This document shows positions 1 to 54,771 of a DNA stretch of 54,771 nucleotides, one piece after another. The translations under genes were made by a program, and so were the position numbers. Source of the stretch: Deltaproteobacteria bacterium (GTDB lineage: Bacteria; Desulfobacterota; Binatia; Binatales; Binataceae); NCBI GenBank assembly GCA_021799495.1, contig JAJZAI010000022.1:1-54771 (forward strand). Reading direction: 5' to 3'. The notes below the pieces were generated by a model that was given only the letters and a program-made list of their open reading frames with translations, did not search any database and was not told where the DNA came from. Numbering within the stretch: the stretch's first letter is position 1; each line of letters begins with the position of its first letter.

Positions 1-124
1 GACTCCTGCTATCCCTCTCCACGGCGTCATCCTTCGGCACCCGCCCAACAGCGGGCGCGAGTTGTGGCTCAACTCACCGGATCTTGACGCCTTTTCACTT
101 TTCCACCAACTCCGCGACACTACC
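1..124. repeat. Left copy of terminal inverted repeat (mobile-element end)
   Basis: Bases 1-124 are, by direct comparison, the exact reverse complement of 54646-54769. The match stops at 124/125, where the two flanks diverge, so position 124 is the edge of a repeated element lying to the left of the window. The outermost element sequence reads GGTAGTGTCGCGGAG going into the repeat. No transposase is inside the 124 bases, so the family is not assigned. The likely explanation is a multicopy insertion sequence at which an assembly broke; a terminal inverted repeat of a linear replicon is much less likely given the chromosomal gene content. Confidence 0.85.
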
Positions 125-794
125 TCACTGAACTCTCTAGAACAATTCGACAAAGTCCAAATGCGGCAGCGTAAAGACCCCAACGATAGCATTCTCTTGC
201 TTGTTGAAACGCCTTCCTGATCGCTTGTGGGATTTCCTCGCCAACAAGCAACAACGGCTCTTCGTCCAGCCGATCCTCGTATTGCTTCAGTTCATAAAGG
301 AAACCGCTGCTTGACCATCGCAAGATGTCTTCCATGGACCACCCATTGTCGGTCCGTACCTGGGATTGGTCATTTCTCAAGCGTTCGGCCAGTTCAAGCA
401 TCCGGGAATCCGTAATCGTAGGAAGGTCGTTCTTATAATCTCTAAGCCACCGACGGAATCGGCGTTTTGCCCGCTTGAGATTCCAATTTGTAGCGCTCCT
501 TTGGCGTAAATCGGCAACTGTTTCATCAGTTGGCTTCTTCGTTTCGAGACGCAAAATCGCATCAAGCAGTGAGGTCAGTCGATCTGATGGAGTTGAACCG
601 CGGGATATAACGAAATTACCTTTTCCAACCTCAACAACAGATTTCGAACCGTCCACATTGGTAATCAACTGCGACAGGAGCCCCTCCTCAGTCACGGCGC
701 CATGCCCATTTGGACATTCGAACGACGGTTTGTCGTAGCCTGTGAACTCATCGGTGGTGACCGCACCGCAACTTGGGCAAATTCGAGTTTCCAT
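120..794 (-). pseudogene. Zinc-ribbon / DUF4145-like protein, 3' end cut by mobile element
   Basis: The 224-residue reading frame begins with a zinc-ribbon-like pair of motifs (CPSC near residue 6, CPNGH near residue 26). Its last 40 residues (ARECYRWGLYAAAFGLCRIV) resemble the start of a DUF4145 domain, a helical domain found in many defence-associated and mobile-element proteins. The frame stops at TAG 120-122, inside the terminal repeat that begins at 124, so the rest of the domain is missing. Base composition is clearly lower in GC than the neighbouring methyltransferase, suggesting acquired DNA. No Shine-Dalgarno is evident before ATG 794. The family assignment rests on a short match and is tentative; the truncation itself is directly visible. 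Confidence 0.6.
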
Positions 795-837
795 TTTTGT
801 ATTTTCGTATTAGATCAATTTTAAGATGGATGTTTCT

Positions 838-1533
838 TTATTGGACACCCATTCTGCGAAGCACTATCAGGATGCAATAGGAGGCGCGGCCGTAATCGCG
901 CGCGATATCCCAGCCAATCATGCGTTGAACGGCGCGCAGCGCGGGATGATCGTAGCGGCCGGTTTTGTAGAACGGCCATGCCAGCCATCCTCCCAACGAC
1001 AGCAAAAACAGACCGCCGTAGCGGGTGGTTTCGTGGGCGAAACCGGCGCCCGCGAGGCCCAGCAATTCAGCTTCGCGAAAGTGATCGTGCCACTTTACGC
1101 CGCCGGCATATGCCGCGTCGCGCCACCCGCGGCCGATCAAGCGGCCATAAAGGCGTGGAAAGCGGAAACGCAGATTGTCGGGGTCGAGGAATGAAAACGT
1201 GCCCGCATGGGGGCATCGCAGGATCAATCGCCCGCCGACCTTCAGCACGCGCCGCATCTCGGCGATCGCCGATGCGCGGTCGGCCGCCGGAACGTGTTCC
1301 AGAACTTCGATACAGGTAACGGCGTCGAAGGCTTCATCCGCGAACGGCAGCCGCGGTCCCTCGATCACGCGAATGTCGGCGCCCGGAACCGCCTCTCGCG
1401 CCCGTTCGACCGCAACCGGATTGATATCGACTCCTGCCAGCCGTAGGTTGGGAAAATGCGCGGCCATGCCGGCCAGCGCTTCGCCGACATTGCACCCGTA
1501 ACCCAGCAGCTGTGAGTGGCCGAATCGATCCAC
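838..1533 (-). CDS. Class I SAM-dependent methyltransferase
   Basis: A Methyltransf_11-type Rossmann methyltransferase. Motif I is seen at residues 9-17 (LLGYGCNVGE, a variant of the usual D-x-G-x-G), the acidic ribose-binding end of strand 2 at GVDINP, and the post-motif III segment near FDAVTCIEVLEHV and LKVGGRLIL. Motif I lies unusually close to the annotated GTG start at 1533; the same frame continues upstream without a better start, so the N-terminus may be short or mis-set. Substrate cannot be told from sequence; the C-terminal half is aromatic-rich and resembles enzymes acting on lipids or sugars. It is followed in the same direction by the truncated gene at 120-794. Confidence 0.75.
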   Translation of the reverse strand: MDRFGHSQLLGYGCNVGEALAGMAAHFPNLRLAGVDINPVAVERAREAVPGADIRVIEGPRLPFADEAFDAVTCIEVLEHVPAADRASAIAEMRRVLKVGGRLILRCPHAGTFSFLDPDNLRFRFPRLYGRLIGRGWRDAAYAGGVKWHDHFREAELLGLAGAGFAHETTRYGGLFLLSLGGWLAWPFYKTGRYDHPALRAVQRMIGWDIARDYGRASYCILIVLRRMGVQ

Positions 1534-1610
1534 CGCGCGCCGTCCATCGGGCTGTGCCGCATGCGGAAGTCAGAATATCCGGGAGGGGTTGTGAAGCGAA
1601 AGCGGTGGAA

Positions 1611-1814
1611 TCACGGCTTCTTTCCGATAATCGTGTTGGTGGCGAGATTGCCCGTGCCGATCGTCCGGCCCTGCTTGTCGTAGGTGCGATCGAACGATTT
1701 GTCGTAACGGCCGGTGTAGCGCCCCTGATGATCATAGGCGCGTTCGGTCTTGCCGTCGTCGTCAAGAAAACCAATCGTTCGGCCGAAGATATCCTTGAGC
1801 GTCTTGCGCGCCAT
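1611..1814 (-). CDS. Small repeat protein, beta-flower-like
   Basis: A 67-residue protein (start taken at ATG 1814, 11 nt after GGAG; a GTG four codons upstream overlaps that site). It contains three or four short repeats of the form D-x-x-G-R-x-x-G/A (FGRTIGFLDDDGKTERAY, then HQGRYTGRYD, then KQGRTIGTGN). This pattern resembles the small four-fold beta-flower proteins, whose function is unknown. Net charge is positive and there is no signal peptide or membrane segment. It sits upstream of the methyltransferase on the same strand with a gap of about 80 bp. Confidence 0.55.
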   Translation of the reverse strand: MARKTLKDIFGRTIGFLDDDGKTERAYDHQGRYTGRYDKSFDRTYDKQGRTIGTGNLATNTIIGKKP

Positions 1815-1997
1815 TCGCCGCCACACTCCGTGAATTTATGAATAAAATAGTTAACGTTTGATTTAGATTGTATCAGGCCGGCAAAAATTGCGCGACGGCG
1901 GCGAAAATTGCCGCTCCGCCGCAAGCCGTGCGAACCTCGTTATTTAGGCCGTCGGCCGCGATTTGCTAGAATAAGGGCGACTTAAGATGCAGGGAGA

Positions 1998-3296
1998 TTG
2001 CCTCTGGCGTTAACAGGGACTCCGTCGTTCGAGCAGGCTGAGCGCGCGATTCTGGTCGGCGTCGAGTTGGGCGCGCCCAACTCGATCGCCAGCGAAGATT
2101 CGCTGAGCGAGCTCGGCGCGTTGGCCGAAAGCGCCGGCGCGACGGTGGCCGGCACGATCCAGCAGCGGCTCAAAAGCGTTGATCCGCGCACTTTTATCGG
2201 CCGCGGCAAGACCGTGGAAGTGCGCGAGATGGCGTCGCAGCGCGGCGCCACGCTCGCGATCTTCGACGATGCGCTCAGTCCCGCGCAGGCGCGCAATCTT
2301 GAAAGCGAGCTCAAACTGCGCGTCATCGATCGCAGCCAGCTCATTCTCGACATTTTCGCGCAACGCGCCCGCACGCTCGAAGGCAAACTCCAGGTTGAAA
2401 TCGCGCAGCTCAGCTATCTGCAACCGCGATTGACGCGCCAATGGGGACATCTCTCGCGCCAGACCGCCGGTTCCGGCGCCGGAGGCGGCAGGATCGGCAC
2501 GCGCGGTCCCGGCGAAACCCAGCTTGAAGTCGATCGCCGCCGCCTGCGCGAACGCCTGACGCGGCTGCGCGCGCGGCTCGGCGAGGTCGAGCGCACCCGC
2601 TCGATTCAACGCCGGCGCCGGCTCGAAGTTCCGTACCCCACGGTCGCGCTGGTCGGCTATACGAATTCCGGAAAATCCACGCTGATGAACGCGCTGACCG
2701 ACGCCGGCGTCGAAGCGGCGGACCGTCCGTTCTCGACGCTCGATCCCACGATTCGGCGGCTGGCGCTGCCCGGACGGATGTCGGTGATGCTTGCCGACAC
2801 GGTGGGCTTTATCCATCGCCTGCCGCATCTGCTGGTCGAGGCTTTCAAGGCGACGCTCGAAGAGGTGCGCATGGCCGATCTGCTGCTGCACGTGGTCGAT
2901 GCAAGCTCGCCGCTGATGGCCGAGCGAATCGAGGTGGTCGATCGCGTGCTGCGCGAAATCGGCGCGGGCAATACGCCCCGTCTGGTGGCGATGAACAAAA
3001 TCGACCTGCTGGAGTTTCCGCCGCGCGTCGCCAACGGCTTCGAGACGGTCGCCCTGTCCGCGCGCCGCGGCGTGGGCCTCGATCGGCTGCTCGAGGCGAT
3101 CGGCCGCGTCTTTGGCGGACTCAGGCAGGAAGTTGAAGTGACGCTGGCCGCCGATCGCGGGGATTTGATCGCGATGGCGCGGCGCGACGGCGAGGTGCTG
3201 AGCGAGGAATATCGCGACGGCGTGGTCGCGATGCGCGCGCGGGTCAGCGCTCCGGTCGCCGGCCGCTTGCGCAAGGCCGCGCTGGCGGGCGCATAG
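1998..3296 (+). CDS. hflX: GTPase HflX
   Basis: Ribosome-associated GTPase that splits or rescues stalled 70S ribosomes under stress. The N-terminal ND1 domain carries the family signature GTRGPGETQLEVDRR near residues 167-181, preceded by the helical linker. The G domain has Walker A GYTNSGKST (near 220), the G3 region ADTVGF, and the base-specificity motif NKID (near 333). Length (432) is normal. The start used is TTG 1998; AGGGAG lies directly before it with too little spacing, so a downstream start a few codons in is possible. Runs into the pgsA-like gene 25 bp later and is probably cotranscribed with it. Confidence 0.93.
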   Translation: MPLALTGTPSFEQAERAILVGVELGAPNSIASEDSLSELGALAESAGATVAGTIQQRLKSVDPRTFIGRGKTVEVREMASQRGATLAIFDDALSPAQARNLESELKLRVIDRSQLILDIFAQRARTLEGKLQVEIAQLSYLQPRLTRQWGHLSRQTAGSGAGGGRIGTRGPGETQLEVDRRRLRERLTRLRARLGEVERTRSIQRRRRLEVPYPTVALVGYTNSGKSTLMNALTDAGVEAADRPFSTLDPTIRRLALPGRMSVMLADTVGFIHRLPHLLVEAFKATLEEVRMADLLLHVVDASSPLMAERIEVVDRVLREIGAGNTPRLVAMNKIDLLEFPPRVANGFETVALSARRGVGLDRLLEAIGRVFGGLRQEVEVTLAADRGDLIAMARRDGEVLSEEYRDGVVAMRARVSAPVAGRLRKAALAGA

Positions 3297-3321
3297 AGCG
3301 GAGCCGGCCGGCCATCCGGAT

Positions 3322-3948
3322 GTGCGATCGATGATCAATCCATCGTCCAATCCCTCGCCTTTGCGGCCGCCCGGCGGCGGTGCGGCCCTGGTGCAGCTGC
3401 TTAACCTGCCAAATTTGCTCACGCTGCTACGGATCTTCGCGATTCCGATCTTTCTCGCGTTCCTCACCAAGCATCATTACCGCGATGCGCTGCTGCTGTT
3501 CGCGATGTGCGCGCTGACCGACGCGCTCGACGGCACGGTGGCGCGATGGTTCGACGCGCGCACCGAACTCGGCGCCTTTCTCGACCCGTTCGCCGACAAG
3601 CTTTTGCTGGTCAGCGCGTTCGTCGTGCTGACGATCGAAGCGGCGATACCGGCGTGGCTGTTGGGGGTCGTGATTATCCGCGACGTCGTGATCGTCTCGG
3701 GTTATTTCATGCTCGCGTTTTTCACCGGGGAGCGCGTGCCGGTCCGCCCCACTTATCTTGGCAAGGCGAGCACCTTCATGCAGATCGCGTGCGTGATTGG
3801 CGCGTTGGCGCGGCTCGGATCGGTGGCCGAGCGCGATTGGTACGGGGTGCTCTATCTGACGCTGGGAGTGACGGCGCTGTCGGGCGTGCATTACGCCTGG
3901 CGGGGACTGGTCTGGCTGAGTTCGCGCGAGCCCGCGATGTTCGAGTAG
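3322..3948 (+). CDS. pgsA: CDP-alcohol phosphatidyltransferase (PgsA-like)
   Basis: Membrane enzyme of the CDP-alcohol phosphatidyltransferase family, most likely CDP-diacylglycerol-glycerol-3-phosphate phosphatidyltransferase, the committed step to phosphatidylglycerol. The catalytic motif D-x2-D-G-x2-A-R-x8-G-x3-D-x3-D is complete: DALDGTVAR then G-A-F-L-D and FAD, around residues 68-93. Five to six hydrophobic segments follow. Starts at GTG 3322, with an ATG three codons later as alternative. Cardiolipin synthase of the same fold is possible, since the family is hard to divide by motif alone. Confidence 0.85.
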   Translation: MRSMINPSSNPSPLRPPGGGAALVQLLNLPNLLTLLRIFAIPIFLAFLTKHHYRDALLLFAMCALTDALDGTVARWFDARTELGAFLDPFADKLLLVSAFVVLTIEAAIPAWLLGVVIIRDVVIVSGYFMLAFFTGERVPVRPTYLGKASTFMQIACVIGALARLGSVAERDWYGVLYLTLGVTALSGVHYAWRGLVWLSSREPAMFE

Positions 3949-3962
3949 GACGCCGCCGCGCC

Positions 3963-4667
3963 TCATGCGGGCGGCGCGTGCTCGAGCCGCGCCAATAATT
4001 CGACCAGTTCGCCCATCGTGCGCATCACGAAATGCGCCGGATATTCCGGATGGGCCGCGAGCTGATCATGGGTCGCGGGGCCGGTCGCGACCGCGACGCG
4101 CGCGCCATAGCCGGCGTTGATCGCCGCCATCATGTCGCGCGGTTCGTCGCCGACGTAAACGCACTGGCGCGGCGCGACGCCCGCGCGCGCGGCCGCGTCG
4201 GCCAGGCTCGCGGACTTATCCAGCGCCCGCATCGAAAAGCTGCTCTGCGTGATTATCTGGTCGAAATATCGCGCCAGCCCCACGCGCGCGAGCTTTTCGG
4301 CCAGGCGCGCGGCGTCGCCCGGCCGGCTGGTGATTATCGCGGTCGCATACTCGCGGCGTTTCAGTTCGGCCAGCGTCTCCGGAACGTGGGCCAGAACCGC
4401 GGGCGCGTCGATTCGTTCGACTTCGAGCGCAAGGTTCAGGTAGGCGAGGCGCATATAAGCGTCGCGCCGATCGTCGGGCAGGCCAAGGTAAAAGTCGCCG
4501 TTTGCGATCGCGTCGCGATAGCGTTCGCGCGTGAGCGGTGGTTCATGGCCGATCTGCTCGAGCGCGGCGCGCGCGGCGTTAAAGAGCGGGCCATGAATAT
4601 CGACGATCGTGCCGTCGAGATCGAAAAAAACCGCTTTGAATCGATTTGCGGAAAATGGATTGGCCAT
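3963..4667 (-). CDS. HAD-superfamily phosphatase (phosphoglycolate phosphatase-like)
   Basis: Soluble haloacid-dehalogenase-type hydrolase. Motif I FFDLDGT (residues 14-20) holds both catalytic aspartates, motif II is the T/S of IITS near 113, motif III the lysine after SMRALDK, and motif IV VGDEPRD near 166. The C1 cap is alpha-helical, as in phosphoglycolate phosphatase and beta-phosphoglucomutase relatives. It is convergent with pgsA (15 bp between stops) and 144 bp from the lipoprotein gene upstream. Physiological substrate is not evident. Confidence 0.85.
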   Translation of the reverse strand: MANPFSANRFKAVFFDLDGTIVDIHGPLFNAARAALEQIGHEPPLTRERYRDAIANGDFYLGLPDDRRDAYMRLAYLNLALEVERIDAPAVLAHVPETLAELKRREYATAIITSRPGDAARLAEKLARVGLARYFDQIITQSSFSMRALDKSASLADAAARAGVAPRQCVYVGDEPRDMMAAINAGYGARVAVATGPATHDQLAAHPEYPAHFVMRTMGELVELLARLEHAPPA

Positions 4668-4811
4668 GCGCGCTTTGGCGCGGTTCGCGCCGCGCCGTCA
4701 ATGGTCGCACGCCGCGGCGCGCGACGCCACGCTTCGAGGCGTCGCGCGGGATTTGAAAAAACGCCGTCTGACCGGGATGGGGGCGAAGTGCGCCCCCATC
4801 CGGCCGCCAAG

Positions 4812-5165
4812 CTACTCAGTCTGGGATTGCGACTTGAGCTGTTCGATCTGCTGGCGCTGCTGTTCGATTTCCTGCTGCTGCGACTGGAGCTGCGACTGGG
4901 TCTGCTGCTGCTGGACTTGGTTGTTCTGCATCTCGTTGCCGACCAGGAAGCCGGTGCCGGCGCCAAGCGCGCCGCCGATCGCGGCTCCGGCGCCAGGCGC
5001 GCCAACCGCGGCGCCGATGATCGCGCCGGTGCCGGCGCCGAGCAGAGCGCCGATGCCCGTGCCTTTTTCGCGAGTCGAGAGCGGCTGTCCGGAGCATCCG
5101 GCCGCGCCGATCAGCATTATCGCGGCGATCGCGACCGCGGCCAGTTTTTTGCCCATGGATTTCAT
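4812..5165 (-). CDS. Glycine-zipper lipoprotein with Gln-rich coiled-coil tail
   Basis: Exported lipoprotein: hydrophobic signal followed by lipobox IGAAGC. A glycine-zipper segment follows (GxxxG repeats from GIGALLGAG to GTGFLVGNE), typical of small outer-membrane-associated lipoproteins. The C-terminal 40 residues are almost entirely Q, E, S and L, a likely coiled coil. The start at ATG 5165 is chosen because the strong Shine-Dalgarno GGAGGAG (5172-5178) is 6 nt away; longer in-frame starts overlap or precede that site. It follows the exported protein at 5198 on the same strand with a 32 bp gap, so the two are probably cotranscribed and act in the envelope. Confidence 0.8.
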   Translation of the reverse strand: MKSMGKKLAAVAIAAIMLIGAAGCSGQPLSTREKGTGIGALLGAGTGAIIGAAVGAPGAGAAIGGALGAGTGFLVGNEMQNNQVQQQQTQSQLQSQQQEIEQQRQQIEQLKSQSQTE

Positions 5166-5197
5166 CTTCATCTCCTCCACCTTTTGCGTCGTCGGGC

Positions 5198-5833
5198 TCA
5201 CTGTTGATTCTGCTGAGCCTGTTCGACCGGCAGGCCGGCGATCGTTTTCCCGCTGGCGTTGGCCAGAGCGAGGCCCGCGTTGCCGTTGACGTTCACGTGC
5301 AGTTCCGCGCGGTCATGGCCGTACTGGTCGAACAGCACCAGCGCCGGCTCGCCGTTGGACGCCACGCCGAGCCCGACTCGGGCGCGGCCGTTATTGGGGT
5401 CATATAGCGTCACGCTGGATTGATTGTCTTCCGAGACGGAAAAGCTGGCAAGCTGTCGCCCGCCGGTGCCGTATAGCGCGATACCATCGCGGCCGCTCGG
5501 CGTTTCGCCCACAGTCACGCGCTGGGCGCCATTGGCGTCGAAGAATCCGAACGCGCCGGTGCCGTCAGAGCTGACGCGCATCTCGGTGCGCGTCCGGCCA
5601 AGTCCGTCTTGCAGCGCAATTTCCGCATAACCGCGTTGATTCACCTGGATGATTCCGCGCTGCTTCCCGTTGTTGCCAACCAGAACGAAACGCTCGGCCC
5701 TGATTTCGCGCGCCGCGCGCGCCGACGCCATCGCGATACCTTCGGCAGGCAGCAGCCGGCTCGAAATCGCTCCGCCAATGATTCCGCCGGCCAGAGCGAG
5801 CGCGGCGTAGGTCCAGTGCTTTCGGTTCTTCAT
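5198..5833 (-). CDS. Exported repetitive beta protein, function unknown
   Basis: A 211-residue protein with an uncleaved or signal-type N-terminal hydrophobic segment (residues 8-30), then repeats of about 30 residues of the form F-x-L-x-x-x-x-G-x-x-R-x-x-I-x-V-x-x-x-G-x-x-x-I-x-L (RGIIQVNQRGYAEIAL, RVTVGETPSGRDGIALY, RVGLGVASNGEPALVLF, RAELHVNVNGNAGLAL). This looks like a beta-solenoid or propeller-like stack anchored at the membrane. Similar repeat proteins are known as conserved hypotheticals without an assigned role. A clear GGAGGG lies 14 nt before the ATG. First gene of the pair with the glycine-zipper lipoprotein. Confidence 0.65.
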   Translation of the reverse strand: MKNRKHWTYAALALAGGIIGGAISSRLLPAEGIAMASARAAREIRAERFVLVGNNGKQRGIIQVNQRGYAEIALQDGLGRTRTEMRVSSDGTGAFGFFDANGAQRVTVGETPSGRDGIALYGTGGRQLASFSVSEDNQSSVTLYDPNNGRARVGLGVASNGEPALVLFDQYGHDRAELHVNVNGNAGLALANASGKTIAGLPVEQAQQNQQ

Positions 5834-5891
5834 CTTCTCTTCGTGCCCTCCTTGCTCCCGATTCAGGATGCAACCAATAACTTATCGGTAA

Positions 5892-6872
5892 TCATCGCTC
5901 GTTAATCATGCCAAAATCCACCGGCGTACTCGAATCCGCCAGATATCTGTTGTTGGCGCGTTCGAGCGGAAGCGCGAAAACGCCTTCAGACGGCGCTTCG
6001 ATGGCGAACAACGTTCCGCAACGGCGTGCGGCGCATACGCTTGCGGCGAGAATTGCCGCGTCCGCTTGGTCGAGCGTAGCCGGCTCGGAGCCGGTTAGGC
6101 CGCTTTGGCGCATCACGGCGGCTACGATCGGCATGCGGGTTTCCATGGCCCGGCGCCGTCCTGCGCGTTTTGGCGAAATTGATGATCCATTGGCCCGCAG
6201 CCGAAAATAAAGATCGGGATATCCTTCGTAGCAAGCCACGGGCCATCGCGAGAGCGCATGATAAAGCGCAAATCCGCTTATCATAAACCGCGTAAAGATT
6301 CTTCCAGCGCCGAATTTTTCCGATTCGGCGCCACGTTTTTCCATGTATTGCGGAAACAATTCATAGGCGAAGCGGACGAGATGTCGCGGACAGGACGGAT
6401 CGCTCGCGTAGCGAATAAATTCTTCATGCGGCGGCGTCGGGAACAGCCACAGGCCGAACGACGGATCCGAGCGCGGCCGCGCCGCCCGAATCCGTCCGAC
6501 GATGGCCGCGAGGCGGGCGTCGATGAGCCGCGTATAGCTCGTTTTCACCGCGCGATTGTCGCGAATATCGTCGCGCGGATAGCGCGGCGAATCGATCAGC
6601 GCGATTGCGCCTTTCCGGGTCAGTTCGGGCGCGACCGCGACGATTCGCCGGGCAAGCTCACCGATCGCTTGACCGGGGGAATTTTCCAATCCTGCCAACG
6701 CCACTCGTTCAAAGCGCATCCGGCCCGAATCCGCGATCGCGAAATCGAGCGCGTTTTCGCCTACGTCGATACCGGCGATGGGCGCGTCGGGCGGGATCGC
6801 GATGGCGTGCGGACGCCATCCGCGCGTGGCTTCGGATGCGGACATTCGCGCGGTCTGCGCTTCCAGAATCAT
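5892..6872 (-). CDS. DUF429-like predicted nuclease (RNase H fold)
   Basis: Start is ATG 6872, which overlaps the stop of the lytic transglycosylase as ATGA, so translation is coupled. The N-terminal GIDVGENALDFAIAD (residues 33-47) is the first strand with its acidic residue of an RNase H-like fold. An ALIDSPRYPRDD segment and a C-terminal DQADAAILAASVCAARR helix fit the DUF429 pattern of predicted nucleases. The family has no firm biochemical role. The protein is soluble and about 326 residues, longer than the minimal DUF429 core. Assignment is by motif layout and is moderately certain. Confidence 0.6.
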   Translation of the reverse strand: MILEAQTARMSASEATRGWRPHAIAIPPDAPIAGIDVGENALDFAIADSGRMRFERVALAGLENSPGQAIGELARRIVAVAPELTRKGAIALIDSPRYPRDDIRDNRAVKTSYTRLIDARLAAIVGRIRAARPRSDPSFGLWLFPTPPHEEFIRYASDPSCPRHLVRFAYELFPQYMEKRGAESEKFGAGRIFTRFMISGFALYHALSRWPVACYEGYPDLYFRLRANGSSISPKRAGRRRAMETRMPIVAAVMRQSGLTGSEPATLDQADAAILAASVCAARRCGTLFAIEAPSEGVFALPLERANNRYLADSSTPVDFGMINER

Positions 6873-8971
6873 CGCGATGCGCCGGATTGATAGAGCAGGC
6901 CGTATTCGCGCCGTCCGCCGATCACCTTCTTTACGTAGTCGCGGGTTTCGCGATAACCGATATTTTCGACCCATGCGTCGTCGTCGCCCGGATGCTTTTC
7001 CGTCCATCCGGCGACGGCGTTTTCGCCGCCGTTGTATGCCGCCACGGCCTTGAACGTGTCCTGATTGAACATTTCAAAAAGTCCGCGCAGATAGATCGTG
7101 CCAATCCGCACGCTGAGATCGGGATCGAACAGATCGAGCGAATCGCCCGCGACGCCGGCCTGCGGCGCCCATTTTTGCGCCGTCGCCGGCATCAGTTGCA
7201 TCAGCCCGCGCGCGTTCGAGACCGAGCGCGCTTCGGGATTGAAAAGGCTCTCCTGACGGATCAGTGCGAGCACCAGGTAGGGATCGAGCTGATTGAGCCG
7301 GGCCGCGGATGAAACCTCGTTCCAGTAACCGCGCGGATAACGCATCCGCTCCGCGACGCGCGGATCGAGCTCGCCGCGTTCCGACAATCGCGTTGCCGCC
7401 ACCACGCCGTCGTACCACGCGCCGGCTGTCTCGTATTCGCCCAACACGAAATTCCGCAGGCCCGGATCGCCGCCCAGGTAGGGACCAAGCGCGTGCAGCT
7501 CCGGAGCTTCGAGCCGGCTCAGTCCGATCGCCTTGAGCGCGAGCGCCCGATCGAGATGAAATTGCGCCGGGCCGGCCACGGACGGCGGCGTGGACGCGGC
7601 CGGGAGCGACGCCAATGCCGCGGGAAACACGCTTGGCCGGGCCTCGACCCGGCGTTCCGCCAGGGCCGGATAGTAATTGCTGTCGGTGCTGACGGCGAGC
7701 CTGACGTAAAGCGCACGGGCGTTGGAAGATTCGCCGTTCTGGTCAAGCGCGCGCGCTTGCCAGTACATGAACATATCTCGCGTCGCCGCGGACTCGGCGC
7801 GATCGACGTCGGAGCCGAATTCCGACGCCGCCGAATCGAAATCGCGCGTCATGTAGAGCATAAAGGCGGCGCGAAAGCGTCCTTCTTCGGCGATTTCCGA
7901 GTGAGGGTAACGTGCCGTCAGGCGTTGAAACGCGCTCCGCGCCGATGCGTAATCGGCGTCGTCCTCGTACGTCCGCCCGATTTCAAACATCGCTTGCGGC
8001 GCGCGCGAGGATCCGGGGAATTGCCGAATCAGCCGCGAAAAGTATTCGCGCGCCTGCGCGGTGTCATCGACGCGCCACCATGAATGAGCGAGCGCGTTGA
8101 GGGCCGCCGGCGCGTGCGCGCCCGACGGCTGCAATGAAAGATAATTCTGCAACGCCATCCGCGCGGCCGCGGGATCGCCCCGTTGCGCTTCGGCCTCAAG
8201 CCAGAAAAGCTCCGCGCTGACGGACTTCGGCGGCTCCATCGCGAGCGCCGCGCGAATCAAATCCATCGCGGCGGCCGATTGGCCTTCGCGCACCAGCAAA
8301 GCCGCTTCTTCGCGCCGATAGTCGATCGAATGGGTGTCGGCCAGCTCCGGATGGGCGGCAAGCATCGCATAGGCGAGTTTCCGCGCGGCCTGATCGTAAG
8401 GTCCGGCCGGCGCGAGACTGCGAACGGTTTGCGCTTCGTCATAGGCGCCGCTGAAATCGTTGGACGCCGCGCGGGCGCGCGCCATCAGCATCCGCGCCTC
8501 CTGCTCCAGGCCCGGCTGGTCCGAACGATCCGCGACTAAAGTCGCCGCGCGCAGCGCAAGGTCGGGATGGCCAAGGCCGAGTTCGACGCTGGCGTAGTCG
8601 AGTTCGGCGCGATCGGCGAAGATGCTTTGCGGAAATTCGTTGGCGAGGCTTAGATAATTGTTCGCGGCGCCGGGCTGGTCGCCGCTGTGGCGTTGGGCGT
8701 CGGCCATATAATAGAGGGCGTAATCGGCCAGAGCGGGAACCCGCTCGCGCGCCAATTGCATCCGCTCGATTACGACCGGCCAGTCCTTGCGATTCCAGGC
8801 GTCGTAGGCCTCGGCGAAGGATTGGCGCGGGTCAAAATTTTCTACGCGATTGCGCTCGAACGGCAGCATCTGGGCCGCCGCGAGGCCGCCCGCGCCGATT
8901 GCGGCAAGGAGCGCGATCGCAAACCATGACGATGTGCGCGGATGCGAACGATTTCGGCGCTTCGATTCCAC
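6869..8971 (-). CDS. slt: Soluble lytic murein transglycosylase (Slt70 type)
   Basis: Periplasmic enzyme that cleaves the MurNAc-GlcNAc bond of peptidoglycan with 1,6-anhydro ring formation. An N-terminal hydrophobic segment (residues 14-35) targets export. Residues about 50-500 are tandem TPR-like helical repeats forming the superhelical U-domain. The C-terminal catalytic domain has the glutamate in LIRQESLFNPEA, then the SNARGLMQLMPATA motif and AYNGGENAV. At 700 residues it is of normal size for TPR-type Slt proteins. The stop is coupled to the DUF429-like gene. Divergent from maf, 146 bp upstream. Confidence 0.9.
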   Translation of the reverse strand: MESKRRNRSHPRTSSWFAIALLAAIGAGGLAAAQMLPFERNRVENFDPRQSFAEAYDAWNRKDWPVVIERMQLARERVPALADYALYYMADAQRHSGDQPGAANNYLSLANEFPQSIFADRAELDYASVELGLGHPDLALRAATLVADRSDQPGLEQEARMLMARARAASNDFSGAYDEAQTVRSLAPAGPYDQAARKLAYAMLAAHPELADTHSIDYRREEAALLVREGQSAAAMDLIRAALAMEPPKSVSAELFWLEAEAQRGDPAAARMALQNYLSLQPSGAHAPAALNALAHSWWRVDDTAQAREYFSRLIRQFPGSSRAPQAMFEIGRTYEDDADYASARSAFQRLTARYPHSEIAEEGRFRAAFMLYMTRDFDSAASEFGSDVDRAESAATRDMFMYWQARALDQNGESSNARALYVRLAVSTDSNYYPALAERRVEARPSVFPAALASLPAASTPPSVAGPAQFHLDRALALKAIGLSRLEAPELHALGPYLGGDPGLRNFVLGEYETAGAWYDGVVAATRLSERGELDPRVAERMRYPRGYWNEVSSAARLNQLDPYLVLALIRQESLFNPEARSVSNARGLMQLMPATAQKWAPQAGVAGDSLDLFDPDLSVRIGTIYLRGLFEMFNQDTFKAVAAYNGGENAVAGWTEKHPGDDDAWVENIGYRETRDYVKKVIGGRREYGLLYQSGASR

Positions 8972-9117
8972 TATGATTTGGTTAGCTTACCGGCGCGGAT
9001 GCATCAATGCGTGCCGTCGCGCGCGGGCTTGCGGTGGACCATCGGGTCTGGCAACAAGTGCTCTGTTTGCGCGCGTCCGGCGCGGATGAACGCGCCGGTT
9101 GCGGAATTTCGCCAGCA

Positions 9118-9708
9118 ATGAATCGGCATGAATTTATATTGGCCTCAGGCTCGCCGCGGCGGCGGGAATTGCTCAGCCGCGCCGGGTTCGCGTTCGAGAT
9201 CGCCGAAAGCGGCGTTGACGAACTGATCCGCGCCGGCGAAGGCGGCAAAGAGTTCGCTCTGCGCATGGCGGCCGAGAAGGCGCTCGCGGTGTCCGCGCTC
9301 AGGCGCGGCGCGATCGTGCTGGCCGCCGACACGATCGTTGAGCTGTCCGGTCGAGTGTTTGAAAAGCCCGTGGACGCAGCGGAGGCGCGTGCGATGCTGT
9401 CGGCGCTGGCCGGCGCGACCCATGTCGTCGTCACCGCGTTCGCGGTTGCGCACGACGGCGCCGTGGAGGACCATCGCGCGGTAATCAGCCGGGTGACATT
9501 CAGAGAATTGAGCGCCGCCGAAATTGAAGAATATGTCGCGAGCGGCGATCCGATGGACAAGGCGGGCGCATACGGAATCCAGGGGCGCGGCGCGGACTTT
9601 ATAGTCGCGGTCGAGGGGTCGCGCGACAACGTGATGGGTTTGCCGGTGGCCGAGGCGGCCGCGGCGCTGGCGCGGCGCGGAATCATGCCGGAACGGCCGC
9701 GGCAATGA
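9118..9708 (+). CDS. maf: Maf-like nucleoside triphosphate pyrophosphatase
   Basis: House-cleaning pyrophosphatase that hydrolyses dTTP/UTP or modified nucleotides. The start is set at ATG 9118 because family members begin directly with the strand that precedes ILASGSPRRRELL (residues 6-18), the phosphate-binding motif. Further motifs are AADTIVELSGRVFEKP (aspartate base, near 67) and GDPMDKAGAYGIQGRG (near 142). Length 196 is normal. It is six bases from yggS and heads a run of coupled genes to yggU. Confidence 0.92.
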   Translation: MNRHEFILASGSPRRRELLSRAGFAFEIAESGVDELIRAGEGGKEFALRMAAEKALAVSALRRGAIVLAADTIVELSGRVFEKPVDAAEARAMLSALAGATHVVVTAFAVAHDGAVEDHRAVISRVTFRELSAAEIEEYVASGDPMDKAGAYGIQGRGADFIVAVEGSRDNVMGLPVAEAAAALARRGIMPERPRQ

Positions 9709-9714
9709 GGCGCG

Positions 9715-10404
9715 ATGATCGGCGCTGATGAAATCGCCCGGCGCTATCGCCAGGTAAAGGAACGAATCGCGCAGGCCTGCGCGCGCGCCCGGCGCCCGGC
9801 CGAATCGGTTCGTCTGGTGCTGGCGGGCAAGACCAATCCGCCCGCGGCGCTGCGCGCCGCATACGCCGCCGGCGCGCGCGAGTTCGGCGAAAATTACGTC
9901 CAGGAGGCGGTCGCGAAACGCGCCGCGCTCGCGGATTTGAAGGATGTCCGATGGCATCTGATTGGCAGCCTGCAGAGCAACAAGGCGCGCGCCGCGGCCG
10001 AAACTTTCGATGTGATTCAAACCCTCGACCGGCCGCGGCTGGCCGCGGCGATCGCGCGTATCAGGGCGCGGCCGCCGATGCCGATGTTGATTGAGGTGAA
10101 TATCGCCGGCGAACTATCCAAGAGCGGCGTGGCGCCCGAGCGCCTCGAAGCGCTGATCGAGGCGTCGCGCGGCCTTGTGGACCTGCTCGGCCTGATGGCG
10201 ATTCCGCCGGCGGCGGAAGCGTCCGAGGCGGGCCGGCGATGGTTCGCCGCGTTGCGCGGCCTGCGCGATCGGATGCGGGCGCGCAGCGGGCTTGAGTTGC
10301 CGGAGCTTTCGATGGGCATGACGGACGATTTTGAAATCGCAATCGAGGAGGGAGCGACGATCGTGCGGGTCGGCCGCGCGGTTTTCGGCGAACGGACGAA
10401 ATGA
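9715..10404 (+). CDS. yggS: PLP homeostasis protein YggS/PLPBP
   Basis: Cytosolic pyridoxal-phosphate-binding protein of the alanine-racemase N-terminal fold, involved in PLP and amino-acid homeostasis. The PLP lysine is in LVLAGKTNPP (near residue 41), followed by EFGENYVQEA and the conserved WHLIGSLQSNK (near 84). The late motif LSMGMTDDFEIAIEEGAT with VRVGRAVFG binds the cofactor phosphate. The stop overlaps the proC start as ATGA (10401-10404), a widespread and conserved neighbour relationship. Confidence 0.93.
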   Translation: MIGADEIARRYRQVKERIAQACARARRPAESVRLVLAGKTNPPAALRAAYAAGAREFGENYVQEAVAKRAALADLKDVRWHLIGSLQSNKARAAAETFDVIQTLDRPRLAAAIARIRARPPMPMLIEVNIAGELSKSGVAPERLEALIEASRGLVDLLGLMAIPPAAEASEAGRRWFAALRGLRDRMRARSGLELPELSMGMTDDFEIAIEEGATIVRVGRAVFGERTK

Positions 10405-11270
10405 AGAAGCTGGCGTTCATCGGCGGCGGCAATATGGCGGAGGCGCTTGCGCGCGGGCTGATCGCGGGAAAAGTGTTCCGGCCGGCGGACCTGATTGTGG
10501 CGGACGTCGATCCGGCGCGGCGGCGCAAGCTGGGGCGGGCGCTGAAAATCGAAACCACCGCCGACAATCTGGCGGCGGTGCGCGCCGCGCGCGCGATCCT
10601 GTTCGCGGTAAAGCCGCAAAATATCGACGACGTCCTGGGCGAAATTCGCGCTGCGCTCGCGCCGGGCGGAAAATCGCCCGCGCGCGCCGGGTCCGCCGGC
10701 GCGCCGGTTCCGATCGCGGCTGCGACGCGCCTGTTCATTTCGATTGCGGCGGGCGTCACGATCGCGCGCTTTGCGGCCGCGCTCGGGGCCGGCGCGCGGG
10801 TGATTCGCGTGATGCCGAACGCGCCCGCGATGGTCGGTCAGGGGATGGCCGCGCTGACCCGGTCGTCGGGCGCGTCGCAGGCGGACTTGAGCTTCGCAAT
10901 GCGCATCTTTCGCGCCGTCGGCGACGCGATCGCGCTCGATGACGAAGCTCTGCTGGACGCGGTCACCGCGCTTTCCGGCAGCGGTCCGGCGTATGTCTAT
11001 CTGTTCGTCAAAGCGCTGGCGGACGGCGGCGTGGCCGAAGGTCTCGAACCGGCGATGGCGATCCGGATGGCGCTGCAGACGCTGCGCGGCGCGGTGGAAA
11101 CGATGAGCAAATCGAAGCTCGATGCGGCGGAATTGATTCGGATCGTGGCGTCGCCCGGAGGCACCACCGAAGCCGCGCTGCGCAAGTTCGACGAGCGGGG
11201 ATTTTCCGCTATAGTTGGTGATGCTCTCCACGCCGCCGCGCACCGGTCGCGCGAATTAGGCCGCGGGTAG
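10401..11270 (+). CDS. proC: Pyrroline-5-carboxylate reductase
   Basis: Catalyses the last step of proline synthesis, reducing pyrroline-5-carboxylate with NAD(P)H. The N-terminal dinucleotide fold has FIGGGNMAEAL (residues 5-15); FAVKPQN follows; the C-terminal dimerisation domain has ALSGSGPAYVYLF and the PGGTTEAAL signature. About 20 extra residues, rich in P, A and G (near 92-113), sit in the loop before the SIAAGV strand, making it slightly longer than usual. Translationally coupled to yggS. Confidence 0.94.
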   Translation: MKKLAFIGGGNMAEALARGLIAGKVFRPADLIVADVDPARRRKLGRALKIETTADNLAAVRAARAILFAVKPQNIDDVLGEIRAALAPGGKSPARAGSAGAPVPIAAATRLFISIAAGVTIARFAAALGAGARVIRVMPNAPAMVGQGMAALTRSSGASQADLSFAMRIFRAVGDAIALDDEALLDAVTALSGSGPAYVYLFVKALADGGVAEGLEPAMAIRMALQTLRGAVETMSKSKLDAAELIRIVASPGGTTEAALRKFDERGFSAIVGDALHAAAHRSRELGRG

Positions 11271-11292
11271 GGCGAAAGGCGCGAATCGCGAC

Positions 11293-11595
11293 GTGTTTGT
11301 CTGGACCAACCTGGTGATTTGGATAGCGAATGTGCTCCAGGGCGCGCTCAATCTCTATTTCTGGGTCGTAATTATCGCCGCCGTGCTGTCGTGGATCGAG
11401 CCGAACCCGTACAACCCGGTCGTGCGCGCGATTTATGCGATTACCGAGCCGGTTTTCGATTGGATCCGGGAGCATCTGCCGGTGTTGTTCGGAGGAATCG
11501 ATTTTTCTCCGATCGTCGTGCTGCTGTTTATCAGCTTCCTTACCCAATACCTGATTCCGACCTTGACGCGGGTAATGGTGTTCGGCTTCGCCTGA
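11293..11595 (+). CDS. yggT: YggT family membrane protein
   Basis: 100-residue integral membrane protein with two to three hydrophobic segments (residues 6-38 and 71-100) around the family motif SWIEPNPYNP and a later ITEPVFDWIRE. YggT-like proteins are linked to osmotic tolerance and, in Gram-positives, to division-site membrane assembly. Starts at GTG 11293, 22 bp after proC; its stop overlaps the yggU start as TGATG. Confidence 0.88.
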   Translation: MFVWTNLVIWIANVLQGALNLYFWVVIIAAVLSWIEPNPYNPVVRAIYAITEPVFDWIREHLPVLFGGIDFSPIVVLLFISFLTQYLIPTLTRVMVFGFA

Positions 11596-11951
11596 TGGCG
11601 AGCGGCGGCGCGGGCCGATGGCTGAGCCGGACCGGAAACGGCCTGCGTATCGACGTGCTGGCCCGTCCGGGCGCGTCGCGCAGCGGATGTCTGGGAGTCG
11701 AGGCGCGCGGCCTGGTGATGGCGCTTCATTCGCCGCCCGAGGGCGGCCGCGCCAATGACGAGCTGGTCGAAATTCTGGCGCGCATCCTGAGGCTGCCGCG
11801 CGCCAGCGTGCGGATCGTGCGTGGAACGTCGTCGCGCCGAAAGACGGTGGAAATCGCGACGGCCGAGCAGGAACGTATCGCCGCGCGATGCGAAGAATTG
11901 GCGCTCGCGGGTTCGGGAGCGCGCGCCGGCGCCCCGAACCGGCCGCGTTGA
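11595..11951 (+). CDS. yggU: DUF167 / YggU family protein
   Basis: A 118-residue soluble protein of the small DUF167 alpha/beta fold, function unknown. Key features are LRIDVLARPGASRSG and the strongly conserved PPEGGRANDELVEILA (near residues 50-66), followed by RIVRGTSSRRK. Starts at ATG 11595, overlapping the yggT stop by one base. The C-terminal 20 residues are an Ala/Arg/Pro tail that is not part of the fold. The start was chosen from the overlap and the family's normal length; the same frame is open far upstream. Confidence 0.85.
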   Translation: MASGGAGRWLSRTGNGLRIDVLARPGASRSGCLGVEARGLVMALHSPPEGGRANDELVEILARILRLPRASVRIVRGTSSRRKTVEIATAEQERIAARCEELALAGSGARAGAPNRPR

Positions 11952-12023
11952 CAAGGCAAGTCGCCATGATTACGTCTTCATTGGGTTAACCAGCGCCGCG
12001 TCTGATAAGAATTAAACAGTCCC

Positions 12024-12365
12024 ATGCCTATTTACGAATACAATTGCGCTAAATGCGGAGTCTTTGAAGTAACTCAGCGGATCACCGAAAATCCCCTGCG
12101 GAAGTGTCCGACGTGCAAGGGCAAGGTGGAACGGATTGTTTCGCGCACCTCGTTTATCCTGAAGGGCAGCGGATGGTACGCGACCGACTACGCGAAGTCA
12201 GGGAGCGGCGCTAAAAGCGATTCTTCCACCGCGGCGGATTCGTCGTCTTCGGCGTCTCCGGCCGCGTCAGCCTCCAGTTCGTCCAATGGCGCGCCCGCAT
12301 CCGAGGGAACGGCGGCTTCGTCCAAACCCGCCGAGAAAAGCGCGCCCGCAAAATCGGCCGACTGA
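12024..12365 (+). CDS. FmdB-type zinc-ribbon protein with Ser/Ala-rich tail
   Basis: Small regulatory-type protein of the FmdB family. It begins MPIYEYNCAKCG and has a second CPTC pair about 20 residues later, forming one zinc ribbon, followed by RIVSRTSFILKGSGWYATDY, a segment common to the family. Residues 60-113 are a low-complexity Ser/Ala/Pro/Lys tail. The founding member was proposed to regulate formamidase in a methylotroph, but the family role is unclear. Followed by a strong terminator at 12395. Confidence 0.88.
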   Translation: MPIYEYNCAKCGVFEVTQRITENPLRKCPTCKGKVERIVSRTSFILKGSGWYATDYAKSGSGAKSDSSTAADSSSSASPAASASSSSNGAPASEGTAASSKPAEKSAPAKSAD

Positions 12366-12394
12366 AGCGTATCGTAGGCTTTTCGGCGAAAGAG

Positions 12395-12422
12395 CCGCAG
12401 GGTAGCAAGTCCTGCGGTTTTT
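12395..12422 (+). terminator. Rho-independent terminator after fmdB-like gene
   Basis: A perfect 7-bp stem CCGCAGG (12395-12401) / CCTGCGG (12411-12417) with a 9-nt loop is followed directly by TTTTT and then TCTGTTT-like sequence. It lies 30 bp after the fmdB-like stop and 18 bp before the next gene, so it separates the housekeeping run from the hydantoinase operon. Confidence 0.85.
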
Positions 12423-12440
12423 CTGTTTCAATGCCTCGGC

Positions 12441-13391
12441 ATGCGCGCCCTTTACTTCGACGGCGCTCTCGAACTGCGCGAAGCTTACCCGGATCCGGAG
12501 CCGATCGCGGGTGAAAGCATGGTTCGGGTGACGCTGGCCGGTATCTGCGGCACCGATTTGGAAATCACCCGCGGTTACATGGCCTATCGCGGCGTGCCGG
12601 GACATGAATTCACGGGACGCGTGGTTCAGTCGGCCAATCCCGCTCTGGCCGGACGGCGCGTGGTTGGCGAAATCAACGCCGGATGCGGCCGTTGCCGATC
12701 ATGCGCCGACGGCATGGCGCGCCATTGTCCGAATCGCACCGTGCTCGGAATTCTCGGCCGCGACGGCGCGTTTGCCGATTATCTGCGGCTTCCCGACGGC
12801 AACCTCAGGCCCTTGCCCGACTCGATTGACGACGAGGCGGCGGTTTTTGCCGAGCCGCTGGCGGCGGCCTTTGGGATTTTCGAGCAGGCCGCGCTCAAGC
12901 GTTCGGATCGAATCGCGATTCTCGGCGGCGGCCGGCTGGGCGCGATCGTGGCGATGGCGCTTCAGTCGGAAGATTTCGCGCCCGTGGTCGCGGGGCGCGA
13001 TCGCGCAAAGCTGGCACGTCTCGAAAAGCTTGGCTTGACCGTCGCCGCCGCCGACGCGCTCGAACCCGGCTTCGACGTGGTGATCGATTGCACCGGGAAT
13101 CCGGCGGGTTTCGCCCGGTCGATCGCATTGGTCAGGCCGCGCGGCGCGATTGTGCTGAAGAGCACGGCGGCGGCCGGCGCGGCGCTGAATCTCGCGCCGA
13201 TTGTGATTAACGAAATCAACGTGATCGGCTCGCGCTGCGGCCGGTTCGAGCCGGCGCTGCGCGCGCTGGCCGCGGGGCGCGTCGATCCGCGCCCGTTAAT
13301 CGATCGAATCGTTCCGCTCGCTGACGGCGCCGGCGCCTTCGCGCTGGCGGCGGACCAGGCGCATTTCAAGGTTCTGCTCAGGCCCTCGTGA
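12441..13391 (+). CDS. Zinc-dependent medium-chain alcohol dehydrogenase
   Basis: MDR-superfamily oxidoreductase. Catalytic zinc ligands are the Cys of GICGTD (near residue 36), the His-Glu of GVPGHEFTG (near 55) and a later E in FAEPLAAA. The structural zinc loop is GCGRCRSCADGMARHC (near 77-94). The NAD(P)-binding fold is marked by ILGGGRLGAIVA (near 159). At 316 residues it is shorter than the usual 340-350. Its stop overlaps the hydantoinase A start as GTGA, so it belongs to that operon and may supply or consume its substrate. Substrate is not known. Confidence 0.85.
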   Translation: MRALYFDGALELREAYPDPEPIAGESMVRVTLAGICGTDLEITRGYMAYRGVPGHEFTGRVVQSANPALAGRRVVGEINAGCGRCRSCADGMARHCPNRTVLGILGRDGAFADYLRLPDGNLRPLPDSIDDEAAVFAEPLAAAFGIFEQAALKRSDRIAILGGGRLGAIVAMALQSEDFAPVVAGRDRAKLARLEKLGLTVAAADALEPGFDVVIDCTGNPAGFARSIALVRPRGAIVLKSTAAAGAALNLAPIVINEINVIGSRCGRFEPALRALAAGRVDPRPLIDRIVPLADGAGAFALAADQAHFKVLLRPS

Positions 13392-15397
13392 CTCGCACAG
13401 CGTCAATCGCGCCGCGCCGCCGCGGCGAAGGCTCGGCGGCCGTGGTCGTCGGCATCGACACCGGCGGCACGTTCACCGATCTGGTCGCGATCGTGGGCGG
13501 CGAAGCGCGCGTGCATAAGCTGGCCTCAACGCCGCACGATCCCGCGCAGGCGGTAATCGCCGGAATTGCGGAACTGATTGGAGGCGCGCCGGCGGAAATC
13601 GTCACTTACAGCTCAACCGTCGCCACCAACGCGCTGCTCGAAGGCAAAGGCGCGCGCGTCGCGCTTTTTACCGACGCGGGATTCGAGGATCTGATCGAAA
13701 TCGGCCGGCAAAACCGCTCTGATTTATACGCGCTCGCGCCGAGCCGCCCGGCGCCGCTGGTCGGCCGTTCGATGCGTTTCGGAGTTGGCGGGCGCACGCT
13801 CCACGACGGAACGGTTCAAAAACCGATCGGGCGCGCCGAGCTCGCGGCGATACGCAAGCTTGCCGAAAAGTCGCGCGCGGAGTCGTTCGCCGTATGCCTG
13901 CTGCATTCCTACGCGAATCCCGCGAGCGAAGAACTGATCGCCGCGGCGCTCGCGCCGGCCGGCAAGCCGCTTTCCGTATCGCATCGGATTCTGGCGGAAT
14001 ATCGCGAGTATGAACGGCTCTCCACGGCTGTGGTCAACGCCTACGTCGCGCCGCGGATGGTCGCGCATCTGGAGCGGCTCGAAAGCGGCTTGAAGACCCG
14101 GCGGCTGCGCGTGATGCAATCCGACGGCAACGCGATCGGCCCGGCCCTGGCGCGCGCCGAACCGGTGCGCACGATCCTTTCCGGGCCGGCGGCGGGCGTC
14201 GTCGGCGCGGCGGCGCTGGCCCGCGCGATCGGCCTCGGCAAGTTCATCACCTTCGACATGGGCGGCACTTCGACCGACGTCGCGCTGGTCGACGGCGCTG
14301 CTCGCGTGCGCACGCTCAGTTATCCGAACGGCTATGCGGTGCGCACGCCCGTGATTGATATCCATACGGTCGGGGCCGGCGGCGGCTCGATCGCGTCGCT
14401 CGACGCCGGCGGATCGTTGCGCGTCGGTCCCGAGAGCGCCGGCGCCGATCCCGGGCCGGCCTGCTACGGCCGCGGCGAACGGCCGGCCGTGACCGACGCG
14501 GATTTGATCGCGGGCCGCCTGCTCGCGGGCAATTTTCTCGGCGGCCGGATGCGGCTCGACGCCGCGCGCTCGGAGCGCGCGCTGGCGCCGCTGGCGCGGG
14601 CGATGAAGACCGACTTGGCGGGAGCGGCGCGCGGCGTGATCCGCGTCGTCAACGCCAACATGGAGCGGGCGATTCGCGTCGTCAGCGTCGCGCGCGGGTT
14701 CGATCCGAGGGAGTTCGCGCTGATGGCGTTCGGCGGCGCGGGTCCCATGCACGCCTGCGAGCTGGCGCGCGAACTGGGCGTCCGCCATATCGTCTTGCCG
14801 CGAAATCCGGGCCTGTTGTGCGCGTGGGGCGCGCTCGGCGCGCCGCTGGGACGCGAATATTCCCTGACCGTGCGCGACGCCGACCCGCGCTTCGCGCGGT
14901 TGCGCGGGCGCGCCCGTCCGCTGATCGCGCGGGCGCGGGCCGAATTGACGGCGGAAGGCGGACGGCCCGCATCCATCCATTACGATCTCCGCGCCGACGT
15001 GCGGTATCGCGGCCAATCGTACGAGATTGAAGTGGCGCTAAGCCCGCGCTTCGCGGTGGAGTTCCATGCGGCGCATCGCCGCGCCTTCGGCCATAGCGCG
15101 CCAGACGCGCCGATCGAGGTCGTCAATCTGCGCCTGCGCGCGTGGGCCGAAGGACCGCATCGCGGGTCGCGCCGCGTCTCTCCGCCGGCTGGCCGGCCGT
15201 CTCCCGCCGGACGCGTGCGAATCGCCGTCGATGGCGCGACGGTTTCCGCGCCGGTGTATCAACGCGAAGCGTTCGGCGCCGGCGCGCGAATCGCCGGTCC
15301 CGCGATCGTCGCCGAGCTCAGCGCGACGACCTATGTGGCGCCTGAGTTCGATCTCCGCTGCGACCAATTCGGCAATCTGCATATGGAGGCGCGATGA
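13388..15397 (+). CDS. Hydantoinase/oxoprolinase subunit A (HyuA)
   Basis: ATP-dependent amide-ring opening or carboxylating enzyme subunit of the hydantoinase/oxoprolinase family (5-oxoprolinase, N-methylhydantoinase, acetone/acetophenone carboxylase relatives). The N-terminal ASKHA phosphate-binding motif is VGIDTGGTFTDLVA (residues 21-34). The second phosphate site is TFDMGGTSTDVALVDG (near 294) and an AFGGAGPMHA segment is near 449. Starts at GTG 13388, overlapping the dehydrogenase by four bases; its own stop overlaps hyuB as ATGA. The sequence does not separate hydantoinase from carboxylase activity; no third small subunit follows. Confidence 0.9.
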   Translation: MTRTASIAPRRRGEGSAAVVVGIDTGGTFTDLVAIVGGEARVHKLASTPHDPAQAVIAGIAELIGGAPAEIVTYSSTVATNALLEGKGARVALFTDAGFEDLIEIGRQNRSDLYALAPSRPAPLVGRSMRFGVGGRTLHDGTVQKPIGRAELAAIRKLAEKSRAESFAVCLLHSYANPASEELIAAALAPAGKPLSVSHRILAEYREYERLSTAVVNAYVAPRMVAHLERLESGLKTRRLRVMQSDGNAIGPALARAEPVRTILSGPAAGVVGAAALARAIGLGKFITFDMGGTSTDVALVDGAARVRTLSYPNGYAVRTPVIDIHTVGAGGGSIASLDAGGSLRVGPESAGADPGPACYGRGERPAVTDADLIAGRLLAGNFLGGRMRLDAARSERALAPLARAMKTDLAGAARGVIRVVNANMERAIRVVSVARGFDPREFALMAFGGAGPMHACELARELGVRHIVLPRNPGLLCAWGALGAPLGREYSLTVRDADPRFARLRGRARPLIARARAELTAEGGRPASIHYDLRADVRYRGQSYEIEVALSPRFAVEFHAAHRRAFGHSAPDAPIEVVNLRLRAWAEGPHRGSRRVSPPAGRPSPAGRVRIAVDGATVSAPVYQREAFGAGARIAGPAIVAELSATTYVAPEFDLRCDQFGNLHMEAR

Positions 15398-16992
15398 AGC
15401 GCGCGCAAGCGGTCCGCCCGCCGGTCGATCCGGTGACGCTGGCGGTGATGAACAGCCGGATGGCGGCGATCGCCGAGGAGATGGGCGTCGTGCTGGGGCA
15501 GACCGCGTTTTCGCCGAATATCAAAGAGCGCCGCGATTATTCCTGCGCGCTTTTCGACGGCGCCGGAGAGTTGGTCGCGCAGGCGGCGCATATTCCGGTC
15601 CATCTCGGCTCGACGCCGCTTTCGGTGCGCGCCGCGATCGCGCGGCTCGATCTGGCGCCCGGCGATATCGCGGCGCTCAACGATCCATTCGCCGGCGGCA
15701 CGCATCTGCCGGACGTGACGCTGGTCGCGCCGATCCATCTGCCGGGCGAACGCAAGCCGTTCGCCTACGCCGCCAATCGCGCGCATCACGCGGATATCGG
15801 CGGGATGGCGCCGGGATCGATGGCGTTGGCGACGGAAATCTATCAGGAAGGGCTGCGGCTTCCGCCGGTGAAGATTGTGGTCGGCGGCGCGCCGGCGCGC
15901 GACGTTTTCGAACTGTTTCTGGCCAACACGCGCGTGCGCGAGGAGCGCGAAGGCGATCTGCGCGCTCAAATCGCGGCGCTCGAAGTCGGCGCCGCGCGGA
16001 TGCGGGCCATGGTCGCGGCGGCCGGACGCGCGGAGGTCGCCGCCGCGATGACCGCCCTGAAGGATTATGCGGAGCGGCTGATGCGGGCGGCGCTGCGCGA
16101 AATTCCCAACGGAACGTACAGCGCTGAAGATGCGATGGACGGCGACGGCTTCGGCGACCGGCCGATTCCGCTGCGGGTCAAAATCAAGATTGACGGCGGG
16201 CGCGCGCACGTCGATTTCACCGGATCGGCTCCGCAGGTGCGCGGCTCGATCAACGCCAACTATGCGATCACGCTCTCCGCGACATTCTACGTGATGAAGT
16301 GCATGGCGGCCGGCGAGACGCCGTCGAACGAGGGCCTGATGCGGCCGATTACGCTCGTCGCGCCGCCGGGAACGATCGTGAACGCGCAGCCGCCGGCGGC
16401 CGTTGCGGGCGGCAATGTCGAGACCTCGCAACGCATCGTGGACGTATTGTTTCGCGCGCTGGCGCGGGCGGCGCCCAAGCGGGTTTCTGCCGCCAGTTCG
16501 GGTTCGATGTCCAACCTGACGGTGGGCGGGTACGATCGGTTCCGCGGCCGCCATTTTTCCTATTACGAAACGATCGCGGGCGGCGCGGGCGCTGCCGCGG
16601 GCCATCCGGGCGCCTCGGGCATACACACGCACATGACCAATACGCTTAATACGCCGATCGAGGCGCTGGAGGCGTACTATCCGATGCGCGTGACGGAGTA
16701 TCGGATTCGCCGCAGCTCGAGCGGCGCGGGAAAGTTCGCCGGCGGCGAAGGACTGGTGCGTGAAATCGAATGTCTGGTCGAAGCGAACGTCAGCCTGCTT
16801 GCCGAACGCAGGAAAATCGCTCCGTGGGGCCTGCACGGTGGCGGCGCCGGCGCCTGCGGCGCCGACTATCTGGTCAGCGCGGCGGGGCGCAAAAGAAGGC
16901 TTGCCGCCAAGGCCAATGCGCTGCTTGAACCGGGCGAACGCATTCGTATCGAAACTCCGGGCGGAGGCGGATGGGGCCGGGCGAAGCGATGA
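15394..16992 (+). CDS. Hydantoinase/oxoprolinase subunit B (HyuB)
   Basis: Partner of the preceding HyuA subunit. Family motifs are VLGQTAFSPNIKERRDYSCA near residue 31, NDPFAGGTHLPDVTLVAP near 93, and GAGKFAGGEGLVREIE near 449; the C-terminus ends in ETPGGGGWG, the glycine-rich close of the family. At 532 residues it is complete. Translation is coupled to hyuA. The dehydrogenase-hyuA-hyuB trio spans 12441-16992 without gaps and probably degrades one nitrogen- or carbonyl-containing compound. Confidence 0.9.
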   Translation: MKRAQAVRPPVDPVTLAVMNSRMAAIAEEMGVVLGQTAFSPNIKERRDYSCALFDGAGELVAQAAHIPVHLGSTPLSVRAAIARLDLAPGDIAALNDPFAGGTHLPDVTLVAPIHLPGERKPFAYAANRAHHADIGGMAPGSMALATEIYQEGLRLPPVKIVVGGAPARDVFELFLANTRVREEREGDLRAQIAALEVGAARMRAMVAAAGRAEVAAAMTALKDYAERLMRAALREIPNGTYSAEDAMDGDGFGDRPIPLRVKIKIDGGRAHVDFTGSAPQVRGSINANYAITLSATFYVMKCMAAGETPSNEGLMRPITLVAPPGTIVNAQPPAAVAGGNVETSQRIVDVLFRALARAAPKRVSAASSGSMSNLTVGGYDRFRGRHFSYYETIAGGAGAAAGHPGASGIHTHMTNTLNTPIEALEAYYPMRVTEYRIRRSSSGAGKFAGGEGLVREIECLVEANVSLLAERRKIAPWGLHGGGAGACGADYLVSAAGRKRRLAAKANALLEPGERIRIETPGGGGWGRAKR

Positions 16993-17053
16993 CGGAAACG
17001 GCGGCGTTGCTTTGCGCGGTCCAGAATGAATTATCGCGTGGCGGTGGTTTCTG

Positions 17054-17476
17054 ATGGCGGAAGATCGTTTCTGGATCGGCGTTCACGGCGTAATCGCGTC
17101 GCGCGGTAAAGTCCTGGTGCTGCGGCGCGCCGCGTCGATGGCTTACCGGCCGGAGCATTGGGATTTGCCAGGCGGCCATCTGGCGATCGGCGAGACGTTC
17201 GAGGAATGCCTGTTGCGCGAAATCCGCGAGGAAACCGGTCTGGCGGCGCGGGTCGAACGGATGCTTGGCGTCAATCAGGGAACCGAAGGGCCTTATGTAC
17301 AGCTAATTTACGCCTGCGCGATTCCGCCCGATTTCCCGCCGTTGGTCTTGCGTCCGTACGAGCATAGCGAGGCGCGATGGCTCACGGTCGCGGAGATCAA
17401 AGCGATGCGCGGGCTGATTCCGTATCTGGAGCGGATCGCGGCGCGCGGTTGGCTGGATTCCGTGGATGCGTCATGA
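17054..17476 (+). CDS. Nudix hydrolase
   Basis: A 140-residue Nudix protein hydrolysing a nucleoside diphosphate linked to another moiety. The complete Nudix box G-x5-E-x7-R-E-U-x-E-E-x-G-U is seen as GHLAIGETFEECLL followed by REIREETGL (residues 41-63), with PGG just before. The short form without extra domain resembles ADP-ribose or nucleotide pyrophosphatases; the substrate is not predictable. The 3' end overlaps the convergent glycosyltransferase by 6 bp. Confidence 0.88.
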   Translation: MAEDRFWIGVHGVIASRGKVLVLRRAASMAYRPEHWDLPGGHLAIGETFEECLLREIREETGLAARVERMLGVNQGTEGPYVQLIYACAIPPDFPPLVLRPYEHSEARWLTVAEIKAMRGLIPYLERIAARGWLDSVDAS

Positions 17477-18388
17477 GCGTCCGCGGCGGCGCGTCGCCAG
17501 CCGTCCGCGCCAATAACCGATAAAGTTGGCGCATTCCAGCTCGTGATAGACGGCCATCTCGAGATCGCCGGCGGCGGCCGCCGTCGCCATCCGGAGCGCG
17601 TTGCGAAAAAGCTTGTCGAGATGATTATGGGTGCGGCCCCCGGCGATCGCGCTGCCGAAGCCGAAGGCGTAGGCCTTGCGGCGCAGATAGCGCCGGGTCA
17701 GCCGCTCCGCGCCGATCATGTGATGCACGCGCGCGGCCGGAGCGAATCCGATCGCGCCGCCATGCAGCATGATCCGTTCGAACAATTCGGTATCTTCGCC
17801 GGAAATTGGATTCGAGCCGACGACGCCCAGATCTTCGCGGAAATTGCCGAACAATTCGAAGGTGCGTCGCCGAAAGCCGGCGTTCGCGCTGAAGTAATTG
17901 TGAATCGAATCGCGCGCCGCCGGCGCGGCCTCGGCCAGCGCCGCTTCGTCATGCACGGCCAGCCGCACGTAAAGGCTGCGCCCCAGCCAATGCGGCGGCG
18001 CCGCCTGCCATCGCGGCAGCACGATTCCGCAGGCGACGTCCAGCGCGCGCCGATCCATCTCGCCTAGCAGTTGCACCGCCCAATCCGGCTCGGCGATCGC
18101 GTCGTCGTCGATAAACAGGATGAAGTCGCCGCGCGCCTCGGCGATCGCGCGATTGCGCGCCCGGCTTGAGCCAAGTTCCGGCTCGATCACGTAGCGCACC
18201 GCCATCGGCGCGGTGCGGGCGAAAACCTCGACCGCGTCGCGGGTGGCGTCGGTCGAGGCGTTATCGACAATCAGGCACTCGAAATCGACGCCCTCGGGAA
18301 TCTGGAGCGCTGAAACGCTCGCCAGCGTCAGGCCGAGCAGCCGGGCACGATTGTGCGTCGGCACGGCGATCGTAACAACCGTGTTCAT
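17471..18388 (-). CDS. Family 2 glycosyltransferase
   Basis: GT-A fold sugar transferase. The N-terminal strand VTIAVPTHNRARLLG, the nucleotide-binding LIVDNASTDAT (near residue 39) and the metal-binding FIDDDA (DxD type, near 93) are all present, with a later GEDTELFERI (acceptor/catalytic base region near 198). There are no membrane segments, so it is cytosolic or peripheral. Its ATG overlaps the stop of the preceding lipoprotein gene as ATGA, an unusual partner for a glycosyltransferase. Confidence 0.88.
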   Translation of the reverse strand: MNTVVTIAVPTHNRARLLGLTLASVSALQIPEGVDFECLIVDNASTDATRDAVEVFARTAPMAVRYVIEPELGSSRARNRAIAEARGDFILFIDDDAIAEPDWAVQLLGEMDRRALDVACGIVLPRWQAAPPHWLGRSLYVRLAVHDEAALAEAAPAARDSIHNYFSANAGFRRRTFELFGNFREDLGVVGSNPISGEDTELFERIMLHGGAIGFAPAARVHHMIGAERLTRRYLRRKAYAFGFGSAIAGGRTHNHLDKLFRNALRMATAAAAGDLEMAVYHELECANFIGYWRGRLATRRRGRS

Positions 18389-19620
18389 GGCGTGGACGGC
18401 CTCGGCGCGGCGAACGGTTTGGCCGCCGCCGGCGCGCCACCGGATGCCCCGGGCGCGGAAGGTTTGGCAGCGGCGGGATGGCCGTGCGGCGGTTTCGGCA
18501 GGGGCGCTGACGACTGCGTGAAAACGATCGATCCGATCATGACGTAGGGCGCGGCGTCCTGCTGAATCTGCACCGGCGCGGTCAGGATAAAGCCGAACGG
18601 CCGCTTTTCATCCGGCAAAAGAGGAATCACTGGCCGACTGAAATCGGTGAATTCAAGCGGAGTGACGATGATCGGATGGCGTTCGGTGAAGACCGGCCTG
18701 GCGTCCTTGCCGCGGCCGGAATACCAGGTGACGGCAATCTGGACATTGTCGATGGCACGCGCGCCGCGATTCCTGATCGAGCCGAAGACGGCCGGCACGC
18801 GCTCTTCCGACATCCGCATCGCAACGTCGCTCAAATGCAGATAGCGCGCCGCGTATTTGCGGCTCTGCGGAACGCTGGCCTGCGCGGATTGGATATGATC
18901 CAGCTCGGCCTCGTAGCGATACGCAAGTCCGATCGCGCCGGTCGCCTGAAGGCCGCGCAGTTGCTCGATGATCGACTTGTAGCGTTTGATAGCATTGGTG
19001 AATTCGTATTCGCGATAAGCGGCCGCGGCTTCGCGATGCTGGTCAATCAGATGATCTCTGCGCGTAAATGCGGCCACGACACGCCAGCGGCGATGCTCTT
19101 TGAACAGATAAATCAGGTCATTGTAAGTGATGGTCGGAAATTTGCCCGATTTCAGCGACGCCGCGGCCAATTCGGCGCCGGAACCGCCGAGGCCGGCCTG
19201 TGCGTCGAGCGTCCGTTCCCATAGCGGCAGGTCCGGCGTGGTCACTTTGACCGTTACGCTGGCGATGTTGCCGTTGCGTTGTTCAACTCCGATTTGAAAA
19301 TTCGTCACGTCGAGAATTTGCCCGAACCATACCGGATCGGCGTCGGGACCCATCGGGATTTCAGTCAAAAATTCGGCCAGGGTGCGACTATGCCGATCCA
19401 TGTCGGTAAGCATCGCATAGCATGCCGCGTACCGATGCTGGCGCAGATTAGCGAGATAACGCGCGGCCGCGTTGGTGGGCGTGTTCCGGGCGCATCCGGC
19501 GATCGCCGCCGCGAGTACGGCGGCAAGCAAAGTCCGTGCGACGCGCGATCGGCGCGCGAGCTTTTCCGCTTTCGAGCGAAAACCGCTGTCAACGCGACGG
19601 ATACGGGCTTGCGAGCGCAT
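18385..19620 (-). CDS. Lipoprotein of unknown function
   Basis: The 411-residue product has a long basic N-terminus, a hydrophobic stretch and a lipobox AAIAGC (C near residue 43). Residues about 45-230 resemble an NTF2-like/DUF4878-type alpha+beta region (AARYLANLRQHRYAACYAML at its start, then VTVKVTTPDLPLWERT). Residues 265-365 look like an Ig-like beta sandwich (VFGSIRNRGARAIDNVQI). The last 40 residues are Pro/Ala/Lys-rich and probably disordered. No enzyme motif is seen. It is coupled at both ends: TGATG with the VOC gene and ATGA with the GT2 gene. Confidence 0.65.
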   Translation of the reverse strand: MRSQARIRRVDSGFRSKAEKLARRSRVARTLLAAVLAAAIAGCARNTPTNAAARYLANLRQHRYAACYAMLTDMDRHSRTLAEFLTEIPMGPDADPVWFGQILDVTNFQIGVEQRNGNIASVTVKVTTPDLPLWERTLDAQAGLGGSGAELAAASLKSGKFPTITYNDLIYLFKEHRRWRVVAAFTRRDHLIDQHREAAAAYREYEFTNAIKRYKSIIEQLRGLQATGAIGLAYRYEAELDHIQSAQASVPQSRKYAARYLHLSDVAMRMSEERVPAVFGSIRNRGARAIDNVQIAVTWYSGRGKDARPVFTERHPIIVTPLEFTDFSRPVIPLLPDEKRPFGFILTAPVQIQQDAAPYVMIGSIVFTQSSAPLPKPPHGHPAAAKPSAPGASGGAPAAAKPFAAPRPSTP

Positions 19621-20024
19621 CAGGAGGTTGCGCGAGGTCGAATCTGTTTGAGTTCGACAAGGTTGCCCTCGGGATCGCGGATATAGATGGACAGTCCGAG
19701 GCCGCGCGCGCCGTACCTCGTCGCCGGCTCGTCGGCCACCTCGACGGCTCGGCCGCGCAAATAATCGATCGCGGAACGCAGATCGGCGATTTCGACGCCG
19801 AGACAGAAATGATCGAGGTCGCGCGCTGCGCCGGCGGAACGCGCGGCGGCCGGAACCAGATCGATCAGGCTGGAGCCCGCGCGCAATTGAATCAGGCCGA
19901 TCGCATCGACGCGCCGTTCTTCGTTCAGGCCGATGACCTCCGTGTAAAACGCGAGCATCGCGGCCTGATCGCGGCAGCGCAACACCAGATGATCAAGCTC
20001 GGCGGTTTTGAAGGGCGGTTTCAT
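19620..20024 (-). CDS. VOC-family (glyoxalase/dioxygenase fold) protein
   Basis: Single-copy pair of beta-alpha-beta-beta-beta modules. Metal ligands expected of the fold are present: His in ELDHLVLRC (residue 11), Glu in the second strand region of module 1, His in DLDHFCLGVE (near 72) and Glu in GNLVELKQI (near 124). The FYTEVIGL and IRDPEGNLVEL segments are typical of glyoxalase/bleomycin-resistance proteins. The function could be lactoylglutathione lyase-like or an unrelated metalloenzyme. First gene of the VOC-lipoprotein-GT2 run. Confidence 0.85.
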   Translation of the reverse strand: MKPPFKTAELDHLVLRCRDQAAMLAFYTEVIGLNEERRVDAIGLIQLRAGSSLIDLVPAAARSAGAARDLDHFCLGVEIADLRSAIDYLRGRAVEVADEPATRYGARGLGLSIYIRDPEGNLVELKQIRPRATS

Positions 20025-20084
20025 GGCCGGGCGGGATGCTCCACGAATTCAAGGACAGTGGCATAGCTCTTGCGGCGGCTGGTT

Positions 20085-21122
20085 TCAATGTTCGGTCGGC
20101 AGCCGCGCCTCGTTCCAGTCGATCATCCCGCCTTTCAGATTGCAAACGTGGTCGAAGCCCAGCCCGGTCAGAATAGCGGCTGCGGTGGTGCTGCGCACGC
20201 CCACGCGGCATACGACGACGATATCTTTCGCTTTGAAAGGCTCAAGCTCGGCGGAGCGCTCGGGCAATTCGCGCAGCGCGATGCGGGTCGCGCCCGGAAT
20301 ATGGCCGAGATCGCCGCGGAATTCTTCATCCTCGCGCACGTCGAGAATCAGCGGCGCGTCGGGCGCGCCGAGCCGGGCTAGGACTTCCGCGGCGTCGAGC
20401 TGGCGCACCTGATTGAGCTGGGCGAGCGTGGGAAAATTCAGGCTCGTGGCGTCGATTTCCGACTGGTTCGGCTGCAGCGCCTCTTGGATTCCGTCGGGCA
20501 GGGGCAGCCCCAGATTGTTCATCACGTCGATATATTGCTCGCGCGTGCGGCCGGCTACGCGCGGATTCGAGCGCTTTTCGTCGCCGATCGTCGATTGCGT
20601 GTGGCCGCGATAATCGTGCGCCGGAAACACCAGCGTGCCGTCGGGCAGGGCGAAGAGTTTTCGGGTAATCGAATCGTAGCCCGACCCCGCATCGCCGCCC
20701 GCGAAATCGCAGCGCCCGGTGCCGTGAATCAGCAGCACGTCGCCGGTGAATACCCGACCGGCGCCGTACAGGCTGATCGAGTCGGGCGTGTGGCCGGGCG
20801 TGTACAGCACTTGCAGCGAAATTTCGCCGATTTTCAGAACATCGCCGTCGTCGACGTGCCGCGAAACATGCGGCGCCGGCGCCCGCCGATGCATCACCAC
20901 CGGCGCGCCCGTCAGCTCGCCCAGTTCGATCGCGCCGCTGCGATGGTCGGCGTGCGTGTGAGTGTCGATGACCATCTCCAGCCGGCATCCGAAGTACGCC
21001 AGCAACGCGAGGTAGCGCTCGATCCGGTCGCGGAGCGGATCGATGAGGGCCGCGGCGCGCGCGCTTTCGGAGAGCGCGAGGTAGGTCTTGCACTTGGCGT
21101 GATTGAGTTCGCTGAATTTCAT
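20085..21122 (-). CDS. Persulfide dioxygenase-rhodanese fusion
   Basis: Residues 1-225 are an ETHE1-like metallo-beta-lactamase domain: THTHADHRSG (near residue 54) supplies H-x-H-x-D-H, TPGHTPDSIS and FTGDVLLIHGTGRCDF follow, and FPAHDY closes the site. Residues 240-345 are a rhodanese domain with LILDVREDEEF and the active-site loop VCRVGVRS (catalytic Cys near 311). The pairing oxidises glutathione persulfide to sulfite and can pass sulfane sulfur to thiosulfate. Known fused enzymes of this type exist in Burkholderia. A 60 bp gap separates it from the VOC gene. Confidence 0.9.
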   Translation of the reverse strand: MKFSELNHAKCKTYLALSESARAAALIDPLRDRIERYLALLAYFGCRLEMVIDTHTHADHRSGAIELGELTGAPVVMHRRAPAPHVSRHVDDGDVLKIGEISLQVLYTPGHTPDSISLYGAGRVFTGDVLLIHGTGRCDFAGGDAGSGYDSITRKLFALPDGTLVFPAHDYRGHTQSTIGDEKRSNPRVAGRTREQYIDVMNNLGLPLPDGIQEALQPNQSEIDATSLNFPTLAQLNQVRQLDAAEVLARLGAPDAPLILDVREDEEFRGDLGHIPGATRIALRELPERSAELEPFKAKDIVVVCRVGVRSTTAAAILTGLGFDHVCNLKGGMIDWNEARLPTEH

Positions 21123-21286
21123 CAGGCCGATCCTCCCGGCGGACGGCGGCTTTTTTCCAATCCCGCGGCGGCCCGTCGCGGCCGCGATCGGGAACTATAG
21201 CGCCGAGCGGCGCGGTCGTGAACATGATTGGCGCGTATCGCGGGCGGCTTGCGCGGCGGCGCGCCGTCGATGATGCTCAAGCGCCA

Positions 21287-22519
21287 ATGACCGCGTCGTC
21301 CTTCACGCCGCTTTTGATCTTCGCCCTGACCTATTTCGTGATGGCGGCGGGAAAGTTCCCGCGGCTGCGGCTCGACCGCGTCGGCGCCGCTTTCGCCGGT
21401 GCGGTTGCGATGGTCGCGGTCGGAGGGCTGGGCGAGCGCGCCGCGCTCGACGCGATCGACTTCCGCACCCTCGCGCTGCTGTTCGGGATGATGATAGTGG
21501 TCGCGAACCTGCGTCTTTCCGGCGCGCTCACGGATGCCGCGCGCGCGCTGCTCGCGCGCGGCAGATCGGCCTTCGGGATGCTCGCGATGACCGTCGTGGC
21601 GTCCGGTCTGCTCGCCGCGTTTTTCATCAATGACATCGTCTGCCTCGCGCTTGCGCCGCTGATAATCGAGATGACGGCGATGGTCGGCGCGCCGCCGGTT
21701 CCGTTTCTGCTCGCGCTCGCGACCGCCAGCAATATCGGCAGCGCCGCGACTATCACCGGCAATCCGCAGAACATGATCGTCGCCGGCTTTGCGCATCTCG
21801 GTTACGGCGCATTCGCGATGCGCGTGGCGCCGGCGGCGCTGGCGGGCTTGGCCGCCGACTACGCCGTAATCGCCTATCTGTATCGCGGCGAGTTGCGCGG
21901 ATTGCGTCGCGGCCCCGCGCCGTCGCCGCCGCGCCGCCGCGCCATCTCGCGCTGGTTCCGCCTCAAATCGTCCGTTATCGCGGCGGGCGTGCTCGCCGGA
22001 TTCGCCGCCGGATGGCCCACGGCTATGGTCGCGATGGGCGCGGGCGCGGTTTCGCTTTTCACCCGGCGGGTCAAGCCGGCGCGCGTCTATCGGCTGATCG
22101 ACTGGACCATGCTGCTGATGTTCGCCGGCCTGTTTGTCGTGGTGGCCGGCGCCGAGCGGACCGGCTTCCAGAACGATCTGGTGCGGATGGTCGGCGTGGC
22201 GCGGTTGAGCGGCGCGGCCACGCTCGCGATCGTCGTCGCCGCGCTCTCCAATCTGGTCAGCAATGTGCCGGCGGTGATGCTGATGCGGCCGCTCTATCAT
22301 TCGCTCGCGATGGGATCGCGGCAGGCGCTGATTATTGCCGTATCCAGCACGCTTGCGGGCAACTTGACGGTGCTCGGTTCGATCGCGAACCTCATCGTCA
22401 TCGAGCAGGCGCGCCGCGCGCGGATTGAAATCGGCTTTTACGAATACCTGCGGGTGGGCGTGCCGGTCACCGTGATGACGCTCGCGCTCGGCGTCGCGAT
22501 CGTCGCCGCGGGAGGATAG
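21287..22519 (+). CDS. Anion transporter of the ArsB/CitT (ion transporter) superfamily
   Basis: About 410-residue membrane protein with ten to eleven hydrophobic segments. Two repeated halves each carry the family re-entrant signature: FINDIVCLALAP with ASNIGSAATITGNPQNM in the first half, and LSNLVSNVPAVML with AGNLTVLGSIANLIV in the second. This arrangement fits YbiR/SLC13-like carriers for anions such as citrate, sulfate, arsenite or similar. ATG 21287 is preferred to 21218, because the extra 23 residues are basic and unlike the family. Tail-to-tail with thiI, with no spacing between stops. Confidence 0.8.
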   Translation: MTASSFTPLLIFALTYFVMAAGKFPRLRLDRVGAAFAGAVAMVAVGGLGERAALDAIDFRTLALLFGMMIVVANLRLSGALTDAARALLARGRSAFGMLAMTVVASGLLAAFFINDIVCLALAPLIIEMTAMVGAPPVPFLLALATASNIGSAATITGNPQNMIVAGFAHLGYGAFAMRVAPAALAGLAADYAVIAYLYRGELRGLRRGPAPSPPRRRAISRWFRLKSSVIAAGVLAGFAAGWPTAMVAMGAGAVSLFTRRVKPARVYRLIDWTMLLMFAGLFVVVAGAERTGFQNDLVRMVGVARLSGAATLAIVVAALSNLVSNVPAVMLMRPLYHSLAMGSRQALIIAVSSTLAGNLTVLGSIANLIVIEQARRARIEIGFYEYLRVGVPVTVMTLALGVAIVAAGG

Positions 22520-23767
22520 TCAGCCAAGCCGTCGCGCGCGTGGCGGGAATTCGTATCTGACCAATTCGGCGCGCTCGACGGCCGACGCGACGATCGCGCC
22601 GACGTCGAACGCCGCTTCTTCTTCAACTACCGCCTCCAGCCGCGCGCGGGTCTCCGGATGGGCCGGCACGAACAGCGAACAACAATCCTGGTCGGGCAAT
22701 ATCGACGTTTCAAAAGTGCCGAGTTTCCGCGCCTCGGCGATGATTTCATTCTTGTCCATCCCAATCAGCGGACGCAGAATCGGCAGCCCCGCCGCCGTCT
22801 CGATAACCGTCATGTTTTCCAGCGTCTGCGACGCGACCTGGCCAAGGCTCTCGCCCGTCACCAGCGCGCTCGATCCGGCGCGGCGGGCCAGCGCGCTTGC
22901 GATTCGCAGCATCATCCGCCGATACAGCACGACGCGCAGGGGACGGCGCGCGCGCGCGACGATCTCGCGCTGCGCGTCGGCGAATGGCACGAGCGCGAGC
23001 GTCGCGCGCATCTGGTAGCGCGTCAGATGCGCGGCGAGATCGCAGGCTTTTTCGCGGCTCGCGGCCGAGACCAGCGGATGGCTGTGGAAGTGCGCGAAGT
23101 CCAGCTTCATGCCGCGCCGCATCATCCGGTAGGCGGCGACCGGCGAATCGATTCCGCCGGACAGCAGGACCGTCCCGCGGCCGGTGACGCCCACCGGCAA
23201 TCCGCCCGCGCCGGGATGTTTGCCGGCGGCGAGATAGGCGCTATGCGGCAGGATTTCGATCGTAATCGTAAGCTCAGGATTTTCGAGATCGACCTTCAGT
23301 CCCAGCGCCGTCACGATCGCGCCGCCCACCTCGCGGTCGATTTCCATCGAATTCAACGGAAACCGCTTCTCCGCCCGCCGCGTCGCCACCCTGAAGCTGC
23401 GCGCGGGATGGGCGCGGGCGGCCGCGATCGCCGCGCGCTTGAGCGCTTCCATCTCGAGCGGCGCCGGCCGGCTGATGGTGAAATTCTGCAGGCCGAAGAG
23501 CAGCGCCGCGCGTTCCCGGACCAGATCGTCGCTCGCGTCCGCCGGCAGTTCCGCGATGATGCGCGGTCCCTCCGCGCGCACGCGCCCGATTCCCGCGTCG
23601 GCGAAAACGCCGCGCAGGTTGCGCTTGAGCTGATCGACGAAGCGCCATCGATTGCCGCCCTTGAGCACGATTTCGTGGCATCGCCCGATCAGTACCCGCG
23701 GCGCCTGCGGCTCGCTGATCGCTGTCGCGTCACGCGGCGAGCTTTCGCTATGTTCGTCCATGCTCAT
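22520..23767 (-). CDS. thiI: tRNA 4-thiouridine synthetase ThiI
   Basis: ATP-dependent enzyme that adenylates U8 of tRNA for thiolation and can feed thiazole synthesis. N-terminal ferredoxin-like and THUMP domains cover residues about 20-180; the PP-loop pyrophosphatase motif LLSGGIDSPVAAY is near 201. The conserved cysteine region is DQDCCSLFVP (near 360). The C-terminal rhodanese domain of the E. coli enzyme is absent, so sulfur must come from another donor. Divergent from the CoA pyrophosphatase gene. Confidence 0.92.
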   Translation of the reverse strand: MSMDEHSESSPRDATAISEPQAPRVLIGRCHEIVLKGGNRWRFVDQLKRNLRGVFADAGIGRVRAEGPRIIAELPADASDDLVRERAALLFGLQNFTISRPAPLEMEALKRAAIAAARAHPARSFRVATRRAEKRFPLNSMEIDREVGGAIVTALGLKVDLENPELTITIEILPHSAYLAAGKHPGAGGLPVGVTGRGTVLLSGGIDSPVAAYRMMRRGMKLDFAHFHSHPLVSAASREKACDLAAHLTRYQMRATLALVPFADAQREIVARARRPLRVVLYRRMMLRIASALARRAGSSALVTGESLGQVASQTLENMTVIETAAGLPILRPLIGMDKNEIIAEARKLGTFETSILPDQDCCSLFVPAHPETRARLEAVVEEEAAFDVGAIVASAVERAELVRYEFPPRARRLG

Positions 23768-23844
23768 CGCCGAACTTAACTTGCCAGCATCGGGCTTGCG
23801 CTGGAAGAGCGCGGGCGCGATGATCGCAAGATAACCGCCGCCTG

Positions 23845-24468
23845 ATGAATATCGACGACCAGATTCCGCCTCTGCACGAATATCTCGATCGGCTGCGCCG
23901 CCGGCTCACGCCCGCCGAATCGGTTCCGCCGCCGCGGACCGGCGCCGGCCGCGTCGCCGCCGTGCTCGCGCCGCTGATCGTGCGCGACGGCACGATCGAC
24001 GTTCTCTACACGCGCCGCTCCGATCGCATCGCCAGCCATCGCGGCCAGGTCGCGTTTCCGGGCGGCGGCTTTGATCGGCGCGACAAGGACCTGATGGCCA
24101 CGGCGCTTCGTGAAACGCACGAGGAAGTGGGTCTCGACCCGGCCGCGATCAATGTGCTCGGCAGTTTTCCCGGCCGCCGGACCTTCGCCACCAACATCGA
24201 CGTGACGCCGTTTGTCGGCGTGATTTACGGAACGCCGGCTTTGCGGGCGGACCCGCGCGAGGTCGCGGATATCTTCACGGTCCCGCTCCACGCCCTGAGC
24301 GATTCGCGCCACCGCGGCCAGCATCGGATGAACCGCGACGGAACGGCCAGCGCCTATCCGGCGATTTTGTACGGCGGCCAGGTCATCTGGGGCCTCACCT
24401 ATCATCTCACGCTCACGCTGCTTGATTTGTTTTCCGGCGCCCGCGCCGATATTCCGCGCGCGCATTAA
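23845..24468 (+). CDS. nudL: Nudix CoA pyrophosphatase (NudL-like)
   Basis: Cleaves coenzyme A and its esters to 3',5'-ADP and phosphopantetheine. The UPF0035 signature LYTRRSDRIASHRGQVAFPG (near residue 53) lies before the Nudix box (GGGFDRRDKDLMATALRE then THEEVGL, 73-98). A VTPFVGVIYG strand follows. Length 207 is normal. The 3' end overlaps the convergent CYTH gene by four bases. Confidence 0.9.
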   Translation: MNIDDQIPPLHEYLDRLRRRLTPAESVPPPRTGAGRVAAVLAPLIVRDGTIDVLYTRRSDRIASHRGQVAFPGGGFDRRDKDLMATALRETHEEVGLDPAAINVLGSFPGRRTFATNIDVTPFVGVIYGTPALRADPREVADIFTVPLHALSDSRHRGQHRMNRDGTASAYPAILYGGQVIWGLTYHLTLTLLDLFSGARADIPRAH

Positions 24469-24968
24469 CCGCGCATCATCTCGAAATAGGAAACCGCGAT
24501 CATCTCGCCGATCGCGCCGTCAAGGGCGTTCAGGATCGCCGCGACTTCTTCGCGATAACCGCCGGGATTCTCGCCCGGACCGGCGACCGCCTCGATCTCG
24601 CCGAATTCGCCCAGGCCCTCGACGCGATCCAGGTGCAGCCGCACGTTGCGGCGCGTCAGCAGCGTGCGGACTTTCGACACCGTCGCGATCGCGCCGAGCG
24701 CCGCGGTGAGCATCGCGCGTATCGCCGCCGGGTCGGCGACCGGCGCGATCGCGTAGTCGCTCACGTCGAGGCCGCCGCGCCGCGCCCGCGCGTAGTGGAT
24801 CAACGATGCTCCGCCGTCCTCTTCGCGCAGCTTGAGTTTGCCGCTGGCCACGCGAAAAAACGTGTCGCATTGAACCAGTTCGCCGCGCCGTTCAAAGCCG
24901 ATGGCTTCCGCCGCGGCCGCCGCCCGCGCGCGATCGATCAGCCGGAATTTCGCTTCGAGATTGCGCAT
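24465..24968 (-). CDS. CYTH-domain protein (class IV adenylate cyclase/triphosphatase type)
   Basis: A 167-residue triphosphate tunnel metalloenzyme. The opening motif is NLEAKFR (residues 3-9), an N-x-E-x-K version of the usual E-x-E-x-K. QCDTFFRVASGKLKLREE (near 33-50) and DRVEGLGEFGEIEA (near 114) supply the basic and acidic residues lining the tunnel. The small single-domain form matches class IV adenylate cyclases and bacterial thiamine-triphosphatase-like proteins; the change of the first Glu to Asn makes the reaction hard to predict. Confidence 0.85.
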   Translation of the reverse strand: MRNLEAKFRLIDRARAAAAAEAIGFERRGELVQCDTFFRVASGKLKLREEDGGASLIHYARARRGGLDVSDYAIAPVADPAAIRAMLTAALGAIATVSKVRTLLTRRNVRLHLDRVEGLGEFGEIEAVAGPGENPGGYREEVAAILNALDGAIGEMIAVSYFEMMRG

Positions 24969-25062
24969 CGTCCAGGACCCGGTCGCGCCGTCCGTCGCTT
25001 GACAGCGCGAGAAATCGCCAAATAGGCTTTCACGATCCGAAGCGGTTTAGAAAGCTGACAAG

Positions 25063-26250
25063 ATGGCGAACCTCAAGGCAAACGACGCGGAGGACGCGCG
25101 GCTGCGCGAAGCGGGCTTTGATCCCGCGGCCGAACCTGATCATGCGGTCGAAAAGCTCGCAGCGTTGCGCGGTGCGCCGAACGTCGCGGACGGCGCGATC
25201 GCCCGGGCCCTCGGCGCAATCGCGTCGCAACCCGCCGCGGCCTTGCTGGCGCGTATGGAAACGCAGGCCGCCGGCGGCGTCCGCCGCGAAATCCGCCGGG
25301 CGCTTTATCGTCTTCGCCAGCGCGGAATCGAGCCGCCGCGCGCCGCGGCGCAGGCCGCCCGCGCGATTGCCGCGGCGCACTCTGAAGCGGCTGAAGCGGG
25401 ACTCGACGCCTTGCTTTCCCCCGCCGACGCCGACGGCGCGCGCGTGGTCTGGCTGCTGAAATCCCGTCCGGGCGGCGGAATCCGCCGGCTTTGGGGGTTG
25501 GTGTCCGAACGCGAAGGGATGCTCGGCGTGAACCTGACCATGCTCACGCGCAAAGAACTGCGGCAGGATCGCGCGGAATTCGAACGGCGCGCCGGCGTGC
25601 CGATGGTCGCGGCGGATTGGCGAGTGGCCGATTTCATTCTCTGCGACGCATGGCGGCGCACGCCCGAAGCCCGCCGCCGCGAAGCGGGAAATTTTTTCGC
25701 GATGCGCGCGGAGATGACTGCCGCGTCGCCGCCGTCCGAACTAGACCATCCGATCTATCGCGAATTCGCCGGCGAAATCGAACACGATCCGCCCGCGGAC
25801 CTGATGACCGAGCCGGAAGTCGGCGCGTTCACTTTCGGGCCCGACGCGGTGCGCGCTTACGTCGAGGAAATCGCGAATATCCGCAACAGCGTGATCGTTC
25901 TCAACCGCGCCCAGCAGGAGGAGCGTGCGCTGCAGGTCGTCGAGCGCGCGATCGGCGAACTGTTGACGGGCGGCAATCGCACGCGCCTGCGGCGCCATCT
26001 GGAGGACGCCGCGCACTATCTTTCGCGCACCGGACGGCGGACGCAGGCCGGATGGGCCGCCGCGGCGGCGGCGCGGCTTCGCGAGGGCGCGGACCTGCAA
26101 CGCATCCCGTTTTTCCAGGCGTTGGTGCGGGCGCAGCTTGGCGCGCTGATCGCCCAGGAAGAAGAACAGCGCCGCGACGAGCCGCGGCTTATCATGACGC
26201 CCGCCGAGGCGATGCGGGCGCGTCAGGCCGCGATGCGCCGGCCGCGCTAG
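25063..26250 (+). CDS. Conserved-looking protein, function unknown
   Basis: A 395-residue soluble protein without a recognised domain. Residues 1-130 are Ala/Arg-rich amphipathic helices resembling an ARM/HEAT-like array. The middle part (140-230) is more mixed, with VVWLLKSRPGGGIRRLWGLV and conserved-looking Trp residues. The C-terminal 150 residues are again helical (NSVIVLNRAQQEERALQVVE). No signal peptide or membrane span. Third-position GC bias and a close downstream CoA-transferase gene (31 bp) support a real gene. Divergent from the CYTH gene with 94 bp between starts. Confidence 0.6.
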   Translation: MANLKANDAEDARLREAGFDPAAEPDHAVEKLAALRGAPNVADGAIARALGAIASQPAAALLARMETQAAGGVRREIRRALYRLRQRGIEPPRAAAQAARAIAAAHSEAAEAGLDALLSPADADGARVVWLLKSRPGGGIRRLWGLVSEREGMLGVNLTMLTRKELRQDRAEFERRAGVPMVAADWRVADFILCDAWRRTPEARRREAGNFFAMRAEMTAASPPSELDHPIYREFAGEIEHDPPADLMTEPEVGAFTFGPDAVRAYVEEIANIRNSVIVLNRAQQEERALQVVERAIGELLTGGNRTRLRRHLEDAAHYLSRTGRRTQAGWAAAAAARLREGADLQRIPFFQALVRAQLGALIAQEEEQRRDEPRLIMTPAEAMRARQAAMRRPR

Positions 26251-26281
26251 GCCGCGTCCCGGCCGGAAGATTTCTTGAACG

Positions 26282-27481
26282 ATGATTGAGCAAAAACCGC
26301 TGCGTGGAATTCGCGTTCTCGATCTCAGCCGGGTGCTGGCCGGACCGTTCTGCGCGATGAACCTTGCCGACCTCGGCGCAGACGTGATCAAGATCGAACT
26401 GCCCGGCCGCGGCGACGACGCGCGCGGCTACGCCCCGCGCATCCCGAATTCCAGCGACTCCGGCTACTACTACAGCGTGAACCGCGGCAAGCGCAGCGTG
26501 ACGATCGACCTGCGCCAGCCGGCCGGCGCCGAACTGCTGCTCGAACTCGTGCGCCGCAGCGACGTGGTGCTCGAAAATTTTTCGCCCGGCACGATGGAAC
26601 GCTTCAATCTTGACTATGCCCGGCTATCCGCCGCCAATCCACGAATTATCCTGTGCTCGATTTCGGGCTTCGGCCAGAGCGGGCCGATGGCCTCGGCGCC
26701 AGCCTACGATATCGTCGCGCAGGCGCTCGGCGGCACCATGAGCATCACCGGGCCGGCGGGAGGCGAACCGACGCGATGCGGCGTTTCGGTCGGCGATCTG
26801 GCCGCCGCGCTCTACGGCGTGATCGCCATACTCGCCGCCCTGCGCGAGCGCGATTCAAGCGGCGCCGGGCGCCATCTGGACATCGCGATGCTCGATTGCC
26901 AGGTGGCGTGGCTCGAAGACGCGCTCGCGCGTTTCTCGGCGACCGGGGTCGCGCCGCAACCGATTGGCTCGCGCCATCCGTCGATCACTCCGTTCCAGCA
27001 GTTCAGGGCGGCCGACGGCTATTTCGTCGCCGGATGCGGCAACGAGGCGATTTGGCGGCGTTTCTGCGACGCGATCGGACTACCGGGGCTGAAGGACGAT
27101 CCGCGCTTCCTCGCCAACGCCGGCCGCACCGCGAACCACGCCGCGCTCGAACCGATCCTTCAGGATCACTTCGCGGCGCTGCCGCGCGCGCATTGGCTCG
27201 GATTGCTCGAAGCGGCCAACGTGCCGGCCGCGCCGATCGCAACCGTCGCCGAAGTCGCCGTGAATCCGCATCTGCACGAGCGCCGGATGATCCTGCGCGC
27301 CGATCATCCGTCGTTCGCCGATCTGATCGTGCCCGGTTCGCCGCTCAAGACCGCGGGCGTGGCCAGCGCGCCGGCGACGCGATCGCCCGCGCTCGGCGAA
27401 AACACCGAAGCCGTTCTCGGCGAGTTGCTCGGTTACGATGCGGACCGGATCGCGCGGCTGCGCGCCGCCGGCGTCATCTGA
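26282..27481 (+). CDS. Family III CoA transferase (CaiB/BaiF)
   Basis: Transfers CoA between carboxylic acids without a covalent ping-pong intermediate as in family I. Family motifs are VLDLSRVLAGPFCAMNLADLG (first 20 of these near residue 12), VIKIELPGRGD, SVNRGKRSVTIDL, the catalytic aspartate in PAYDIVAQA (near 142) and a glycine-rich SITGPAGG. Length 399 is standard. The CoA acceptor cannot be inferred; the neighbouring Rieske and M20-like genes on the other strand suggest a place in degradation of an aromatic or cyclic compound. Confidence 0.9.
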   Translation: MIEQKPLRGIRVLDLSRVLAGPFCAMNLADLGADVIKIELPGRGDDARGYAPRIPNSSDSGYYYSVNRGKRSVTIDLRQPAGAELLLELVRRSDVVLENFSPGTMERFNLDYARLSAANPRIILCSISGFGQSGPMASAPAYDIVAQALGGTMSITGPAGGEPTRCGVSVGDLAAALYGVIAILAALRERDSSGAGRHLDIAMLDCQVAWLEDALARFSATGVAPQPIGSRHPSITPFQQFRAADGYFVAGCGNEAIWRRFCDAIGLPGLKDDPRFLANAGRTANHAALEPILQDHFAALPRAHWLGLLEAANVPAAPIATVAEVAVNPHLHERRMILRADHPSFADLIVPGSPLKTAGVASAPATRSPALGENTEAVLGELLGYDADRIARLRAAGVI

Positions 27482-27496
27482 TCGGACTGCTGCGCG

Positions 27497-28810
27497 TCAC
27501 AAGCCCAGCGCCGCGCGCGTCCGCGTCAACGTGTCGATCGCGGCGTACAGAATTATCCGCGCGCATTCGATCAGGTCGTTCACGTCGGCCACGCCCATCC
27601 CGTCCAATCCCTCGCGATACTCCGGCGGACATTTGCGCGGCGGTGCGGTGAAACCCACGCGCGCGCACGGGATGCCGAGGCGGCGGATCAGCGCGCCGTC
27701 GGTCTGGCCGCTCAGTTTGGGCGGATCGCCGTGCGGCCGGCCGCGCACGAGTTCCCATCCGCGCCGCGCGGATTGAACGATCCAGTTGTTCGGATCCGTC
27801 ATGCCGCCCGGACACGCGCCGATCATTTCCCAGTCGCAATCGAGATCTGCGCGGCGCGTCCGGATTTCGCCGAGCGCCGCCGCGAACTGCGCCTTGACCG
27901 CCGCCGGCGAGGTGCGCGGATTGCATCGCAGGTCGAGATAAATTTCCGTCGCGGCGGAAGGAAAAGCCGGCTTCTCGGGCCATCCCGCGCGAATCGCCGC
28001 GATATGGCCCTCGGGCGCGATTTCGCCGGCGGTGTTGCGCGCGGTGTACTCGGGCAGCCAGCGCTCGAGCTGCTCGATCAGCCACGCCGCCGGAGCGATC
28101 GAAGGACGATAGCCGGGCGCGCCGCGCGGAATTCCCGCGTAGCCGAGCGTGCCGCGCACCGTTATCTTGAACCAGCACATCCCCGGCTCCTCCGCGTACA
28201 CGCGCGCGAACGGCTTCATGATTATCGCGAAGTCGGGCGCGACGCCGCGGCTCAACAGATGGTACGCGCCGTCGCTCATGCCATAATTGCCGCGCTCGGC
28301 GACGTTGACCGGCATCCCGCCGCCGGCGAACGCGACGATCAGATCGCCGATCAAGGGCGCTCCGCTCTCATGCAGCGCGGCCGCGATTTCGATCAGCGTC
28401 GCGACCATCCCTTTGGGATTCGCCGCGCCCAATCCATAAATGAGTTCGCCTTCGGCGTGCGCGCGGGCCGCGAGGTCCGCACGCGGCGCGGACGCCGCCC
28501 ACGGAAAATCGCGCGCCGGGTCGCCCTCCAGATGCGTATCGATCGGCGCGTAGAGCAACAGCGCGGCGCCGCCGCCCGCGCCGCGCATCTCGCAGAACGT
28601 ATTCGCGGTGGCGCCGTTGATCGGCTGGATTGCGACGCGCCCGCCGCTCCGCTGGCGCATCCGTTCGGCGGCGAATTCGATCGCCGCGCGTTCGGCGCCG
28701 GTCGGACTCGGTATATCCACCAATTCCATCAGCGTGCGCTCCAGCCGCGCGGCGTCGAGCTTCACGCAGGCCGCGTCGTAAAAGCGGCGTTGTTCGGCGG
28801 AAAATTCCAT
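27497..28810 (-). CDS. M20-like protein lacking canonical metal ligands
   Basis: Overall layout (catalytic domain, inserted dimerisation domain around residues 190-310, and return) follows M20 peptidases/deacylases. The usual zinc ligands are altered: the H-x-D motif is read as APIDTH, the A-D-x-K-G motif as AANPKGM, the E-E motif as FAGGGMPVN, and the final His region as GMGVADVND. It may be a pseudo-enzyme, a divergent hydrolase with other ligands, or a binding protein. Last gene of a run Rieske-reductase-M20-like with gaps of 18-19 bp, so it is tied to that oxygenase pathway. Confidence 0.7.
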   Translation of the reverse strand: MEFSAEQRRFYDAACVKLDAARLERTLMELVDIPSPTGAERAAIEFAAERMRQRSGGRVAIQPINGATANTFCEMRGAGGGAALLLYAPIDTHLEGDPARDFPWAASAPRADLAARAHAEGELIYGLGAANPKGMVATLIEIAAALHESGAPLIGDLIVAFAGGGMPVNVAERGNYGMSDGAYHLLSRGVAPDFAIIMKPFARVYAEEPGMCWFKITVRGTLGYAGIPRGAPGYRPSIAPAAWLIEQLERWLPEYTARNTAGEIAPEGHIAAIRAGWPEKPAFPSAATEIYLDLRCNPRTSPAAVKAQFAAALGEIRTRRADLDCDWEMIGACPGGMTDPNNWIVQSARRGWELVRGRPHGDPPKLSGQTDGALIRRLGIPCARVGFTAPPRKCPPEYREGLDGMGVADVNDLIECARIILYAAIDTLTRTRAALGL

Positions 28811-28829
28811 CGTTCACGCCTCCCCGGCG

Positions 28830-29879
28830 TCAACTCGCGACGAAGCGTTCGGCGTAAATCCGTTCCCGCGCCACGCCGAGCGCGATGAGGCGAACCCGCG
28901 CCGCTTCGATCATCGCGGGCGGTCCGCACAGATAGGCGGACGCATCGGCCGCGTCGATGGAAGCGGCGTCGAGCGCGTCCACCGGATTCCCGCGCCGCAA
29001 TCCTTCCTCCGCGCCTTCGCTTCGCCCGGCGCTCAGGATCGCCCGCAGCTCCGGCATCCACCACAGGCGCAGTTCGATCTCGTCGCGCGCGAAAAACTCC
29101 GCGGCGCGCGAACATCCGAAGCTGAGCAGCATCGGCGGGCGCGGGCCGGGCCGGCGGCGAATCGCGTCGAGCATGGAAAGAATCGGCGCAAGGCCCGTGC
29201 CGCCGGCGACGAAAATGTGCGGGCCTCGCGATCGCCGCAAGACGAACGCTCCGCGCGGCCCTTCGATTTCCAGCCGATCGCCCGCCCGTGCCCGCCGCAA
29301 CAGATATTCCGACATCGCGCCGCCCGCGATCAGTTTCACGATGAAAGTCATCGCGGGCAGATCGCGCGCCGCCGACGCCATCGAATACGACCGCCATTCA
29401 TCCGTATGCGGAATCCGGATTCGCACGTACTGCCCGCTCTCGAACGCGAAGCTTTCGTCGCCGATCGCAAGCTTGAAGATTGCGACCTTCGGATTCGGCC
29501 GCTCGATCGCGCCGAGCGTCGCCGGAAAAACGCGCGGCGCGGCGGCGTCGATCAGCGCGGCCGGATAATGCTCGCGAATCACGCTGGGCGCGTGCGCATA
29601 CGAAACGCACAGCAGGCGGCGGCCTTCGGCGATTTCGCTCGCCAGCAGCGAGATCGGCCGGCCCGGCGCCGGTGCGACCTCGCCCTCGATCAGCGTGGCG
29701 ACGCAGGTCGAGCAACTGCCGGAGCGGCACTGATAAACCAGCGGCGCGCCCTGCGCGAGCGCCGCGTCGAGCACGAACTGACCGGGGGCGACCACGATTC
29801 GCCGTTCCGCGCCGTCCTCGAACCGCAGCGTCACGCTTACGCCGCCGTGCGCGTCCGCGTTATCGCCGTCCGCCGCCAT
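28830..29879 (-). CDS. Ferredoxin-NAD(P)H oxidoreductase of a Rieske oxygenase
   Basis: Electron-transfer component. The N-terminal plant-type 2Fe-2S ferredoxin domain (residues 1-100) has the cluster motif CRSGSCSTCVA and a fourth Cys about 30 residues on (LLCVSYA). FAD is bound by RIRIPHTDEWRSYSMAS (R-x-Y-S type, near 150); NAD binding is at FVAGGTGLAPILSML (near 213), and the end YLCGPPAMIEAAR is typical. The order Fd-FAD-NAD is that of phenol hydroxylase and toluene/benzoate reductase types. Directly follows the Rieske oxygenase. Confidence 0.9.
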   Translation of the reverse strand: MAADGDNADAHGGVSVTLRFEDGAERRIVVAPGQFVLDAALAQGAPLVYQCRSGSCSTCVATLIEGEVAPAPGRPISLLASEIAEGRRLLCVSYAHAPSVIREHYPAALIDAAAPRVFPATLGAIERPNPKVAIFKLAIGDESFAFESGQYVRIRIPHTDEWRSYSMASAARDLPAMTFIVKLIAGGAMSEYLLRRARAGDRLEIEGPRGAFVLRRSRGPHIFVAGGTGLAPILSMLDAIRRRPGPRPPMLLSFGCSRAAEFFARDEIELRLWWMPELRAILSAGRSEGAEEGLRRGNPVDALDAASIDAADASAYLCGPPAMIEAARVRLIALGVARERIYAERFVAS

Positions 29880-29897
29880 CGCGGGGTTCGCGGCCGT

Positions 29898-31103
29898 TCA
29901 GCGCGCCGCGCGCCGCGCCGGCGGCTCCTGGATTCCCCGGTTGAAACGCGCCGCCACCTTGCGCCACACGATCGTCGCTTCGTCGAAGGCGCACAGCGTC
30001 TCCGCGTTCCAGCCGTCGCGCGATTCGTAAAAGTCCTGCATCGCCTCCCGCGCGAAAACGTCGTTGTCGTTGAAGTCCTTGAGCGCGAGCGGTTCGAAAA
30101 AAGCGTCGTACAGATATTCGGCTTCGCGCCGTTCGGCGTCGTTCGCCGCGCGCCCCACCAGCACTTCCCAGTATTCGTGGCGCTTGTCGTCGATCGGCGC
30201 GTACCATTCGTACTGCGCCCATCCGGGTATCGGCCAGTGCTCGACCAGCAGCAGTCCCGGCAGGAACACGGAGGTGCGCGCGTAGTACGGCTTTTTGCCG
30301 CGCGCCTTCATTCCGATTACGGCGTTTTCCATGAAGAACTTGTACGCGCGCAGGTTGTACATGTTCATCATGCCCTTGGGGCCGTTGGGTTCGTCGATAA
30401 TTTTGATCGCATCTTCGGAAATCGGCAGCGCGCCAAGGCCCATCCGCCGATCGGTCGCCGCGACGATCTGGTTGTCCCAATGGATCAGCAGATGGCCGGG
30501 GTCGAAGCCGTTTTCGACGCCGAGCCGCCAGTTCGACTCGACCCGGCGATGCACTCCGCGGACGTAGGTGTTTTCGTCAAGGATATGCGCGACCGGATTC
30601 GCATCATCCGCAATCCGTACCGGCAAATCGGCCGCGAGCGGCGGCGCCGGCGCGTATTCCTCGTCGCCGACGAATATGAAGATGATGCCGGCGCGCTCCT
30701 CGACCGGATACGTCCGGATTCGCACTTTCCCGATCAGCGGGTCTTCCGGCGACGCGACGATCGTTTTCAGCGTGCCGTCGTCCAGTCCGTAAGTGAAGCC
30801 GTGATACCAGCAGGTGATCGTGTCGTCGGTGAAGCATCGCGGCCGGAGCGACATCCGCACGCCGCGATGGGCGCAGCGGTCCTGAAGCGCATGGACGCGG
30901 CCCTTGACCCGCCTGAGCGCGATTTCATGGCCCGCGATCGTCACGCCGCGGACCCCGTTTTCGGCCAGTTCTGCCCCGAAAAGGGCGGGATACCAGGCGT
31001 TTTTGAAGCCCCACGCGGCTTCGAGATACGGTTGGTATTGCCGATTCGGCGCGATCGATCCGCGCGCCGCGCCGCCGCCAGCCGTTCGATCTCCTGGGTT
31101 CAT
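29898..31103 (-). CDS. Rieske non-heme iron oxygenase, terminal component
   Basis: Alpha subunit of a ring-hydroxylating or demethylating oxygenase. The Rieske cluster motif C-x-H-x17-C-x2-H is seen as CAHRGVRMSLRPRC and CWYHGFTYG (residues about 71-95). The mononuclear iron site is in NGFDPGHLLIH (near 199-209), with a carboxylate expected near 330-340. No beta subunit gene is nearby. The NGFDP-H-x3-IH form resembles carbazole 1,9a-dioxygenase and similar homotrimeric enzymes. Probable two-component system with the reductase 18 bp downstream. Substrate unknown. Confidence 0.9.
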   Translation of the reverse strand: MNPGDRTAGGGAARGSIAPNRQYQPYLEAAWGFKNAWYPALFGAELAENGVRGVTIAGHEIALRRVKGRVHALQDRCAHRGVRMSLRPRCFTDDTITCWYHGFTYGLDDGTLKTIVASPEDPLIGKVRIRTYPVEERAGIIFIFVGDEEYAPAPPLAADLPVRIADDANPVAHILDENTYVRGVHRRVESNWRLGVENGFDPGHLLIHWDNQIVAATDRRMGLGALPISEDAIKIIDEPNGPKGMMNMYNLRAYKFFMENAVIGMKARGKKPYYARTSVFLPGLLLVEHWPIPGWAQYEWYAPIDDKRHEYWEVLVGRAANDAERREAEYLYDAFFEPLALKDFNDNDVFAREAMQDFYESRDGWNAETLCAFDEATIVWRKVAARFNRGIQEPPARRAAR

Positions 31104-31337
31104 AGCGGTTAAAGTCCGCCTCCTCTACTAGCCTTGACGCGGCGTCGCCGCCGATGTCAACCGGCGCGGTGTTTGGTTCTTCCGTCCGCGGCCTCCTGAT
31201 CTTCCCGCCGCGCCTTTCATCGTCGCCACGCCCGCACCTTCCTGGTTTTCACGTCCGGGCCTTCCTGCTTCTGTCGCGCGCTTTTCTTGATGGTCACGCC
31301 CAAGCTTCCTTATCGGTCACGCCGCCGTTCTTCTTCC

Positions 31338-31367
31338 GTCATGCCCGGGCTTGACCCGGGCATCCAT
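31338..31367. repeat. Interspersed palindrome, copy A
   Basis: A 9-bp stem ATGCCCGGG (31341-31349) / CCCGGGCAT (31355-31363) around a CTTGA loop, flanked by GTC and CCAT. The same unit recurs at 35975, 36009, 38986 and 39536. It lies in the 313-bp gap between the divergent Rieske and bolA genes; the rest of that gap has no gene I can support. Confidence 0.85.
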
Positions 31368-31416
31368 CGCGATCGCGTGTGGATTTGGGCGCCCACTGGA
31401 CGCTATTATACCGGGG

Positions 31417-31662
31417 ATGGATCCGAACGAACTGCAACGCATGATCGAGACGGGACTGCCCGGCGCGATCGTACAGGTCCGCGACACCACCGGCGGCGGC
31501 GACCATTTCGAAGCGCTGGTCGTCAGCGATCGCTTCGACGGCAAGGGCCTCGTCGAACGGCATCAGCTCGTTTACAACGCACTGGGCGACGCGATGCGCG
31601 CGCGCGTCCATGCGCTTTCGCTCAAAACCCTCACGCCCGCGCAGTATCAGTCCCGGAGGTAA
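31417..31662 (+). CDS. bolA: BolA-family protein
   Basis: An 81-residue KH-like protein that acts with monothiol glutaredoxins in iron-sulfur trafficking and iron sensing. Typical BolA sequence: IVQVRDTTGGGDHFEALVVS with the conserved His (near residue 29) that ligates a shared cluster, then RFDGKGLVERHQLVYNAL. Start at ATG 31417 is chosen by family length; the frame is open upstream through the palindromic repeat. Followed after 6 bp by the CGFS glutaredoxin, a classical functional pair. Confidence 0.92.
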   Translation: MDPNELQRMIETGLPGAIVQVRDTTGGGDHFEALVVSDRFDGKGLVERHQLVYNALGDAMRARVHALSLKTLTPAQYQSRR

Positions 31663-31668
31663 TCCAAG

Positions 31669-31995
31669 ATGGACACCGCTCTCGACCGCATTCAATCCGC
31701 GATCGCCCAGAACAAAATACTCATTTTCATGAAAGGCAATCGCAACTTTCCGCAGTGCGGATTTTCCGCCGCGACCGTCGCGGTTTTCGACGAGCTCGGC
31801 GCTCCGTACGAAACGATCGACGTGCTTAGCGACCCCGAAGTCCGCGATCAGGTCAAGACGTACAGCAACTGGCCGACGATTCCGCAGGTTTACATCGACG
31901 GCAAGTTCGTTGGCGGATGCGATATCGTGCGCGAGCTGTACGAGTCGGGCGAATTGCAACAGATGGTCAAAAGCGCGACCGGCGCTTCGGCCTGA
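31669..31995 (+). CDS. grxD: Monothiol glutaredoxin (Grx4 type)
   Basis: A 108-residue CGFS glutaredoxin that binds a 2Fe-2S cluster with glutathione and hands it to targets, often as a heterodimer with BolA. The active site is FPQCGFSAATV (Cys near residue 25); KTYSNWPTIPQVYI and GGCDIV bind glutathione. Good ribosome site GGAGG before ATG 31669. Transcription ends at two tandem terminators just downstream. Confidence 0.95.
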   Translation: MDTALDRIQSAIAQNKILIFMKGNRNFPQCGFSAATVAVFDELGAPYETIDVLSDPEVRDQVKTYSNWPTIPQVYIDGKFVGGCDIVRELYESGELQQMVKSATGASA

Positions 31996-32033
31996 CGATC
32001 GCACCCGCCGCCCGGCGGAGCGATCGTTTTTCC
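31995..32033 (+). terminator. Rho-independent terminator of bolA-grxD
   Basis: ACGATCGC (31995-32002) pairs with GCGATCGT (32020-32027), with an inner CCGCC/GGCGG hairpin, followed by TTTT. It begins at the last base of the grxD stop codon. Confidence 0.8.
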
Positions 32034-32044
32034 ATTGAATCGCG

Positions 32045-32074
32045 ACGGAGCGGCCCGCGCCGCTCCGTTTTTTC
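32045..32074 (+). terminator. Second, tandem terminator
   Basis: A 9-bp perfect stem ACGGAGCGG (32045-32053) / CCGCTCCGT (32060-32068) with a six-base loop is followed by TTTTTT. It backs up the terminator at 31995 and insulates bolA-grxD from the convergent DoxX gene. Confidence 0.85.
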
Positions 32075-32102
32075 GTTTCCGGCCCGCGCGGTCGAAGCCG
32101 TT

Positions 32103-32534
32103 CTAGTCGCCGCCGTCCAGGCTGTACGGCCCCGATCCGAATCCGGCGAGCATCAGCAGTCCGCCCATGATCGAGATGTTCTTCAGCACGTTGATCTGCT
32201 GCATCAACGCCGTCGTCGCGTCGCCTTTGGCCCGCGCATCCATCCATGGAATCAGATGGAAAAGGGTCGTGACCGGGATGAACCACAGGAACATCAGGAT
32301 CGCCGCCCAGCGCGCCCTGTAGCCGATCATCACCAGCAGGCCCAGTCCCAGTTCCACCAGGATGCTCGCGATCAGGCCGGGATGGATCAGCCCGGGCGGC
32401 ATCCCGGCGTGCGACATATAACCCGCCGTGCCCGCCATGTTCGTGACCTTGCTGAATCCCGACAGCACGAAAATCAGCGCGAGCAGGATACGCCCGATCA
32501 GGGTGAGAAGCTTCCGGAATCCGTCCATGCACAC
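32103..32534 (-). CDS. DoxX-family membrane protein
   Basis: A 143-residue protein with four predicted membrane helices (residues about 10-30, 55-75, 80-100 and 115-135). The opening RILLALIFVLSGFSKVTN and the HAGMPPGL region are typical of DoxX/SURF4-like proteins, whose exact roles (quinone-linked, thiosulfate or redox stress) vary. A start at the second Met (32528) is equally possible. Last gene of a same-strand run from 35067. Confidence 0.82.
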   Translation of the reverse strand: MCMDGFRKLLTLIGRILLALIFVLSGFSKVTNMAGTAGYMSHAGMPPGLIHPGLIASILVELGLGLLVMIGYRARWAAILMFLWFIPVTTLFHLIPWMDARAKGDATTALMQQINVLKNISIMGGLLMLAGFGSGPYSLDGGD

Positions 32535-32647
32535 ACCTCAGGCGAGGCCGCACGGCTTCGCCATCGCCGGTTAGTCCGCCGCTGTAAACGGATTGGGCGG
32601 TTGTCGCAGATGATTAGTCGCTTCGATTACTCATTTCAACGTGCGAG

Positions 32648-33082
32648 CTATTCGCCGAGCCGCTTGACGCGATGCTCGCGATGCGGTTTCGCGTGGCTGT
32701 GGGCATGGTTATGCGCGGACGCCGCCGGTTGCTCCGGCGGCAGTCCTTCGTTTTCGCGGCGCTCCGCGCGCGCCGCCATCGTGTCGTCGTATTCGGCGCC
32801 GCGGCCGAGCTTGTGCGCGGCGAAACGCGCGGCCGATCGATCGTCCATCCAGCACATCCGCGCCCACGGCGGCGGTTGCAGCTTCGTTACGTCGTTCGCG
32901 CGCGCCGGCTGCGCGCCGGCGGCGCGCGCTTCGCCTTTCACGGCGAAGCGCGCCGCCGACATGATCCGTTTCGCCCGCCGCCCGCATTCCGGGCACGCGC
33001 GCGCCTCGACGGCTTCGGCCGCCGTCGCCAGCCCCTCGAACGTCAGTTCGCAGGGCCGGCAGCGCCATTCGTAAATCGGCAT
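32648..33082 (-). CDS. FmdB-type zinc-ribbon protein with His-rich tail
   Basis: Second FmdB-type protein of the window. Begins MPIYEWRCRPCE and has CPECG about 22 residues later, one zinc ribbon, then AKRIMSAARFAVKG. The remaining 90 residues have no recognised fold and end in HNHAHSHAKPHREH, a likely metal-binding stretch. 15 bp downstream of the MBL enzyme gene and probably in its operon. Function unknown. Confidence 0.8.
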   Translation of the reverse strand: MPIYEWRCRPCELTFEGLATAAEAVEARACPECGRRAKRIMSAARFAVKGEARAAGAQPARANDVTKLQPPPWARMCWMDDRSAARFAAHKLGRGAEYDDTMAARAERRENEGLPPEQPAASAHNHAHSHAKPHREHRVKRLGE

Positions 33083-33097
33083 CGTTCGCGCCGCCGC

Positions 33098-33871
33098 TCA
33101 GCCCACGCGATGCGGATGTTCTTTCCAGTCGTCGGGATCGTGCGTGATCCAGACCTTCGCGCCGTGCATGTCGCGCAGCGCCTTGACGCGGCGAATCGAA
33201 TGGCTCGCCGTGCCCGGATCGACGTCGATCGGCATCCCCGCCTCGTTGTCGATCGCGGCGCGCAGATGCACCGTGTCTCCCGTCAGCAGGAAGTTCTGAT
33301 TGGGCAAATGCACCAGCAGCGAGCATTCGCCCGGCGTATGTCCGGGAGTGTAAAGGAACTGCAGCGCGCCGTCGCCGAAGAGATCGAAATCCTGCCCCAG
33401 CTCCAGCCAGTCGTAGCCGCGCGTCGGCGCGAAGTCGTTGAAGATGAACGCCCAGCGGCGATCGAAATCCGGCCAGTATGCGTACCGCAGTTCGCCGGCG
33501 CCGACGATAAATTTCGCCTTCGGGAAGTAGGTCAGTCCGCCGGAGTGGTCCAGATGCGAGTGCGATAGGATCACGTACTTCACGTCCGACGGCTTGTAGC
33601 CGACGCCCTCGATCTGCTTGTCGAGCGTGTCGTTCTTGCTCCACTTGACCGGCAGATGCGCCGCGACGTCGCCCCAGTAGCCGACCGCGTCGTCGATAAT
33701 CTTCGCGTTGCATCCCGTGTCGAACAGCACCAGTCCCTTGGGATGCTCGATCAGGAATGAAGGGCAGGGCAGATCCAGCAATTTGGCCGGATCGCCGCCA
33801 TGCATCAGCAGCGCCTCGGGCGCCGTCAGTTGCGCTCCGGGCAGCGCCCACATCTTTTTCGCATTAGCCAT
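33098..33871 (-). CDS. MBL-fold hydrolase, AHL lactonase-like
   Basis: Di-zinc metallo-beta-lactamase-fold enzyme of 257 residues. The metal motif is LSHSHLDHSGG (H-x-H-x-D-H near residue 93), then TPGHTPGECS (near 183), LTGDTVH (near 207) and a final His in WITHDPDDW. This order, length and the LFDTGCN region fit the AttM/AiiA lactonase subfamily, which opens acyl-homoserine or other lactones. In this context it may hydrolyse a lactone intermediate rather than quench signals. Located between the amidohydrolase and FmdB-like genes. Confidence 0.85.
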   Translation of the reverse strand: MANAKKMWALPGAQLTAPEALLMHGGDPAKLLDLPCPSFLIEHPKGLVLFDTGCNAKIIDDAVGYWGDVAAHLPVKWSKNDTLDKQIEGVGYKPSDVKYVILSHSHLDHSGGLTYFPKAKFIVGAGELRYAYWPDFDRRWAFIFNDFAPTRGYDWLELGQDFDLFGDGALQFLYTPGHTPGECSLLVHLPNQNFLLTGDTVHLRAAIDNEAGMPIDVDPGTASHSIRRVKALRDMHGAKVWITHDPDDWKEHPHRVG

Positions 33872-33942
33872 CTTGTCGTCCCCATTCCGGACGGCCTCGG
33901 CCGTCCTCTTATCCGGCCTGCGCGGCCGGTCCGGCGCGATGT

Positions 33943-35067
33943 TCAGGCGCCGGTGAATTCACGATTGTAATAGCGGGCCGGATTCGCTCGCAAAAGCTTG
34001 TCGGAAACTTCCGCCGGAAAGCCAGCCAATTTTTCCCGCAATTCGTCGAGCGCGCCCGGATAGAGGCAATCGAAATGCGGATAATCGGCGCCCCAGAGTA
34101 TATTGCCGCCAAACCCGTGCTCGACCACGTATTTGAGCGTCGTTTCGTCGGCGTCGTACGCAATAAAGCACTGCCGCCGGAAATAGTCCGACGGTTTTTC
34201 CTTCAGCCACGGCGTCAGCTTGCCCATCTTTTCGTAATGGCCGTCGAGCCGGTCGAGCCAGTAGAGCAGCCATCCCGCGCCCGCCTCCAGGAACGCGACG
34301 CGCAACTTCGGAAACTTCGCCAGCACGCCTCCGCACACCACGTCCATCGAGGCCATCTCCTGCTCCAGCGGATGGCAAATCACATGGCTGAAAAACAGAT
34401 CGCTGTTCGGATAGCGGTCCGACGCGACGCTCGGCACCGTGTCGATCGCGAAGCTGCCGTGAATCGAGACCGGCATGTCGAGGTCCTGCGCCGCCGCCCA
34501 GAAACGCTCGTACGCGGGATCGTTCAGCCTGCGATGGTTGTACGGCGTCGGCCGGATCGTGATTCCCGGCAGTCCCAGTTTCGCCGCCCGGCCAACTTCC
34601 GCGACCGCCAACTCCACGTCCTGCAACGGGACCGTGCCGACCGCGAGCAGGCGGCGCGGCGCGATCGCGCAGAAATCCGCCACCCATCGGTTGTACGCCT
34701 CCGACGCCGCCGCGGCCACCTGCGGATCGCGGATTCCCGCGTAGAGCAGGCCGATCGTCGGGTAGAGCACGGTCGCGGCCAGACCCTCGGTATCGATTAC
34801 CTCAAGCCGCGCATGCGGTTCGAGCGCGCCGCGCGGCACTTCGTCCCAGCGCGTGCGCAGCGTCTTTTCAAGATCGGTCAGGCCGTTGGGCGTCGATGCG
34901 GCCGCGATCGGCAGCTCGTCGAAAACCCGCCCCTCGATTTTCAGATAAGCGATGCCGTCGCGCTCGATTACCTGCGGCACGAGTTCGCGATACTTCGGAT
35001 CGGCGTACTCGAACGCGAGTTCGTTGGGTTCCAGCAGATGCGAATCCGAATCGACGTAAACGCCCAT
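33943..35067 (-). CDS. Amidohydrolase-2 family (ACMSD-like) metal-dependent hydrolase
   Basis: A 374-residue TIM-barrel enzyme. The N-terminal metal motif is VDSDSHLLEP (D-x-H in place of the more usual H-x-H, near residue 6-11); VSIHGSFAID (His near 194), the HVICHPLE segment near 228 and the LWGADYPHFD Asp near 338 complete the site. ACMSD-like members decarboxylate or hydrolyse aromatic-pathway intermediates; the D-x-H start is common in the subfamily annotated only as amidohydrolase. Head of the run amidohydrolase-MBL-FmdB-DoxX. Confidence 0.85.
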   Translation of the reverse strand: MGVYVDSDSHLLEPNELAFEYADPKYRELVPQVIERDGIAYLKIEGRVFDELPIAAASTPNGLTDLEKTLRTRWDEVPRGALEPHARLEVIDTEGLAATVLYPTIGLLYAGIRDPQVAAAASEAYNRWVADFCAIAPRRLLAVGTVPLQDVELAVAEVGRAAKLGLPGITIRPTPYNHRRLNDPAYERFWAAAQDLDMPVSIHGSFAIDTVPSVASDRYPNSDLFFSHVICHPLEQEMASMDVVCGGVLAKFPKLRVAFLEAGAGWLLYWLDRLDGHYEKMGKLTPWLKEKPSDYFRRQCFIAYDADETTLKYVVEHGFGGNILWGADYPHFDCLYPGALDELREKLAGFPAEVSDKLLRANPARYYNREFTGA

Positions 35068-35270
35068 CGTGCGATCCTCCGCGCCGCGCCGATACGCATA
35101 CGCGACTGCTTGGGCGCGAACTTACGCGATTGCGCGGCGTGCGCTGCCCCAGAGTCTGGCCATACCGCAACCGCTCGCGATTTTGCAAGGCGCGCCCGCC
35201 GCCAGCGCGTCACGCCTCTTGCAAAAAGCGCAAGAGCCGCGCCGCGCCCGCGTTTCCCCGCCGCGCTCCG

Positions 35271-35903
35271 CTAATACAGCGGGCCTTCGACTTCGAGACC
35301 GTCGATCGACCCGATCACGCCGTTGAAACGCGCCGGCACCGCCGGATCGTCCATGCTCGCGTAGTGGTCGAATTCCGGCGAAACGATCCGGATATCGAAC
35401 GCCTTCTCGATCTGCCCGATCGTCCCCTTGAAGCGGATATAGTCGGAACTGCCGCCGTAACTTTCTCCGATAATCGTGAAGCCCTGCGCTTGCAGCCACG
35501 TCTTCACGTCGTCGAATTGTGCGCGGGTTTCGCCGAAACGCTCGTGAATCTGTTCCGGCGTAAGCCATTCTTTATGTTTGGGCGCGCCCGGCGCCTGGAT
35601 CTGCTGCATCAGTTGGTTGAACTCCGCCTGATTCCGCATCGCGAATTCCAACTCGAGCTGGATCACCTTGTCCTCGGGCGTCGGATGGTACGTGCAAAGC
35701 TCCATTCCGGTCGGCCGATCGTGCGGCAATCTTACGACCGCCTCGCCCGTGGTGCTGACGTTGCCGGTGCGCGGCGGCGCGCATTGTTGAACCGCCGCGC
35801 ATCCCGCGCACCCGAGCGCGATCGCGGCTCCGATCGCCGCCACGACCCATCCGCGGCGTCTTGCGCCACGCCTTTGCCTCGTGATGATTCGATACGTTCC
35901 CAT
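35271..35903 (-). CDS. Lipoprotein with stand-alone pro-kumamolisin domain
   Basis: A signal with twin-arginine-like basic start is followed by a lipobox near LGCAGC. Residues 75-210 match the activation domain of S53 (kumamolisin/sedolisin) proteases: ELEFAMRNQAEFNQLMQQIQ (first 20), then KEWLTPEQIHERFGETRAQF, VKTWLQAQGFTI, IRFKGTIGQIEKAFD and DDPAVPARFNGVIGSIDGL. The protease domain that normally follows is absent and the gene ends at a normal stop; no S53 protease gene lies in the window. It could be a free inhibitor/chaperone of a secreted protease or an exapted fold. Confidence 0.75.
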   Translation of the reverse strand: MGTYRIITRQRRGARRRGWVVAAIGAAIALGCAGCAAVQQCAPPRTGNVSTTGEAVVRLPHDRPTGMELCTYHPTPEDKVIQLELEFAMRNQAEFNQLMQQIQAPGAPKHKEWLTPEQIHERFGETRAQFDDVKTWLQAQGFTIIGESYGGSSDYIRFKGTIGQIEKAFDIRIVSPEFDHYASMDDPAVPARFNGVIGSIDGLEVEGPLY

Positions 35904-35974
35904 TTCAGTTCAAAACAAATACCGCGCCCGATAGTTCCGGAAAACCGCCGCGCGCGCGGACGTGGTTCCAAATC

Positions 35975-36074
35975 GTCATTCGCGGGCTTGACCCGCGAAT
36001 CCAAATCGATGGATGCCCGGGTCAAGCCCGGCATGACTGACAAGCTGGGCGCCCAACTCAGGCCCGGGCATGAC
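35975..36074. repeat. Cluster of interspersed palindromes (copy B, inverted B', half site)
   Basis: Copy B (35975-36003) has stem ATTCGCGGG / CCCGCGAAT around CTTGA: both arms differ from the common ATGCCCGGG / CCCGGGCAT form in a matching way. Copy B' (36009-36037) is in the opposite orientation and lacks one C in an arm. A half site in the same orientation as B' follows at 36061-36074. These lie in the 320-bp gap between the pro-kumamolisin lipoprotein and the selenium-binding protein gene, which otherwise holds no gene. Confidence 0.85.
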
Positions 36075-36223
36075 TAATCAGAGGAACTCGCAAATTCGCA
36101 TGGTTGCCGCAATCGCCGAATCGGGCTTAAATCGTTCCCCGGCGCGGATCGCCGATCCGCCCGCCCGCGGCCTTTTCGTAAACCGGTTGCCGGCCGCGCA
36201 ATCCACCGAGGAGTGTTGATGCG

Positions 36224-37615
36224 ATGGCGCTGTGGAAACCCGACCCAAGTTTTTATCCCTCCCCGCGCATGGCGGCCGAGGGGCCGCGCGAAAAGCTCGC
36301 CTACGTCGTCGTCTTCAATCCCGATCCGTCCAACGGGCGCCACGACGCGCTCTGCGTCCTCGACACCGATCCGCAATCCTCCTCCTACGGCAAAATCGTC
36401 GGCCGCGCCGAGGCGCCTAACGTCGGCGATGAGTTGCATCACTTCGGATGGAACGCGTGCAGCGCCGCGCTCTGCCCCTATGCTCCCCATCCGCACGTCG
36501 AGCGCCGCTACCTGCTCGTGCCGGGCCTGCGCTCCTCGCGCATCTACATCTTCGACACCAAGCCCGATCCGCGCAGTCCCAAACTGATCAAAACGATCGA
36601 GGCCGCCGAAATCGCCGCGCGCTCCGGCTACAGCCGCCCGCACACCATCCACTGCGGCCCCGACGCGATTTATGTCAGCGCCCTCGGCGCTGCCGACGGC
36701 GGCGGACCGGGCGGAGTCTTCCTGCTCGATCACGACAGCTTCGACGTACTCGGCCGATGGGAGGTCGATCGCGGCCCACAATATCTCGGCTACGACTTCT
36801 GGTGGCATCTCGGCTACGACGTCGCGATCACCAGCGAGTGGGGCACGCCCAACATGGTCGAAAATGGCCCCGACCTCGATCTGCTCACCCAAGGCAAGTA
36901 CGGCCACCAACTTCATCTATGGGACCTGCGCCGCCGCCGCCATCTGAAGGCGTTCGACTTCGGCCCGGATCAACAGATCGTCCTTGAATTGCGCCCCGCG
37001 CACGATCCGACCAAAGCCTACGGCTTCGTCTGCGTGACCGTTTCGACCAAAGACCTCTCGTCGTCCATCTGGATGTGGTATCGCGAGGGCGGCGACTGGA
37101 ATATTCGCAAGGTGATCGAAATTCCCGCCGAGCCGGCCGATCCCGCCCTGCTGCCGCCCGCCATCAAGGGCTTCAAGGCCGTCCCGCCGCTGGTCACTGA
37201 AATCGCGCTCAGCACCGACGACCGTTATCTCTACGCCGCCTGCTTCGGCACCGGCGACCTGCGCCAGTACGACGTGACGGATCCCTTCAACCCGAAGTTC
37301 AAGGGCGCCGTCCGCCTCGGCGGCATCGTCTCGCATGCGCCGCATCCCAAAGCCGGCGCGCTCAACGGCGGGACCCAGATGCTTGAAATCAGCCGCGACG
37401 GCCGGCGCATCTACGTCACCAATTCGCTCTACGGCCCGTGGGACAAGGCGTTTTATCCCGAGGGCGTGCGCGGATGGATCACGCTGGTCAACGTTGGCGC
37501 CGACGGCGCGATGACGCTCGATCCGGATTTCTTCGCGCCCTTCAGCGGCGAACGGCCGCATCAGATGAGGCTCGAGGGCGGCGACTCTTCGTCCGATTCC
37601 TACTGCTATCCGTGA
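36224..37615 (+). CDS. Selenium-binding protein 56 / methanethiol oxidase homologue
   Basis: A 463-residue seven-bladed propeller of the SELENBP1/MtoX family. Copper-dependent members oxidise methanethiol to formaldehyde, hydrogen sulfide and hydrogen peroxide. Family landmarks: VVFNPDPSNGRHDAL, DELHHFGWNACSAALC (conserved Cys and His, near residues 70-85), RPHTIHCGPDAIYVSALG, LGYDFWWH and SEWGTP, and the C-terminal HQMRLEGGDSSSDSYCYP. No signal peptide is seen, unlike periplasmic bacterial MtoX. GAGGAG precedes ATG 36224 by 11 nt. The stop overlaps the next start as GTGA. Confidence 0.88.
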   Translation: MALWKPDPSFYPSPRMAAEGPREKLAYVVVFNPDPSNGRHDALCVLDTDPQSSSYGKIVGRAEAPNVGDELHHFGWNACSAALCPYAPHPHVERRYLLVPGLRSSRIYIFDTKPDPRSPKLIKTIEAAEIAARSGYSRPHTIHCGPDAIYVSALGAADGGGPGGVFLLDHDSFDVLGRWEVDRGPQYLGYDFWWHLGYDVAITSEWGTPNMVENGPDLDLLTQGKYGHQLHLWDLRRRRHLKAFDFGPDQQIVLELRPAHDPTKAYGFVCVTVSTKDLSSSIWMWYREGGDWNIRKVIEIPAEPADPALLPPAIKGFKAVPPLVTEIALSTDDRYLYAACFGTGDLRQYDVTDPFNPKFKGAVRLGGIVSHAPHPKAGALNGGTQMLEISRDGRRIYVTNSLYGPWDKAFYPEGVRGWITLVNVGADGAMTLDPDFFAPFSGERPHQMRLEGGDSSSDSYCYP

Positions 37616-38265
37616 ACGGCGCATGGCCGTGGCTCGCCGTCGCGATGCTCGGCGCCTACCACGGCGTCGATCCCTCGATGGGATGGCTGTTCGCGGTCGG
37701 CCTCGGCCTCCAGGATCGCAGCCGCAAACGCGTCTTCGCCGCGCTCGTCCCGATCGCGATCGGCCATCTGCTTTCGGTCGCCGCCGTGGTCGCGCTGATC
37801 GCCGCCGCGATGGGCCGCGGGTTCATCTGGCTCCGGCCGCTCGGCGCCTTGATCCTCATCGGCTTCGGCGTTTTTCGCCTGCGCCGCCCACTCGCGCATC
37901 CGCGCTGGGTCGCGATGCGGGTGGGCTTCGGCGACTTGACGCTGTGGTCGTTCCTGATGGCGACGGCGCACGGCGCGGGCCTGATGCTGTTTCCGATCCT
38001 GATGGCGATTCCGGCGGGCGGCGCGCCGCCGCCGATGCCGCATCATCACATGCCGATGCCGCCGCCGGCCGGCCATCTCGGCCCGCTCGCCGCGGCCGCC
38101 GTGATCGCGGTGCATACCTCCGCGATGCTGCTCGTGATGGGTTCGGTCGCGATCGCCGTCTATGAATGGATCGGGCTGAAGATTCTGCGCAGCGCGTGGA
38201 TCAATCTCGATACGATTTGGGCGGTCGCGCTGATCGCCGCCGGCCTCCTCTCCCTGGTCATCTAG
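37612..38265 (+). CDS. Membrane protein with His-rich loop, coupled to SBP56
   Basis: Starts at GTG 37612, overlapping the SBP56 stop by four bases, so it is translated with it. 217 residues with about six hydrophobic helices. GAYHGVDPSMGWLFAVGLGL and PIAIGHLLSV recall the H-x4-D and GH motifs of NicO/HupE-type metal carriers, and a loop carries PHHHMPMPPPAGH, a likely copper or nickel site. Close coupling to a copper-dependent enzyme family suggests metal delivery, but this is inference. No other assignment is convincing. Confidence 0.65.
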   Translation: MNGAWPWLAVAMLGAYHGVDPSMGWLFAVGLGLQDRSRKRVFAALVPIAIGHLLSVAAVVALIAAAMGRGFIWLRPLGALILIGFGVFRLRRPLAHPRWVAMRVGFGDLTLWSFLMATAHGAGLMLFPILMAIPAGGAPPPMPHHHMPMPPPAGHLGPLAAAAVIAVHTSAMLLVMGSVAIAVYEWIGLKILRSAWINLDTIWAVALIAAGLLSLVI

Positions 38266-38576
38266 TTGTCGGCCATTCAAACGGCAAGCAGTCACTCATG
38301 AAACAACCTTCGTTTTCAACGTCGTTCCGGAGGTAAGTATAATCTCGGATCGCCGATGGGCGAGCAGCTTCCAGATATAACGCTAAAATTTACTCACGAC
38401 CCGCAACAGGAAAACAATAAGCCAAAAAACCTTGAATTTATTGTATTTCCATACCGGTCAAGAGGATTGAAAAAATTTTATCAACAGGTCAGACGTGTGT
38501 AGTCAACAAATTATTCACGGGTGGGGTCTTTATGGTATTTGTATGAGAACGGAAGCAGGTTATTCTTAGAAAATAT
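38266..38576. other. AT-richer gap, no gene seen
   Basis: 311 bp of clearly lower GC than the genome average, following the membrane protein stop. No reading frame longer than about 60 codons makes sense. TTATCAACA (near 38478) and TTATTCACG (near 38510) resemble DnaA boxes but are too few to mean an origin. A weak promoter-like pair TTGTAT (38539-38544) and TATTCT (38561-38566), 16 bp apart, could start transcription of the structured RNA and tRNA just downstream. Confidence 0.5.
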
Positions 38577-38668
38577 GAGGTAGCAGCGGCGGTTACCGTC
38601 GGCCTTGGCTCAAATATCCGCGACCCAAGCCAAGGGGATCCGTTGGAAACGGACCGCCGCTGCTCCTC
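38577..38668 (+). ncRNA. Candidate structured RNA upstream of the tRNA
   Basis: A 92-nt unit closed by a long helix: GAGG (38577-38580) with CCTC (38665-38668), one bulged T, then a perfect 12-bp AGCAGCGGCGGT (38582-38593) / ACCGCCGCTGCT (38653-38664). Inside are a hairpin CCTTGGCT (38603-38610) / AGCCAAGG (38628-38635) with a 17-nt loop, and a short hairpin CCGTT (38640-38644) / AACGG (38648-38652) closing on GGA. It ends 6 nt before the tRNA. It does not fit a tRNA cloverleaf (no T-loop) or any riboswitch I recognise. It could be a processed leader, an sRNA or a mobile-element stem. Confidence 0.5.
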
Positions 38669-38674
38669 CCGTGC

Positions 38675-38765
38675 GAAGAGGTGGGTGAGTCTGGTTTAAA
38701 CCACCCGATTTCCATTCGGGCATGCCGCTGCCACGGCATCGAGGGTTCAAATCCCTCCCTCTTCG
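38675..38765 (+). tRNA. Class II tRNA, serine-type body with UCC (Gly) anticodon
   Basis: A full 91-nt cloverleaf can be drawn. Acceptor GAAGAGG/CCTCTTC (38675-38681, 38758-38764) with discriminator G73; T8 G9; D-stem GGT/ACC with G18G19 in the loop; anticodon stem CCCGA/TCGGG (38704-38708, 38716-38720) around TTTCCAT, giving anticodon TCC (38711-38713) with U33 and A37; variable arm ATGCCG/CGGCAT (38722-38727, 38734-38739); T-arm GAGGG-TTCAAAT-CCCTC (38741-38757). G15-C48 and U8-A14 are allowed. CCA is not encoded. The long variable arm, G73 and T-arm match tRNA-Ser, whereas UCC reads glycine GGA codons. Confidence 0.7.
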
Positions 38766-39109
38766 CTTAAAAACCAACTAGCACTTCGCTGACCTTTAAT
38801 CCACTCGGTGATCAGCTCAATATGAATATGGCAAAGCGCACGAAGTAACACAACGAAATCAAATGAAACGGACGTATGTTTAACGGTCAACAAGCCGCGC
38901 AGAGATTACTTCAAGGCCACGTAAAAAACGTATTTGCGTCACCGGTAACGATCCGGCTCGGAATCGGACCGTTTGGTTATCGGGCATGCCCGGGCTTGAC
39001 CCGGGCATCCATCCGCCGCCGTTTGGCGGCGAACTCTCGTCCGTTCTAGATTGACGCTCGCAAGCGGCGCGGATCGCCGCGCGCCCAGCCTGAAAAAATG
39101 GAGTCAGCG
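38766..39109. other. Gap between tRNA and cupin gene
   Basis: 344 bp with no gene I can support. It contains palindrome copy C (38986-39010) and, just after it, a GC-rich hairpin CGCCGCC/GGCGGCG near 39012-39030 without a T-run. The first 170 bp are AT-richer than the flanks and may be part of the same acquired segment as the tRNA. Confidence 0.5.
38986..39010. repeat. Interspersed palindrome, copy C
   Basis: ATGCCCGGG (38986-38994), CTTGA, CCCGGGCAT (39000-39008): identical stem and loop to copies A and D. The 5' flank lacks the GTC seen in the others (GGGC here), so the copy may be slightly truncated on that side. Confidence 0.85.
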
Positions 39110-39505
39110 ATGGAAATCAAGCGAATCGGTTCCCGCCCGTCCCGTAAAGGACCGGTTGAAAATTTCACCGGCAACGTCCGCATCGATCCCCTGTTCGATC
39201 CGCCCGCGCCCGCCCGCACTTACGGCGGATTGGTGACGTTCGAACCGGGCGCGCGCACGGCATGGCATACCCATCCCCTTGGCCAGACGCTGATCGTCAC
39301 CGCCGGATGCGGCTGGACGCAATGCTGGGGCGAGCCAAAAGAGGAAATCCGTCCCGGCGACGTCGTCTGGTGCCCGCCCAACAAAAAGCATTGGCACGGC
39401 GCCACCGCGACCACCGCGATGTCGCATATCGCGATCGTCGAAAAGCTCGACGGCAAAGCGGTCGACTGGATGGAAAAAGTCAGCGACGACCAATACCTCG
39501 GCTGA
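39110..39505 (+). CDS. Cupin-domain protein
   Basis: A 131-residue single-domain cupin. Motif 1 is [20 protein letters not shown], with two His and later Gln/Glu-type ligands; motif 2 is [17 protein letters not shown] with the last His. This matches small cupins annotated near carboxymuconolactone decarboxylases or as metal-dependent hydroxynitrile lyase-like proteins. The start is ATG 39110, 7 nt after GGAG; an ATG four codons earlier overlaps that site. Stands alone between palindrome copies C and D. Confidence 0.85.
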
Positions 39506-39535
39506 CGTTGGAGCCGTCCACGGTGTCCTTCATCC

Positions 39536-39565
39536 GTCATGCCCGGGCTTGACCCGGGCATCCAT
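39536..39565. repeat. Interspersed palindrome, copy D
   Basis: GTC, then ATGCCCGGG (39539-39547), CTTGA, CCCGGGCAT (39553-39561) and CCAT: identical to copy A over 30 bases. It is 35 bp before the chimeric gene at 39601. Confidence 0.87.
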
Positions 39566-39600
39566 TCCGACCCCATATCCAGCTATCATCATCCTTCGCG

Positions 39601-39972
39601 ATGGCGGAACTCGCCGGATGGGGCAGCTTCTATGTAATCGTCGGCACGGCCGCAGGCGCGCTGATCGGCCTGCAATTCGTCGTGATGACGCTGCTGGCCC
39701 AGCGCCCGCCCGAGCGCTTGAGCGAGGGCGGTCCCACCTTTCTGACCCCGACCATCGTTCATTTCAGTTGCACGCTGATGCTGTCGGCGATCCTGCAAGC
39801 GCCATGGCGATCGATCGCCGCTCCCGCGTTCTGCTGGTCGCTGATCGGCGTCGGCGGCGCCTTGGAGCACGCGCAGACCATCGCCAACCACGAGTCGCCC
39901 CGCACCACCAAGCTTTACGACCGCACCCGCGAAAACCTCTCCGCCGACGAGACCGCCCGCATACGGATATGA
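39601..39972 (+). pseudogene. In-frame chimera: membrane protein + tyrosine recombinase tail
   Basis: Residues 1-86 (FYVIVGTAAGALIGLQFVVM, then TIVHFSCTLMLSAILQAPWR) are the first half of a small membrane protein with three hydrophobic segments. From about residue 87 (near base 39859) the sequence switches to LEHAQTIANHESPRTTKLYD and RTRENLSADETARI, the last 37 residues of a phage-type tyrosine recombinase, including the H/E-x-x-R-T-T-x-L-Y-D region with the catalytic tyrosine. Neither parent is complete. The join is best explained by a deletion or aberrant integration that removed the recombinase body. It is probably non-functional. Confidence 0.75.
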
Positions 39973-40054
39973 CAACGCACTGATCAACGACGAGAGGAAT
40001 TATTTAGCACAAGCTGATTACCGCAGCTCGACGCCCGCCATAAAAACGGGTTAG

Positions 40055-40534
40055 GCCCAAGCTGAGCCGATCATTTTTATAGGCGACAGCGGCGCCGGTA
40101 AGACTCATCTCCTTTTCGGCCTGGCAGTCGCGGCCTGCCGGCAGAAGCGCCGCGTGCGTTTAGCCAGCGCCGCCGGGCTAATCAACGAGATGGTCGAGGC
40201 TAAGCATCAGTTGCAACTCGGTCGCGCACTCACGCGCTGGGCGCGGTATGACCTGATCGCGCTGGACGAAGTCGGCAACGTGCCGCTGGTCGAAATTGAC
40301 GCTGAGTTCCTCTTCCAGATCATCGCCGAACGGGCCGAGAAGGCCGCCGTCATCGTCACCACCAATCTGCCCTTCTCGGAATGGACCTCGGTGATTCCCA
40401 ACGCCCGGCTCTGCAAGGCGCTGATCGACCGCATCACCGACCGCGCAACGATCATCGAGACCGGCGCCGAATCCTATCGGTTCAGGCGCATACTGGAAAA
40501 ACGTAAGGGCAAAAACCCGGCGACCAAAACTTAA
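40055..40534 (+). pseudogene. istB: Truncated IS21-type IstB ATPase
   Basis: DnaC-like transposition helper ATPase. The open frame starts after a TAG at 40052-40054 and lacks the first 90 or so residues. Walker A is [17 protein letters not shown] (from base 40074 on), Walker [10 protein letters not shown], then [16 protein letters not shown] (sensor region) and [13 protein letters not shown] with C-terminal SYRFRRILE. IstA is not present nearby, so this is a relic of an IS21-family element. No start codon with a ribosome site is seen. The next 270 bp to 40804 look like decayed element end and hold no gene. Confidence 0.8.
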
Positions 40535-40804
40535 CCCGCGCCGCCGCCCGCGGGCGGCGGATAAAGGAAAAATCTCAACGAGAGCGCGAAACGGAGAGTG
40601 ATCAACTCAACGTCGAGGTGGAGCCAAAACTGAAGATCAAAACGGGGCCAGACCGTATTGTCAAAATCACCATATGCGCAATTTGCCAAAAGCATGTTTA
40701 AAAGAGTACTGTCCGCAGAGACCGAGCCCCATTCAAAAGGGGCCGCCGGAGCGTTAACGGATGGGCCGCGCGTTTGCTCATAGTCGCGGGGGAGGGATGG
40801 CCCT

Positions 40805-42814
40805 ATGTCCGATTCGAAATCGCCGAGCCTTCGGGTTCGGCTCTTTCCGTGCTTCGTAACCGCCGCGTTAGTCACCGCTCTCCTTCTGGTAGCGCCTCCA
40901 GCTGCCAGCGCCCAGCTATCAGATAATTTCACACAGGACGTCGGGCTCAACGGCTCGATCTGGACATCGTCGTCTAGCTTTCTCACCTCGATGGCCTCGG
41001 CAACGTCCAGTCCTCCCGGGTCATTTCTAACGCCATCACTCTGCTTTAGCGCCGCACCGGCATCGTCCTGCTCAACTCCCGCCGGTATGGCGATGTCCGG
41101 CGTCAACGGAACGCTTGAGTTTACAGGAATTCAGTCGGTTCAAGCGTTCTCGCCGCCGTTTACCTTTGAGACCACGGTCGAGGCAATCGAGGCTGACGGA
41201 AATCCATTTAACGTGTACCTCGTTAGCGGCGATCTGAGTCAATGGATTTCAATTGCCGGTAATGTCAATTCTGGAAACGGCCCTTATTACGGCATTGATG
41301 TGAATTGGACAAACAGCGGCCAGCTGTTCTCGTCGCTCGGCTCGACAGTGTACGCAACTCCAGGTACAGGCATCTTCTACAATATCACCGTCTCTATCGA
41401 TTCGAGCGGAAACGCATCGATGTCGATAAGCGCTGCCGGCACGACGCTCGGTTCCATTAGCAACCTCTCCGTCGGGAAGGGCCCTTTCTACGTGGTGCTT
41501 GCTCAGCGCGAGGGCTTGCCCTATACGGTCGGTCCAAACCTCGCCGTTTGGCAGTCAGTGCAGCTTTCGTCCACCGGATTGACTCAAGACTTCAGCTTCT
41601 CGGTGAGCCCGAGCAACACCGTGCAGCCTGTGGCTCTCACCGGCCAAATCCCTTTCACTATCACTGCTACGCCGCTGAACGGATTCAACGGGACGGTTGA
41701 CGTTCAGGAAACGAGCGTGGTTCCGCAGAACGTTTACCTTTACGGCCTACCTCACCCAACAATTCTAAGCGCAGGAAATCAGTATTCGCTGTCTGGAGAT
41801 CTTCAGGCCACTATAGGTGCTACAGTCAATCAGCCTCGATCAATAACGTTTTGCGGAACAGCCACGACTAGTTCTGGGATGTCCCTAGAACATTGCGCCG
41901 ATCTGACTTTCGAAATAGAGGAACTTAGTGCAGTAAAAAATCAGATTCAACTGGACGGCCAGACGGTTTCTGATTTACTACGAAAGCGATGCCCGGCCCC
42001 GAGCATGACCAGCACCGCACTGGAGCTCGCGTTGCCTCCCGTCCAAGTCGGTGGTTCGCTTGCCGCAGAGTGCTTTTCAATTCAGCAGAACTTCTTCGTT
42101 TGGACTCCTGGCCAAGGTAACTATCCTTCTGAGCCGTCGTATTGGGCACAAAACGTAATAGAGGTTAACCGAGATCCTATTACAACAGACTGGCTGGTGC
42201 GGCCGGCCTTCAGCGTGTTTGACGTGAATTCCGACGGCACCATTGGTAGCCTCGCCGACTGCAATAATCCGCCTTGTATCGTGAGGGCGTTCCTGCCAGG
42301 AGGCTGGACTTCGATACCTTCGACGGCGACCTCGCTCACCCTGGAATCGGATATTGAGCAGATGGGCTCCGGTTATACAATTTCTTTCCTCACCTCTGTG
42401 GGAGGCGAGCAGCTAGGCTCACCGCTTACTACAGATGTTGACCTCGGTTCCACATCAGCGCCGTTCATCGATGCAGGCGTCGTCCGGGCTCCTATTACTC
42501 CTGCTTATCAGCCCGAACTTGCCCTGGTAGGTTTCGCCCTCAAGCATTCGGTAACATTTTTAAGCCCAACTTCTGGGACTCTCAGTTCATCGACCGAATT
42601 CGCAAGAGAAGATTCGTTCGTGTCTTCGGCGCAATCGCCGATGCCAGCGCCAGCGACTCCTAGTTTGAATTGCGCGTCAACCGCTGAGACATCGTACGGA
42701 CTACGCTGGAGTGAGGATGGCTCGACGTTCCAAGCCTCTTCGACTCAAGGTCTTGTTGCTGCCGAGGGCGTCAAGTTTGCCCCCGGTGCTGTGATGCCAT
42801 GTCCGAGTCAGTAA
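40805..42814 (+). CDS. Large secreted protein of foreign composition
   Basis: 669 residues with a Sec signal peptide (basic start, hydrophobic residues 16-32, cleavage likely after PAASA). Residues 38-260 look like a concanavalin/LamG-type beta sandwich (ending VGPNLAVWQSVQLSSTG). Residues 262-370 resemble an Ig-like domain (FSFSVSPSNTVQP); the rest is Ser/Thr-rich beta sequence with paired cysteines. No catalytic motif is seen. Codon use is near-neutral at third positions and far less GC-rich than neighbours. GGAGGG precedes the ATG by 8 nt. It lies between IS21 and IS3 relics, so it was probably brought in by mobile DNA. Possible surface adhesin or glycan binder. Confidence 0.7.
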   Translation: MSDSKSPSLRVRLFPCFVTAALVTALLLVAPPAASAQLSDNFTQDVGLNGSIWTSSSSFLTSMASATSSPPGSFLTPSLCFSAAPASSCSTPAGMAMSGVNGTLEFTGIQSVQAFSPPFTFETTVEAIEADGNPFNVYLVSGDLSQWISIAGNVNSGNGPYYGIDVNWTNSGQLFSSLGSTVYATPGTGIFYNITVSIDSSGNASMSISAAGTTLGSISNLSVGKGPFYVVLAQREGLPYTVGPNLAVWQSVQLSSTGLTQDFSFSVSPSNTVQPVALTGQIPFTITATPLNGFNGTVDVQETSVVPQNVYLYGLPHPTILSAGNQYSLSGDLQATIGATVNQPRSITFCGTATTSSGMSLEHCADLTFEIEELSAVKNQIQLDGQTVSDLLRKRCPAPSMTSTALELALPPVQVGGSLAAECFSIQQNFFVWTPGQGNYPSEPSYWAQNVIEVNRDPITTDWLVRPAFSVFDVNSDGTIGSLADCNNPPCIVRAFLPGGWTSIPSTATSLTLESDIEQMGSGYTISFLTSVGGEQLGSPLTTDVDLGSTSAPFIDAGVVRAPITPAYQPELALVGFALKHSVTFLSPTSGTLSSSTEFAREDSFVSSAQSPMPAPATPSLNCASTAETSYGLRWSEDGSTFQASSTQGLVAAEGVKFAPGAVMPCPSQ

Positions 42815-42994
42815 GAATATCGGCACGCGATCTTGCCAATCCTTCCAGTGGCTGGCGTCTCTGATCAATCGAAGTCAAAGCGTACCAGACCACCACGTCA
42901 TGGGGTGGGGGCGAAGATGGTGGTGTCTGTCAATTGGTGGAAAAGCAGTTAGCACCAGGATTGGGCGAGAGAGCGATTGATTAATCAGTTGGAC

Positions 42995-43797
42995 CTAACC
43001 CGTTTCGGTAGACGGTGTTGGGCTGCGGTAATGAGCCTGTGCTGAATGACTCCTTTCGTAGTTGATCGGCGAGAGATAGTCGAGGGCGGAGTGGCGGCGA
43101 TGGGGGTTGTACCAGCCCTCGAAGAAATCGAAGACCGCGATGCGGGCCTCGCCCCGGGTCTTGAAGCGCCGCCGGCTGAGCAATTCGCATTCCAGGGTGG
43201 CGAAGAAACTCTCGCACATGGCGTTGTCGAAGCAGTCGCCGACCGAACCCATCGAGGGTCGCACTCCGGCCTGCTCGCAGCGCTTGCCGAAGGCGAGCGA
43301 AGTGTATTGGCCGCCCTGGTCGGAATGATGAATCACGCCGGCCGGGCGTCGCTGCCCGAGCGCCATGTCGAGCGCCTTTGGTGCCAGCTCGGTGCGCAGA
43401 TGGGTCTCCATCGCCCAGCCGACAATCCTGCAGCTGAACGCGTCGAGCACCACCGCCAGATAGAGAAAGCCGGCCCAGGTCGGGATGCAGGTGATGTCGG
43501 CGACCCACAGCCGATTGGGCGCGGCGGCCGTGAGTCGCGCTCGACCAGATCCAGCGCCGGCCGCGCCCGGGGGGCGCGCTGGGTGGTGATTACCCAACCG
43601 CGCCGGCTTACTCCGCGTGGTTGTGCCGCGCGCATCAGCCGGGCCACGCGCTTGCATCCCACCTTAATGCCCTGCTCCTTAAGTTCCGCGCGGACGCGCG
43701 GCGCGCCGAGGGCGGGCTGCGGATGGCGCCGAAGCGGCGCGAAAAACCGCCAATCGGCGCGAACGGGCACGATCGGGCGCCATTTGACCGCGCCCAA
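42995..43797 (-). pseudogene. IS3-family transposase OrfB, frameshifted
   Basis: The DDE integrase core is complete in the downstream frame: D in NRLWVADITCIPT, D in VIHHSDQGGQYTS and E in NAMCESFFATLE, then GWYNPHRRHSALDYLSP. The upstream part (LGAPRVRAELKEQGIKVG, CKRVARLMRAAQPRGV) is in another frame; the two would join if one A were restored near 43533 on the plus strand. The N-terminal helix-turn-helix part and orfA are missing. Sequence near 42995-43020 resembles the typical IS3 end. An inactive copy. Confidence 0.85.
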
Positions 43798-43970
43798 ATC
43801 GTGGTTTTCGGCGATCGTGTAAGCGTGCGCGCCTGTTCAGGCGTGCGATAGAATGGCAAATCGGCGAATAGTCATGTTTGGACTATATTTCTCGAAGCTC
43901 GTATCATGGCAAATGCCACAACACGGGCGTGGCGCAATCACCTGGAGAAGCTCTGCAAAGGGTTCATCCC

Positions 43971-44034
43971 GTCATTCTGAGCGCAGCGAAGAATCCCGGG
44001 ATTCTTCGCTCCGCTAGGCTCCGTTCAGAATGAC
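43971..44034. repeat. 64-bp palindromic repeat with perfect 26-bp core
   Basis: Outer arms GTCATTCTGA (43971-43980) and TCAGAATGAC (44025-44034) are inverted copies; the centre 43985-44010 is a perfect 26-bp palindrome built on AGCGAAGAATCCC. It resembles the miniature inverted units found dispersed in many bacterial genomes. It lies between the IS3 relic and the ICMT-like gene and may act as a transcription barrier. Confidence 0.8.
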
Positions 44035-44057
44035 AATTTGACTTGCGCGGAGCTTCA

Positions 44058-44765
44058 CTAGAGCAGGCCGGGAATCAAGCGATAGCGGACTTTGCTGGCG
44101 TAGGCGCGATATTCCGGATCGGCCATTAGCAATTCTTCTTCCTGGTCAATCCGCCACATCATGAACGGCAGGCTGACGATATTGACCATGACGTTGAAGG
44201 CGCTGGGATAGCAAATCGCGTAACCGACCGACAGCAGCAGCCATCCCGCATAGATCGGATGGCGCATCAGGCGGAACGGACCGCCGCTGACGATACCGCG
44301 ATTAGCCGGCAAAAGGCCGAAGCTGCGCCCAAGAAAGACACGCGCGACTTGCGTAAACAGAACTCCTGCGATTTCGATTCCGATTCCCGCGGTTTGCGCA
44401 ATACCCGTGGAAGGCGCGGTCAGTTGGACCATCGCGGGTATGATCAGCATCCCGCCCGTCGCGGACAGACTGCGCAGATTGACCATCGTGGCCTTCGGCA
44501 TCGTGCGGACCAGCGAAAAAAAGCCCATCAACAATGCGCCGGCGCTCCAGATGACATTAGCCGCGCTGAAGTTGTGATGGCCTCCGAGGGTGAAAGCGCT
44601 CGAAAAAAAACATCCGGCAAGCAGCAGATTTCCCGCCGCGTTAACGAGGCCTTTGCGGTTAAATCCCTTGAATTCGCCGGAATCTTCCGGCGCTTCGACG
44701 GCGGCGGAGAAGCTCCGGGAATCCGACAGCAATCCTTCGACCGAGTTGCCCATGCGGCGTCGCAA
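44058..44765 (-). CDS. ICMT/NnrU-type membrane methyltransferase
   Basis: A 235-residue membrane protein with five to six hydrophobic segments. The C-terminal cofactor-binding signature of isoprenylcysteine carboxyl methyltransferase-like enzymes is seen: GGPFRLMRHPIYAGWLLL (near residue 162), then EEELLMADPEYRAYASKV and RYRLIPGLL. Bacterial members methylate diverse lipids or remain unassigned. ATG 44753 (MGNS) is an alternative start. About 100 bp downstream of the MFS gene on the same strand. Confidence 0.8.
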   Translation of the reverse strand: MRRRMGNSVEGLLSDSRSFSAAVEAPEDSGEFKGFNRKGLVNAAGNLLLAGCFFSSAFTLGGHHNFSAANVIWSAGALLMGFFSLVRTMPKATMVNLRSLSATGGMLIIPAMVQLTAPSTGIAQTAGIGIEIAGVLFTQVARVFLGRSFGLLPANRGIVSGGPFRLMRHPIYAGWLLLSVGYAICYPSAFNVMVNIVSLPFMMWRIDQEEELLMADPEYRAYASKVRYRLIPGLL

Positions 44766-44865
44766 GACCTTTCGCAGCGAAACTACACGAAATCAGGCGA
44801 TAAGAATAGAAAATAATTCAAAAGGCAAAAATTGGCGCGGTAACGGCAGTTAATTCGCGTTGCCT

Positions 44866-46124
44866 TCATGCGTCGGTTGGCGCGGCGGATATCGCATCTG
44901 CGGCGATTGTGCACGAATTAAGCGGAATAAGCGCCGCGTATCCAATCAAGCTGCATCCGCCGGCCATCGCCGCGACCCATAGATAACTGCCGGTGCGATC
45001 GATCACGAATCCGGCGAGCGGAGGACCGGCGAGCGCGCTGATCGAGGAGCTGGTGTAGAGCGCGCCGAGAATCGCGCCAAGGCCGCGCACGCCAAAGATT
45101 TCGGCGACCACGGCGGGCGACAAGGCGATCATCCCGCCGTATGACGCGCCCATCACGAGCGCGAATACCACCAGCGTTGCGTAGGAGTGCGCGCCGATCC
45201 AGAAGGCATAGCTGAGCCCCAATAACAGCATCATAGCCTTATAAAGGTTGATCGTGCTGGCGCGGCCGGCGAAAGCTCCCAGCCCCAGCCGGCCGGTGAC
45301 GCTGGCGGCCCCGATGATTCCGACAAGGGCGGCGGCGGCAACCTGGTCGGCGCCACAGTTATGCGCGAAATCAGGCAAATAGACGAATGGAATGTAAATC
45401 GAAACCGATGAGAGCACCGATGACACGTAAAGCAGAAGAAAATCGCGTGTGCCCATTGCCGCCGTTAATTGAATCGGCGCCGCCGCGGTTGTCTCGTGGA
45501 GCGGAGGCGCCGCGACGATCCAGGCGCATCCGAGCAGCGCCAACGACGACGCCACGCCCATCATCAGATACGCCTCGCGCCATCCGAACCGCTGAATCAG
45601 GGCGGCGGCGAGTGGGACGACCACCAGCGTGCCGCATCCGACGCCCGAGACCGCGACTCCCAAAGCCGCCGTGCGCCGTTTCAGAAACCATCCGCTGACC
45701 ACGGCGAGCGCGGGCACATACCAGCACGCCACGCCGACGCCCACGCCGAGTCCATAGGCGACGCATCCCCACCACAGGCGGCTCGCCGAGGCGGTGAAGC
45801 AAAGTCCCGCGCCGATCGCGATTGCGCCCACGGCCATCACGCGGCGCGGGCCGAAACGATCGCTGAGATGTCCCGCGGCGAGCCCAAGCAGGTTATAAAT
45901 GGCCGCGGTGAGCGAAAAAACGATCGAGGTGTGAGCGCGGGAGGCGCCAAATTCCGCCGCCATCGGCTTGAAAAAACGCCAAAGCTATAGACCACACCGA
46001 AGATCGTGAAACAGGCGAAAAACGCCGCGAACGCCATCAGCCACGCGCGCGGCGAGTCGAGCGCGGGTTGACTCAAGCGGGGCGAAACAGCGTTTGCGTG
46101 ATTGGCGGATTCGTCGACGGACAT
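44866..46124 (-). pseudogene. MFS transporter with single-base frameshift
   Basis: A 12-helix major facilitator. The first helix (RAWLMAFAAFFACFTIFGVV) is encoded in the frame starting at ATG 46124. The remainder, from MAAEFGASRAHTS to the end, is in a second frame whose loop 2-3 has GHLSDRFGPRRVMAVG (family A motif). The two frames join exactly if the six-T run (plus-strand A's at 45971-45976) had one more base, giving GVFFKPMAAEF. It may be a true mutation, a slippage site or a base-calling error. A substrate such as a mono- or dicarboxylate is plausible but not shown. Confidence 0.8.
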
Positions 46125-46344
46125 TTCGTGATGGGCGGCTAAGATGCGCCGGATAAGCGGCGCAAGCCGAAGAAAATTACGGTTCCCGTGCTTGGCGCGC
46201 AAGCGGATGCGCGTCGTTCGATCGAACGGCGCCAATCCGAATTGCGGAATTTGCTTTTGCGGTCGCCAATCGTGTCGAATAAAACCTATTGACGCGGAAG
46301 CGGCACGCTTGGCGTAACGCGGCGTCATCCAAGGCGGCGCATCG

Positions 46345-46887
46345 ATGAGCTATTGCAAAATCGCTCCGGGCCATCCGCTGCATGGCCCTTATCATGATCG
46401 CGAATATGGCTTCCCGACTCGCGACGAGCGGGCGTTGTTTGAACGGTTGGTGCTCGAAATCAATCAGGCGGGACTTTCCTGGCTGACGATTTTGAAAAAG
46501 CGGGAAAGTTTTCGTGCCGCCTTCGACGATTTCGAGGTGGATAAAGTGGCGCGTTATGGCGAGCGTCAGCGGGTCCGATTGCTTGCGAACGAAGGCATCA
46601 TTCGCAATCGGCTGAAAATCGACGCGGCGATCGAAAATGCGCGCAGAGTCGCCGAGTTAAGGCGCGAGCACGGATCGTTCGCGGGCTGGCTCGACCGGCA
46701 TCATCCCTTGGACAAGCTTGAATGGGTCAAATTGTTCAAACAGACCTTTTTATTCACCGGCGGCGAGATAACTGGCGAATTCCTGCTCAGCACCGGCTAT
46801 CTGCCGGGCGCGCATGAGGAATCATGTCCGGTATTTCGGAAAATCGTGCGGATGCGGCCGCCATGGGCGCGCGCCACGTTGGGATGA
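46345..46887 (+). CDS. tag: DNA-3-methyladenine glycosylase I (Tag)
   Basis: Base-excision repair glycosylase removing 3-methyladenine. The start PYHDREYGFPTRDERALFER and the signature LEINQAGLSWLTILKKRESF (residues 32-51, catalytic Glu in LEINQAGLSW) are characteristic, as are FDDFEVDKVA and the late FLFTGGEITGEFLLSTGYLP. The N-terminal zinc-binding Cys is at residue 4. Length 180 is normal. Stands alone; ribosome site is weak. Confidence 0.9.
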   Translation: MSYCKIAPGHPLHGPYHDREYGFPTRDERALFERLVLEINQAGLSWLTILKKRESFRAAFDDFEVDKVARYGERQRVRLLANEGIIRNRLKIDAAIENARRVAELRREHGSFAGWLDRHHPLDKLEWVKLFKQTFLFTGGEITGEFLLSTGYLPGAHEESCPVFRKIVRMRPPWARATLG

Positions 46888-46983
46888 CGCGAAACGAAAA
46901 TCCGCCATAATACGTATCAGGAATTGACGCTCGAAGGTTCGCGATAAGTTATAATTGATGGCGGACGAAGCGCGCGGTTATCG

Positions 46984-47778
46984 ATGTATTGCAAGAAGTG
47001 CGGCGCCAAAATTCACGAGAATGCGCGGCATTGTTCGGCCTGCGGCGCCGAAACCGGCCAGATTCAAGGCAAAGGTTCGGCGAAAAATAGCCGCAACCGG
47101 ATTGTTCTGGCGAGCGCAGGCGCGGCGGTCATTTTAATCGCGATCGCGGCGATCGTCGCGGAGCGCAGCGGGATATTCGGCGGTGGCCTGAACGCGCCAA
47201 ACAGCGCGGATCTCGCCGCCAGCCTCGGTCATGTGCGCGCACATTCGTGGAATGCGGCCTCCGCGATCGTTCCCGACGCCAATCTGCTTTATCTGCCGCA
47301 CGCCGATACCGGTTTCGTGGGCACGTGGGGTGGAGCCGTGCACGTTGTATCGGTGAGCGGCCAGGGGCGTCCCTCGATGACCGGCGACGTGCCGATGAGT
47401 TATCTGTTCGGCGAACGCAACGGCGAAGTGTTTCTCAAGACTCGCGTCTATGGCGATCCGAAATGGCCCGTGGTGAAGAGCGCCGTCAAGGTGCTGAGTC
47501 CCAAAAGCGTCGAATTCACGCTCAATTCCGTTTGCGCGAGCTGTATGCCTCCGGTCAGCCAGACCGAAACGACTCGCCTCACGCTGATCGCAAACGACAA
47601 ACTTTCCGCGGACTGCGAGACGTATGCGTTCGCGAGCGGCGGCGGCCATGTCGACGTCAAGTACGCGGGCACGCTCCATACGTTGACTCCGCAGGAGCTT
47701 GAACAACTCGACGCGAAAGTGCGGGAAGAGGGCAAACTGCTGACGACGATTGATAGCAAGTCGCACGTCGGGAGCTAA
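46984..47778 (+). CDS. Zinc-ribbon membrane-anchored protein, unknown role
   Basis: An N-terminal double-CxxC zinc ribbon (MYCKKCGAKIHENARHCSAC, residues 1-20) is followed by a basic linker, a single membrane helix (residues 39-60) and a 200-residue extracytoplasmic domain. The latter has no recognised fold; it contains CASCMPP and a further Cys that could form a disulfide. The layout (cytoplasmic ribbon, one span, outside domain) is common to envelope-sensing and assembly proteins. Function is not assigned. Confidence 0.7.
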   Translation: MYCKKCGAKIHENARHCSACGAETGQIQGKGSAKNSRNRIVLASAGAAVILIAIAAIVAERSGIFGGGLNAPNSADLAASLGHVRAHSWNAASAIVPDANLLYLPHADTGFVGTWGGAVHVVSVSGQGRPSMTGDVPMSYLFGERNGEVFLKTRVYGDPKWPVVKSAVKVLSPKSVEFTLNSVCASCMPPVSQTETTRLTLIANDKLSADCETYAFASGGGHVDVKYAGTLHTLTPQELEQLDAKVREEGKLLTTIDSKSHVGS

Positions 47779-47837
47779 CCGCGGACGTCCCGCGTGGTGA
47801 AGTCGTTTAATTAATTGGCGACGGCGCAGGCGGCAGG

Positions 47838-47938
47838 TCTGATCACGAATTCGGGGAGCGCGCTAATCGAGGTGCCGTGTGGAGAACGTCGGAAATGGCG
47901 TCACTCCGCGCACGCCAAAGATTTCAGCGATCGCTGCA
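47838..47938 (-). pseudogene. Decayed fragment of an MFS transporter paralogue
   Basis: On the plus strand, 47838-47938 aligns with 44998-45117 inside the MFS gene. Shared blocks include GATCACGAAT, GAGCGCGCT(A/G)ATCGAG and CCGCGCACGCCAAAGATTTC, separated by a 15-base deletion and scattered changes. No open frame remains. It marks an old duplication or a second transporter that was lost in the 237-bp gap before the fur gene. Confidence 0.6.
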
Positions 47939-48015
47939 AAGGCGCTGGTTTTACGCCGTGGATGGGAACCTCGTCTCGCGCTTGAGAGCCTACAATGCGG
48001 TTCACGTCCGAAGGC

Positions 48016-48555
48016 TCAAGAAGCAGGCGCGCATCTCCGTGTTTGCGGATTTTGGAAAAGACGAATGGCCGGGTTGTGTCGGCGTTCGTCCTTGAGACAT
48101 CGCGGACATATTCCATAAAGCTCGATCTTTTGGCGACCGAGCAAGACGCCTAGCTCGCGGGCTACGGCGAAGCGGATTCGCTCCAGCCGCGCGTTCTGGA
48201 ATTCAATGATGCGGCCGCACCGATCGCAGATAAACCGGTGACGAGGGTCTTTGTCGTTAACGATCTCATAACGACCTTTGCCGTTACTGAAATAACGTTC
48301 ATGGACCAGCTCGCACTCCTTGAGCAGCCTGAGCGTGCGGTAAATCGTGGCTTGGCCGGCGTGAGGATTGACCTTTTTGACCTCAGCGTACAGCTCTTCG
48401 GCGCTGATGTGGCGGCCGAGTTTGAAGAAGGTCAGGGCGACGTCGTCGCGCTGAGACGCAGGCTTGAGTCCCCGTTTGCGCAGCCGATCACGGAAGACCG
48501 CCATCAGCTTTTCCACGTCGTTACGCGTTCTATCGCGGACAGAGCGTGCCATCAT
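48016..48555 (-). CDS. Fur-family metalloregulator
   Basis: A 179-residue Fur protein. The winged helix contains ISAEELYAEVKKVNPHAGQA followed by TIYRTLRLLKECELV; the metal and dimer domain has DPRHRFICDRCGRIIEFQN with its CxxC and a second CPRC near residue 154, so the structural zinc site is intact. The last 25 residues are an extra basic tail. It could be Fur or Zur by sequence. Separate from, and unlike, the cysteine-free regulator upstream of katG. Confidence 0.88.
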   Translation of the reverse strand: MMARSVRDRTRNDVEKLMAVFRDRLRKRGLKPASQRDDVALTFFKLGRHISAEELYAEVKKVNPHAGQATIYRTLRLLKECELVHERYFSNGKGRYEIVNDKDPRHRFICDRCGRIIEFQNARLERIRFAVARELGVLLGRQKIELYGICPRCLKDERRHNPAIRLFQNPQTRRCAPAS

Positions 48556-48606
48556 TTTGCCGGCGTATGGCGTTGGAATTGCGGTTTGGAGCGCCGCGCG
48601 GATTTG

Positions 48607-48656
48607 GCGCAGCCACGACCGCGCTCGGATAGCCGAAGGTTCGGCCGTGGCTGCGC
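48607..48656 (-). terminator. Long stem-loop after katG
   Basis: GCGCAGCCACG (48607-48617) pairs with CGTGGCTGCGC (48646-48656), extended by further partial pairing of the interior. It sits 36 bp past the katG stop, where a terminator would be expected. There is no run of T on the minus strand, so it may be a Rho-independent-like barrier or an RNA-stabilising hairpin rather than a true intrinsic terminator. Confidence 0.45.
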
Positions 48657-48691
48657 TATGGTGGTCTTCGGAAGCGGACCGCTCAACAGGA

Positions 48692-50960
<2,269 letters not shown>

Positions 50961-50976
50961 CCTTGCTCAAAAAAAA

Positions 50977-51393
50977 TCAGGCCTTCCGGCGGCGCGGTTT
51001 CCGCGCGCGCCCGCTGACCACGACGTGGTAGTCGCGCACCTCGAAACCTGAAAGCGCGTCGAGTCTGGAAACCGAGAGCGACTCCCACGGGATGTCGTGA
51101 ATCCGCCCGCTGCGTTCGTCCACGAAATGATGATGGCGGCCGACGATGGCGTCGAAGACGGTCCGTCCGTCGCCGAAAACGAACTGGCGGAGCAATCCTT
51201 TTTTCACGAACAGGTTGAGGGTGTTGTAAACGGTCGCCCGCGAGATCATTGGAAAATTCCTGCGCACCCGCGACCAGACCTGATCGGCCGTCGGATGGTC
51301 GTCGGTGTCGAGCACGTATGCGGCCACGGCGACGCGCTGCGCCGACGGCTGCACGTTGGCCGCGCGCAATCGCTCCGCGATCCTGGCCTCCAT
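50977..51393 (-). CDS. Cysteine-free PerR-like Fur-family regulator
   Basis: A 138-residue Fur-family protein with the winged helix (QRVAVAAYVLDTDDHPTADQ, then ISRATVYNTLNLFVKKGLL) and the metal-binding GRHHHFVDERSGRIHDI. It contains no cysteine at all, so it lacks the structural CxxC zinc site; some PerR and Irr proteins share this. His and Asp residues needed for the regulatory metal are present. Its position directly before katG, with PerR-type palindromes before both genes, argues for a peroxide sensor controlling itself and katG. Confidence 0.85.
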   Translation of the reverse strand: MEARIAERLRAANVQPSAQRVAVAAYVLDTDDHPTADQVWSRVRRNFPMISRATVYNTLNLFVKKGLLRQFVFGDGRTVFDAIVGRHHHFVDERSGRIHDIPWESLSVSRLDALSGFEVRDYHVVVSGRARKPRRRKA

Positions 51394-51398
51394 TGCGG

Positions 51399-51415
51399 TT
51401 TAGATTAATTCTAAA
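51399..51415. promoter_or_regulatory. PerR box before the PerR-like gene
   Basis: TTTAGATTAATTCTAAA is a 17-bp near-perfect palindrome whose central 15 bases differ from the PerR consensus TTANAATNATTNTAA at one position. It begins 6 bp before the ATG at 51393, so a bound repressor would block initiation directly. This supports autoregulation. Confidence 0.75.
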
Positions 51416-51602
51416 ATGAGAAGCATGTCAAACAGATTCGCGATCGACGGCGGCTTCTTCGCGCGGACTGCCCGGCAAAAGCGCCGGCGCGCATCGTTGT
51501 CGTTCGCGGGCGCCATCTGCTAGACGAGGAACGGCGCGCGGACGGGGATTCGCGCCGGAACGGCGCGGAAATCCGCGCGGATCGAATACGGGGTATCGAT
51601 CG

Positions 51603-53132
51603 ATGGAATACGACGACATCGTTGTGGGCGCCGGATCGGCCGGCGCGGCGCTGGCCGCGCGCCTGAGCGAGGATCCGGATCGCAGCGTGTTGCTGCTCGA
51701 GGCCGGCGCGGATTATCAGGCGGTCGAACAGACTCCGGGCGATCTGCTGCGCACCTGGATTTCCGCCGGACCGCACGACTGGGGTTTCGTCGCGAAAGCC
51801 ACGGCGGATCGCGAAATCGCCTATCCGCGCGGCAAGGTGACAGGCGGATGCTCGGCCGTGAACGGGCATATCGCGCTGCGCGGCACGCCCGAGGATTTCG
51901 ACGAATGGGCGGCGTGGGGCAATCCGGAACGGAGTTTCGACAAAATCCTGCCCTACTACCGCAAGCTCGAAAACGATCGCGACGCGGATGGGGATTTTCA
52001 CGGCGCCAACGGTCCGATCTGGATCGAACGGCCGCGGCGCGAATCATGGCAGCCGATCAATCAGGCGTTTTACGACGGGTGCAGGGAGATCGGCTACGCG
52101 GAGGCCTGGGACCATAACGATCCGCGCTCGACCGGCGTGGGGCCGTGGCCGCGCAACCGGCGCGACGGCGTGCGCATCTCCACCGCGATCGGCTACCTGC
52201 ATCCTGCGCGCCATCGGCTGAACCTTACGATTCGCCCGTTCTGCAATATCCATCGCGTGATCGTCGAAGGCGGCCGCGCGGCCGGCGTCGAGGTGGAATG
52301 CGGCGGCGCGGCGCAAACCGTCCGGGCGCGCCGGATTACGCTCTCGGCGGGCGCAATCAATTCGCCCGCAATCTTGATGCGCTCCGGAATCGGCCCGCGC
52401 GCCGAACTCGAAAAACTGGGTGTGTGCTGCGTCGTCGATGCGCCGGGAGTGGGCGCGAATCTGATTGATCACGTGCTCGCGCCGGTGGTCGCGATTCCGG
52501 CGCCCGGCGCGCCGCACGATCCGCAGGTCACGAATCCAGTCGGAATCCGTTACACCGCGAGCGGATCGGACGAGTTCAACGACATGCAGATGTACGTGCT
52601 GAATTTTTTCGACAAGTCGCTGTGGATTGGCTCCGAACTCGATTTGCCTGTGCCGAGCATCGCGCTCGCGCCCGGCCTGCAGCGCCCGCGGGCGCGCGGC
52701 CGCGTCAGCCTGCGCAGCGCCGATCCGAACGTACCGGCGGCGATCGATTTGAACTATCTGGGCGACCCGGAGGATTTGCGCCGGATGGCCGACGGCGTGC
52801 GGCTGGCGTGGCGGATCATGAACGGCAAACGCTTCGCGCCGTATATAAAAGAGTTCGTCAACATAAGCGCCGAAACCGTCGCGTCGGACGCCGCCGCCGC
52901 TGATTTCGTGCGCGCCAACTGTGGCACGATCTATCATCCGGTGGGTACGGCGAAGATGGGGCCAGCCGGCGATCCGATGGCGGTGGTCGATCAGTATTGC
53001 CAGGTGCGCGGCGTCGAAGGGTTGCGCGTCGCCGACGCCTCGGTGATGCCGAATATCGTGCGGGCCAACACCAATTTGACCTGCATCATGATTGGCGAAC
53101 GCGTCGCGGACTGGATGCGCGCGCAGGCGTAG
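51603..53132 (+). CDS. GMC-family FAD oxidoreductase
   Basis: Flavin-dependent alcohol/choline dehydrogenase-type enzyme of 509 residues. The FAD dinucleotide fold is DDIVVGAGSAGAALAARLSE (residues 4-23), GMC signature 1 lies in YPRGKVTGGCSAVNGHIALR (near 78) and signature 2 in ITLSAGAINSPAILMRSGIG (near 240). The catalytic His is in YHPVGTAKMG (near 446) and the second residue in RANTNLT (Asn near 490). Choline, sugars, alkanols and others are possible substrates. The SDR gene follows after 46 bp. Confidence 0.92.
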   Translation: MEYDDIVVGAGSAGAALAARLSEDPDRSVLLLEAGADYQAVEQTPGDLLRTWISAGPHDWGFVAKATADREIAYPRGKVTGGCSAVNGHIALRGTPEDFDEWAAWGNPERSFDKILPYYRKLENDRDADGDFHGANGPIWIERPRRESWQPINQAFYDGCREIGYAEAWDHNDPRSTGVGPWPRNRRDGVRISTAIGYLHPARHRLNLTIRPFCNIHRVIVEGGRAAGVEVECGGAAQTVRARRITLSAGAINSPAILMRSGIGPRAELEKLGVCCVVDAPGVGANLIDHVLAPVVAIPAPGAPHDPQVTNPVGIRYTASGSDEFNDMQMYVLNFFDKSLWIGSELDLPVPSIALAPGLQRPRARGRVSLRSADPNVPAAIDLNYLGDPEDLRRMADGVRLAWRIMNGKRFAPYIKEFVNISAETVASDAAAADFVRANCGTIYHPVGTAKMGPAGDPMAVVDQYCQVRGVEGLRVADASVMPNIVRANTNLTCIMIGERVADWMRAQA

Positions 53133-53178
53133 CATTCCGGGCTCGCCACGCAATCGCACGAAAGGATTGGAGGTTAAG

Positions 53179-53946
53179 ATGGGCAAACTCGATGGGCGCG
53201 TCGCGGTAATCACCGGCGGCTCGGGCGGAATCGGCCGCGCGGCGGCGAAACGTTTCGTCGATGAGGGCGCGAAGGCGTTGCTGGTCGATCTCGACGAGCG
53301 CGCGTTGCGCGACGCGGTCGAGGCGATCGGCGGCAAGCATGCGAGTTCGATCGTCGCCGACGTGACCAGCGACGACGACACGCGGAAATATGTCGAAGCC
53401 GCCGTCGAACGCTACGGCCGGCTGGATATCTACCTCGCCAACGCGGGCGTCGAAGGCAAATTTATCCATATCAGAGATTTGCCGGCTGAAGCTTTCGATC
53501 GCGTGATCGCGGTCAACGTGCGCGGCGTATTTCTCGGTCTGAAGCATGTGATTCCCGCGATGGCGAAGGGCGGCGGCGGCAGCATCGTGATTACCTCGTC
53601 GGTCGCCGGCATCCACGGCTTTCCCGGCGGCTCGGCCTACGTCGCGAGCAAGCACGCCGTGATCGGGCTGATGCGCACGGCCGCGCTCGAATGCGCGCCG
53701 ATGAAGATTCGCGTCAACACGGTAAATCCCGCGCCGATCGAAACGCGGATGATGCGATCGATCGAGGAGCAGATGGCGCCCGGACATGCCGGTCAGGCGA
53801 AGGAGCAATTCCAGAGCGGCGTTCCGCTCGGCCGCTATGGCCATCCGGAGGAAGTCGCGGACGTGATGCTGTTCCTGGCGTCGGACCAGAGCCGTTACTG
53901 CACGGGCGGCGTTTACATGGTGGACGGCGGCGTCTCCGCGACCTGA
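53179..53946 (+). CDS. Short-chain dehydrogenase/reductase
   Basis: Classical SDR. NAD(P)-binding TGGSGGIGRAA (residues 12-22), the acidic VDLDE (favouring NAD), NAG motif in YLANAGVEG (near 88), catalytic Ser in ITSSVAGIHG (near 139), and Tyr-Lys in SAYVASKHAV (near 152-156). Length 255 is normal and the C-terminal TGGVYMVDGG is typical of FabG-like enzymes. Start ATG 53179 follows GGAGG by 6 nt. Probably cotranscribed with the GMC oxidoreductase, giving two successive oxidations. Confidence 0.92.
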   Translation: MGKLDGRVAVITGGSGGIGRAAAKRFVDEGAKALLVDLDERALRDAVEAIGGKHASSIVADVTSDDDTRKYVEAAVERYGRLDIYLANAGVEGKFIHIRDLPAEAFDRVIAVNVRGVFLGLKHVIPAMAKGGGGSIVITSSVAGIHGFPGGSAYVASKHAVIGLMRTAALECAPMKIRVNTVNPAPIETRMMRSIEEQMAPGHAGQAKEQFQSGVPLGRYGHPEEVADVMLFLASDQSRYCTGGVYMVDGGVSAT

Positions 53947-53994
53947 GTACGCGCGCACATCACTTCACAGCCGATGTCAAAGATTAGCGAAGTT

Positions 53995-54003
53995 TGCTAT
54001 TAT
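53995..54003 (+). promoter_or_regulatory. Extended -10 promoter before parD-like gene
   Basis: TGCTATTAT fits an extended -10 element (TGnTATAAT with one change). It ends 31 bp before the antitoxin start, leaving room for a short leader with GGAG. No convincing -35 is seen, which is allowed for extended -10 promoters. The toxin-antitoxin operon would be autoregulated here. Confidence 0.45.
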
Positions 54004-54034
54004 CCCTTAAAAACCCCGGGATCGGAGTCGCGCG

Positions 54035-54307
54035 ATGAATGTTTCTTTAACCCCGGAATTGGAAAAAATCGTCGCCGAGCGCGTCGGCTCGGGACGCTAC
54101 GCCTCAGCCAGCGAGGTGATCCGCGAAGCGCTCCGACTGCTGGAGGAGCGCGATCAGCTCAACCAGTTGCGCGAGGAGGTCCGGCGCGGGCTTGAACATC
54201 TCGACCAGGGACGGCATCGGCCGTTCGATGATCAAGCGCTCAATCGCATCAAACGCCAAGGCCGGGAACGAGTCGCTGCCGCGCGGCATAAAGGCCGGGC
54301 GCGGTGA
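54035..54307 (+). CDS. parD: ParD-type antitoxin
   Basis: A 90-residue antitoxin. The N-terminal ribbon-helix-helix MNVSLTPELEKIVAERVGSG and YASASEVIREALRLLEERD binds its promoter; the C-terminal half is charged and would wrap the toxin. The form and length are those of ParD/CC2985 proteins. Its TGA overlaps the toxin GTG start at 54304 by four bases. Confidence 0.88.
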   Translation: MNVSLTPELEKIVAERVGSGRYASASEVIREALRLLEERDQLNQLREEVRRGLEHLDQGRHRPFDDQALNRIKRQGRERVAAARHKGRAR

Positions 54308-54675
54308 GCGAGGTTATCCTTTCCGAACTGGCCGAGGCCGATCTCACCGACATCTGGGTTTTCGCCGCGCAGGACGATGTGGAAGCCGCCGACCGCCTGC
54401 TCGATCAGATTTACGAGAAGCGCCAGTTCCTGGCCAATTCACCCAAGGCGGGTCGGCGGCGACCCGAACTCGACCCTTCGCTTCGAAGCTTTGCGGCCGG
54501 CAACTACGTGATCTTCTATCGCGAAAGCCCCAGCGGCATCGAAGTCGCGCGCGTGCTGTACGGCCGCCGCGACATCCCTCTCTTTTCGGTTCCTGAGCGT
54601 CGCGTCAGTCGCGGTTTCTTCTCTGTGGCGGCGCCGTCATTTTCGGGTAGTGTCGCGGAGTTGGTGGAAAAGTGA
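54304..54675 (+). CDS. parE: ParE-type toxin with replaced C-terminus
   Basis: RelE/ParE fold toxin. Residues 1-98 (ILSELAEADLTDIWVFAAQD, NSPKAGRRRPELDPSLRSFA, NYVIFYRESPSGIEVARVLY, GRRDIPLF) are the normal full length of the family. About 25 further residues follow; the last nine (SVAELVEK and stop) are read from the terminal repeat beginning at 54646. ParE toxins poison DNA gyrase, and the natural end probably lay just after GRRDIPLF. The tail may make it inactive or leave it unaffected. GTG start overlaps the antitoxin stop. Confidence 0.82.
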   Translation: MSEVILSELAEADLTDIWVFAAQDDVEAADRLLDQIYEKRQFLANSPKAGRRRPELDPSLRSFAAGNYVIFYRESPSGIEVARVLYGRRDIPLFSVPERRVSRGFFSVAAPSFSGSVAELVEK

Positions 54676-54769
54676 AAAGGCGTCAAGATCCGGTGAGTTG
54701 AGCCACAACTCGCGCCCGCTGTTGGGCGGGTGCCGAAGGATGACGCCGTGGAGAGGGATAGCAGGAGTC
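54646..54769. repeat. Right copy of terminal inverted repeat
   Basis: Exact reverse complement of bases 1-124, followed by two more bases to the window end. The element edge is at 54646, inside the extended toxin reading frame. Both window ends therefore show the same end of the same element, facing outward in opposite orientations. Confidence 0.85.
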
Positions 54770-54771
54770 GG

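Follow-up and report, generated by a model that had tools for sequence, protein, structure and literature searches.

The window, the whole 54,771-nucleotide stretch of Binatia DNA that we analyzed, carries at positions 38675-38765 a tRNA gene in which a serine-type class II body is combined with a glycine anticodon, UCC. Judging from sequence, we consider it somewhat probable that this gene encodes a surplus tRNA of serine descent carried on an insert, that its family in Binatia retains the body as the anticodon changes, and that it functions, in the manner of allo-tRNAs, as the missense tRNA of a mobile element. The best reading of the family as a whole is that of a putatively mobile, anticodon-varying serine-type "allo-tRNA-like" family with ordinary 7/5 (acceptor/T) geometry. 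The features on which the analysis draws are as follows.

36224..37615, + strand: gene for SBP56 (selenium-binding protein), used as a synteny anchor (Pfam PF05694, E 5.1e-179)
38266..38980, no strand: AT-rich insert of about 715 bp around the tRNA; approximate boundaries taken from alignment to congeners
38356..38502, + strand: 48-codon ORF within the insert, from an ORF call; may not be a gene
38577..38668, + strand: hairpin directly upstream of the tRNA (fold of -49.4 kcal/mol)
38675..38765, + strand: class II serine-type tRNA with anticodon UCC (ARAGORN, Rfam, stem layout, tree)
38711..38713, + strand: anticodon TCC in the loop TTTCCAT, with A37 (ARAGORN and layout)
38722..38739, + strand: variable arm of 6 bp with a 6-nt loop and one unpaired base on either side (layout)
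39098..39505, + strand: cupin ORF, the conserved right flank (Pfam PF07883)

Structure and lineage of the tRNA

ARAGORN called the gene as tRNA-Gly(tcc) at 38675-38766 on the + strand, and Rfam model RF00005 matched 38675-38765 with 55.5 bits (E 2.7e-9), passing the curated gathering score of 29. The acceptor, D, anticodon, variable and T stems comprise 7, 3, 5, 6 and 5 bp, and all 26 stem pairs are standard with zero mismatches; the acceptor/T geometry is 7/5, the discriminator is G73, and the fold has a z-score of -3.11 (200 shuffles). The first-pass annotation had described a complete serine-type class II body with G73, a UCC anticodon and 7/5 geometry. The body is borne out by the pairing and by the tree described below, the anticodon by ARAGORN together with the layout, and the geometry by the layout. 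The anticodon reads GGA and perhaps also GGG.

The gene does not encode CCA, and CTTAAA comes after G73. By eye, CCA is likewise absent from at least six of the remaining 42 tRNA genes in the genome, so its absence does not disqualify the gene, and we rejected the idea that it marks a dead one. GC precedes G1 at positions -2/-1, making a 9-bp acceptor possible in the fold; this was rejected as a distinguishing mark (the 9/x geometry of allo-tRNAs) because three of the genome's four class II tRNA-Ser genes show the same GC. A scan of 38250-39150 gave no sigma-70-type promoter, which is weak evidence since the organism's promoters are unknown.

Compared with the identity features of candidate isotypes, the window tRNA has G1-C72, and its second pair is A2-U71 rather than the G2-C71 of tRNA-Ser. 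The anticodon is UCC rather than one of serine (NGA or GCU), and the 18-nt variable arm sets the body apart from that of the class I tRNA-Gly(UCC), which has 76 nt with CCA. Selenocysteine tRNAs have a long D stem and usually a UCA anticodon; the window tRNA has a 3-bp D stem, UCC and a 7/5 arrangement, as against the 13-bp acceptor branch given for tRNA-Sec in an excerpted source (PMC7609411). An excerpt of another source describes G2-C71 as absolutely invariant in the tRNA-Ser of E. coli and of most bacteria (PMC9976931), a rule from which the window copy departs.

Scanning viral sequences by pattern yielded six separate loci (L081, L082, L084, L085, L168 and L172), of which only L085 held a tRNA according to ARAGORN, a tRNA-Ser(GCT); two further viral pattern scans found nothing. 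We built a tree from 38 class II rows over about 90 columns, masking the anticodon in the window tRNA and the three homologues described below (together, the four odd tRNAs). Leu rows were separate (100/99), and Tyr fell outside a branch holding all Ser and odd rows, the support of this branch being just 80/83. Inside the Ser side, the four odd tRNAs and L085 formed one group (94/97). The four odd rows alone formed a clade in 7% of bootstrap trees, with L085 falling among them, and constraining them to one clade was not rejected (p-AU 0.536); the placement of L085 is unsure because of its long branch. L085 and the window tRNA have an identical 23-base stretch around the D arm. The tree thus shows the window tRNA grouping with tRNA-Ser, apart from Leu and Tyr, and points to serine descent.

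The insert and its host genome

In two congeners (G006 and G003), the alignment with the window runs to 38263 and resumes at 38985, with 345 and 208 other bases, including a short repeat, in between. In a third (G001), it stops at 38267 and resumes at 44907, with 38268 to 44906 missing, and in two more (G002 and G004) the left flank aligns and the right flank has no alignment near the tRNA. The insert starts at the stop codon of an ORF ending at 38265, and its GC content is 47.6% (42.9% without hairpin and tRNA) versus 64.0% for the window. These data uphold the earlier proposal of an accessory-DNA setting, in the form of an AT-rich insert of about 715 bp that is missing from sister species. 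Because the sister species that were checked lack the insert at the syntenic position, the window copy has no orthologue against which to test it. Zero matches to 38264-38672 were found in the other 147 Binatia genomes, and searches with 38560-38820 gave no plasmid match; neither the tRNA nor the insert had a phage match. The 48-codon ORF had no relative in PHROG or phages by tblastn, and no integron attC site was seen in the insert when its motifs were looked for by eye.

On the right, 38985-39506 aligns to G006 at 88% and to G003 at 91%. On the left, SBP56 has a match in 31 of 41 family genomes, the window's own counted; it was set aside as a functional partner because relatives that lack the tRNA also conserve it at this position. 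A REP-like palindromic repeat, ATGCCCGGGCTTGACCCGGGCAT, occurs at 38979-39012 and 39532-39565 (94% identical over 34 bases); the corresponding gap of G006 and G003 holds similar repeats, and one of the window copies marks the insert's right edge. A second stretch not aligning with these two congeners, at about 39507-43689, holds an IstB piece, an rve integrase ORF and a 669-aa ORF with low codon bias and no Pfam match.

The hairpin gave z-scores of -4.39, -4.16 and -3.64 in three runs and ranks second lowest among 43 tRNA upstream regions, with that of tRNA-Gln(ttg) nearly equal (-4.13); the lowest belongs to a tRNA-Tyr, which has another tRNA upstream. That it is a copy of a repeated element is unsupported, its only genome match at E up to 1 being itself, and it makes a weak family hallmark, the upstream z-scores of the other three odd tRNAs being -1.95, -2.07 and -1.70.

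The window's genome (G000, class Binatia; 89 contigs totalling 3.43 Mb, with 44 tRNA matches to Rfam) contains class I tRNA-Gly with TCC, GCC and CCC and class II tRNA-Ser with GCT, TGA, CGA and GGA. The first-pass annotation had asked for a check on whether the usual tRNA-Ser genes and a class I tRNA-Gly(UCC) occur in the genome, and both do. One SerRS scored above the curated cut-off, and a second, partial match (24.1 bits) fell below it. With an ordinary tRNA-Gly(UCC), a normal Ser set and one SerRS over the cut-off in the genome, the window tRNA is therefore surplus. Of the 1066 Gly codons counted across 31 selected ORFs of the window, 177 are GGA; since this codon is not rare, efficient insertion of Ser would be costly to the cell, and competition from the normal tRNA-Gly(UCC) leads us to expect a partial effect.

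Two further tRNA genes of this genome are unusual. L031:86-184 (G000:C42:19035-19133, minus strand) is a second odd class II tRNA, with A73, a 30-nt variable region and a Leu-like body, including a D arm that we take to be Leu-type. All of its pairs are standard in the Rfam alignment, and its loop, CCTGGAA, combines C33 with a proline-type UGG; ARAGORN missed it, and it had no plasmid match. Five Leu anticodons are also present in the genome on ordinary tRNAs, and beside L031:86-184 lies what is, by its motif as read by eye, presumably the end of a transposase-like ORF. L028:115-189 (G000:C58:5564-5638, minus strand) is a class I gene that ARAGORN labels Ser(cga) and whose anticodon arm is irregular; Rfam gives the loop CTCGAAC and one non-standard stem pair, and an alternative drawn by eye has a 6-nt loop with a C.U mismatch. 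It is either a decayed or an unusual tRNA.

Homologues in Binatia and their settings

Three homologues were found in Binatia, all with non-serine anticodons: UAG in Candidatus Binatus soli UBA7539 (G020, class Binatia), GCA in G110 and GAU in G109, the latter two being two species of one genus. Their Rfam scores are 57.3, 49.4 and 46.2 bits (cut-off 29). A search of 148 genomes of the class, with a model built from the first two sequences, scored the window's genome at 113.6 bits and G020 at 104.8, with the next at or below 87.2 among the matches listed; anticodons were inspected at 30 of its loci, where the G109 copy was missed, and this copy was found by a block search. A pattern search of the phylum, on a sample of 395 genomes, found two, in the window's genome and in G020; the sample excluded G110 and G109, neither of which the pattern would fit, and the pattern used to scan a collection of genome contigs was likewise too stringent to admit the GCA and GAU tRNAs. 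With strict patterns and a sample of the phylum the family is undercounted, and its members number at least four.

All four odd tRNAs have 7/5 geometry with a 3-bp D stem, as well as G73, G1-C72, G30-C40 and a long variable arm; G2-C71 is found in three, the window copy with A2-U71 being the fourth. U33 is present in all four, and the sole case with G36 (UAG) carries G37. The UCC and GCA copies have no stem mismatches, the UAG copy has three and the GAU copy two (both C.A), and the UAG tRNA folds no better than its shuffles (z 0.38). In the four-row alignment, 99 of 104 stem cells are paired (95.2%; shuffle mean 84.1, with 0 of 500 as high), and 11 of the 26 pairs show changes on both sides (shuffle mean 5.8, 0 of 500 as high; slid controls at most 2). 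Further pair types gave no excess over shuffles (313 of 500 as high). These compensatory stem changes in four related rows are suggestive, not proof, that the body has been kept. The first-pass interpretation is thus partly borne out: the three homologues, with other wrong anticodons and compensatory changes, strengthen it, and the mismatches in two of the three speak against a simple version of it.

G110 and G109 share a 243-bp block, 84% identical, in which the anticodon is GCA in one genome and GAU in the other. Relative to the GCA tRNA, the GAU tRNA has an A-U to G-C exchange in the T stem and one A-U to G-U change. Identity within the block is 79/91 for the tRNA, 65/72 upstream and 59/80 downstream, so conservation of the tRNA does not clearly exceed that of its flanks. 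A search of two further genomes of the genus (G107 and G108) with the G110 stretch gave no hit at E 1e-5.

By sequence, all four odd tRNAs lie in DNA that looks accessory. The UAG tRNA occupies a separate insert between an ArsA-like gene and methylmalonyl-CoA mutase. Five of six G020 congeners (G031, G060, G061, G057 and G059) have both flanks with at most about 400 bases between them, and thus lack the insert; the sixth (G058) misses the left flank at the locus. GTGCTCTAATTTG and CAAATTAGGGCAC, which by eye form a near-perfect inverted repeat, delimit the second part of the UAG insert, and CCGTCGG is seen by eye at three joints of the insert. The insert also holds a transposase-like fragment whose DNA relatives turn up repeatedly across other genomes of Binatia; over 41 residues it shares 58.5% identity with a fragment abutting the G109 block. 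This IS1-like G109 fragment matches four plasmid records, one of them annotated as an IS1 family transposase, and neither fragment was convincingly matched in Pfam or NCBIfam. Next to the GAU block is an Endonuclease I gene, and a gene for a terminase large subunit is found at a distance of about 0.9 kb (phrog_2, E 1.7e-25; Pfam Terminase_6N below cut-off). In G110, an HTH_17 gene upstream, overlapping the end of the block, matches the excisionase phrog_66.

Neither the UAG insert nor the GCA tRNA had a plasmid match, and the GCA tRNA had one weak phage match, in Microbacterium phage Big4. The matching Big4 segment (L088:1501-1566) is unannotated and lies in a tRNA cluster; it shares about 79% identity with the 3' 70% of the GCA tRNA and by eye has no discernible 5' half. 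A SocA/Panacea antitoxin-like gene (L083:1152-1748) lies about 0.7 kb from the GCA tRNA, and a DUF5615/PIN-like gene (L047:11772-12140) about 3 kb from the UAG tRNA.

Competing explanations and known systems

The favoured reading, a missense tRNA of a mobile element, implies the following course of events. The insert would be mobile, and CCA, absent from the gene, would be added to the transcript post-transcriptionally. The host SerRS would then serylate the tRNA, reading the variable arm and G73 and ignoring the anticodon, and EF-Tu would deliver the serylated tRNA to compete with the normal tRNA-Gly(UCC), placing Ser at a fraction of GGA codons. In favour of this reading we count the intact cloverleaf, the surplus status of the gene, the tree, the shared features and two-sided pair changes of the four odd tRNAs, and the inserts and the excisionase-like or phage genes at their loci. 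Against it we count the A2-U71 pair, the negative promoter scan, the mismatches in two homologues, the block in which the tRNA does not clearly stand out from its flanks, the commonness of GGA, the lack of an excess of further pair types, and the 7% bootstrap clade on a short alignment. A bolder version, which we regard as unlikely, holds that Binatota phages and small mobile elements trade a serine-tRNA cassette whose anticodon has been diversified by selection, each carrier partly rewriting a different sense codon (GGA, CUA, UGC or AUC) to Ser, as a mobile missense device that acts in translation.

The four genes could instead be relics of tRNA-Ser genes imported by phages or elements and not needed, so that anticodons drift and stems decay. 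The mismatches in the UAG and GAU copies, the shuffle-like fold of the former, the sporadic presence of the family, the transposase-like fragments in the UAG insert and beside the GAU block, and the anticodon difference inside one homologous block whose tRNA does not clearly exceed its flanks in conservation are all consistent with such decay; the mismatch-free UCC and GCA copies, the two-sided changes in 11 of 26 pairs, the universal U33 and the presence of G37 next to G36 in the UAG tRNA argue against it, and we consider it somewhat unlikely. Distinctly less likely, in our judgement, is a phage or element tRNA that is not used in decoding and serves either as a decoy, or a substrate proof against nucleases, to counter defences or toxins that cut tRNAs, or as a non-ribosomal Ser donor, with its anticodon left free. 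The terminase gene near the GAU copy, the excisionase-like gene by the GCA copy, the group member on a viral contig and the toxin-antitoxin-type genes at the GCA and UAG loci fit this idea, as does a proposal, in the excerpted text, that phage tRNAs evade anticodon nucleases through anticodon-loop changes (PMC10264068), but nothing links the toxin-antitoxin-type genes to the tRNAs, and none occurs among the 20 ORFs scanned at the window locus. The UCC anticodon is all that suggests an ordinary tRNA-Gly or a misassembled anticodon arm. Either is highly improbable, given that the class II body does not resemble the genome's own class I Gly(UCC), that the anticodon stem is perfect and that separate homologues carry other odd anticodons.

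If charged as the missense reading predicts, the window tRNA would be a natural sense-to-sense missense tRNA of ordinary tRNA shape. ARAGORN labels the four odd tRNAs by anticodon, as tRNA-Gly, tRNA-Leu, tRNA-Cys and tRNA-Ile. The family also provides a natural, directly testable set of matched bodies with different anticodons, one pair of them within a single homologous block. In addition, it would tie wrong-anticodon tRNAs to mobile elements, a link hypothesised earlier, in the excerpted text, for the decayed allo-tRNA-UAU group (PMC7609411). Within the open-licence papers searched, neither a serine-type family that combines 7/5 geometry with diverse anticodons nor such a tRNA in Binatota came up.

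Several known systems resemble the Binatia tRNAs in part. Phage-encoded tRNAs are carried by phages and prophages (PMC10264068, PMC10865867) and show anticodon-loop changes (PMC10264068), whereas neither of the two abstracts mentions a body and an anticodon of different amino acids. The nev-tRNA-Gly(CCC) of nematodes, as excerpted, also combines a V-arm with a glycine anticodon but is eukaryotic and leucine-misacylated in vitro, with no mistranslation detected in C. elegans cells (PMC4300185). The tRNA-ProX of Streptomyces and Kitasatospora is likewise a hybrid tRNA of soil bacteria with mismatched anticodons; the source, in excerpt, describes it as proline type, with A33 and A34 and its own ProRSx (PMC11415595), whereas the Binatia tRNAs are of serine type with U33, and the window's genome has one SerRS over the cut-off. 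The yeast CUG-Ser tRNAs are tRNA-Ser with a non-serine anticodon, enabled by an anticodon-independent SerRS; according to the same excerpt they reflect a clade-wide codon reassignment (PMC11415595), unlike a surplus gene in an insert beside a normal tRNA.

The allo-tRNAs come closest in design: an excerpted account describes them as 8/4 and 9/3 class II tRNAs of Clostridia, Proteobacteria and Acidobacteria, with anticodons covering 35 of 64 codons, Ser insertion in E. coli for two, and an Edaphobacter allo-tRNA-UAU pseudogene with stem disruptions that overlaps a transposon-related ORF (PMC7609411). Both groups combine a serine-type class II body with diverse, mostly non-serine anticodons (here UCC, UAG, GCA and GAU). 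The Binatia tRNAs differ in having, in all four cases, 7/5 geometry and a 3-bp D stem in place of a 12-bp acceptor branch (8/4 or 9/3), in their Binatota lineage, and in that two of the four lie by excisionase-like or phage genes. If charged, the Binatia tRNA would therefore work like an allo-tRNA while lacking the geometry that defines that family.
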